NCBI GenBank assembly: GCA_002719885.1
Contig: PBFH01000043.1
Span: 1-37,069, forward strand
Reading direction: 5' to 3'
Length of the DNA: 37,069 bases
From: Rhodospirillaceae bacterium
GTDB taxonomy: Bacteria; Pseudomonadota; Alphaproteobacteria; MPNO01; UBA2964
The notes below the pieces were generated by a model. It was not told the origin of the DNA, did not search any database, and saw nothing but the letters and a program-made list of their open reading frames with translations. Positions 1 to 37,069 of the stretch are shown here, in pieces (position 1 is the first letter of the stretch; the number at the start of each line of letters is the position of its first letter). The translations under genes and the position numbers were made by a program.

Positions 1-388
<388 letters not shown>

Positions 389-490
389 TCTCGTACGTAT
401 GGATAAACTCAAATTGATGAGACAATATACTCGAGAGCAATAAACTTGGTCTCATGTAGGAGATTGCGATAAATGTCATTTATACTGGGG

Positions 491-638
491 CACCTCTAAT
501 TTGATGACTTGGTGGTTATAGCGAGGGGGACACACCCGATCCCATTCCGAACTCGGCCGTGAAGACCCTCAGCGCCGATGGTACTGCATCTTAAGGTGTG
601 GAAGAGTAGGTCGCTGCCAGGTCTTCAAATTAGAGGTG
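491..638. repeat. perfect 14-bp inverted repeat enclosing 5S rRNA
   Basis: CACCTCTAATTTGA at 491-504 is exactly complementary to TCAAATTAGAGGTG at 625-638. The two arms abut the mature 5S ends, so in the precursor they extend the terminal helix. This is the form of an RNase III-type processing stem. It also helps fix the 5S boundaries. Confidence 0.8.
505..624 (+). rRNA. rrf: 5S ribosomal RNA
   Basis: It starts about 115 bases after the 23S end. The sequence shows the usual 5S landmarks: GGTGGTTATAGCG at the start, CCCGATCCCATTCCGAACTCGG in the loop B/helix III region, and a 3' strand CCAGGTC that pairs with GACTTGG at the 5' end. A 14-bp inverted repeat flanks both ends. Length is about 120 nt, normal for the family. 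Confidence 0.96.
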
Positions 639-702
639 GTCCAGTCACCTTCAGGCCTAGACACATGTTTTTGTTACTTATTTATTTTTGTAACCAGTTT
701 AT

Positions 703-779
<77 letters not shown>

Positions 780-822
780 AATCTCAGTAAGGGTTACAGA
801 GTTTTGAAGGGAAGTTACAAAA

Positions 823-860
823 TGGGTTTAGTCACTTTATAGTCACTAATAAAACCCAGT
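823..860. terminator. inverted repeat with internal phased repeats after tRNA-fMet; possible operon terminator or integrase arm site
   Basis: TGGGTTT (823-829) pairs with AAACCCA (852-858), followed by a short T-run. The 22-nt loop contains TAGTCACT twice, at 829-836 and 840-847, 11 bp apart. It could end the rRNA operon transcript. Equally, the phased octamers about 50 bp from the attachment core could be integrase-binding arm sites. The sequence alone does not decide between these. Confidence 0.35.
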
Positions 861-1062
861 TTTGACCGTCAGGTTCTTTTGGCAGACCTATTCTTTGAGT
901 GTTCACATTTATATATTTTTCGGAAACACCTTTGTTTTTATTCACGGCGGAGTAGAGGAGTTTAGTTATTAGAAGTATCATTACTATGGTGGAACTTTAT
1001 CTGAAAAAATGACTTACGAGGGTAGAATATTCACCCAGAGTAATATCAATACAAAAAAAAGA

Positions 1063-2280
1063 CTAGTTAAGTAATTTCATAACGCAGTCACCAAACTTCT
1101 CTGTGCCTTTTGTAAAACCTATTTCCGCACATTGTTCCTTTGCCCTATCAAGCGGTGATTTCTTCTTCTTAACTATAGGAGATACTTTGGGCGTAGAATT
1201 TTTAACCACAGCAGGTGAACTAGGAATATTTGTGGCACCAGATGCTTTGGCAATCTTAATACCTTCTGGATCTAGTTTAGCTCCAGCAAGGTCGGCTCCA
1301 ATAAGGTCAATTCCCTGAAGGTTGGCTCCATAAAGGTTGGCTTTTATAAGATAGGCAGTCTGAAGGTTGGCTCCCTGGAGGTTGGCTCCATAAAGGTTGG
1401 CATAACTAAGGTCTGCTCCCCAAAGGCGGGCTCCCCGAAGGTCGGCTCCTCGAAGGTTGACTTCCTGAAGATTACAATGTGGGCATGAGTTGGTCTCCCT
1501 TAATTTCTTTAAATGCTCGGGGTTATAAGTGGCGGTTTTCTTGGCAGTGACCGTGGATGGAGGTTTTCGGGCAGAGAGGAATTTATCATCTGCCCAAATG
1601 CCCTCTGTTATTTTTCCATTGGCAAAGGTATAAGTGGCTTGTCCGTGCTTTTTGCCATCCTTCCATTCACCAACGTATTTGTCCCCATTGGCAAAGGTAT
1701 AGGTGCCTTGTCCGTTCCTTTTGTTATCCCTGTGTTCACCAACGTATTTGTCTCCTGCCCATTTACTTTTAGGACCAAAGGTAAAGGTACCTTGTCCGTG
1801 ATATTTGTCATTCTTGAATTCACCAACGTATTTTGTCCCATCGGCAAAAGTAAAAGTGCCAAAGCATTCAGACCAGGGAGATTTTTTTGGGTGTCTCGCA
1901 GGAGGGCAAGGAGGCAGACCGCCTAGCTTTTGTACACTCTCTTTATTAATTTTGTAACGATCAAGAAATTGATTTGCGTTCCTAACAGTATTCAATACTG
2001 CACCCTTCTCACATCCCGCCATTCTAGCACTGGCATGTTTGCCTAAACCCTCTTCATATTCGTCTAGATCTCGTCCAGTTAAAATACTTTCAGCACGGGA
2101 CTGTACCTTCAATACCAAGTCACGGGTCTCGCTTACATTGCATAACTCCGCCCACATCAAATTACCGCCTAATTCGAACATTAGGGATTCATGTCTCCTA
2201 TCGATAACGCTCTGACCCCAGACATGTCCAGGCAACAACAGAAGTGTAAAACCCATCAGAACTGGCAGTATCTTTCTCAT
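1063..2280 (-). CDS. exported MORN-repeat plus pentapeptide-repeat protein
   Basis: The ATG at 2280 is preferred over a TTG 18 bases upstream because it gives a clean signal peptide (MRKILPVLMG..., cleavage near VWG-Q). The mature protein has an unrecognised Cys-containing region (about 25-130). Four MORN-type repeats follow (about 140-235, motif YVGEWKDGKKHGQ). Next come a CPHC pair and a run of A(D/N)L-x-x pentapeptide repeats (about 274-336). A KKKK stretch precedes a tail of the GTEKFGDCVMKL type that I recall in other marine alphaproteobacterial proteins. About 405 aa. MORN and pentapeptide repeats are protein- or membrane-contact scaffolds; no catalytic motif is visible. The gene lies alone between two tRNA 3' ends, so it may be island cargo. 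Confidence 0.85.
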   Translation of the reverse strand: MRKILPVLMGFTLLLLPGHVWGQSVIDRRHESLMFELGGNLMWAELCNVSETRDLVLKVQSRAESILTGRDLDEYEEGLGKHASARMAGCEKGAVLNTVRNANQFLDRYKINKESVQKLGGLPPCPPARHPKKSPWSECFGTFTFADGTKYVGEFKNDKYHGQGTFTFGPKSKWAGDKYVGEHRDNKRNGQGTYTFANGDKYVGEWKDGKKHGQATYTFANGKITEGIWADDKFLSARKPPSTVTAKKTATYNPEHLKKLRETNSCPHCNLQEVNLRGADLRGARLWGADLSYANLYGANLQGANLQTAYLIKANLYGANLQGIDLIGADLAGAKLDPEGIKIAKASGATNIPSSPAVVKNSTPKVSPIVKKKKSPLDRAKEQCAEIGFTKGTEKFGDCVMKLLN

Positions 2281-2372
2281 GTGATTAGCCTGCCACAATA
2301 TGAGAAGAAGTTAAAGTCAAACCTAGTTCCTCCAAGCCTCCTCAGAAATACACTTTACCTACCAACTGCTGC

Positions 2373-2427
2373 GACCTTCAGGTTCCTATCCTGACGGTCC
2401 AGTAAATCCCATTGACCTTCAGGTTCT
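2373..2427. repeat. inverted copies of the tRNA-fMet anticodon/variable segment, with hairpin
   Basis: GACCTTCAGGTT occurs at 2373-2384 and 2414-2425. It is the exact reverse complement of AACCTGAAGGTC at 740-751 in tRNA-fMet. The first copy also pairs with CCTGACGGTC (2390-2399) as a 10-bp hairpin with one mismatch. A variant, GACCGTCAGGTT, is at 864-875. These lie in the 308-base stretch between the MORN gene and the first tRNA 3' duplicate, where I see no gene. Confidence 0.5.
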
Positions 2428-2588
2428 GGTTGCAAATTAGGTTGCAAATAAACGATGTTTACTGAATATCAGTGATGTCGAATGTGACTTGACGAGGAAT
2501 CCCAAATCGGAATAGAATCAATGATTCCAAGGATTTAGCTTGGTTAATCAATGGGTTAGAAGGAGTGGTAATTTTTCGGCTTGTGAGA

Positions 2589-2635
2589 CTCATAACCTGA
2601 AGGTCGTAGGTTCAAATCCTACCCCCGCAACCAAA
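2589..2635 (+). repeat. tRNA-fMet 3' half duplicate (att-like), copy 2
   Basis: These 47 bp are identical to 735-781 of the intact tRNA-fMet, from the anticodon loop through CCA plus two flanking bases. Upstream the identity stops abruptly and no 5' tRNA half is present, so this is not a functional tRNA. Such 3'-end direct repeats are what site-specific integration into a tRNA gene leaves behind. Confidence 0.9.
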
Positions 2636-2682
2636 GCTGGAAGCCAAAAACCAGCTCCTTCCCCCAAGTAAAAATTCCCAAT

Positions 2683-2767
2683 CGCCACAAAATCGCCACA
2701 AATAGAATCGGTAAACCGCCACAAACCGCCACAAACTCCTAGGGTATTAGAGGGTACTACGAGGGTA
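2683..2767. repeat. helically phased direct repeats beside the att-like core
   Basis: CGCCACAAA occurs four times, starting at 2683, 2694, 2717 and 2727 (steps of 11, 23 and 10 bp). AGGGTA follows three times, starting at 2741, 2751 and 2762 (steps of 10 and 11). Both sets therefore sit on roughly one face of the helix, 50-130 bp from the tRNA 3' duplicate. This spacing suits binding sites for an integrase N-terminal domain or an excisionase/accessory factor. That role is inference; no integrase gene is visible. Confidence 0.6.
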
Positions 2768-2831
2768 CACATTCCCAGGGTTCTGAGCTAAACCACTGAT
2801 ATCATAGGTAAGTATTTCTTACAGAATCACA

Positions 2832-2877
2832 CTCATAACCTGAAGGTCGCAAGTTCGAATCTTGCCCCCGCAACCAA
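2832..2877 (+). repeat. tRNA-fMet 3' half variant (att-like), copy 3
   Basis: CTCATAACCTGAAGGTCG is shared with tRNA-fMet, but the T arm reads GCAAG-TTCGAAT-CTTGC instead of GTAGG-TTCAAAT-CCTAC. The stem changes are compensatory, so the arm still pairs. The copy therefore came from a different, functional fMet gene rather than by decay of the local one, as expected if an element carried its att sequence in from another host. The 5' half is missing. Confidence 0.85.
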
Positions 2878-2946
2878 CTTATTGTTTTTAAAGGGTTTTT
2901 CAGAGTCATTTTGAACACAAAGTGGTGCTTCCCCCTGATAAGAATA

Positions 2947-3117
2947 ATGATCTTTGAAAATGGCATGCGGAGCGCATTCTAACGGACGGCGAATGCGTTT
3001 CCATGGACAACTCTAAGGAAAGCGACTAAAGAGCTTAAAACCCTTTTGGCTGATACAACGCCGGGAGAAGTTAAATTGCTGGACGAACTAAAAACCTACT
3101 ACTCTGCGTTTAAGTAA
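2947..3117 (+). pseudogene. decayed short ORF interrupted by one stop
   Basis: An ATG at 2947 opens a frame reading MIFENGMRSAF, then TAA at 2980-2982. The same frame continues for 44 codons (…PWTTLRKATKELKTLL… to …ELKTYYSAFK) and ends with TAA at 3117. The downstream part looks like ordinary soluble protein sequence. A small gene broken by a point mutation, or the tail of a larger lost gene, would both fit. I do not recognise the product, and a chance frame is possible. Confidence 0.3.
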
Positions 3118-3125
3118 ATCCTACA

Positions 3126-3278
3126 ATGACGTTAGGTTGGCAAAGCCTTTTTCAACTCTTGCCCATAAAAAAGTTATTTGTGATCCTCTATGTTATCAGA
3201 GGATTAATTCTAGTAAACTTCATCATTGTAATCTTAAGTTTACTAATGATAATGAAGCTCGGATACGGTTGGAATTAA
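3126..3278 (+). CDS. possible small membrane protein (50 aa)
   Basis: ATG at 3126 opens a 50-codon frame. The middle is a strongly hydrophobic stretch of Ile, Leu and Val (about residues 17-42), preceded by a Lys pair and followed by a polar tail. It ends 34 bases before the next gene in the same direction, so the two could be co-transcribed. No clear Shine-Dalgarno precedes the start. No family recognised. Confidence 0.35.
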   Translation: MTLGWQSLFQLLPIKKLFVILYVIRGLILVNFIIVILSLLMIMKLGYGWN

Positions 3279-3312
3279 GTCACCGCTAAAAAATAAAAAA
3301 AGAGAGATTAAC

Positions 3313-4143
3313 ATGCAAAAGCTGGATGCTATTACTGAATTCTCACGTGCTCAATTTTCTCGGTTTTTTTTACTTTGCAAATCATTTTTTTCCGAGGAAT
3401 TAATAGAAAAAATTGAAAAATACCTAAATTTAACTAATTCTCTACTTGTTCCATTATCTGCCCTTATTATCCTAATTTCGGCACTCATTTTTTCAATAAA
3501 AATGTCGATGGCAATGCCCTTGTTATTGGCAATCCTTGCGGTATTTTTTGTATTCTTCGGCGATTTTATTTCTGAAAAATTTCATGGTGCCTGCAAAGCA
3601 GCAATAAAATCGAACAAAACCTCCATTAGTTCCAATGCTTATCTTGAACTAATTGTTTTCCTGAATGTATTTGCCGTCATCGGGCTCTTACTAGGTGGAA
3701 TTTATTTGGCAATTGATGACTCAAGTTTGACCATTCTCCTCGGATGCCTTGCTGCAGCTGTGCTCATTTTGCTATCTACTATTCCGGTCCTCAACCCACA
3801 TATTATCAACATGAGCATTAGCACAAACAGCGGCGCCGCTGGTGATTTAGTTGGAATAATAGCAATCAGTTTAAAGACCTTGCTTTATTATAGTAAATTA
3901 TTTTCTCGGTTAGTGATAATTGGGGGCGGGGTATTGTTAGTCATTGCAGCCTACGGTGCACTAGCAGAAGATATTTCCGCGGTAATAAATGGTGGTACGG
4001 GGTTGGCTATTCTAATGGTTGGTTTTTTCTATCCCGTTATTGTCTACATTTGGTTCTTGTTAATATATGCCATCGCCGATATCTTGCTTGCCGTTCTTAG
4101 TATTAAGGACATAAATGCTAAAGCTGATCAGGAAAAGGATTAA
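3313..4143 (+). CDS. polytopic membrane protein of unknown function
   Basis: 276 aa, starting at an ATG preceded by AAAGAGAG. I do not recognise the family. An amphipathic N-terminus (about 1-45) is followed by six or seven hydrophobic segments (about 46-62, 66-88, 112-130, 138-160, 178-195, 199-217 and 228-260), then a charged tail ending DQEKD. There are no obvious transporter motifs. The gene lies between tRNA 3' remnants at 2832 and 4178, so it is probably cargo of an integrated element. Its AT-rich composition resembles the backbone, unlike the GC-rich gene after it. Confidence 0.7.
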   Translation: MQKLDAITEFSRAQFSRFFLLCKSFFSEELIEKIEKYLNLTNSLLVPLSALIILISALIFSIKMSMAMPLLLAILAVFFVFFGDFISEKFHGACKAAIKSNKTSISSNAYLELIVFLNVFAVIGLLLGGIYLAIDDSSLTILLGCLAAAVLILLSTIPVLNPHIINMSISTNSGAAGDLVGIIAISLKTLLYYSKLFSRLVIIGGGVLLVIAAYGALAEDISAVINGGTGLAILMVGFFYPVIVYIWFLLIYAIADILLAVLSIKDINAKADQEKD

Positions 4144-4177
4144 GGGATCGAAGACCCTAACGCATGTCTGAACAAAT

Positions 4178-4252
4178 ACACCCGTAACTCACCTGGATAG
4201 AGCGCTACCCACCAAAGACAGAGGTCATAGGTTCAAATCCTACCCCCGCAAC
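4178..4252 (+). pseudogene. chimeric, degenerate tRNA: Arg-like 5' part, fMet-like 3' end
   Basis: ACACCCGTAACTCACCTGG and ATAGAGCGCTACCC match the 5' half and D arm of a bacterial tRNA-Arg. From 4222 on, the T arm and acceptor strand match tRNA-fMet with one difference over 31 nt. The acceptor strands (ACACCCG versus CCCCGCA) cannot pair, the anticodon stem has two mismatches, and the CCA end is broken. It is not a working tRNA. It looks like a recombination product between two tRNA-type attachment sites that then decayed. Confidence 0.7.
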
Positions 4253-4253
4253 A

Positions 4254-4297
4254 ATAAAATTAATGACTTAGTAGAAGTGCTAGGTCATTAATTTTAT
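4254..4297. repeat. 17-bp near-perfect inverted repeat
   Basis: The arms ATAAAATTAATGACTTA (4254-4270) and TAGGTCATTAATTTTAT (4281-4297) pair over 17 bp with one wobble, around a 10-nt loop. The repeat begins two bases after the chimeric tRNA. It could be a transcript end for the upstream membrane protein gene or an element-end structure. The 3' side has no long T-run. Confidence 0.55.
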
Positions 4298-4405
4298 GGA
4301 AAATGGCTTTGGTGCAAATTTGATGCTAGCAAATAACAGGTAAAGTAAGGTTACCGAAGGTAAACATGGGACACCCTGAGTTGCCGGCAACATATTGAAA
4401 TATCT

Positions 4406-4434
4406 GCAAGCCCGCTTGCCCGTCTTGCTTTTTT
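4406..4434 (+). terminator. possible hairpin terminator and palindrome in the 4144-4477 gap
   Basis: GCAAG (4406-4410) can pair with CTTGC (4424-4428), followed by TTTTTT. An alternative shorter hairpin uses CTTGC at 4415-4419. Just upstream is a perfect 12-bp palindrome, GTTGCCGGCAAC (4380-4391). The rest of this gap holds the chimeric tRNA and no gene that I can see. Confidence 0.3.
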
Positions 4435-4477
4435 CAGGCAGATATAAGGTCTGAGTCTGAAAATTTATAACTGACGA

Positions 4478-5086
4478 ATGTCCGAACCTATTTGCCTTTT
4501 AGTTTCCTGTCATCCGCTGAAGGATAGCCTTTGCCACCATCTGGTTGATCGAGTCAAATTAGGGTTAAAAGCGCACGGGATCGTATACGAACACTTAGAT
4601 CTCTATGCCGACGAATTTAGCGCGAGCCTGACATGGGCCGAACGGGAAAGCTATTTCACCGACGATTTCGACGATGCGGGGGTTGTAGACGAGATTGCCC
4701 AGCTTGTAAGTGCGAAGACCCTGATCCTCGTGTTTCCGACCTGGTGGTTCAATGTGCCTGCCCGGCTAAAGGGCTGGTTCGATCGGGTCTGGGTGCCGGG
4801 TGTCGCCTTCAACCATGCACCCGATAAGCGCACTATCATGCCAGCGTTGGAAGGCCTTAACCATTGCTTAGTCGTCACTACCCTGGCCTCGCGCTGGTGG
4901 GTCAACAACCTATTGGTGAGAAACCCGGTCAAACGGTTTATCAAGGGTGTAATGCTCAGAGGATGTGCCCCTCAGGTAAGCTACGAGATGCTGAGTTTCT
5001 ACAACGCGATCGGGGCGGACGAAGGGCGTGTCGACACCTTCCGAAAGCTTATCGATCAGGCAGTCGGAAGAATCGGCGACCAGTGA
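4478..5086 (+). CDS. flavodoxin-fold NAD(P)H:quinone oxidoreductase
   Basis: 202 aa, close to the usual length of the Flavodoxin_2/NQO1-KefF family: cytosolic FMN or FAD enzymes that reduce quinones with NAD(P)H. Visible marks are the N-terminal strand with SCHPLKDSLCH (phosphate loop), the family signature PTWWFNVPARLKGWFDRVW (about 88-106), and GVAF after it. GC content is clearly higher than in the AT-rich neighbours. The gene lies between two tRNA remnants (4178-4252 and 5136-5180), so lateral arrival by tRNA-site integration is likely. The exact substrate is not deducible. Confidence 0.88.
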   Translation: MSEPICLLVSCHPLKDSLCHHLVDRVKLGLKAHGIVYEHLDLYADEFSASLTWAERESYFTDDFDDAGVVDEIAQLVSAKTLILVFPTWWFNVPARLKGWFDRVWVPGVAFNHAPDKRTIMPALEGLNHCLVVTTLASRWWVNNLLVRNPVKRFIKGVMLRGCAPQVSYEMLSFYNAIGADEGRVDTFRKLIDQAVGRIGDQ

Positions 5087-5135
5087 GGTCGAAAAAGATT
5101 TGTCGGACCGAAATAGGAATCGCTTAACTGTCCGT

Positions 5136-5180
5136 GCGTCAGAGGCTAACAACCTGCAGGTCGCAGGTTTAAACCCTGCC
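5136..5180 (+). repeat. degenerate tRNA 3' end (att-like), copy 5
   Basis: The segment from GTCAG through AACCTGCAGGTCGCAGG to CTCCGCAACCA keeps a perfectly paired T stem (GCAGG/CCTGC) and a CCA end. The T loop is TTTAAAC instead of TTCAAAT/TTCGAAT and the anticodon region is scrambled (GGCTAACAA). No 5' half exists. It is the most diverged of the five tRNA 3' ends, perhaps the oldest or from another tRNA. It closes the array just before the MetE-like gene. Confidence 0.65.
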
Positions 5181-5215
5181 TCCGCAACCAATTAAATCAA
5201 TCGTGACCGTCAGTA

Positions 5216-6343
5216 TTACGCATCCGGCCAAATCTCGTTGGCGATCTCAACAACAAGGCGCAGTTTGGCCTCCTGCATTTCAGGTGTGATGGGATTGCCC
5301 TCAGCAATACTGGCAAACCCGCATTGTGGGCTAATTGCTAGTCGGTTCATGTCGACATAGTTTGCAGCTTCTTCAATACGGCGCTTTAAATCGTCCTTCT
5401 TTTCGAGATCCTCAGACTTAGTCGAAACAAGGCCAAGGACAACGGACTTTGCAGGGGGAAGGAAGCGCAGTGGTGAAAAATCGCCGGCGCGTGGCGAATC
5501 ATATTCCAAAAAGTAGAATTTTATATCGAGGGCGTTGAATAATTTCTCGGCGAAGACTTCGTAACCGCCTTCGGCGTGAAAATGCCCACCACGGTTTCCA
5601 CGGCAAAGATGCATGCCTATAACGAGGGACTTCGGCGCACGGGCAAGAACGCGATTTGTGATTTCAATATACTGGTCAATCAATTCCTGCCAGTTATCGC
5701 CGCGCTTGGCTAAGGCATGCTGCACCGCTGGGTCTGAGAATTTTGCAAAAGCCGTCTCGTCAAATTGAACGTAGTTGCATCCATTTTCTGCCAAAGAGTT
5801 GAGTTCGTTGGCATAGGCTTCGATAATATCGGCCCAAAAAATGTTGAGATCCGAATAGGCTTCATAGCGCTGGATCTGCATCGCGCCACCACGGAAATGA
5901 AGCGCACAGGGGCCTGGAAGTGTAATTTTGGGCATTGCTTTCGCGTGTTTTTTCAGAAAATTTACCTCACCCGCGTGAATAGGTGCTGCCCAGCGCAAGC
6001 GGGACTTTACAACGGCAATGGGCTGCGGCGCGCGCTTTGCACCTTCGCGCGCATCCTCAGTGTTAACCGGCGGCGCTGTTATCGTTACATCTCCAAGGTG
6101 CTCAAAAAAGAAGTCATTGTAGGCAAAGCGGCGATATTCTCCATCGGTGACGACCTTCAACCCAACACGTTCCTGAAGAGCAATGGCCGAAATGATCGCG
6201 TTGTCCTCGGCTATCTGAAGATCTTCCGCATCCACTTCGCCAGCCGCATGACGACGTCGGATATCCAGAAGGGAGGGCGGACGTAACAAGCTGCCTATAT
6301 GCTCTGCACGGAAAGGTAAATTGAGAGCTCGTTCTTTACACAT
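5216..6343 (-). CDS. MetE-like cobalamin-independent methionine synthase family protein
   Basis: 375 aa from the ATG at 6343. An upstream extension to 6460 would add 39 residues unlike the family, so I prefer the shorter form. It resembles the C-terminal catalytic barrel of MetE (PF01717): FRAEHIGSLLRPP at the N-terminus, candidate zinc ligands in GMHLCRGN (about 245) and SPQCGF (about 342), and FLEYDSPRAG between them. Single-barrel members are usually annotated as 5-methyltetrahydropteroyltriglutamate-homocysteine methyltransferase, but many act on other thiol or methyl donors. GC content is above that of the flanking DNA. It reads towards the last tRNA remnant and may belong to the imported segment. 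Confidence 0.85.
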   Translation of the reverse strand: MCKERALNLPFRAEHIGSLLRPPSLLDIRRRHAAGEVDAEDLQIAEDNAIISAIALQERVGLKVVTDGEYRRFAYNDFFFEHLGDVTITAPPVNTEDAREGAKRAPQPIAVVKSRLRWAAPIHAGEVNFLKKHAKAMPKITLPGPCALHFRGGAMQIQRYEAYSDLNIFWADIIEAYANELNSLAENGCNYVQFDETAFAKFSDPAVQHALAKRGDNWQELIDQYIEITNRVLARAPKSLVIGMHLCRGNRGGHFHAEGGYEVFAEKLFNALDIKFYFLEYDSPRAGDFSPLRFLPPAKSVVLGLVSTKSEDLEKKDDLKRRIEEAANYVDMNRLAISPQCGFASIAEGNPITPEMQEAKLRLVVEIANEIWPDA

Positions 6344-6655
6344 GGATTTCCGTAACCTGCTTTCAGCGTTGGTTTTTTTATCTTTAAGGGGTTGTAATCT
6401 CAGGGTCAAGTTTCCTGGAATGGGTATGGAAGCGACGATGATGCATCCATAACTCAACAACTAATAATTTAATTACTTCCGCATATGTTATGTATTTCGT
6501 CTTCATAAACAGAATCTTATACATTCTATAAAAACATAAAATTTGTTTCTTAAACTACAGGCTATTTATTTTAAATTGGTTATTGCGATGCTTTTATTTC
6601 TCGAGCTAAGGCTATTGGGAGCGCCATAAAATTTCCGAGTCTTAGGAGGGCAGCC

Positions 6656-6958
6656 TTACATAATTACCTCAAACCCCTCAAATTTTGGATGCCCTAAGTA
6701 TATGTCGCTATGCCTATCTGCACCCTTATGAGCCTGACGAAAAGAATCTGATTTGGTCCAGTTTGAAAAATCATCCTCTGAAATCCAAGTGCTCTGAGAC
6801 GTGTAAAGTGCGTGTTTTGCGTTATTTTTACTTTTTAATAAATGAAACTCTATAAACCCTGGCACCTTATCGAGATGAATGTCACGCCCATGCCAGATTT
6901 TTTCAAAATCATTTTCTCGTCCTAAAATAATTTTAAAACGGTTGATAGCAACATACAT
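6656..6958 (-). CDS. IsdG/HmoA-like heme-degrading monooxygenase (ABM fold)
   Basis: 100 aa; the start is supported by GGAGGATTTACA directly before the ATG. The antibiotic-biosynthesis-monooxygenase fold is recognisable from VPGFIEFHLL and the YLGHPKFEGFEV end. The residues corresponding to the IsdG catalytic triad are in register: Asn6, Trp67 and His77. The family cleaves heme to release iron. It is the last gene of a minus-strand cluster with nickel superoxide dismutase, consistent with a metal/oxidative-stress role. Some ABM proteins do not degrade heme, so the substrate is inferred. Confidence 0.75.
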   Translation of the reverse strand: MYVAINRFKIILGRENDFEKIWHGRDIHLDKVPGFIEFHLLKSKNNAKHALYTSQSTWISEDDFSNWTKSDSFRQAHKGADRHSDIYLGHPKFEGFEVIM

Positions 6959-6999
6959 TGTAAATCCTCCAAAGTTTATTTCACAAATGCTTGATAGGT

Positions 7000-7395
7000 T
7001 TAATTCTTAGGATTAACTTCGGGCTTTCCTACTAACGGAGGGGCGTTTTTCAGAGCTTGGGCGCGGGTGGCAATCTCATTTGCAGTCAATGCCGAATGAC
7101 CCTTAGGACTATTTTTCTTTTTATTGGTAGAAGATTTTAGGGATTGCCTGTTGCGCTCTTGGGGGGCAACAAAAACTTTTTTGACCTTCTTTAACGTTTT
7201 CGGGCTAGTGTTTTCTTTGTAGTCTTCAAAATTTTTCTTAACAATTCGTTTAAAGTGATCTTTCATATAGACTAATTTTTTGTGCTGATTCAAGGAACTT
7301 TGATCTCTTTGATCATTGTTGACCTCCTTTCTTATTCCAAGCCGACTTACGCGTGCCGTTTGTAATTCCTTTTTACCTTCTAACCTCTCTTTCAT
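7000..7395 (-). CDS. lysine-rich protein of unknown function in the sodN cluster
   Basis: 131 aa, very basic, with many Lys and Asn and no hydrophobic segment. Sequence such as KRIVKKNFEDYK and LKKVKKVFV is followed by a low-complexity KKK stretch and a small neutral C-terminus (ALTANEIATRAQALKNAPP). AAGG lies about 12 bases before the first ATG; an internal Met at residue 44 is an alternative start. It lies 28 bases after sodX and 41 before the heme monooxygenase gene, same strand, so it is likely co-transcribed. I do not recognise it. Nucleic-acid or membrane-surface binding would fit the charge, but that is a guess. Confidence 0.55.
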   Translation of the reverse strand: MKERLEGKKELQTARVSRLGIRKEVNNDQRDQSSLNQHKKLVYMKDHFKRIVKKNFEDYKENTSPKTLKKVKKVFVAPQERNRQSLKSSTNKKKNSPKGHSALTANEIATRAQALKNAPPLVGKPEVNPKN

Positions 7396-7423
7396 AATTT
7401 TCTAACCTTGATAAAGTGCTTAA

Positions 7424-7732
7424 TTATAAAATTCTGGATAGGTGATAGGCCTCCACTCGCCAACAGACGATTTCCTTTATATGGGAAATATCAATTGGTC
7501 CCAGTAATTCGGGAGAGGTGGATTCCGGATTGTCTCCTTCAACAATGAATTGACCGCTGTTATTCAAAGAAGAAATTCGTTTTATAATTTTTCCAAATTT
7601 TGGATGTTTGATAATAACGATATTCCCCACTGAGATATTATGGTTAGGTTTTTTAGAGATTACATAATCCCCATGTTTTAGAGTCGGAGCCATGCTTGAC
7701 CCTTCAATTAAAGAAATTTTCCAGTCGAGCAT
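7424..7732 (-). CDS. sodX: SodX, nickel superoxide dismutase maturation peptidase (S26 family)
   Basis: 102 aa. A small signal-peptidase-like (S26/S24 fold) protein with the Ser box EGSSMAPTLKHGDYV (catalytic Ser about 13) and the Lys box IIKRISSL, followed by VEGDNPESTS. Its start lies 5 bases after the sodN stop. Established role of the family: removing the N-terminal extension of the SodN precursor so that the mature enzyme starts at His1 of the nickel hook. The adjacent sodN makes this assignment firm. Confidence 0.92.
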   Translation of the reverse strand: MLDWKISLIEGSSMAPTLKHGDYVISKKPNHNISVGNIVIIKHPKFGKIIKRISSLNNSGQFIVEGDNPESTSPELLGPIDISHIKEIVCWRVEAYHLSRIL

Positions 7733-7737
7733 TTTAG

Positions 7738-8238
7738 TTATAAAGAAGGATATACAACTGGTAATTCAGGTGGGTAGGGACAAACCTTTCTCTCCGACTT
7801 GATGTTTTTAGTAGTCCAGAATATCTCTGCAAACTTATTAACAAGATTTAATAATTGTTCTGCGTCTGTTCGGTCGGCTCCTTGTTTGCATGCGCTAGAT
7901 TTTAACATAATTTGATGAGCGATTTCGTGTGCGTCCGGATGAGATTCAAATTGTGGCGCTTTGAAGTAATCACCCCAGATAATTCTAATTTCGTGTTTGA
8001 CTTTTTCCGCTTCCTCTTCCTTTCTGCTTATGCATCTCATTAAGGTATTGGTTTGTTCTAGTGGCGGCAGGGAGGAATTGTTCGAAGTTTCTTTCATTAT
8101 ATCTATGATACGCACAACAGATAAAGCAGCTATAATAGCTGTGGAAGGATCATATATCTTACATGGAATATCGCAATGAGCACTGACAGTTGAAATGTTG
8201 AGTTGGGTTTCGAAGGTTTTAATTATAGAAGGCAGCAT
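7738..8238 (-). CDS. sodN: nickel superoxide dismutase precursor
   Basis: 166 aa. A 20-residue leader is followed by HCDIPCKIYDP, the nickel-hook motif of Ni-SOD (His1, Cys2 and Cys6 of the mature chain bind Ni; Asp3, Pro5 and Tyr9 are also kept). The hook position that is usually Gly is Lys here. The rest is the expected four-helix region rich in His, Glu and Lys, with HEIAHQIMLKSSACKQG. The enzyme disproportionates superoxide in the cytoplasm. The genes for its peptidase (5 bases downstream) and a putative nickel transporter (51 bases upstream) complete the usual set. Confidence 0.95.
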   Translation of the reverse strand: MLPSIIKTFETQLNISTVSAHCDIPCKIYDPSTAIIAALSVVRIIDIMKETSNNSSLPPLEQTNTLMRCISRKEEEAEKVKHEIRIIWGDYFKAPQFESHPDAHEIAHQIMLKSSACKQGADRTDAEQLLNLVNKFAEIFWTTKNIKSERKVCPYPPELPVVYPSL

Positions 8239-8289
8239 TTTAAATTCTCTATGAAAAATTTTAAGGGTTCTGTATGTATCCGAGAGCGG

Positions 8290-8709
8290 TTATTTATTTG
8301 TTTTATTTTGAACTAGTGCCATTTTTCTCTTGTGGGCTTTTATTTCAAAATATTTCGATAAAAATTCAGTTAACTGCCATGTGATCATAGTTATAAGACT
8401 TCCAGGCAGAGTAACCTCAAAACCAAATATTATTCCGTCACTAATTCCGTGGGATATTAATTGGTATCCAAAAACTAAAATAATAATTCCAATTCTAAGG
8501 GCAGTTAAGGTTTTAAGCTTTAGGACCGGCAACAAGCCGACAACTATACCGGTTATACAAAATATTAGTATGTGCTTGGTAGATAGTAGCAGGTGTGACA
8601 TTCCAAGCTGAATGCCGTCTTCTGGGTGGGCAGACGCAGAAAATGGAATAAAGACAAAAAATCCAAGAAATAGCAGATAGATCTTCATCGGGGTGTGAGG
8701 TTTGGCCAT
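8290..8709 (-). CDS. HupE/UreJ-like membrane protein, putative nickel transporter
   Basis: 139 aa. An N-terminal signal sequence ends near SASAHPEDG; three or more hydrophobic helices follow and a basic C-terminal tail closes the protein. GMSHLLLSTKHILIF corresponds to the HPLxGxDH signature of HupE/UreJ proteins, with the Asp replaced by Lys, and the protein is shorter than typical HupE (about 190-200 aa). Being first in a cluster with sodN and sodX, it probably supplies nickel, as proposed for the sodT gene often found beside marine sodN. The altered signature leaves some doubt about the transported metal. Confidence 0.72.
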   Translation of the reverse strand: MAKPHTPMKIYLLFLGFFVFIPFSASAHPEDGIQLGMSHLLLSTKHILIFCITGIVVGLLPVLKLKTLTALRIGIIILVFGYQLISHGISDGIIFGFEVTLPGSLITMITWQLTEFLSKYFEIKAHKRKMALVQNKTNK

Positions 8710-8763
8710 ATTAACTCTTTGTCTCCTAAATGCAGAATTGACCTCATATTCTTACCTATTCAA

Positions 8764-8815
8764 TGCGAATAAGAATCATTCTCATATTTATTACTGCAAT
8801 TAATAATCATTCGCA
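8764..8815. promoter_or_regulatory. Fur-family-like operator upstream of the sodN cluster
   Basis: AGAATCATTCT (8772-8782) is a perfect 11-bp palindrome inside an AATAAGAATCATTCTCAT context resembling Fur, Mur and Nur boxes. A second AATAATCATTCG lies at 8802-8813, and TGCGAAT/ATTCGCA (8764-8770, 8809-8815) form outer inverted arms. The site is 55 bases before the first cluster gene. Metal-dependent control of the Ni-SOD/heme genes is therefore likely. The rest of the 379-base gap to 9088 is AT-rich with no gene seen. Confidence 0.55.
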
Positions 8816-9088
8816 ATACTTTTTTTCTATATTAATTTTTTTAAGGTCCTTGATCTCGGGTGGTGCTTTCAAGTCTTATAAAATTAACTCTTTTTATGAA
8901 AACTTAATTGCTTACGTTTCGCTTTAGTAAGGGATAGGTTTGGTAGCTATTTTTCTAGTGGATAAAAAAAATCAACTCTACAGAATAAGTTTCTTTTTGG
9001 ATTATTAGATGGATATCGTTTTTTGGGAGACCAAAGAAAATTTAAAAGTTTCAAATAAAAATATTCAAAAACAAATAGGGTATTTGCA

Positions 9089-9685
9089 ATGAAATGTTAC
9101 ATAACAAATAACTCACCTTATGCTCGCAAAGTGCGTATCGTTGCCATGGAGTTAGGCCTATATGATGAGGTTGAATGGGTTACTTTGACGCGTGAAGAGC
9201 GCGGTGATCTCAAGAATTACAACCCACTTGGGAAAGTGCCAGTCGCAATTCTTAATTCCGGCGATATTATTTGCGATTCCCCAGTGATATGTGCCTACTT
9301 GAATAGTTTGAACAGTAGTAAAAATTTGATACCACAATCTGGATCAGAAAAATGGAAAGTTGTCACACTTGAGGCATTGGGTGATGGCCTTGGTGAGGCC
9401 GTGATTGCGGTATCCCAAGAAAATCAAAAACCAAATGAATTTCGTTCCCAAGATGTGATTGATCGTCAAACAGGTAAGATAAACTCGGTGCTTTCATTTC
9501 TGGATAAAGCCGGTAGTGAATTAAATGAACCCCCTTTAATGGGAGAAATTGCGGTCGCCTGCACTCTAGGTTATATGGAGTTTCGAGGTATCGTTCCTGA
9601 CTGGCGGGAAAATTATGCTAATATGGCAAGTTGGTACATCGAAATTCTTAAACGTCAATCATTTACAGAAACGTCACCGAGTTAG
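9089..9685 (+). CDS. glutathione S-transferase family protein
   Basis: 198 aa. The N-terminal thioredoxin fold starts KCYITNNSPYARKVRI, with Ser9 in the usual activating position. It contains the cis-proline motif NPLGKVPV (about 50-57) and the glutathione-gamma-glutamyl contact DSPVICAYL. The C-terminal helical domain follows (about 90-190). Length fits bacterial GSTs of the beta or nu type. Cytosolic conjugation or reduction with glutathione is the family role; the substrate is unknown. It is a single gene, divergent from the sodN cluster. Confidence 0.9.
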   Translation: MKCYITNNSPYARKVRIVAMELGLYDEVEWVTLTREERGDLKNYNPLGKVPVAILNSGDIICDSPVICAYLNSLNSSKNLIPQSGSEKWKVVTLEALGDGLGEAVIAVSQENQKPNEFRSQDVIDRQTGKINSVLSFLDKAGSELNEPPLMGEIAVACTLGYMEFRGIVPDWRENYANMASWYIEILKRQSFTETSPS

Positions 9686-9754
9686 TATAAGTTTGATTAA
9701 CTCGAGTTTTTCAAGATAACAAGTAATAGTGCTACTTTATTAAAGGTTCGGACT

Positions 9755-9850
9755 ACCCCTAATATTTTTCTGATATTCCAACAAAACTGTATAAGGGGTG
9801 TGTCTATGGTTGCACTGACCGAAGTAGGGTCCTTACTTTTTGGGAAATGA
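9755..9850 (+). promoter_or_regulatory. possible leader with 14-codon uORF before the MFS gene
   Basis: AAGGGG (9793-9798) lies about 8 bases before an ATG at 9806 that opens a 14-codon frame (MVALTEVGSLLFGK) ending at 9850, 30 bases before the transporter start. ACCCCT at 9755-9760 can pair with AGGGGT at 9794-9799 and would mask that ribosome-binding site. Leaders of this design control some efflux genes. The stem is short, so chance remains possible. Confidence 0.25.
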
Positions 9851-9880
9851 TTTGATATATAAAATGATTAGGGATTTAAC

Positions 9881-11008
9881 TTGGCGGTAAATTCTAAAGC
9901 ACCGGTCTATGGTATTGGTCCGACCCTATTATCAGCCAGTGTCATGTCTTTTGCTATACTTGGGGATGCATTGATATATGTTGTGTTGCCGGTGAATGCA
10001 GCCGCGTTCGGAATTACAATTTTTTGGGTTGGTGTATTACTTGCCGCCAATAGAATAATTAGAATTTTTACCCTCGGGCCCATAGGCCTTCTAGCTCAGC
10101 AAATTAGTCCTAAAAAATTAGCAATCGTTGGTGCGATAGGGTCAACTATTTCTACCCTGCTTTGTGGGATCGGAGAAGGTCCAACGATTTTGCTCGCGGC
10201 ACGGCTTTTGTGGGGACTTTCCTTTGCGGTATTGACACTCGTTATTTATTCCTACGCTGTATCTAATCGCCGGAAAGCCGGGACAAATATGGGTTGGAGC
10301 CGGGCTATCCATTCAGTTGGCCCTTCACTCGTTCTTTTGGTCGGCCCGTGGGCGGCAATTGAATTAGGCCCTACAAACATTTTTATCTGGCTTGGTATAA
10401 TTACAGGGTTGAGTTTACCTATTGCTTTTTTATTGCCTAAAGACGGGCGTAAAATAAAGCCAAAAAAAAATCATTGGTTTCCTAAACCAAAAAGGTTTGA
10501 TCTATTTCTTCTAATTGTAGGACTTACTGTTGATGGTATATTTGCGATCGGGATTACACTGACCATTGCCGAATCGACCTCGGTTGGTACAGCCATGATA
10601 ACCGGTGGAGCATTGATTGGTTTAAGGCGCGTATTGGAAGCCTCACTTTCACCAGTTGGAGGTATTCTCGGGGATCAATTCGGACCAAACATGCTTTTAT
10701 TAATTTCAACTCTGTTTTTAGCACTCGGTTTTGCGCTTCTCACAGCAGATTTTCCTTTAATTGGTGGGTTCTTTGTTGTAGTGGCTAGAGCCTTGATTGC
10801 TGTACTGTGGCCCGCGGAAATTGCTCGCCGTACTCAGGAAGACGAAACCATCCACCGACTGGCTGTTGGGCAAACATGGCGTGACGTTGGAGCGGCCGCA
10901 GGCCCACTGATGATTGGAACTGTTGTCAGTTTAGTACCCCTCAGCAATATCTATTTATTTACTACAATTTTTGTGCTTCTCGGCATTTGGTTACAACGGT
11001 CAAAGTAA
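9881..11008 (+). CDS. MFS transporter
   Basis: 375 aa with about eleven to twelve hydrophobic segments. The start is TTG, with TAGGG seven to eight bases upstream; the first in-frame ATG (codon 22) would cut into the first helix. The loop after helix 2 reads RIIRIFTLGPIGLLAQ, and a short cytoplasmic Lys-rich loop (GRKIKPKKN) splits the two halves, as in the major facilitator superfamily. No substrate-specific motif is recognised. A possible regulatory leader precedes it. Confidence 0.85.
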   Translation: MAVNSKAPVYGIGPTLLSASVMSFAILGDALIYVVLPVNAAAFGITIFWVGVLLAANRIIRIFTLGPIGLLAQQISPKKLAIVGAIGSTISTLLCGIGEGPTILLAARLLWGLSFAVLTLVIYSYAVSNRRKAGTNMGWSRAIHSVGPSLVLLVGPWAAIELGPTNIFIWLGIITGLSLPIAFLLPKDGRKIKPKKNHWFPKPKRFDLFLLIVGLTVDGIFAIGITLTIAESTSVGTAMITGGALIGLRRVLEASLSPVGGILGDQFGPNMLLLISTLFLALGFALLTADFPLIGGFFVVVARALIAVLWPAEIARRTQEDETIHRLAVGQTWRDVGAAAGPLMIGTVVSLVPLSNIYLFTTIFVLLGIWLQRSK

Positions 11009-11197
11009 ACCTGAAATAAACCAGAGCCTTCAAACCGCAAACGAAAGGAGTTGAAGTTTAAGGGCCACAGAGCTTTTTAGATTTTAAATTTCATTTTTTT
11101 ATAAAAGTTTTTTTTATAATGCTAATCCTCTGAAATTTTATAAAAACTTGAAAGGTATACAGACTTCGTCCAGTCAAAATAATATTAAGGGGGTTAA

Positions 11198-12154
11198 ATG
11201 AATCGTTTTTTAAAATGTATAATTAATTTCGTCGGAATTTTGAGCGTATCGGCTTGTGTTACGAGTGCAGCAGAGGAACACACCTATATAACAAAAACAT
11301 TAAAATTTAACAGCACTAGCCGCGGGGAAGTAAAGCCGGTTATTGCTATGATTGCTATACCCATAAACGTAGCAGGTCCGTTGCCAGTGATTATAACTCA
11401 ACATGGAAGTAGTAGGGACGGAATGGTTTTTCCCCGAGGCGGGAGAACGGATGAGTATTCCACACGCTTAATTACAGAGGGAACGAAACGGGGATTTGCC
11501 GTCGTAGCGATAGATGCGTTTTATAAAACCAGTATCAAACCAGAGGATAAAAGAAAATTCCCAAATGCCCATCAGTACGCACTCGACCTCAAAACACTAT
11601 TGGTTTCTGATCCACGATTTGACGGTGCTAATATGTTTTACACCGGCTTCAGTTATGGCGCCGGACAGGTTAACAAATCGGTTGATATCCTTACAGAATT
11701 TAATTCTACCCCTTGGCGCGCAGTAGCAGCCGCCGAGCCAGGATGTAACATTATTTCAGAGCCAGTCAGGGTACCTTTTCCTGTCTTGTTGATTAAAGGG
11801 TCTGAAAGTCACTACTATCTAGAACCATGCTTTTATTTCGCGCGCTTATTAAGAGCGGCAGGGGTTAAGGTAACTTTATCGGTAATCGACGGAGCTAATC
11901 ATTTTTTCAGCACCGACGGCCAAATTACCGAGGGTGTGGCTGTTAATGGATGCCGGTTTAATCCTGTGATACGTATGAAAAATCATACACTTCAATTTGC
12001 GGATGGTTCTCCAGCATCACGTCTACTTATTAGACAAAAATGTATTACTAGTGAAGGTGGATCGGGGAAAAACCGCTTTCTTTTGGATGGAGTTATAAAA
12101 CAAGTTCTCGATTTTTTCGCGTTGCATCAATCCAAAGAGAAGGTCATTGAATAA
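11198..12154 (+). CDS. lipoprotein alpha/beta hydrolase, dienelactone-hydrolase-like
   Basis: 318 aa, ATG preceded by AAGGGGG. Residues 1-20 form a signal ending in a lipobox (SVSAC, Cys20), so the protein is probably membrane-anchored in the periplasm. The alpha/beta hydrolase core shows an oxyanion strand VIITQHGSS, the nucleophile elbow GFSYGAG (Ser152) and the catalytic His in DGANHFF (His235). Four or more extra Cys in the mature part suggest disulfides, in line with export. The substrate is unknown; esterase or dienelactone-type activity is the family norm. Confidence 0.82.
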   Translation: MNRFLKCIINFVGILSVSACVTSAAEEHTYITKTLKFNSTSRGEVKPVIAMIAIPINVAGPLPVIITQHGSSRDGMVFPRGGRTDEYSTRLITEGTKRGFAVVAIDAFYKTSIKPEDKRKFPNAHQYALDLKTLLVSDPRFDGANMFYTGFSYGAGQVNKSVDILTEFNSTPWRAVAAAEPGCNIISEPVRVPFPVLLIKGSESHYYLEPCFYFARLLRAAGVKVTLSVIDGANHFFSTDGQITEGVAVNGCRFNPVIRMKNHTLQFADGSPASRLLIRQKCITSEGGSGKNRFLLDGVIKQVLDFFALHQSKEKVIE

Positions 12155-12243
12155 TGTATACGTAAAGCAGACAGCTTCAAATATTAGGTTTTGAACTCGC
12201 TAATTGTAACTGATGAAAAAAATATTCCAGGTGAATCATTCTG

Positions 12244-12699
12244 TCATTGGTTTTGTTGCTTCCATGCCAAAGAGGAGTGATGCAGTGATATTAAAACGCT
12301 ATTCTCCAGTTTGTGGTACACGAAGGTGTAATCTGCACTCGTTGTGTTGTCTTCAGCATTTACAAAGTCGTAATGGCCCATGTCTCTGTATCCAAGGCCC
12401 TCAGGGCTTCGAATCGGACCGGCGGTACTATTAAATTTTACAAGTTTCCATTCATTTTTTAAGAAACCCTTGTCTTGAGGAAACAAAGGATTTCCACCAA
12501 CAAAATATGACCGGGCACCTGCCCGATCGGTACGAATAACATCTGCTAATGTGGGCTTGAAAAGTAAAGGTTCCTCAGGGTTTCCAAAATCATAGAGATC
12601 CAGCAGCTTTTCTACATTTTGCTCTGTGACATACTTTGCCCAAAAATGCTGGGCTTTAATAACCTCTGCCTTAGTGATTCTTTGGAATTCGCGATTCAA
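12244..12699 (-). CDS. NTF2-fold (SnoaL/CaMKII-association-like) protein
   Basis: 151 aa. The TTG start is chosen because AAGGAGG lies at 12709-12715, nine bases before it; no in-frame ATG fits. The pattern matches small NTF2-fold proteins of the CaMKII-association type: KAEVIKAQHFWAKYVTEQNV, LYDFG, LLFKPTLADVIRTD, GARSYFVGG, then the strand motif LISLHHSSL at the end. These are soluble dimeric folds, often with unknown ligands, and are sometimes mislabelled phosphoribosyl-AMP cyclohydrolase. It is convergent with the hydrolase gene. Confidence 0.75.
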   Translation of the reverse strand: MNREFQRITKAEVIKAQHFWAKYVTEQNVEKLLDLYDFGNPEEPLLFKPTLADVIRTDRAGARSYFVGGNPLFPQDKGFLKNEWKLVKFNSTAGPIRSPEGLGYRDMGHYDFVNAEDNTTSADYTFVYHKLENSVLISLHHSSLAWKQQNQ

Positions 12700-12992
12700 A
12701 ATTGATGTCCTCCTTCTCTGTCACCTTTAATGAGATCTTCACATCTCTTTATTTAGGGTTCGAATTAATAACCGGAAATACTGAGGTCATAACAAAATAG
12801 CGGATTTTAAAATTTCTTCTATAAGAAAACATTAATTGATTATTTTTCTAACTGTTAATGGCGGAGTTATATTTTCAAATTCTTCATTTCTTAGTTATAC
12901 AATTTATAGAGGTGTTGGTGAAATATTAAGAATTTTTTTAAAAACATAATGGTACGAAATAACGGATCATTTCGGAAATGGGGGAGGAGGCA

Positions 12993-13368
12993 ATGAAGGT
13001 TGCCTATATTTTTGCGACTAATATGACTTCTACTTAAGCTCGCTACTATGATACTTCCCCAACTTGAAGCCGATAATCACGGGGCAGAGGTGGTTGGCAT
13101 GTTCTTCTTTGACGACAATTTCTACACACTGCGTAAAGGTTACCCAATTGGTGAAAGAGTATTAAAGGTTGCTGCTGAGCAGAACATACTTCTCATGGGC
13201 TGCGATCAATGCTCTTTACGTCGGAACCTTGCCGAGGGTGATTTTAGCCAATGCGGTAATGGTGGAGTTAAACTAAAAATTGTCGTGGACGGCTTACAGG
13301 TAGGCGGCCTCCCCCAATTATACGAAGCATTAGCGCCTGCCACTCCCAACCAAGTGATAACTCTCTAA
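12993..13368 (+). pseudogene. frameshifted DsrE/SaoD-like protein
   Basis: A strong GGGGGAGGAGG lies directly before ATG 12993, which reads MKVAYIFATNMTST and then hits TAA (13035-13037). One base over, the frame continues KLATMILPQLEADNHG… to VITL at 13368. Joined, the two make a full-length DsrE-like protein (about 124 aa) with MCDQC-type Cys (GCDQCSLRRNL). I recall relatives with an aromatic residue between Thr and Lys, so a 2-base deletion within a TAY codon fits. A +1 slip at ACT-TAA would also restore the frame, and sequencing error is possible. The intact downstream part keeps its conserved cysteines. Confidence 0.75.
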
Positions 13369-13510
13369 CATTTAAGGGTTTATTACGATTTAATGTTTTA
13401 AAAATATTATTATTGTTTTGAAACTTATTTTTGTGGAGTAGAAAGATAGATATAAATCGGATGCCTTCATAATAGTTGTTTTTAATATTCAAGCGATAGA
13501 TAGTAAATAA

Positions 13511-13834
13511 ATGAAAAATGGAGAAAAAAAAGCAAAATTCCAAATCGGAGAAATTATTTATCACAAACGGTTTGACTATCGTGGAGTGGTGGTTGATGTC
13601 GATCCAAGCTTTTCGGGTACCGAGGAGTGGTACAATAAGATGGCGCGTTCCAATCCACCGAAGAATGAGCCATGGTATCACGTGCTAGTTCATCAGGCAG
13701 AACATTCTACCTATGTTGCCGAGAAAAACCTGGAAACTGATTTAACGGGGAAACCGATAGCACACCGATTTCTTAGTCAATTTTTCTCTGAATTGAGGAG
13801 TGGTGTTTATGTTAGTCTACATGTTTCCCACTAA
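13511..13834 (+). CDS. hspQ: heat shock protein HspQ
   Basis: 107 aa. FQIGEIIYHKRFDYRGVVVDVDP is the family signature of HspQ/YccV (hemimethylated-DNA-binding-like fold), followed by the usual WYxxM and PWYHVLVH segments and YVAEKNLE. In enterobacteria HspQ promotes degradation of specific substrates by Lon and is heat induced; in alphaproteobacteria it is a common small conserved protein. No recognisable Shine-Dalgarno precedes the ATG. Signals for a neighbour partnership are absent. Confidence 0.9.
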   Translation: MKNGEKKAKFQIGEIIYHKRFDYRGVVVDVDPSFSGTEEWYNKMARSNPPKNEPWYHVLVHQAEHSTYVAEKNLETDLTGKPIAHRFLSQFFSELRSGVYVSLHVSH

Positions 13835-14006
13835 ACCTATTGTAGAGAAACCGATATGTGTGTGGCTCGTAAGGTCAATGTTGCTCTAGCGCATGTGAGG
13901 GGTCCCTTTGCAGTAAAAATCCAATGTTAAAAACTAAAATTATAAAGGACGTGATTTTGCCTTAATTGAACTGCGTTATACCCAAAATTTCAAAAAAGGG
14001 TTTCAC

Positions 14007-14147
14007 ATGTGGAAGTGGGCTTTTATAAAATATCCAGTAGTCTTCATTTTTGGTTGGCTGTTCAACTTTATTATCGATATACAGTTTCTATTGGGTTTTG
14101 CTTTAGGTTGGTTGACACATAGTTGGATTGGAAACCTATTTATTTAG
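14007..14147 (+). CDS. small Trp-rich membrane protein (46 aa)
   Basis: ATG 14007 follows AAAAAAGGG with good spacing. The 46 residues start MWKWAFIKYPVVFIFGW and form two short hydrophobic segments, with Trp at both ends and only two charged residues after position 10. It is the only gene-like item in the 409-base gap after hspQ. No family recognised. The ribosome-binding site and composition make a real small membrane protein plausible. Confidence 0.5.
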   Translation: MWKWAFIKYPVVFIFGWLFNFIIDIQFLLGFALGWLTHSWIGNLFI

Positions 14148-14243
14148 TGTCTGATCGTTTTTCAAGAGTTTATTCTTCAAAGAAAATGAAAATTTCATTG
14201 ACGACTAACTCTGTCTAATAGGTTAGATTAAAAAATTAAATTT

Positions 14244-14948
14244 TCATTTAAAATTAATTAACTGAGAGGAAGGAGATAAATTAATTTCATCAATGTTTGT
14301 TCCAGCTCTGGTATTCAAAATTTCTACAACTATTTTTGCAACATCTTCGGGTTCTATGGCATTATTTTCATATTGACCGGGTTCAAAATTTAAAGTTTCA
14401 AAAAATGGAGTTCTCACTAAGCCAGGATTTATAAGACATACTCTTACGCCAGAGGTACGAATCTCATCTCGAAGAGCCTGAACGAATCCCCTCAAACCAA
14501 ACTTAGCAGTTGCATAAAGCGTCGCGTTTTTTTTTCCAGCAAGCGCCGATTCAGAACCCATAAAAATGATATCGCCAGCACCCTTTCTTTTTAAATAAGT
14601 TATAAGGTGACGACATAATATAATCTGAGAGACTAGATTAGTAATTAGAAAATTCTTGATCTGTAATGATGAAAAATTCTCTAGATGCTTAAAGTCACCA
14701 TATCCAGCATTACCAATAAAAATACTGATATCTGGATATTCATTCAACAAACCGTGAACCATGGTTTCAGTGTTTTCGATATCTGATAAATCGACAGTAA
14801 TTGGGTGATAATTACCATATCGAGGCTTAAATTTACCGTGGTCACGGGCTAAACCTATGACATGGTGGCCATTATTTAGCAAAGCTTCAGTAATTGCTTG
14901 GCCTATACCACTAGAGCTTCCAGTGACTAGTGCCGTTTTATTTATCAA
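14244..14948 (-). CDS. SDR family NAD(P)-dependent oxidoreductase
   Basis: 234 aa from a TTG start with AGGA 10 bases upstream. It is a classical short-chain dehydrogenase: cofactor loop TGSSSGIG (9-16), NAG (80-82), catalytic Ser132, Tyr145 and Lys149 (YATAK), then NPGLVRTPFF. Asp35-Asp-like acidic selectivity is not obvious (LARDHGK), so the NADP/NAD choice is open. It is the last gene of a four-gene minus-strand operon, 19 bases after the SPL-like radical SAM gene, suggesting it acts on the same substrate. Confidence 0.92.
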   Translation of the reverse strand: MINKTALVTGSSSGIGQAITEALLNNGHHVIGLARDHGKFKPRYGNYHPITVDLSDIENTETMVHGLLNEYPDISIFIGNAGYGDFKHLENFSSLQIKNFLITNLVSQIILCRHLITYLKRKGAGDIIFMGSESALAGKKNATLYATAKFGLRGFVQALRDEIRTSGVRVCLINPGLVRTPFFETLNFEPGQYENNAIEPEDVAKIVVEILNTRAGTNIDEINLSPSSQLINFK

Positions 14949-14967
14949 CGTTTTTTCCTATGTATTT

Positions 14968-15972
14968 TTATACTGCACATCGAAAAATCTTGTTCTGGGT
15001 GGTATATTTATTTAGTTCATTTTTTATGAATTTGGACATTAATTCTTCTATTTCGGTACCATAAGAAATAATTCCAGCTTTTTCCTTCATAGGGAAGGAA
15101 AATAACTTATCATTCGGGTGCAGGGTTAAAATTTTCTTATACATATTTTTTGGAAACCTTAGGGGCCCGTAGCTCACGGAATGCAGGTTGCGAGGGTTTA
15201 AGTCGTGCATGATCTCCGCTATGAGTTCGGAATACATCGTTTCCCAGTCTGCGCAATATATCAAAGGATCAAACCTGAGACCCACCGACCAACCTGCGTT
15301 GGCTAACTGTTTTAGTGCATTTATTCTGTGGGAAATACTCGGTGCTGTTTTATCAAGAATAGTCGCTATTTTTTTCGGGGATAAACTGAAGGCAACTATG
15401 CAATTCGTCACCGGTTCTCGTTTCATTAAGGGACTTGTCACGATGCTTTTTGTTCTTAATTCTAGTTCGATAGGTGGATGGTCAGAAAAAAAATCTAGAG
15501 TGTGATTTGCAAAATTACTTATTTTTTCAAATGCTAAAGAGTCGCAATCGTAACCAGAAAAGAAAGTAAGAGAATTATCCGGGTATTTTTCAATAGTTCT
15601 TGATATAGCTTTAAAAAAATCTTCGTAGTTTACAAATAATATGTAGTGCGCTGAAGAATACATCCCCTGTAAAAAGCAGTACCTGCAGTCGTAAATACAA
15701 TTATACATATGAGAAAAATAAAAATTTAAATTGGAATTCATGCCGAATCCAGCTGGTGCGGGCAAAACGAAATTTTCATGTTTCCTGGCTAATATCAGAC
15801 AAGGATTTTTCTTTTGCAGTCGAAAGTTTTGATGTCTTTTGTTAAATATTTCCTGATAGCGGCTTATCGCTATTAATTGTGCACGTGGAAGAGATTTCAG
15901 TATGTGTCTTGTTGTTGGGTGGTCATCTATAGCTTCTTCTATAAAAATCGTTTCTATCACGTCAATGTCCAA
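14968..15972 (-). CDS. spore photoproduct lyase-like radical SAM protein
   Basis: 334 aa from a TTG start with GAGG 9 bases upstream, overlapping the preceding gene by 16 bases. The [4Fe-4S] motif is CxxxCxxC (Cys92, Cys96, Cys99) in FSHMYNCIYDCRYCFLQGMY, the context typical of the SPL family. FVNYEDFF and LRFDPLIY also match SPL. Spore photoproduct lyase reverses thymine photodimers in spores, but nothing here suggests sporulation, so this is a non-spore SPL homolog whose substrate is not established. A Cys lies in the last four residues. It is embedded in an operon with a glycosyltransferase, a nucleosidase-like protein and an SDR. Confidence 0.9.
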   Translation of the reverse strand: MDIDVIETIFIEEAIDDHPTTRHILKSLPRAQLIAISRYQEIFNKRHQNFRLQKKNPCLILARKHENFVLPAPAGFGMNSNLNFYFSHMYNCIYDCRYCFLQGMYSSAHYILFVNYEDFFKAISRTIEKYPDNSLTFFSGYDCDSLAFEKISNFANHTLDFFSDHPPIELELRTKSIVTSPLMKREPVTNCIVAFSLSPKKIATILDKTAPSISHRINALKQLANAGWSVGLRFDPLIYCADWETMYSELIAEIMHDLNPRNLHSVSYGPLRFPKNMYKKILTLHPNDKLFSFPMKEKAGIISYGTEIEELMSKFIKNELNKYTTQNKIFRCAV

Positions 15973-16793
15973 TCTTTAACCTCATCTAAAAGCTCCTTTT
16001 TTAAATTGTTTATTAGAGCTTTTGCTGAATTTGCTGGAGGCTGGACTTCATCGAATTTTCTATCAGGGAAGGTGGATCGCCACTTTCGGTAAACCATTTC
16101 GAAATTATGTCTATTACTCTCTGTAAAGTGAAAATTTGCCATTACTTCTTTTACTTCTTCAGGCATTCTTAATCTTTTTGCTTCATCGTCCACGATTTCT
16201 TCAATTTGCATCAAAAGATTGGAAATGATTTCCATATTATTTTCTAGAAGCCCTTTTACAAATTTTTTGGAATTGTCAAATTTTGTCATTGGTGTGTCGG
16301 ATACAACTTTGAAAACAAATGTAAGTTCATTACAGCTAAATAATGGGGCGATCTCGCAGAAACCAGCGGCTTCCATATCATAAAGAACGTTAGAGGGAAA
16401 TTTGAATTCAGGTTTACTTACCGTCACTAAAGGTGAGCCCTCTACATACTTTGATAGCCGAAGCCCGGGAAAGAAAGCTTGATTATTCTGCCAGTTAAGT
16501 ACTTTTAAAGCTTGATAAATTTTTCCAATTGGTTCCTTAAAAAAACCAGCTACGCCGATATTTATCCAAGCGGCATAATTTTCAATGCTTAATAGTGTCT
16601 TCAAATAGGTTGCTGCAGCTGCAGACCTGGCGGGGCCAATACCGGAAATTACCAATGCGTGACCAGTTTCATGATTTATATAGACCGGAAATATTAACTC
16701 GTTTGAGATAATTTTCATTCTGTACGCTTCTATTAGCGGCCTAGCTTCGGCGTGCAGCGCTATAACCCAACAAAATTTAATTTTTATTTCCAC
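15957..16793 (-). CDS. MTA/SAH nucleosidase-like protein with C-terminal extension
   Basis: 278 aa from a GTG start (GGAT 9 bases upstream) inside the end of the glycosyltransferase gene. Residues 1-180 follow the nucleoside phosphorylase/MTAN fold: SGIGPARSAAA, NIGVAGF, DMEAAGFCEIA (139-149, carrying the catalytic Glu position) and VVSDTP (163-168, catalytic Asp). The purine-site sequences are looser than in true MTAN. About 90 charged helical residues follow, an extension I do not recognise. Removing methylthioadenosine or 5'-deoxyadenosine, products of SAM chemistry, would suit the radical SAM gene beside it. That link is inferred. Confidence 0.8.
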   Translation of the reverse strand: MEIKIKFCWVIALHAEARPLIEAYRMKIISNELIFPVYINHETGHALVISGIGPARSAAAATYLKTLLSIENYAAWINIGVAGFFKEPIGKIYQALKVLNWQNNQAFFPGLRLSKYVEGSPLVTVSKPEFKFPSNVLYDMEAAGFCEIAPLFSCNELTFVFKVVSDTPMTKFDNSKKFVKGLLENNMEIISNLLMQIEEIVDDEAKRLRMPEEVKEVMANFHFTESNRHNFEMVYRKWRSTFPDRKFDEVQPPANSAKALINNLKKELLDEVKDWTLT

Positions 16794-17682
16794 AAACTAT
16801 CCTATCAAAATGATGTTGTTCTGCTAAAAGAGCCTTTTCCCAATGGGACTTTTTGCTTGTCAGTTCTTGTGCAAAAGTAATTTTATCCCTTTTTTTGGCG
16901 CCACCTATTAAAATACCAAGTTTGAAAATTAGTTCCCTGAGTGTTGCTTGTCTCTTTACCTCGCTTAAATTTTTTTCTCGAGCGAGCTTTTCAAGAGCAT
17001 AAATACGAAACCTATCCATGCCCCAATAGGCCTTAGACAGTTGGTCATTGTGTCCTCCAAATTTAATTACTAATGGCTCATTTAGAAAATGAACGTCTTC
17101 GTATGCAGAGAACCTTAACCAAAAATCATAATCCTCACATGCCCTTAATTTTTCATCGAAATATCCAAAATCTTCAAAAACGGATTTATGGATAACGGTT
17201 GAACTTGGTGAAATACAACACAACTTAAGGGATCTATAAAAAATATTACCCCCATTTTTGGCATGTTTTTTCTGGGCGTTTACTCTGACACCATTCCTAA
17301 TCCATATCTCATCAGTGTGACTTATACGACAGGGGAAGTTTTTTGCCTCTAGTGTAGAAATTTGTCGTTCTAATTTATTTTTTAACCAATGATCATCAGA
17401 GTCTAATAAAGCGATATATTCGTATCTTGAAGACTTTATACCAATATTTCTTGCTGCACTAACCCCCTGATTTTTTTGGTAAATATATCTTAGAGCTGTT
17501 TTATTTTGAAGAGAATCAGAAAAACCCTTTTCTCGCAGAATTTGCCAAGTATTGTCAACAGAACCATCATCCACGACGATGATTTCATCTGCTTGTTTTG
17601 TTTGATTCATCACCGAATCAACACAATTGGAGATCAAATCCTGTCGGTTAAAAGTTGGAATAATTACGGAGACTCTTGTCAT
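16777..17682 (-). CDS. family 2 glycosyltransferase
   Basis: 301 aa. A GT-A fold with the N-terminal SVIIPTFNRQDLISNCVDSV, VVDDGSVDNT (37-46) and the metal-binding DSDDHW (94-99), then CEDYDFWLRF, the usual acceptor-side acidic motif. GT2 enzymes transfer a sugar from a nucleotide-sugar donor. There are no membrane helices, so it is a soluble cytoplasmic enzyme. It is the first of four packed genes; its 3' end overlaps the nucleosidase-like gene by 17 bases. A terminator of a mini-gene lies 79 bases upstream. Confidence 0.92.
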   Translation of the reverse strand: MTRVSVIIPTFNRQDLISNCVDSVMNQTKQADEIIVVDDGSVDNTWQILREKGFSDSLQNKTALRYIYQKNQGVSAARNIGIKSSRYEYIALLDSDDHWLKNKLERQISTLEAKNFPCRISHTDEIWIRNGVRVNAQKKHAKNGGNIFYRSLKLCCISPSSTVIHKSVFEDFGYFDEKLRACEDYDFWLRFSAYEDVHFLNEPLVIKFGGHNDQLSKAYWGMDRFRIYALEKLAREKNLSEVKRQATLRELIFKLGILIGGAKKRDKITFAQELTSKKSHWEKALLAEQHHFDRIVCGNKN

Positions 17683-17760
17683 CCTTCTGTTGCAACCCTC
17701 ATTCAGTTTGTTGGTATTAAGATTTTTATTGTTGATATAGGTAATTATGGGTTTTCATTT

Positions 17761-17794
17761 AAAAAAATGAAGGGCCACCCTATGGTGACCCTTC
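17761..17794 (-). terminator. rho-independent terminator of the mini-gene
   Basis: On the minus strand GAAGGGTCACC pairs with GGTGGCCCTTC (11 bp, one G-U) around a 4-nt loop, followed by ATTTTTTT. It ends the transcript of the 25-codon ORF and lies between it and the glycosyltransferase operon, so it could also act as a partial terminator governing read-through. Confidence 0.85.
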
Positions 17795-17836
17795 CATTGT
17801 CCGGAACGGTCCTGGCAAGGACCTAAAAATATCACG

Positions 17837-17914
17837 TTAGCCGAAGTATTCCTCGTCAGCGGTGATAATCCAAATTCTTGCAGTCCGGGACCACGCGCTT
17901 AGACAATGAGACAT
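17837..17914 (-). CDS. 25-residue peptide gene (candidate precursor or leader peptide)
   Basis: GAAAGGAGGT (17921-17930) is a near-perfect anti-16S match six bases before the ATG. The peptide begins MSHCLSAWSR and ends ITADEEYFG. It has two Trp, one Cys and a run of Ile in the middle, and is neither a signal peptide nor a membrane helix. A promoter with 17-bp spacing lies upstream and a strong terminator downstream, so this is a complete transcription unit of about 185 nt. It sits just before a glycosyltransferase/radical SAM/SDR operon on the same strand. A substrate peptide for those enzymes is possible, as in pqqA loci; a regulatory leader or small RNA is the alternative. No family recognised. 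Confidence 0.6.
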   Translation of the reverse strand: MSHCLSAWSRTARIWIITADEEYFG

Positions 17915-17951
17915 TGGACCACCTCCTTTCGTTTGTTGAAATCTAGTAAAT

Positions 17952-17980
17952 ATTATGAATTTTCGTGTTGATCCTCGCAA
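17952..17980 (-). promoter_or_regulatory. sigma-70-like promoter of the mini-gene
   Basis: On the minus strand TTGCGA (17975-17980) and CATAAT (17952-17957) are separated by exactly 17 bp. Transcription would begin near 17945, about 30 bases before the ATG. Each hexamer is close to consensus (TTGACA, TATAAT). Confidence 0.55.
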
Positions 17981-18134
17981 GATTTTCTTTCTGAATTATG
18001 AAAATAATTTCTTCCATGCCGTTTGGCTCCCGAAAAAAATTAAACTATTGTCGATACAGAGAATTTTCCATGATTGTGAGATTAATGAATTTGAATAGAG
18101 TTTTAGGTTATCCATTAATCTGAAAGATTACTTA

Positions 18135-19049
18135 ATGAAGCTCCTATTGGATCCTCTTCCCAACATATACAATGCTGTGCCACCTGCAATAAGAGGGGTG
18201 TTATTTATGATGCTGTCAGCATTGGGAGTTGTGGCAATGAATGTCTCTATCCGTCAGATTGCTGATGAAATTCATCCTTTTGTAATCGCCTTTTTCAGGC
18301 ATTCAATTGGCATTTGTCTTATGATACCGATGTTTGTCCGACCCGGAACCAATCCATTCCGCACTGCAAATTTGCCGCTTCAGGGCTTGCGGGCAATTCT
18401 CAATGTTTTTGCGATGCTCGCATATTTTTTAGCTCTAACCATGGAACCTCTTGCGAAGGTTGTGGCTTTAACCTTTACCGCTCCACTAATAGGAACAGTA
18501 GGGGCAATAATTCTGCTTGGAGAACGGGTTTCTAGTGCTCGATATGTGGCGCTTGCAATCGGGTTTTTCGGAGCCTTTCTAATTCTGAGACCGTGGACAG
18601 TCGAGATTAGCACAGGATCCATATTATTAATAATGTCTTCTGCAATGTGGGGTTTAGCACTCGTGGTTATCAAGGTGCTTTCCCGAACGGATTCGCCAGC
18701 GACGATTGCGCTTTACGCTTCTTTATTGCAGGTTCCGGTTTGCCTAATTGCAGCCCTCTTTTTTTGGCAATGGCCAACTTTTGATCAGTTTATGTTTATG
18801 GTTTTGATTGCAATTTTCGGTTGCACTACACAATTATCTTTAGCCCAGGCCTTTCGGGAAGCTGACGCTACCGTAGTTCTGCCGGCAGATTTCACGAAAT
18901 TGATATTTGCTGGTCTTGCGGGCTGGTTGTTTTTTAGCGAATTACCAGCAATTTGGATCTGGCTAGGGGGTACAGTTGTATTTGTTGGTGTTTTTCTTAA
19001 TGCGTGGTTTGAGAAAAGTGAGAGAGAGAGAAAGACTAAGTTTTCATAG
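18135..19049 (+). CDS. DMT-superfamily (EamA) transporter
   Basis: 304 aa with ten hydrophobic segments in two EamA halves. The first half starts RGVLFMMLSALGVVAMNVSIRQ and ends in LLGERVSSARYVALAIGFFGAFLILRP, the typical EamA repeat end; the second repeats it (FSELPAIWIWLGGTVVFVGV). The length is normal for the 10-TMS drug/metabolite exporters. The ribosome-binding site is weak (GAAAG). It is divergent from the mini-gene. The substrate is not deducible. Confidence 0.88.
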   Translation: MKLLLDPLPNIYNAVPPAIRGVLFMMLSALGVVAMNVSIRQIADEIHPFVIAFFRHSIGICLMIPMFVRPGTNPFRTANLPLQGLRAILNVFAMLAYFLALTMEPLAKVVALTFTAPLIGTVGAIILLGERVSSARYVALAIGFFGAFLILRPWTVEISTGSILLIMSSAMWGLALVVIKVLSRTDSPATIALYASLLQVPVCLIAALFFWQWPTFDQFMFMVLIAIFGCTTQLSLAQAFREADATVVLPADFTKLIFAGLAGWLFFSELPAIWIWLGGTVVFVGVFLNAWFEKSERERKTKFS

Positions 19050-19242
19050 AAATAAGATGGATGATAAGTTCATTTTATCATTAAAAAGGTGAGAGACTAG
19101 GGTTTTCGTTAGAATTTGGAATTTCTATTGAAATAATACTAAAAATAATGTCCTGAACTTGGAACCAATCTCGGCGGAGGCCTGATAGAATAAACTATTT
19201 AAAGAGTATTAAATTTTAACTCTTATAGGCTCATTAACTGCA

Positions 19243-19794
19243 CTAGTTATCGGATACCAAATGAACCAAAAAGCGTTTATCTGTGGGACCTTCTTTTTCA
19301 ATAGGCCAACAGGTTACCAATATTATTTCTGGTTGAAGTTTTTTTGTTACTATCGGTAACCACAGTGTTTTTCCCACAACCCTTTTAGCATTAACAATAA
19401 ATCTTAATTGTTTGCCGTTTAGTGTTCTAAATTTTAACAGATCTCCTTTCTTTAGGTCTTTGAGAAATGTCATGTGGCTATCCCGATGTCCTACAATTAT
19501 GGTGGTTCCTTTGGAGCCAGGAAATTTTGTACCGCCTAAAATTGCAGGACCCCAAGCCATTGCTTGTCCGGTTGCGTTGTTTAATATGATCTTCTGAATT
19601 CCGAGCCGAGGGAATTGAAGTTTCCCTATAGGACGTAAATCGGCACCCGGCCAAGGTTGTTCACCCCCAGCCTTAAAAGCATTTTCTAAAAGCATCTGTC
19701 CTAGTAAGGCCTTAGCGGGATGGAATAATCCTAACATAGATATAAAAGCCCCCACGCATAAAAAGACCTTAACTAAATTTATTGCTGCCGGCAT
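19243..19794 (-). CDS. class GN (marine proteobacterial) sortase
   Basis: 183 aa. An N-terminal membrane anchor (about 5-25) precedes a sortase barrel with the catalytic His in VGHRDSH (His103), Cys in LVTCWP (Cys162) and Arg in DKRFLV (Arg174). It overlaps the end of the target gene by 16 bases on the same strand. Such sortases in Gram-negative bacteria are normally dedicated to one neighbouring substrate, here the LPQTG protein upstream. The active site faces the periplasm. Confidence 0.93.
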   Translation of the reverse strand: MPAAINLVKVFLCVGAFISMLGLFHPAKALLGQMLLENAFKAGGEQPWPGADLRPIGKLQFPRLGIQKIILNNATGQAMAWGPAILGGTKFPGSKGTTIIVGHRDSHMTFLKDLKKGDLLKFRTLNGKQLRFIVNAKRVVGKTLWLPIVTKKLQPEIILVTCWPIEKEGPTDKRFLVHLVSDN

Positions 19795-21989
19795 ATTTTT
19801 TTAATTATCAAGAACCCCCCTAATACAGTGGCTAAAGTCAAAATGAGAACACCAAGATAGAGAGTTTGCCGCCAGTCTAATCCCGTTTGAGGCAAACTTA
19901 CTTTTATAAAACCGTTATTTGCTCCATCTAAAATATTCAATATTTTGTTTTTATTGTTTAGTTCCGGAAAATTTGAACCTCCAAAATTTGGTCCCAGTAT
20001 TGTTTTTGGAAACCATATTTCTCTATTCCAGCCCGCGGGTAAATTATTCGGAATATTCTTTTTAAATAAAAACTGATGGAACCTTGAAGAATAGTTCTTA
20101 TCAACGGCGACAAAGGATGTCTGACTGCTCATTACCTGAAACTTCAAACCTGTTCTTAGAATTTCTTCGTTTATCCATTTTTTAGAAAACCCTTTTGACC
20201 ATGGGTTAGTCCGTTTAAGCTCAAGGTCACGGATATATCTTCTAGCCCAAAGTTTGGCTATACCCTCTCTTTCAACTGCATTACTTATTTCGAAATTTAT
20301 CTTAATTTTTTTAGAGTTAAATATCCCTTCTAATTCGGCATTCCCATCCTGACCCTTATCTGATTTAAAAGTGATAATTAAGGGTTCACCCGTATAAAGA
20401 TCTGGAAGAGGAGAAGGTGTTACCAAACTTTTTTGATCTGGTAAAATGAGTTTAAGATTAGTTAAAATTGGTGATTCTATTTTTTTTAAAAATTGTTTTA
20501 TCGTTTCACCAGCAGTTTCTAAGTTACTAATAAAGACAAAGCTTCCTCTTCCAATTCTGGCGGCGGTTTTCATGAAATAATCATTTGGAGCAGAACCTAT
20601 TCCAATTGTAAAAAGGCGACTGTTACCCAGCTTTTTCTGGATTGTACTAAATACCTCGCGTTCGTTTGAAATTGCACCATCGGTCAAAAAAACTATCTGT
20701 TTTATCCTTTTATCGTCAGTGGTTTCGGCCATCTCTAATCCTAAAGACAAAGCGGCTAACATTTCGGTCCCGCCGGAGGCTTTCATATTGTTAAGAATTT
20801 TCAATGTATACTTCAGGTTGTAACGGTTCACTTTTATCAAAGTAGGCGATAGAGCTCTTGGTTGATCATTAAAAAAAATAATATTAAATCGGTCATGCGG
20901 TTTCAAACGTTCGAGGGCGAACTTTAATGCATTTTTTGCCTGTTTTATAGAATGTCCATCCATAGAACCGGAAACATCCTGAATGAAAATTATATCTCGG
21001 GGCATTGGTGGTTTAAGTGCAGACCTACGAGGAGGTGTTATTGTTGCCGCATGGAAAACTCCATCCTTAATTGTCTCTTTAAACAGAAACAGCTTCGGAT
21101 TTTTGAAACTGCTATAGTTCCAGCTAAGTAAAAAGTCTCGATCCGCACTGTCGGCTGTGGCGAGTCTGATGACCGCCTTGGTCTCGTTTTTACGTTCAAC
21201 CATAATTTTGTGGGAGGCGCTGTAAATATTACCTAATGGAAAACCGGCATTCAGTTTAACGGTGATGTTTACTGGGTTGTGTAAGTTAAGAGTACTAGGA
21301 TCTGTAAATTTTTGTTCAGCAAATTTAATTAGCATATTTTTATATTTATTTTTCTCTTTATCGAAAATCACAGGATTATTTTTTGAACGTATTGTTTGAT
21401 TATTGCTATTAGGTTCATATCGAGGTGCGGCGACGAGAGGCAGACGAAGTGTAAAAATTTCATTAACGGGTTTTATAATTTCTTGAAATTTCAGTTGAAC
21501 GACAATTGTCTCTCCTGGCCCAATGTTTGTAACCGCATTCCTAAAAAGGTTAGGACGTTTCTGTATGAGTAACGCGGCCTTTTTCCCCTGGGTTCTCGCG
21601 GTTTCAAATATTTTCTTTGCTTTCGTCTTTTCCTGAATTTTCCCTTCTATAAAACGTTTGCCGACCCGCATCCTAAAACCGTGTATTGCGGATTGTTCGG
21701 GTAGTGGGAATGCATAAATACCTTCGAGAAACTTTTTTGTTTTATTTTGAAAATATTGGGTGAGGGTGGTATTCACTACAGAGCCTGAAAGGTCAATATC
21801 ATAACGGGTGTATAGAAGTGGGGCGGGTATTTTTTCTTCTAAATTTTTCACATTTTTAAAAAGAAGTGTCCCAACCGATATATTATCGAGAGTAACAACA
21901 GGTTTCTTTATCAGTTGGGCAAAAGAGTTAGTCGATAGAATTAAAGTTAGTAAAAACACTAGAATCATGGGAGGTGATATGTAAAACAA
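19779..21989 (-). CDS. marine proteobacterial sortase target protein (VIT and VWA domains)
   Basis: 736 aa from a TTG with AGG upstream; an ATG at 21968 is an alternative and both keep the signal peptide (ILVFLLTLILSTNSFAQ). A VIT domain (about 45-175, with YAFPLPEQSAIHGF) is followed by a VWA domain whose MIDAS reads DVSGS near 338. The C-terminus is a sorting signal: LPQTG (699-703), a hydrophobic helix and a basic tail KKICRQQ. The layout matches the TIGR03788-type sortase target. It is presumably anchored by the sortase encoded next. TATAAT-like sequence lies 15-20 bases before the start. Confidence 0.93.
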   Translation of the reverse strand: MFYISPPMILVFLLTLILSTNSFAQLIKKPVVTLDNISVGTLLFKNVKNLEEKIPAPLLYTRYDIDLSGSVVNTTLTQYFQNKTKKFLEGIYAFPLPEQSAIHGFRMRVGKRFIEGKIQEKTKAKKIFETARTQGKKAALLIQKRPNLFRNAVTNIGPGETIVVQLKFQEIIKPVNEIFTLRLPLVAAPRYEPNSNNQTIRSKNNPVIFDKEKNKYKNMLIKFAEQKFTDPSTLNLHNPVNITVKLNAGFPLGNIYSASHKIMVERKNETKAVIRLATADSADRDFLLSWNYSSFKNPKLFLFKETIKDGVFHAATITPPRRSALKPPMPRDIIFIQDVSGSMDGHSIKQAKNALKFALERLKPHDRFNIIFFNDQPRALSPTLIKVNRYNLKYTLKILNNMKASGGTEMLAALSLGLEMAETTDDKRIKQIVFLTDGAISNEREVFSTIQKKLGNSRLFTIGIGSAPNDYFMKTAARIGRGSFVFISNLETAGETIKQFLKKIESPILTNLKLILPDQKSLVTPSPLPDLYTGEPLIITFKSDKGQDGNAELEGIFNSKKIKINFEISNAVEREGIAKLWARRYIRDLELKRTNPWSKGFSKKWINEEILRTGLKFQVMSSQTSFVAVDKNYSSRFHQFLFKKNIPNNLPAGWNREIWFPKTILGPNFGGSNFPELNNKNKILNILDGANNGFIKVSLPQTGLDWRQTLYLGVLILTLATVLGGFLIIKKICRQQ

Positions 21990-22121
21990 TGTTTGAACCT
22001 AGTCTAAATTATAAAAGTAAACGAATCTTAAATTTAAAAATTGGCCTAAGAATGTTTTTGGGGTGTCCAATTTGTGAATTTTATCATTTTGTTCATCTAA
22101 AGAGACGACATAGTTAAAAAA

Positions 22122-22997
22122 ATGAGGCGTGATAGAGATGTTACGATGGGTATAAAATTTAAGCCGATTACTAATGGATTTGGCGCATATGCTTCCGGAA
22201 TTAATTTGTCCGGAAAACTCTCCAAAATGGCAACCGAAGAAATAGAAGCCGGTATGGACAGGTATGCAGTCTTGGTTTGGCGTGAATGTGCTATTAGTGA
22301 CGATGCTCTAGTGAAACTTTCGAAGAGGTTTGGAAATTTAGAAATTTCGTTTCTGTCAAAAGTGAGGGGGAAAAGTGGACCTGCTAACAAATCGTTAGTG
22401 CCGATAAGCAATGTAGAGGATAATGGGCAAACCCTGAAGCGTGACGGACGTCGTTTGGGCTCTCAGATTGCAAATCAATTCTGGCACTCGGACAGTTCAT
22501 TCATGAGGTCTGTGGCAAAATACTCTTTTTTGTCTGCTCGCAGACTTCCCAAAGAGGGAGGTGATACGGAGTTTGCTGACCTTAGAGCTGCATATGAAAC
22601 ATTGCCAAATGATCTCAAAATATTAATAGAGGGGCTTGTAGCTGAGCACCATGTCTTTCATTCAAGAATGGCTCTTGGGTTAATTTATACGCCTGAAGAA
22701 ATAGCAGCTTCACCACCAGCCTATTGGCCATTAGTTCGTATTCATCCATCGACAAAAAGAAAAGTGGTTTTTCCGCCTGTACATATTCGTTCTATCAATG
22801 GCATGTCTGATCCAGAGGCCCGACTTCTAGTGACTGAACTTCTAGAACATTCTACACAAAAATGTTTTTGCTTTACTCACAAATGGGAAAAGGGTGATTT
22901 AGTGATATGGGATAACCGTGTGACCCTTCACCGCGGAAAACGTTATAATTTGAACGAACCCCGGATCCTTCGTCGTATTACCACAATGCAACCATAG
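22122..22997 (+). CDS. TauD/TfdA-family Fe(II)/2-oxoglutarate dioxygenase
   Basis: 291 aa. The iron-binding HxD is WHSDSS (His122, Asp124), the distal His is in VTLHRGKRY (about 270) and the 2-oxoglutarate Arg is in RRITTM (about 285). GGDTEFADLRAAYETLP is also typical. These enzymes hydroxylate sulfonates, aryloxy acids or related organics; the substrate is open. An ATG at 22146 could be the true start, as it follows GAGATG. It stands alone between genes on the other strand. Confidence 0.92.
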   Translation: MRRDRDVTMGIKFKPITNGFGAYASGINLSGKLSKMATEEIEAGMDRYAVLVWRECAISDDALVKLSKRFGNLEISFLSKVRGKSGPANKSLVPISNVEDNGQTLKRDGRRLGSQIANQFWHSDSSFMRSVAKYSFLSARRLPKEGGDTEFADLRAAYETLPNDLKILIEGLVAEHHVFHSRMALGLIYTPEEIAASPPAYWPLVRIHPSTKRKVVFPPVHIRSINGMSDPEARLLVTELLEHSTQKCFCFTHKWEKGDLVIWDNRVTLHRGKRYNLNEPRILRRITTMQP

Positions 22998-23048
22998 AAT
23001 TATATTAATACCTCTTATATTAGGATTAAATAATATTTTTTTAATTTT

Positions 23049-23474
23049 CTAGAACCAATTTATGATAAGAACCGCCACAACCGCTAAAGTTAAAAAAGAT
23101 CTTAATCTGAAGTACCAAGTGGGAGTTAGATTTAAATTTGCCAATTTGTGATCAACGATAAGAGCAAATAGAAAACCACAAATTAATATAATGTAGCCTG
23201 TTAAACCGCTAGCCAATAGACTTGACCAACCTAACAAGGGTGGGAATACGGAAGTACCCAATCCCATCCATAGATTTCTACCAATTTTTGTTTTGTGGAT
23301 TATTATTCCCCATTGAATGCCGCCTATAAAAGAGAGAATAGTTGCGCCATACGCTAGAATGGCAAACATTGGATTTGGTATTGGAAAATTAATGTTCAAG
23401 ACGTTAATCAAAGTCAGTAGAACGAATGGAAGAACTCCGGTGCAACCGAATACAAGGGCGCTAGTGGGTATCAT
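23049..23474 (-). CDS. DUF3429 family membrane protein
   Basis: 141 aa with five hydrophobic segments. FIGGIQWGIII, SVFPPLLGW and the C-terminal TPTWYFRLRSFLT match the DUF3429 pattern, a proteobacterial inner-membrane family without known function. The length is normal. It is 77 bases downstream of the aldo/keto reductase on the same strand, so the two may be co-transcribed. Confidence 0.85.
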   Translation of the reverse strand: MIPTSALVFGCTGVLPFVLLTLINVLNINFPIPNPMFAILAYGATILSFIGGIQWGIIIHKTKIGRNLWMGLGTSVFPPLLGWSSLLASGLTGYIILICGFLFALIVDHKLANLNLTPTWYFRLRSFLTLAVVAVLIINWF

Positions 23475-23551
23475 AATTTTAGAATAACTCTTCTGATCAC
23501 TTGCTTATTAGTCTTTAAAGTTTAACTTTTTTTATAGACATGATGATAAAC

Positions 23552-24409
23552 CTATCCAGTTCCGGTTAAGGGAAAATTAATCCGATAACGTTTACATAAA
23601 CGAATAAAATCGTTTGGCTCTAATTCGATTGAAGCAGCAGAAAAATTTTCATTGAGATGCTTGACGGAACTAGTTCCTGGAATGGGAAGAATACATGGTG
23701 AGATATTCAATAAAGCGGCAAGGGCAATTTGTGCCGGGGTTGAAGTGTATTTTTCGGCTAGCTGGCACAATACAGGTTCAGCCCATGAGATGCTTCCATC
23801 GCCTAATGGCATCCAAGAAATAAAAGGTATTTTCTTTTTAGTGCAGTAATCTAAAACTTCAGAGTTCGTCCCATGTTGTATATTGAGAGCGTTCTGTACG
23901 GACATGACTTCAGTTTCCGTTCTCGCTATTTTTAGTTGTGCAAGACCCACATTTGATATTCCAATATGACGAATTTTACCTTCATTCTGCATGTCCTTCA
24001 GGGTGCCGATCGAGTCCTCATAAGCTACTCTACTATCAACGGAGTGGAGTTGATATAGGTCAATTGTTTCGAGATTCAGACGCCTTAAGCTGCCTTCTAA
24101 AGCTATTCTTAAACTTGCAGGACTAGCATCTGGCTGCCAGTGACCAAGCTGTTGATGCTTATAACCACCTTTCGTAGCTATTATTAGGTCATCATAGGGA
24201 TACAAAGCATCATGCAGCGATTGTTCTGCTGAACCATTCCCGTATGAATCAGCTGTATCAAAAAATTTAATTCCTATTCTGGCAGCCTCTCTTAAAAGGC
24301 TCACTGCGTTCTCCCGGCGCGTCCCAAATCCGCGGTTTTGAGTTATGTAAAGCGTGCCAAAGCCTACTTGAGGAATAATTCTATTCGCAATCTGTAATCT
24401 ATTGGTCAT
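23552..24409 (-). CDS. aldo/keto reductase
   Basis: 285 aa TIM-barrel oxidoreductase. The catalytic set is visible: Asp and Tyr in FFDTADSYGNGSAEQ, Lys in IATKGGY and His in LYQLHSVD. The NADPH region GTSSVKHLNENFSAA is near the end. The family reduces aldehydes and ketones with NADPH. Start ATG 24409 has a weak ribosome-binding site. The specific substrate is unknown. Confidence 0.93.
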   Translation of the reverse strand: MTNRLQIANRIIPQVGFGTLYITQNRGFGTRRENAVSLLREAARIGIKFFDTADSYGNGSAEQSLHDALYPYDDLIIATKGGYKHQQLGHWQPDASPASLRIALEGSLRRLNLETIDLYQLHSVDSRVAYEDSIGTLKDMQNEGKIRHIGISNVGLAQLKIARTETEVMSVQNALNIQHGTNSEVLDYCTKKKIPFISWMPLGDGSISWAEPVLCQLAEKYTSTPAQIALAALLNISPCILPIPGTSSVKHLNENFSAASIELEPNDFIRLCKRYRINFPLTGTG

Positions 24410-24559
24410 TATAAAAAGGCCAATTTAGTCATGAATAATTTTAATGCCTGCACTGAGGAATATTTCCATTCAGTCAGGAGTTAGTTTAATTATGCAGCAT
24501 TCTTTACATATCTTATTAATTCTATTCGACTTTGTTATACATGTCATTCATCATGAGTT

Positions 24560-25303
24560 ATGGCAGAACAGAAGGGCCCATGGCGGAAAAATAAAAAAAC
24601 AGGCTCACCATTTAAGTTAGGATTTTGTTTGTTTTTTGGCTTAATTATATTGGTGGGTTTAATACTATTTGCTTTGCTCCTTTGGTTTCCACATAAAACA
24701 AGCTCAGATGATCTTTTCCTCGAAATCACAAGCCTTCTTGGAATATTAGCTCTGGTATCAAGTAGTTTAATCTATGTTCGAAGAATTAAATTCAATGAGG
24801 TTATTAAAAACATATCTATTTGGACGGGATTGGCTTCAGTAATACTGATAGGCTACACATATCGTACAGAATTAAGTCAGATTATTTACAGGGTAGGGGG
24901 AGAATTAGTCCCGGGCCACGCTATAATCACGAGAGGCAATGAAGTTATTATTACAGCGAGTGCCGACGGTCATTTCTATATAAGTGGAAAAGCAAACGAA
25001 AAACGTATTCGGTTAATGGTTGATACGGGAGCAAGTGAAATTACACTTAGTCCTGAAGCAGCAAAGAAAATTGGAATTAATTTGAAAAATTTAAGTTTTA
25101 CGCAACAATTTCTTACTGCTAATGGTATCGGTTTAGGCGCAATATATTGGCTAAAGAATTTCTCGATTGGCCCATATAAATATAGAAATATTAAAGTTTC
25201 AATTAATCAGACAGATATGCCCGTTTCCCTTCTTGGAATGTCCTTTTTAGAGAAGCTCGATTCTTTCGAATTCAAGGGTAATAAATTATATCTTCGAAAG
25301 TAG
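24560..25303 (+). CDS. TIGR02281-type clan AA aspartic protease (retropepsin-like)
   Basis: 247 aa. Three N-terminal membrane helices (about 19-43, 54-72 and 85-101) precede a single retropepsin domain with DTGAS (155-159) and the closing LLGMSFLEKLDSFEF. Such single-domain proteins must dimerise to form an active site. They are common in alphaproteobacteria and their substrates are poorly known. The protease domain is predicted to face the periplasm. It is convergent with glnE. Confidence 0.88.
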   Translation: MAEQKGPWRKNKKTGSPFKLGFCLFFGLIILVGLILFALLLWFPHKTSSDDLFLEITSLLGILALVSSSLIYVRRIKFNEVIKNISIWTGLASVILIGYTYRTELSQIIYRVGGELVPGHAIITRGNEVIITASADGHFYISGKANEKRIRLMVDTGASEITLSPEAAKKIGINLKNLSFTQQFLTANGIGLGAIYWLKNFSIGPYKYRNIKVSINQTDMPVSLLGMSFLEKLDSFEFKGNKLYLRK

Positions 25304-25386
25304 GAGATAGTTTTTTCATTTTCATTAATGAACCGTGGATCACTGCCAGATTGTTTGTAAAAACATATGGTTCATTTAACTTCAGG

Positions 25387-28356
25387 TTAAATGACAGGAT
25401 GCTTTCCCGATAAACTCTTGGCAGGATTTTCAATTATTTCTTGAAAAATTGCATGATTATCAGACGCGATATCTGCAATTTTTTCTTCCAAGTAGCTAGC
25501 ACTGTCCAAATCACATAGATGTGCCAATAAACTGCGATTTTCTTCCGTAATAGATCGTCCATTGATGGTTTTTTCATATAATAGGCGTAGTGCACCTTGT
25601 AAATTTTGCCAAAAATATAATGAATGAATTAAGTGTTGTGCATGTGTTGAGGATAAATAGCCTCTTCTAGAAAGACTGGTAAGTGCATCAAAAGTGTTTG
25701 TTGCCAGGATATCAGAATCTTTTGCAGCATATCTGAGTTGCAAGTACTGAGCGATGAATTCAATATCTAAAAGTCCTCCACGTTTATTTTTTACATCCCA
25801 AATTTGTTTATCCGGATGCTTGAGATAAATCCGCGTACGCATATCAAAAACGTCGCATACTAATTTTTCTTCTTTTGGCGCTAGAGTCAGTAGTTGAAAA
25901 ATTAAATCCTCAACATTTGTTTTTAGCGCTGGTGGTCCGTATACAACACGGGCACGGGTAAGTGCCATGTATTCCCAAGTCCAGGCATCCTCCAAATAAT
26001 AACGCTTAAATGCCTTTAAGGCGGAAGCTAATGGTCCCGAGCTTCCGTTAGGACGCAAACGCATGTCTACTTCATAAAGTGTTCCCTCACCAGTTTGAGA
26101 AGATAAAATACCAAGGAAGCGCTGCCCCAGACGATTATAATATGGAGTTTGCAAAAGTGGCTTGAGGCCATCTGACTGACCTCCTTCAGTGTCCTGATAA
26201 ATAAAACAAAGGTCTAAGTCAGAGCCTAACGTCATTTCTCGCCCGCCTAATTTACCCATTGCTATGATAGCCATACCGGTTTCACCGAAATTCCCGTGTT
26301 TCTCAGTCCAACTATCTTTAATTGACGAATATAGGGTGCCTAATGTTTTTTCAGCCAAATCAGTTAATCCATTTTGTGTTTCAATTGGTTTTATACGACC
26401 ACTTAAAATGTGGACACCTACCTGAAATAGGTGATCATTTACCTGACGACAAAGTACTGACAGTAATTCTTCAAAGTTTCGTGCTTCTAGAATCCCGGCA
26501 TCAATTTCCTTTAAAAGATTTTTCTTACTGGTTGGATACTCAAAAAAATCAGCGGTAATCATTGATTCTAATAAAATCGGGTGTTTGCGGAGTTTCGCGG
26601 CCAAAAATGGAGTGGAACCCATAATTTCAGCTAATAGTTTTAAAAGTGACGAGTTGGCATATAGTAAAGAAAGAATTTGTATACCGGCAGGCAGAGAAGC
26701 GAGAAGATCATTAAATCTCAATAAACCAGTATCGGGATTGCGTGTTTTCGAAAACGCCTCAAGAAGAGAAGGCATTAGTTCTGTTAAAATTTCTCTTGCG
26801 CGGGCGGAGCGTGTAGCAGCGTACCTTCCGTGGTGCCATTTTCGAATTACAGCTGAGATAGAAACGACATCGGAAAAACCCATAGAGGTTAATGTTTTTA
26901 GTGTGTCTGGATGATCGTCTTCTCCGGTAAAGGCAAGAGTTCCAATGGTACTCAGTGGAGGGGATTCTTCAAATAAACTGGCATAATGGTTTTCGACTGT
27001 CCGGAGTCTTAGTGATAGCTCTGTTATGAAATCATCTGACTTTGGAAAACCCATAAATTCCGAAAATTTATCAATTTGGTTGATCTCCTTGGGAATAGTA
27101 TGTGTTTGTTGATCGTTAATCATTTGAAGCCGGTGTTCGACCTTTCTGAGGAATTTATATGCATCTATTAGATCCTTGGTTACCAACTTCCCTAAATGGT
27201 TGGCATCGGTCAGTGCCATTAGGGCATTGCATGTTTTTGATATACGTAAATTAGGTTGTCTTCCCCCCCAAATAAGCTGCAGTGTTTGAGTGAAAAATTC
27301 GATCTCTCGAATTCCACCTCTTCCTAACTTGATATTATGACCGGGGACTGTGATCTGATCGCCGCCGTGTTTTGCATATATTTGACGTTTAATCGAATGG
27401 ATGTCTTGAATTGCATAAAAGTCTAGGCTTTTACGCCAAATAAAAGGACGTAAATAGTTTATAAACCGGTTGCCAGCTTCAATGTCGCCACCGACGGGTC
27501 GCGCTTTAATTAGTGCGGCTCGTTCCCAATTTTGTCCCATGCTCTCGTAATAAACCTCGGCGGCGCGTGTTGACATTACTAATGGGGTAGAACCCGGGTC
27601 AGGTCTTAATCTTGTATCCGTACGAAATACGTACCCATCTTTCGTGTGTTCTTCTAAAAACTTAATGAATTGCTTTCCCAGCCGAATGAAGAATTCCTGA
27701 GATGAATGTTTTCCAATGTAATTAACTAAATCCGGATCAAAAAGAAGAATGAGATCAACATCACTAGAATAGTTTAATTCACGACCACCAAGTTTCCCGA
27801 CTGCTAGAATTATAAAACCGCTATCCTTTGTGGGTTCATTGGGGTCAGTTAATTTGATCTCGCCGGTTTCATGGCTGTCTATCAATAATTTTTTTACTAC
27901 TAGAGATATTGAATGGTCCGCGAATTTTGACAGTGCTTCGGTAACTTCTTCTACATTCCAAGAGTTGGAGATGTCTGCGAGGCCTGTTGTTAGTGCAGCA
28001 CGTCGACGAGCAATCCGTAGTTGGCGAGTAACACTGTCGTCGTTTTCTTGATTTAGAGTCTTAGTCGAGAGAGAGCTAAGTATATTCTCAAAGGTAGTTT
28101 TGTAACCATCTGATAGGATTTCAGCTAAACAATTAATCTCCCCTATCATACAAGAGGTTAGAAACGGGCTATGACTAAAGACGGTATCAAAAAGTTGCAA
28201 TATTGTAGGGTCTTTTAGTGACTTTTTAATTATGTCCGCGGCTAAAGTATTTTTTCCTCGAGAAACAGAATCTACAAGTCTTTGACGCCCTACTTGCACT
28301 GACCGTTGATCTTTGGTGGGTTGGAGAGATTTTGAATCTGGCACGATAGTTATCAT
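25387..28356 (-). CDS. glnE: GlnE, glutamine synthetase adenylyltransferase/adenylyl-removing enzyme
   Basis: 989 aa, full length for the family. Two nucleotidyltransferase cores are present: the N-terminal deadenylylase with GGRELNYSSDVDLI (about 190-203) and the C-terminal adenylyltransferase with GGREMTLGSDLDLCFIY (about 700-716). RLRPDPGS and RLRPNGSSG follow each core. GlnE adds or removes AMP on glutamine synthetase in response to PII and glutamine, setting nitrogen assimilation. The start codon ATG is adjacent to AAAGG, and an inverted repeat (CATTTAAC/GTTAAATG, 25373-25393) covers the stop. Confidence 0.97.
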   Translation of the reverse strand: MITIVPDSKSLQPTKDQRSVQVGRQRLVDSVSRGKNTLAADIIKKSLKDPTILQLFDTVFSHSPFLTSCMIGEINCLAEILSDGYKTTFENILSSLSTKTLNQENDDSVTRQLRIARRRAALTTGLADISNSWNVEEVTEALSKFADHSISLVVKKLLIDSHETGEIKLTDPNEPTKDSGFIILAVGKLGGRELNYSSDVDLILLFDPDLVNYIGKHSSQEFFIRLGKQFIKFLEEHTKDGYVFRTDTRLRPDPGSTPLVMSTRAAEVYYESMGQNWERAALIKARPVGGDIEAGNRFINYLRPFIWRKSLDFYAIQDIHSIKRQIYAKHGGDQITVPGHNIKLGRGGIREIEFFTQTLQLIWGGRQPNLRISKTCNALMALTDANHLGKLVTKDLIDAYKFLRKVEHRLQMINDQQTHTIPKEINQIDKFSEFMGFPKSDDFITELSLRLRTVENHYASLFEESPPLSTIGTLAFTGEDDHPDTLKTLTSMGFSDVVSISAVIRKWHHGRYAATRSARAREILTELMPSLLEAFSKTRNPDTGLLRFNDLLASLPAGIQILSLLYANSSLLKLLAEIMGSTPFLAAKLRKHPILLESMITADFFEYPTSKKNLLKEIDAGILEARNFEELLSVLCRQVNDHLFQVGVHILSGRIKPIETQNGLTDLAEKTLGTLYSSIKDSWTEKHGNFGETGMAIIAMGKLGGREMTLGSDLDLCFIYQDTEGGQSDGLKPLLQTPYYNRLGQRFLGILSSQTGEGTLYEVDMRLRPNGSSGPLASALKAFKRYYLEDAWTWEYMALTRARVVYGPPALKTNVEDLIFQLLTLAPKEEKLVCDVFDMRTRIYLKHPDKQIWDVKNKRGGLLDIEFIAQYLQLRYAAKDSDILATNTFDALTSLSRRGYLSSTHAQHLIHSLYFWQNLQGALRLLYEKTINGRSITEENRSLLAHLCDLDSASYLEEKIADIASDNHAIFQEIIENPAKSLSGKHPVI

Positions 28357-28748
28357 CCTTTAATCTTTTAAGATTTTCATAACTAATTTCTTTCGAGACA
28401 GAGAGTTCCTAAAAAATTGGCACAAAATTTAATCACTAATAAATTAAAATATATCTTAAATTAACTCAAAACGTGATTACTTATGTCAGGTTTTTTAATA
28501 AAAACTAAGTATACACCATAAGTATAAAACCTTTTTTTAAAATCATTTTGTAGATTAGGCTAAAATTCATTAAAATCCATTATAAGGATTTTGCTCTGTA
28601 TTTTGTATTAACAGATGGTAGTAGAAAATTTACTACCAAAGTTTTAAAATGTCTTTTTAAAATGGATACCAATTTTAAAATATAGGACAGGTTTAGTGCC
28701 GTGTTATTTTATTTTTTAAAATTGAGTTTAACATAAAGGGAATAAAGA
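28357..28748. other. very AT-rich intergenic gap
   Basis: Between divergent glnE and the amidohydrolase gene lie 392 bases of strongly AT-rich DNA with many TTTTAAAA-type runs and a 7-bp hairpin GGTAGTA/TACTACC near 28617-28637. I see no ORF or RNA gene. It presumably holds both promoters. Confidence 0.5.
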
Positions 28749-29876
28749 ATGTCAGTTTTACCCGTCGATGCAACAAAATTCGCCGGAATGTCGGAAGAAC
28801 AAGCGAAGACATTTCCTAGGCGCAGCGTAATCGGAGAACATCTATCCGAGGATAAGCTTGCTGAGATGCCTAAAATGATATCCACCGATTCCCATGTGAT
28901 GGAGCCTGATGAATTATGGATGGAGTTGCCCACTCGTCTTCGCGAGAATCTTCCCAAGGTTCCTTTTCGAAATTCTCCTCCTGGAGCTTTAAAAGCTGAT
29001 CTCCGCTTGGAAGACCAAAAAAATGATGGTATCGCCGCGGAAATATTGTTTCCGAACTATGGTATGGCGCTCTATTCGGTAGATGATATTGAAACGCAGG
29101 AGGCTTCTTTTAAGCTTTATAATGATTGGTTGCACGGGTGGTGTAGCGAAGATCATAAACGCTTGATCGGTTCCCCATTGATTTCGGTTTATGACCCTAA
29201 GAGAGCGATCAAAGAAATTCACCGTAGTGTTGATAAAGGTATGCGAGGAGCACTAATTTGGCAGGTACCTGACCCTCAACTTCCTTTCAGCAATACTGAA
29301 CATTACGACCCTATTTTTGCAGCATGTGCTGAAGCGGGCCAGCCAGTGATTTGTCATATATTGACCGGCCATGGCTATATGAAGACCGGACACAAACGCA
29401 ATGTGGAAGGTATTAAAGACTCTTCAAATACCAAGACGAATGATTCCGCCAATACACTGTTCGATTTTATCTTCTATGGTTATTTTGATCGTCACCCTGA
29501 GCTAAAACTGCTGCTTGCTGAAAGTGAGATTGGTTGGATACCCTTTCTTCTTCAGCAGTGGGATTACTATTTCGAACGGCACAGGAATTCCTACTCAATA
29601 CCGATAAACCGTAAGCCGAGCGAAATTTTTGAAGAGCACGTATACGGAACATTTTTAGAGGATTATGTTGGAACGCGTTTCTTGTCTTGGTGGGGTAAAA
29701 ACAATTGCATGTGGTCAAATGATTATCCTCATTTTAATATGACTTTTCCGCATTCCAGACAAGTTGTGGAACACCACCTCAAGGGACTGTCTGTCGATGA
29801 ACATCGCCGATACACTTGGGATAATGCGATGGATCTTTTTAAGTTAGATTTAACAGATGACGACCGCTTGCACTAA
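28749..29876 (+). CDS. amidohydrolase family protein (Amidohydro_2)
   Basis: 375 aa, ATG preceded by AAGGG. It belongs to the metal-dependent TIM-barrel hydrolases of PF04909: STDSHVMEP (45-53) at the first strand, CHILTGHGYM in the middle, LLLAESEIGWIPFLLQ, and SNDYPHFNMTFPHS, whose Asp is the catalytic position in this group. Relatives hydrolyse or decarboxylate aromatic and other small acids. The first His-X-His is reduced to one His (DSHV), as in many members. It is followed by a broken MDR gene. Confidence 0.88.
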   Translation: MSVLPVDATKFAGMSEEQAKTFPRRSVIGEHLSEDKLAEMPKMISTDSHVMEPDELWMELPTRLRENLPKVPFRNSPPGALKADLRLEDQKNDGIAAEILFPNYGMALYSVDDIETQEASFKLYNDWLHGWCSEDHKRLIGSPLISVYDPKRAIKEIHRSVDKGMRGALIWQVPDPQLPFSNTEHYDPIFAACAEAGQPVICHILTGHGYMKTGHKRNVEGIKDSSNTKTNDSANTLFDFIFYGYFDRHPELKLLLAESEIGWIPFLLQQWDYYFERHRNSYSIPINRKPSEIFEEHVYGTFLEDYVGTRFLSWWGKNNCMWSNDYPHFNMTFPHSRQVVEHHLKGLSVDEHRRYTWDNAMDLFKLDLTDDDRLH

Positions 29877-29946
29877 AATTGGCAATCAAAAATAATTTCT
29901 TTAACTAAATCAAATTCGTTTTTAAAGTCCCATGGGGGATCCTGGC

Positions 29947-30842
29947 ATGCAGGCTATTGGTTTTTATGAATTTGGTGGGCCAGATGTTTTAAGGGTCATA
30001 AATATCCCCGAAGAACATGCGGGGCTTGGCCAAGTTCGCATACGAAATTATGCTGCCACTGTAAACCCGACTGATTTGTTGGCTAGAAATGGATCGCGCT
30101 CAGAGCAAATGAGTTTGGACCCGCCTCCCTATGTTCCTGGAATGGAGGTTTCAGGTATTGTTGATGAAGTGGGACAAGGTGTCGGCACGGGAATAAAAGT
30201 TGGAGATAGCGTCTTAGGTATCGTCGTGACTAGGGGTAGTCACGGTGGCTATCGGGAACAACTTGTTCTGGATGCACGGTAGGTTGTTCCCGTTCCTGCG
30301 AGATGTTCGTATATAGAAGCTTGCACTTTGCCCATGAACGGCCTTACGGCTCGTCAAGTTCTTGATAGGTTAGCGCTTTCAGCGGATATATTGTGCAATT
30401 GGCTAAAGCAGGGGGCTTAAAAGTTATTGCTGATGCCTCTGCTAGAGATCAAGACCTTGTGGCTTCCTTTGGTGCTGATATGATTTTGCCTCGTGGCGAT
30501 GATTTCGCGGAATTAGTGAGACAAGAGTTTCCAGAGGGTGTTGACGGATTGGCTGATGGTGCCGTCCTAAGTGAAAAAGTAATCTATGCGGTTCGCGATA
30601 ATGGTGCCTTTAGCTCCGTAAGAGGCTGGCAAGGAACTGGCGAGAGACAAATTCGTTTTGAGACCACCTCGGTAAGGGATTATGCTCTGAAGTTTTGTGA
30701 ATTAAAAAAATTAAGTCAGCAAGTTGAAGACGGAATATTAACACTCCGGGTGGTAAAAACCTATAAGTCTGTTGACGCATCAGAGGCACATCGATTGCTT
30801 GAGGGTGGGGGGTTGAGGGGACGGATTGTCCTAGAGTTTTGA
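29947..30842 (+). pseudogene. broken MDR (quinone oxidoreductase-like) alcohol dehydrogenase
   Basis: The frame from ATG 29947 reads a normal MDR N-terminal domain (MQAIGFYEFGGPDVLRV…, NPTDLLARNG, GMEVSGIVDEVG) up to a TAG at 30280-30282. The same frame then continues VVPVPARCSYIEACTLPMNGLTAR. Near 30380-30385 LALSA jumps to GYIVQLAKAGGLKV in another frame, so the usual GAAGAVG cofactor loop (about 14 codons plus a frame change) is missing. The C-terminal part runs to 30842. One nonsense mutation plus one deletion make function unlikely. Confidence 0.88.
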
Positions 30843-30849
30843 ACTTTTC

Positions 30850-30915
30850 CTAATACCAAAAATACCACCCGACAACCAAACCAATTATAATTCCCCCCTT
30901 AAATACTTCCAGCAT
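30850..30915 (-). CDS. possible 21-residue single-helix peptide
   Basis: On the minus strand an ATG at 30915 opens 21 codons: a short charged start (MLEVFKGG) followed by a Gly/Ile/Val helix ending WYFWY. Hydrophobic peptides of this size are real in some bacteria, but no Shine-Dalgarno is seen here, so chance is a serious alternative. It is the only gene-like item in the 206-base gap before the cupin gene. Confidence 0.25.
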   Translation of the reverse strand: MLEVFKGGIIIGLVVGWYFWY

Positions 30916-31048
30916 ACAGAGATAGGGGTGTTTATTTTGAAATGTTTTCAACCATACTAAAAATACCTTCACCTGCTAATGGTCCTTTCTATCATGTTAG
31001 CATTCGCACAATATATTAACTTTAAAAGGTAGCAAAAAAGATCAAAGC

Positions 31049-31423
31049 CTAGTTTCCATGTCTAAATCGCCTTGCTTCCCTAGTGGTAATGCCAGGTCCC
31101 TTTATAAGCATTAATATTAAGCGATCAGATGCATTAGTTCTGACCCCGTGAACTACTCCTGACGGAGTGAAAACAATACTACCAGCTTTAACGGGTATAT
31201 CGTCATGATCTTCAAACGTTATTGTGCCGTTGCCTTCTACTACATAAAAAATTTCGTCTTGGACGGGGTGTTTGTGAAGACCAGCATCCTGACCTGGTTC
31301 AAAACAGACAAAATCGCATACTATTCCTTTAGATTGCGTTAATGCCTTGCGAACGAAATTTTCTTTTGAAAATTCAACAAGATCATAAAGTTCCTGGTGT
31401 TCGACTTTTTCAGTCAATGTCAT
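31049..31423 (-). CDS. cupin domain protein
   Basis: 124 aa. The start at 31423 is preferred because GGAG lies nine bases before it; an upstream start at 31444 would add seven residues without better support. It is a single cupin barrel with GLHKHPVQDEIFYVVEGNG (motif 1: two His and Glu) and PSGVVHGV (motif 2 His), a complete metal site. Such small cupins bind metals and act as sugar or amino-acid modifying enzymes or sensors; no specific role is evident. Confidence 0.87.
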   Translation of the reverse strand: MTLTEKVEHQELYDLVEFSKENFVRKALTQSKGIVCDFVCFEPGQDAGLHKHPVQDEIFYVVEGNGTITFEDHDDIPVKAGSIVFTPSGVVHGVRTNASDRLILMLIKGPGITTREARRFRHGN

Positions 31424-31637
31424 TTTGGTATCTCCATTATGCATGAAATTATGGGATAAAAAGTAGCTAGATTTGAGGAATCGTTCAGAAGGTATTATGC
31501 TTAAATTATTAGAGTTGAGATGATATATTATATTTCATCTTATCTCTCTATTTTTTTACTAGAAAACCCTGTTTTAAAGGATATCACTAGCAGGATGTTC
31601 AAAGTTGTTGAAAGAATGAGAATTAAAAAGAAACAAA

Positions 31638-31718
31638 ATGAATAATTTATCCGACTGGTTATTTTTTGGTGTGGCAATAATTGCTGGTTTTGCACTTATG
31701 CGATTATTTTTTGGTTGA
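31638..31718 (+). CDS. possible 26-residue single-helix membrane peptide
   Basis: ATG 31638 reads MNNLSDWLFFGVAIIAGFAL and stops after RLFFG: a polar start, one clean membrane helix and a terminal Arg, as expected for a small inner-membrane peptide. The ribosome-binding site is weak. It ends 31 bases before the dehydrogenase gene in the same direction. The rest of the 31424-31749 gap shows no other gene. Confidence 0.35.
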   Translation: MNNLSDWLFFGVAIIAGFALMRLFFG

Positions 31719-31749
31719 AATTTATACAGAGTAATTTGGAGAGTTTACA

Positions 31750-32631
31750 ATGAAGACTTTAGGGTTTATTGGCACCGGCGGTATGGGTGTCGGCATGGCT
31801 AGCAATTTAATCAAGGCTGGCTATAGTTTAGTCGTAAACGACTTAAATCGTGAACAGGCCAAGTCCCTTGAAAGTCAGAGTGCTGTCTTTGCTCAATCTC
31901 CTAAAGCAGTGGCAGAAACCTGTGACCTTGTTCTTTCAATGTTACCCCATAATGACGCAGTGAAAGCTGTAGCCCTTGGAGAAAATGGACTATTGAATGC
32001 ATCCTCTGGTGCGAAGGAATGGATAGATTTTAGCAGTATCGACAAAGCCACTATTGTTGAGGTGAACACTCAATTAAGCGATAGAGGTTGGACAGTTGTG
32101 GATGCTTCAGCGGGAGGAGTTGAAGAAGTGGCGGCGGCTGGTGAATTGGCACTTTGGCTCTCAGGGCCTCAGGAATTATTCCAGGAAAATCAGCCTGTAT
32201 TTGAGGCGATGGGAAAATCTATTCTTTACGTTGGAGAGCTCGGAAATGCTAAAATGGTCAAGAATGCAATGGCTATGTTTGCAGCAGTACAACATATGAG
32301 CCTATTAGAAATTTGTAGTTGGCTCAAAAAAGGTGGGCTGGATGAAAGAACTTTTCAAACCGTAGTGACTAATTCACAGCAAGACTCGGTGGCTACAAGA
32401 CGTATTATGGAAACTGTAGTGAGTGGAAAATTTAAGCCCCGTAAATCGTGGATGCCGAAGGATGTGGGGTTTGGCCTTGATATGGCTCGTGAGATGGAAG
32501 TTCCGATGCCATTTGTTGGTCTTGCCTATCAAATGTTCGCGATTGCTCAGGCAACAGGCCAAGATGGATATGAGGCAACAGGCATTGCTTGCAACCTATA
32601 TGATTTAATAAATGGAAAAAAATCAAAATAA
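31750..32631 (+). CDS. NAD(P)-dependent beta-hydroxyacid dehydrogenase (3-hydroxyisobutyrate dehydrogenase-like)
   Basis: 293 aa, ATG preceded by TTTGGAG. The Rossmann motif is GFIGTGGMGVGMASNL (5-20), the substrate motif is DASAGGVEEVAAAGEL (118-133) and the catalytic Lys171 sits in GELGNAKMVKNAM. The family oxidises 3-hydroxyisobutyrate, tartronate semialdehyde, sulfolactaldehyde-type and related hydroxyacids; which one cannot be read here. The substrate motif has SAGG where most members have PVSGG, so specificity may be unusual. Confidence 0.9.
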   Translation: MKTLGFIGTGGMGVGMASNLIKAGYSLVVNDLNREQAKSLESQSAVFAQSPKAVAETCDLVLSMLPHNDAVKAVALGENGLLNASSGAKEWIDFSSIDKATIVEVNTQLSDRGWTVVDASAGGVEEVAAAGELALWLSGPQELFQENQPVFEAMGKSILYVGELGNAKMVKNAMAMFAAVQHMSLLEICSWLKKGGLDERTFQTVVTNSQQDSVATRRIMETVVSGKFKPRKSWMPKDVGFGLDMAREMEVPMPFVGLAYQMFAIAQATGQDGYEATGIACNLYDLINGKKSK

Positions 32632-32761
32632 AACAAATTTGAAGGAGCTAGTATTCGATTCGCTGTTTCATGAAACTAAAGGTGTATATTGAATGCTATG
32701 GTGATCGGTATGTATAAAGAATTAAATGGTGGGCTGGTCTATATCTAAGAGTGGGAGAGGT

Positions 32762-33238
32762 ATGACACAATATTGTCGGAACTTTTTAATAATATGTTGC
32801 GTTGTTTCCTTATCGATGGGTTGCACAACACTTGATGGTAGGTACCAGAAAGACACTAAATTACTTATCGAATATGCGCTTTATGATTTTCCTTTTCCAA
32901 CAACAGCAAAAATCATTGAGGAGGAAACCGTTATATTGGGATCTGGAGAAAGGTGGTCGGGTAAAGTTCGGTTTCTCGATCCAAAAAGCCCTGCCCAGCT
33001 TTTAAAGTTTTATGCGGAAGTAGTCCCCGGGTCAGGTTGGAAAATGAAAGCTTCAACTGTGTCCGCCGGTATTTTTCTTGTATTTAATAAGGATGGGAGG
33101 GTGGCAACCGTAGAAATTAACAGGCTCTCTTTTCTGGAGGGGCGCTCCCTCTTTTCGACCAGAAAAACTTCAGTAGTTGTCTCAGTTAATCATGCAGGCC
33201 ACACATCAGTGCCGCAATTACAAAATCAACAGAAGTGA
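32762..33238 (+). CDS. lipoprotein of unknown function
   Basis: 158 aa. The start at 32762 is preferred over 32726 because GGGAGAGG lies directly before it and it yields a signal peptide with lipobox LSMGC (Cys21). The mature part is a small alpha-beta domain (LLKFYAEVVPGSGWKMKAS) seen in various periplasmic lipoproteins. I do not recognise a specific family. It probably anchors to a membrane facing the periplasm. No partner is evident. Confidence 0.75.
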   Translation: MTQYCRNFLIICCVVSLSMGCTTLDGRYQKDTKLLIEYALYDFPFPTTAKIIEEETVILGSGERWSGKVRFLDPKSPAQLLKFYAEVVPGSGWKMKASTVSAGIFLVFNKDGRVATVEINRLSFLEGRSLFSTRKTSVVVSVNHAGHTSVPQLQNQQK

Positions 33239-33275
33239 TTTAAAAAATTTAGTTTAAAAAACTAAAAAGTTTTCT

Positions 33276-33443
33276 CTAAATCCTAACCGAAGACTTGTTG
33301 TCGGGTCTTGCTATGTCATTATAAACGAGTAATTCAGCAGCAAGAGCTAATATATCAGCAGCTTCGGCACTTTTATCATCATTTTCAGCGACGTAAGCCT
33401 GCAATAAGGCTGCAATTTCTGTAGGTTTTTTGCTTAGTTTCAT
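33276..33443 (-). CDS. small hypothetical protein (55 aa)
   Basis: The start at 33443 is preferred because AAAGGA lies about nine bases before it; the longer form to 33479 lacks support. The sequence starts MKLSKKPTEIAALLQAY and continues as an acidic helix-rich stretch (EAADILALAAELLVY). It is soluble, and no family is recognised. It is convergent with the lipoprotein gene, and an inverted repeat TTTAGTTT/AAACTAAA (33248-33266) lies between the two ends. Confidence 0.6.
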   Translation of the reverse strand: MKLSKKPTEIAALLQAYVAENDDKSAEAADILALAAELLVYNDIARPDNKSSVRI

Positions 33444-33648
33444 CACTTTATCCTTTATTCCATTACTTGTTCCTATCAATATTTTTACGAATTACAATTT
33501 ATCGCGGATCACCATTGAGGAGTGATTTAATGCAATGTCTTGTTTGTTTTATTTTAAAGCGTTTTGTGCCAATGTTCAGCATATAACCGGTATTTTTGTA
33601 GGGTAATTTTGAATTTATAAAATAGTATTTTATTTCGGGAGGCAGAAC

Positions 33649-35244
33649 ATGATTTGTATGAAACGGTCTTTTGCTATCGGAATTTTATCTTTTTTGTTAG
33701 TTTTCAGTATTCCATCAGCTGTAAAAGCCGGCGATCCAAGGCCGCCTTTATCTCATTTTTTTAGTATGAATGCCTTGAGCGAGTTGTTAACCCGTATCGC
33801 CCTTGTCAGCCTTCGGGGAACCATAGGATTTACCTATCAGAATTTAAGCAATGACCCTTATACAAACCGCATGGTCATAAGTGACGCAATTTTTCGGCCG
33901 CAGTCGCAATGGAGTGGATCTGGAACTTGCGAAGTTAAAGTGGAGAGGCTTTCTACATCTTCTTCACCTTTAGGTGACTTTAATAAATTGAGAAGCAGGG
34001 TCGAAGTTAATGGTGTGGCCGTTCCCCTTAGGTGTTTTCCGCAAGAGTTTATGGTTATCGGCAAGAATGTTCTGACAATAGACAAAATATATTTGAACCT
34101 AGAATACCAATTGAACACTTCAAGTCTTGATCTTGATGTTTTGACTTCCATTCCCAATTTTGCAGCAATTTCTGCCGCATTAAAATTTTCCTACCTGGGG
34201 GTCTCTGCGGAAGATGGAGAATTTTATTCAGATTTGACTTACGCATCATTAACGCTAGAAGATATGGGTTTTTGGAACAAATTTAAAAATGAATTAGCTC
34301 CGGAAATGGCTAAACCACAAGCCATTGAAAAAATGGTAGGAGAACTTTGTCGAATATTATATTCGGACTTTAGAACTAACCGGGCTGAACAGAGAGTAGG
34401 CCGGCCAAGTCCATCTCAGCTATCGTGCGTTAGATCAGCCGGTAAAGAGTTTAATAAATTTATTTCAAAACCAGGAAAAATTGTTCTGAAAACCAGTTTA
34501 AAAAACCCCCTTCGTATCGATAAAAATTTCGATCCAAAGGACTTTTTTTATCAGGTGAGTCCTAAAATTTCATCTGGACCTAATTTAAAATATAAAATGA
34601 TTCCGACAGACTTACTTATGAAGGCTATGACTAATCCATTTTCACTTTCTAATTCTGATAAAATTATTATAGGTGAGGCGTTGGTCTTTGGTAAGGGCGC
34701 CCCAAGGGCTCCGTCGAAAGGGCATGCTCTTTTACGGCCGCTTGCCGAAAAGGGTCATAAGGTAGCTGCACTGGTTTTAGCAAAATCAATGACTTCGCTC
34801 GATCCGGAGATGGCTTATAGATACGCCATGGTCAGTGGAAAGGCCGGCAGCAGTGAGGCTCTCGGTATTATGGATAAACTTGAGCAGGTTCTAACTACGC
34901 CCAAGGTGTTAAAAATCCAAGCGGAATATGCAGCTAAAGATAGGTTTGGAAAGCCTTCAAGAAAGAATTTTGAACCCATTAAAAAACTTCGGTTACGCGC
35001 TCAATCTTACCTTCGGGGTCGCGGTGTTTTTAGGAGCTATGAAAAGGCCTATCAATGGGCGTTGTTGGGTGAAGCCGCGGGGGACCTCTCCTCGTCAAGT
35101 ATTGCTGAGGAAATAGAAACTAGAATGAGTTTCCGTGGTTCAAAAGTCAAATCTGTATGGAAAAAAATAGCTGAAAAGGTTCAGGATAAAGTACTCGATA
35201 GTTGGTTAGTTTATAATTATCCCTCCAAGCTAAAAGAAAACTGA
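33649..35244 (+). CDS. exported protein with Sel1/TPR-like C-terminal repeats
   Basis: 531 aa, ATG preceded by GGGAGG. A signal peptide (to about VKAG) is followed by a large beta-rich region with scattered Cys (about 30-300) that I do not recognise. From about 340 come helical pairs resembling Sel1 repeats: GHALLRPLAEKGHKVAALVLAKSM, split over about 364-387, then AYRYAMVSGKAGSSEAL and AYQWALLGEAAGD. Sel1/TPR arrays bind proteins or peptidoglycan partners. The protein is probably periplasmic. It stands alone; no partner enzyme lies beside it. Confidence 0.78.
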   Translation: MICMKRSFAIGILSFLLVFSIPSAVKAGDPRPPLSHFFSMNALSELLTRIALVSLRGTIGFTYQNLSNDPYTNRMVISDAIFRPQSQWSGSGTCEVKVERLSTSSSPLGDFNKLRSRVEVNGVAVPLRCFPQEFMVIGKNVLTIDKIYLNLEYQLNTSSLDLDVLTSIPNFAAISAALKFSYLGVSAEDGEFYSDLTYASLTLEDMGFWNKFKNELAPEMAKPQAIEKMVGELCRILYSDFRTNRAEQRVGRPSPSQLSCVRSAGKEFNKFISKPGKIVLKTSLKNPLRIDKNFDPKDFFYQVSPKISSGPNLKYKMIPTDLLMKAMTNPFSLSNSDKIIIGEALVFGKGAPRAPSKGHALLRPLAEKGHKVAALVLAKSMTSLDPEMAYRYAMVSGKAGSSEALGIMDKLEQVLTTPKVLKIQAEYAAKDRFGKPSRKNFEPIKKLRLRAQSYLRGRGVFRSYEKAYQWALLGEAAGDLSSSSIAEEIETRMSFRGSKVKSVWKKIAEKVQDKVLDSWLVYNYPSKLKEN

Positions 35245-35323
35245 TATTGCTGATATTTGGCAGGTAGATCGAAATTTTTAAGATAGCTCTACGCTAAAAT
35301 TTTTTTTTATATTGATCAGGATT

Positions 35324-35479
35324 ATGTATGATCATTTTGCCACATATTATGATTTTTTCTTTAGAACAAGTGATCCGCCGGTTTATCTTAAGCCAGGAGA
35401 TGTTTTAGAGATGGAGATAACAGGCATTGGAATTTTAAGAAATACGGTTATAGATGAAACAGAAGTGCATCTTTATTAA
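35324..35479 (+). pseudogene. C-terminal remnant of a fumarylacetoacetate hydrolase family gene
   Basis: A 51-codon frame contains RTSDPPVYLKPGDVLEMEI and then TGIGILRNTV, the end of FAH-family enzymes (metal-dependent C-C hydrolases and decarboxylases of aromatic degradation). The domain normally has some 200-300 residues, with its metal-binding Glu and Asp further upstream; all of that is missing. The 80 bases before it carry no related frame. It is a leftover of a lost catabolic gene in the 265-base gap before proX. Confidence 0.8.
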
Positions 35480-35509
35480 TTTATTTTAATAGAAAGGTTT
35501 TTTTTTAAA

Positions 35510-36517
35510 ATGAAAGCTTTAGTCACATTGATATTTGCTGCTAGTGCAATGTTTATTGGACATAGTGTAGTTGCCGAAAATTGCGGGAAAATAAAAGTTG
35601 CTGAGATGAATTGGCCCTCGGCTGAACTAATGGCAAATGTTGATAAATTAATATTGGAGAAAGGCTTTGACTGTGATGTAGAATTAGTAGCAGGCGCCAC
35701 AACGACGACATTCGCCTCGATGAACGAGAAAGGTCAACCTGACCTAGCAAGTGAGCTTTGGGTTAATGCACTAAGAGTTCCCTTAAAAAAGGCATTAAAT
35801 GAAGGACGACTTCATACAATTAATCGAGGACCTATAACCGAACTGGGAGAAGGTTGGTGGATTCCTCCCCATACGGTAAAAAAGCATCCAGAATTAAAAA
35901 CGGTTCTTGATGTTTTAAAGAGGCCAGAACTATTCCCGCATCCAGAAGATAAGTCAAAGGGGGGGTTCGTAACTTGTCCGGCGGGTTGGGGTTGTCAACT
36001 TACCAATGCCAACCTTTATCGTGCTTTCGAGATGAAAAAAAAGGGGTGGCGCTTGGTTGATCCCGGCTCCTCAGCGGGGTTAGACGGTTCCATGGCCAAG
36101 GCTATGCAGCGTGGAGAAAATTGGTTTGGCTATTATTGGTCCCCTACTGCAATGATCGGAAAATTCAAAATGAAAAAATTATCATTCGGTGTGCCGTTCG
36201 CAGGTAGTAAAAATTGGGATGGTTGTATTGTTAAACCGGAACAGGAATGTGCTAATCCTAAACCATCAGCTTGGACCAAGTCAGAAGTGCACTCGGTAAT
36301 AACTGATCGATTTATGAAACGGGGTGGTGCGGCTATAACATATTTAAAAAACCGAGTATTTCCAGGGTCTGTTATGAATGCCATGTTGGTTTACATGTCA
36401 AAGAATCAAGCTAGCGGACAGGATGCAGCTATTGAATTCCTGCAAAAACAACGGGATATTTGGGGAAGTTGGATATCACCTAAAATTGCTAAAAAAATTG
36501 AGTCTGTGAAATTTTAA
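35510..36517 (+). CDS. proX: ProX-like glycine betaine/choline ABC transporter substrate-binding protein
   Basis: 335 aa. The signal peptide ends HSVVA-ENCG, followed by an OpuAC domain. The aromatic box of betaine-binding proteins is suggested by Trp residues in EMNWPSAE, SELWVNAL, GEGWWIPP and GENWFGYYWSPTAM. Two Cys in CPAGWGC are a likely disulfide. It is the periplasmic receptor for quaternary amines such as glycine betaine, choline or proline betaine, used as osmolytes or nutrients. The permease gene starts 44 bases downstream. Confidence 0.92.
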   Translation: MKALVTLIFAASAMFIGHSVVAENCGKIKVAEMNWPSAELMANVDKLILEKGFDCDVELVAGATTTTFASMNEKGQPDLASELWVNALRVPLKKALNEGRLHTINRGPITELGEGWWIPPHTVKKHPELKTVLDVLKRPELFPHPEDKSKGGFVTCPAGWGCQLTNANLYRAFEMKKKGWRLVDPGSSAGLDGSMAKAMQRGENWFGYYWSPTAMIGKFKMKKLSFGVPFAGSKNWDGCIVKPEQECANPKPSAWTKSEVHSVITDRFMKRGGAAITYLKNRVFPGSVMNAMLVYMSKNQASGQDAAIEFLQKQRDIWGSWISPKIAKKIESVKF

Positions 36518-36561
36518 ATAAAAAGTTTTTATTATTTTAAGGACTCTTTGAAGAGATTAAA

Positions 36562-37069
36562 ATGGAGATTTTTGATAATTTTCCAACGATGGGTCGGCAA
36601 GACCTGCGTGACTTTAAGAATGCTATTGATTCCAGTTTTCGTGAGTTTTCTCGGGTATACGGAGAAAATTTAGAAAATTTTTTTGAACCCTTATTGTTTT
36701 TTTTAATTTGGTTCGAAAAGTGCCTGATTAGTGCTCCTTGGCCTTTAATAATTTTTGTAATTGCGGTGCTAGCTTGGGTTGGATCAAAAAGCTGGTATAT
36801 TGTCATCGGTTGCATAGTAGCATTTTTGATCATCGGCTACTTTGGAATGTGGGAAAATACCATGGCAACAATTGCCATTATTTCTGTAGCAACATTCCTT
36901 TGTATTCTTTTTGGAATACCGATCGGTATATGGATGGCAAAATCTGATCGTGTTCGCTCTGCATTTACTCCTCTACTAGATGTGATGCAAACAATACCAA
37001 GTTTTGTTTATTTAATCCCTGTGGTCATGTTGTTAGGTATAGGAAAAGTACCCGGACTTTTAGCTGTTT
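36562..37069 (+). CDS. proW: ProW-like permease of a glycine betaine ABC transporter (partial)
   Basis: The frame opens with ATG 36562 and runs 169 codons to the window end without a stop. A charged N-terminal part (about 1-45) is followed by helices from LLFFLIWFEK onward, and then TPLLDVMQTIPSFVYLIPVVM with LGIGKVPGLLAV, the conserved EAA-preceding loop of OpuAB/ProW permeases. It pairs with the ProX gene just upstream; the ATPase gene would be expected beyond the window. The 3' end is outside the window. Confidence 0.93.
   Translation, partial: MEIFDNFPTMGRQDLRDFKNAIDSSFREFSRVYGENLENFFEPLLFFLIWFEKCLISAPWPLIIFVIAVLAWVGSKSWYIVIGCIVAFLIIGYFGMWENTMATIAIISVATFLCILFGIPIGIWMAKSDRVRSAFTPLLDVMQTIPSFVYLIPVVMLLGIGKVPGLLAV

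Follow-up and report, generated by a model that had tools for sequence, protein, structure and literature searches.

To our knowledge, the function of spore photoproduct lyase (SPL) homologues outside spore formers is not settled. Two described pathways offer points of comparison for the SPL homologue considered here, which is encoded together with three further enzymes. In the assembly of C35 hopanoids, HpnH adds an adenosyl radical and HpnG removes adenine; ribosylhopane is reduced by an unidentified enzyme, and HpnI then glycosylates (PMC12583986). In apramycin biosynthesis, the radical SAM dehydratase AprD4 is paired with the NADPH-dependent reductase AprD3 (PMC5461906). The window, i.e., the 37,069-nt stretch of Rhodospirillaceae contig PBFH01000043.1 that was analysed, carries a four-gene cassette that is like the hopanoid side-chain enzymes in combining a radical SAM enzyme with functions for adenine removal, reduction and glycosyl transfer, whereas HpnH belongs to a different radical SAM branch from the SPL-like enzyme of the cassette. 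AprD4/AprD3 resemble the cassette in the pairing of a radical SAM enzyme with a reductase, and lack a nucleosidase, unlike the cassette. A short element upstream of the four genes corresponds to the CC2171 sRNA (Rfam RF01867), and the locus is, on balance, likely to be best explained as two unrelated neighbours, an sRNA gene and a biosynthetic operon.

The four enzyme genes constitute a genuine conserved operon on the minus strand (positions 17682-14244). A GT2 glycosyltransferase gene (17682-16777; 301 aa, ATG start; PF00535, E 9e-33) is followed by the genes for an MTAN/PNP-superfamily nucleosidase-like protein with a C-terminal helical extension (16793-15957; 278 aa, GTG), the SPL-like radical SAM enzyme (15972-14968; 334 aa from TTG; PF20903, E 5.5e-20) and a short-chain dehydrogenase/reductase (SDR; 14948-14244; 234 aa, TTG; PF00106, E 3e-38). 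The coordinates agree with the layout in the preliminary description, i.e., overlaps of 17 and 16 bp, a 19-bp gap and three non-ATG starts. The 16-bp overlap between the nucleosidase and SPL-like genes is probably a start-site artefact, since the SPL-like homologues begin at 'MIET...', the residue that corresponds to an internal GTG at 15960 in the window gene, and the 4-bp GTGA overlap that this codon would create is common among homologous loci. Judged from these homologues, GTG at 15960 is probably the true start.

Among 84,980 species genomes searched there were at least 413 confirmed SPL-like relatives; the best 80 of these were read and, with the window, its sister species and two distant relatives, make up the 84 loci compared. 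The co-occurrence of SPL-like, nucleosidase-like and SDR genes anticipated in the preliminary description was borne out. By tblastn, which tolerates overlapping ORFs, 61 of the 84 loci have them on one strand with GT2 and in an unchanged order, and stricter ORF clustering gives 54. A GT2 orthologue is the first cassette gene in those 61 loci, while 16 loci, mostly from methanotrophs, contain SPL-SDR only (tblastn) and the other seven hold different subsets, some of them cut by contig ends. The SDR gene directly follows the SPL-like gene in 79/84 loci. The cassette spans several phyla, with flanking genes that differ between groups, and incomplete sets turn up in records that bear the labels Neomarinimicrobiota (L127) and Omnitrophica (L117). 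Its hosts, known mostly from MAGs and single-cell genomes, include SAR116, marine Rhodobacteraceae and methanotrophs, and many of them are marine. Pairwise ortholog distances of the four families correlate (r 0.74-0.89), as co-inheritance would predict, with a contribution from shared phylogeny. In four of the methanotroph genomes searched, a GT2 orthologue (362-377 bits) lies apart from SPL-SDR, and G428 has a nucleosidase orthologue near the detached GT2 orthologue. The cassette is thus real and widespread, and no description of this four-gene set was found in the literature searched.

The surroundings of the cassette vary in several lineages. In a Methylobacter genome (L202:2833-6678), the orthologues of the nucleosidase and of GT2 are separated by about 2 kb and stand away from SPL-SDR. 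In SAR116 loci (L078:3295-4273 and similar), the genes directly upstream of GT2 encode a GFA-domain protein and two small proteins that match no Pfam family. In G277 (L181:6513-11949), genes for a TobZ/NodU-type O-carbamoyltransferase and a TPR protein are inserted between the nucleosidase and SPL genes; the carbamoyltransferase gene overlaps the nucleosidase gene by 4 bp, and the inserted genes overlap or abut those of the cassette. FolE is a neighbour in a single case (L097/L204) and the sepiapterin-reductase match of the SDR is one of many SDR matches, so a pterin link was rejected. A role in anti-phage defence was likewise discarded, as no PADLOC defence model matched any of the four enzymes.

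The catalytic residues of the partner enzymes are conserved. The DSDD and ED motifs of GT2 are invariant in 25/25 family members, as are Ser132/Tyr145/Lys149 of the SDR in 26/26. The nucleosidase-like protein of the window alone has no Pfam match; eight of 29 homologues match PF01048 and the family profile finds MTA/SAH nucleosidases. Its AF2 model (pLDDT 92.6) matched MTAN structures (Foldseek E 3e-12), and the residues aligned with MTAN E12, E174 and D197 are kept in 28-29 of the 29 homologues. The protein thus shares its modelled fold and these three residues with MTA/SAH nucleosidase and futalosine hydrolase, but differs from them in having about 16% identity, an extra C-terminal region and scores that miss every curated cut-off. 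An MTAN-type fold with the catalytic Glu/Glu/Asp is indicated by the model, and the activity is predicted.

The SPL-like enzyme shares with spore photoproduct lyase (TIGR04070, PF20903, PDB 4fhc) the fold, as its predicted model matches with TM 0.78 (region 92-107 round the cluster being of low confidence), and the radical SAM Fe-S cluster motif CxxxCxxC, which is invariant, including a Tyr within it, in 37/37 homologues. It departs from the lyase in several respects. In an HMM alignment to 4k9r/4fhc, the column of the catalytic hydrogen-donor Cys (C140/C141) is occupied by Tyr in 37/37 homologues, while C143, two residues from that column and a possible donor in its place, and C332 are present in 36/37. 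A GYDxDSLA motif is invariant, the score against the curated SPL equivalog TIGR04070 is 89.7 bits, far below the cut-off of 400, and an SDR or nucleosidase gene neighbours the SPL-like gene in 84/84 loci. Pfam assigned the protein to the SPL family only and detected no SPASM or RRE domain.

The element upstream of GT2 (17938-17771, minus strand) gave a full-length match to the RF01867 covariance model (model positions 1-159; 66.5 bits, E 6e-14 to 2e-13). The score is under the Rfam gathering score of 75, as it is for most alphaproteobacterial members found; since relatives with the same layout (L014, L026, L029, L143 and L152) exceed the gathering score, the sub-threshold value reads as divergence. 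The window copy contains an extended Shine-Dalgarno segment AAAGGAGGTGGTCCAA (17914-17929), a near-complement of the 16S rRNA 3' end, a P1 helix whose 5' arm CAUUGUC (17902-17908) pairs with the 3' arm GACAAUG (17795-17801) in both the Rfam consensus and the MFE fold, and an intrinsic terminator (17794-17769; an 11-pair stem, then T7) that lies 86 nt ahead of the GT2 start codon, all on the minus strand. Aligned copies keep a constant layout of AAAGGAGGTGATCCAG, start codon, CATTGTC, variable middle, GACAATG and terminator, and the RNA fold has a z of -2.6. Both arms of P1 have changed together in relatives, to CATGGTT/GACCATG in L160-L162 and to CATTGCC/GGCAATG in L153; these pair changes are few and were judged by eye, with one mismatch in some relatives. 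The enzyme block and the element are each conserved beyond chance.

The element is almost certainly an independent sRNA gene. It has a promoter-like site, a 5' segment capable of pairing with the 16S rRNA 3' end, and a terminator of its own after the closing helix. Its 5' 14-16 nt (17914-17929 in the window; also in L014-L031 and L136-L162) complement the 16S 3' end over a length that far exceeds a usual Shine-Dalgarno sequence. At the 16S 3' end of G040 stands CTGGATCACCTCCTTT, whose reverse complement is identical to AAAGGAGGTGATCCAG, the segment's family form. Of the other genomes searched with the 16S 3'-end pattern, only G040 gave a true 16S end, most matches being CC2171 itself; the window's own genome yielded no 16S 3' end for comparison with AAAGGAGGTGGTCCAA. 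CC2171 might associate with 30S subunits or with sRNAs that carry CCUCC. The literature searched contains listings of CC2171 only, with no function given.

The preliminary description had read this element as a peptide gene with its terminator, preceding its maturases in the order of pqqA-type loci, i.e., a RiPP-like locus in which a 25-aa peptide is modified by the radical SAM enzyme, the glycosyltransferase and the SDR. A short ORF of 25 codons, MSHCLSAWSRTARIWIITADEEYFG (17914-17837, minus strand), preceded by a strong Shine-Dalgarno sequence and followed by a hairpin-plus-T terminator, is indeed located directly upstream on the same strand in the window as well as in its sister species (G006), but the link drawn to the enzymes fails. 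These two are the only cassette loci of the 84 that have the element, and the remaining 82 are conserved clusters without the upstream ORF, which refutes the proposed peptide-maturase order. The EEYFG-like ending expected ahead of the enzymes elsewhere is not a family trait either, -YFG being confined to the window and its sister species. The amino-acid sequence of the mini-ORF is not conserved among relatives, its length ranges from 14 to 56 codons with no conserved core, and no family in Pfam or NCBIfam matches the peptide. With the helix codons left out, pN/pS pooled over 33 close pairs is 1.03, and the mini-ORF is without purifying selection on amino acids. An ATG or GTG start is present in 46/46 copies, a count biased by the start codon contained in the search pattern.

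The distribution of the element is also separate from that of the enzymes. Clusters without the ORF and copies of the element away from the enzymes are the two outcomes that the preliminary description had named as refuting the peptide link, and both were observed. A 26-base pattern around the start codon occurs in 18/61 relatives and 33/385 alphaproteobacterial genomes (reversed control, 0 matches), mostly in genomes that lack the cassette enzymes and have other genes around the element. Of the same 385 genomes, 96 contain CC2171, whereas eight contain the SPL-like enzyme; the window's genome is the only one with clear copies of both, G262 combines a weak CC2171 match (E 7e-4) with a divergent SPL match, and the other six SPL-like carriers have no CC2171 match. 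As only 13 of the 96 genomes with a match exceed the Rfam gathering score, the RF01867 family probably extends far beyond its curated members. The Rfam match, the separate distributions, the 82 loci without the element, the pN/pS value and the P1 pair changes make it almost certain that the element is an independent CC2171 sRNA gene, unrelated to the enzyme operon, and that the mini-ORF encodes no conserved peptide. Given in addition the lack of a SPASM or RRE domain in the radical SAM protein, a RiPP reading retains virtually no probability, and the locus of peptide plus maturases does not exist as proposed. What stands of the peptide-modification proposal is the co-occurrence of the enzymes. 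The case illustrates that a RiPP precursor gene can be mimicked by a structured sRNA in which a short ORF follows a strong Shine-Dalgarno sequence.

The operon itself is quite likely a biosynthetic cassette rather than a repair system. This reading is favoured by the 61 ordered loci with different flanks, the distance correlation, the detached methanotroph orthologues, the insertion in G277 and the conserved MTAN residues, and the enzyme classes suggest that the product is probably a small glycosylated metabolite. In the scheme that we propose, the SPL-like enzyme would generate a 5'-deoxyadenosyl radical and use it in one of two ways, to place the adenosyl group on an acceptor or to rearrange a sugar or nucleoside; base removal by the nucleosidase would follow, the SDR would reduce the resulting carbonyl and GT2 would glycosylate the alcohol. 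This specific order of steps is possible rather than probable and is drawn by analogy with hopanoid side-chain assembly, and adenosyl attachment by an SPL-branch enzyme is pure analogy, as we know of no member of this branch that attaches an adenosyl group. In 16 loci SPL-SDR stands with no nucleosidase or GT2 gene next to it, so the four reactions need not follow one another strictly, and the nucleosidase might do no more than clear 5'-deoxyadenosine. That an SPL-branch radical SAM enzyme serves here to make a metabolite that derives from an adenosyl or ribosyl group and is both reduced and glycosylated is a reading that we consider possible but not probable. The window's own genome, which is 97% complete, has no HpnH above the cut-off, and neither have 15 of the remaining 22 cassette genomes, which leaves only seven of 23 with HpnH; this distribution rules out hopanoids as the general substrate of the cassette, and the acceptor in the window's genome must differ from them.

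The main alternative is a deoxygenation like that of AprD4/AprD3, in which the SPL-like enzyme would dehydrate a diol and the SDR would reduce the resulting ketone, with GT2 and the nucleosidase acting before or after. It fits SPL-SDR as the most constant pair, in which the SDR nearly always follows SPL and in 16 loci is alone with it, AprD4 and AprD3 themselves give it a precedent (PMC5461906), and the G277 operon includes a carbamoyltransferase of the aminoglycoside-tailoring type. Both the tie between AprD4 and the SPL branch and the substrate are drawn by analogy, and we regard this scheme as possible but not probable. Repair of UV or other nucleic-acid lesions, which the preliminary description had also considered, would have the SPL-like enzyme reverse a pyrimidine lesion while its partners process damaged nucleosides. 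The kinship in fold and sequence to spore photoproduct lyase and the marine habitat of many hosts speak for it; the low equivalog score and the partner genes do not, as it is not evident what GT2, the SDR and the one O-carbamoyltransferase would contribute to reversing a lesion. These partners and the changed Cys column make DNA repair unlikely, even with the caveat that the near-invariant C143, two residues off, could donate hydrogen.

Salvage of queuosine or another 7-deazapurine is a further reading, in which the nucleosidase would free the base and the radical SAM lyase would trim it, as QueK and QueL do. QueL is a queuine lyase that acts in salvage (PMC11130926). In G049 and G355 (L011:3250-7749 and L182:2688-7225), queC-, queE- and queD-like genes, together with an EF-hand gene, lie immediately upstream of GT2-nucleosidase-SPL. 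This adjacency is limited to one lineage, in which the de novo genes would make salvage redundant, and the known salvage pathway has neither GT2 nor SDR, so that we consider this reading very unlikely.

The biosynthetic reading has consequences beyond the window. The addition of an adenosyl group followed by the action of a nucleosidase is a logic used for hopanoids and in the futalosine route to menaquinone. If the proposed scheme is true, the cassette would represent a further use of this logic, in SAR116, marine Rhodobacteraceae and methanotrophs. Among cultured methanotrophs, Methylotuvimicrobium buryatense 5G has SPL-SDR (L121) and Methylobacter tundripaludum SV96 has SPL-SDR together with the GT2 orthologue (L134/L200), which makes them hosts in which the product could be sought. 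One large branch of SPL homologues, with more than 400 candidate loci, is tied to fixed partner enzymes, which suggests that its members serve biosynthesis rather than DNA repair.
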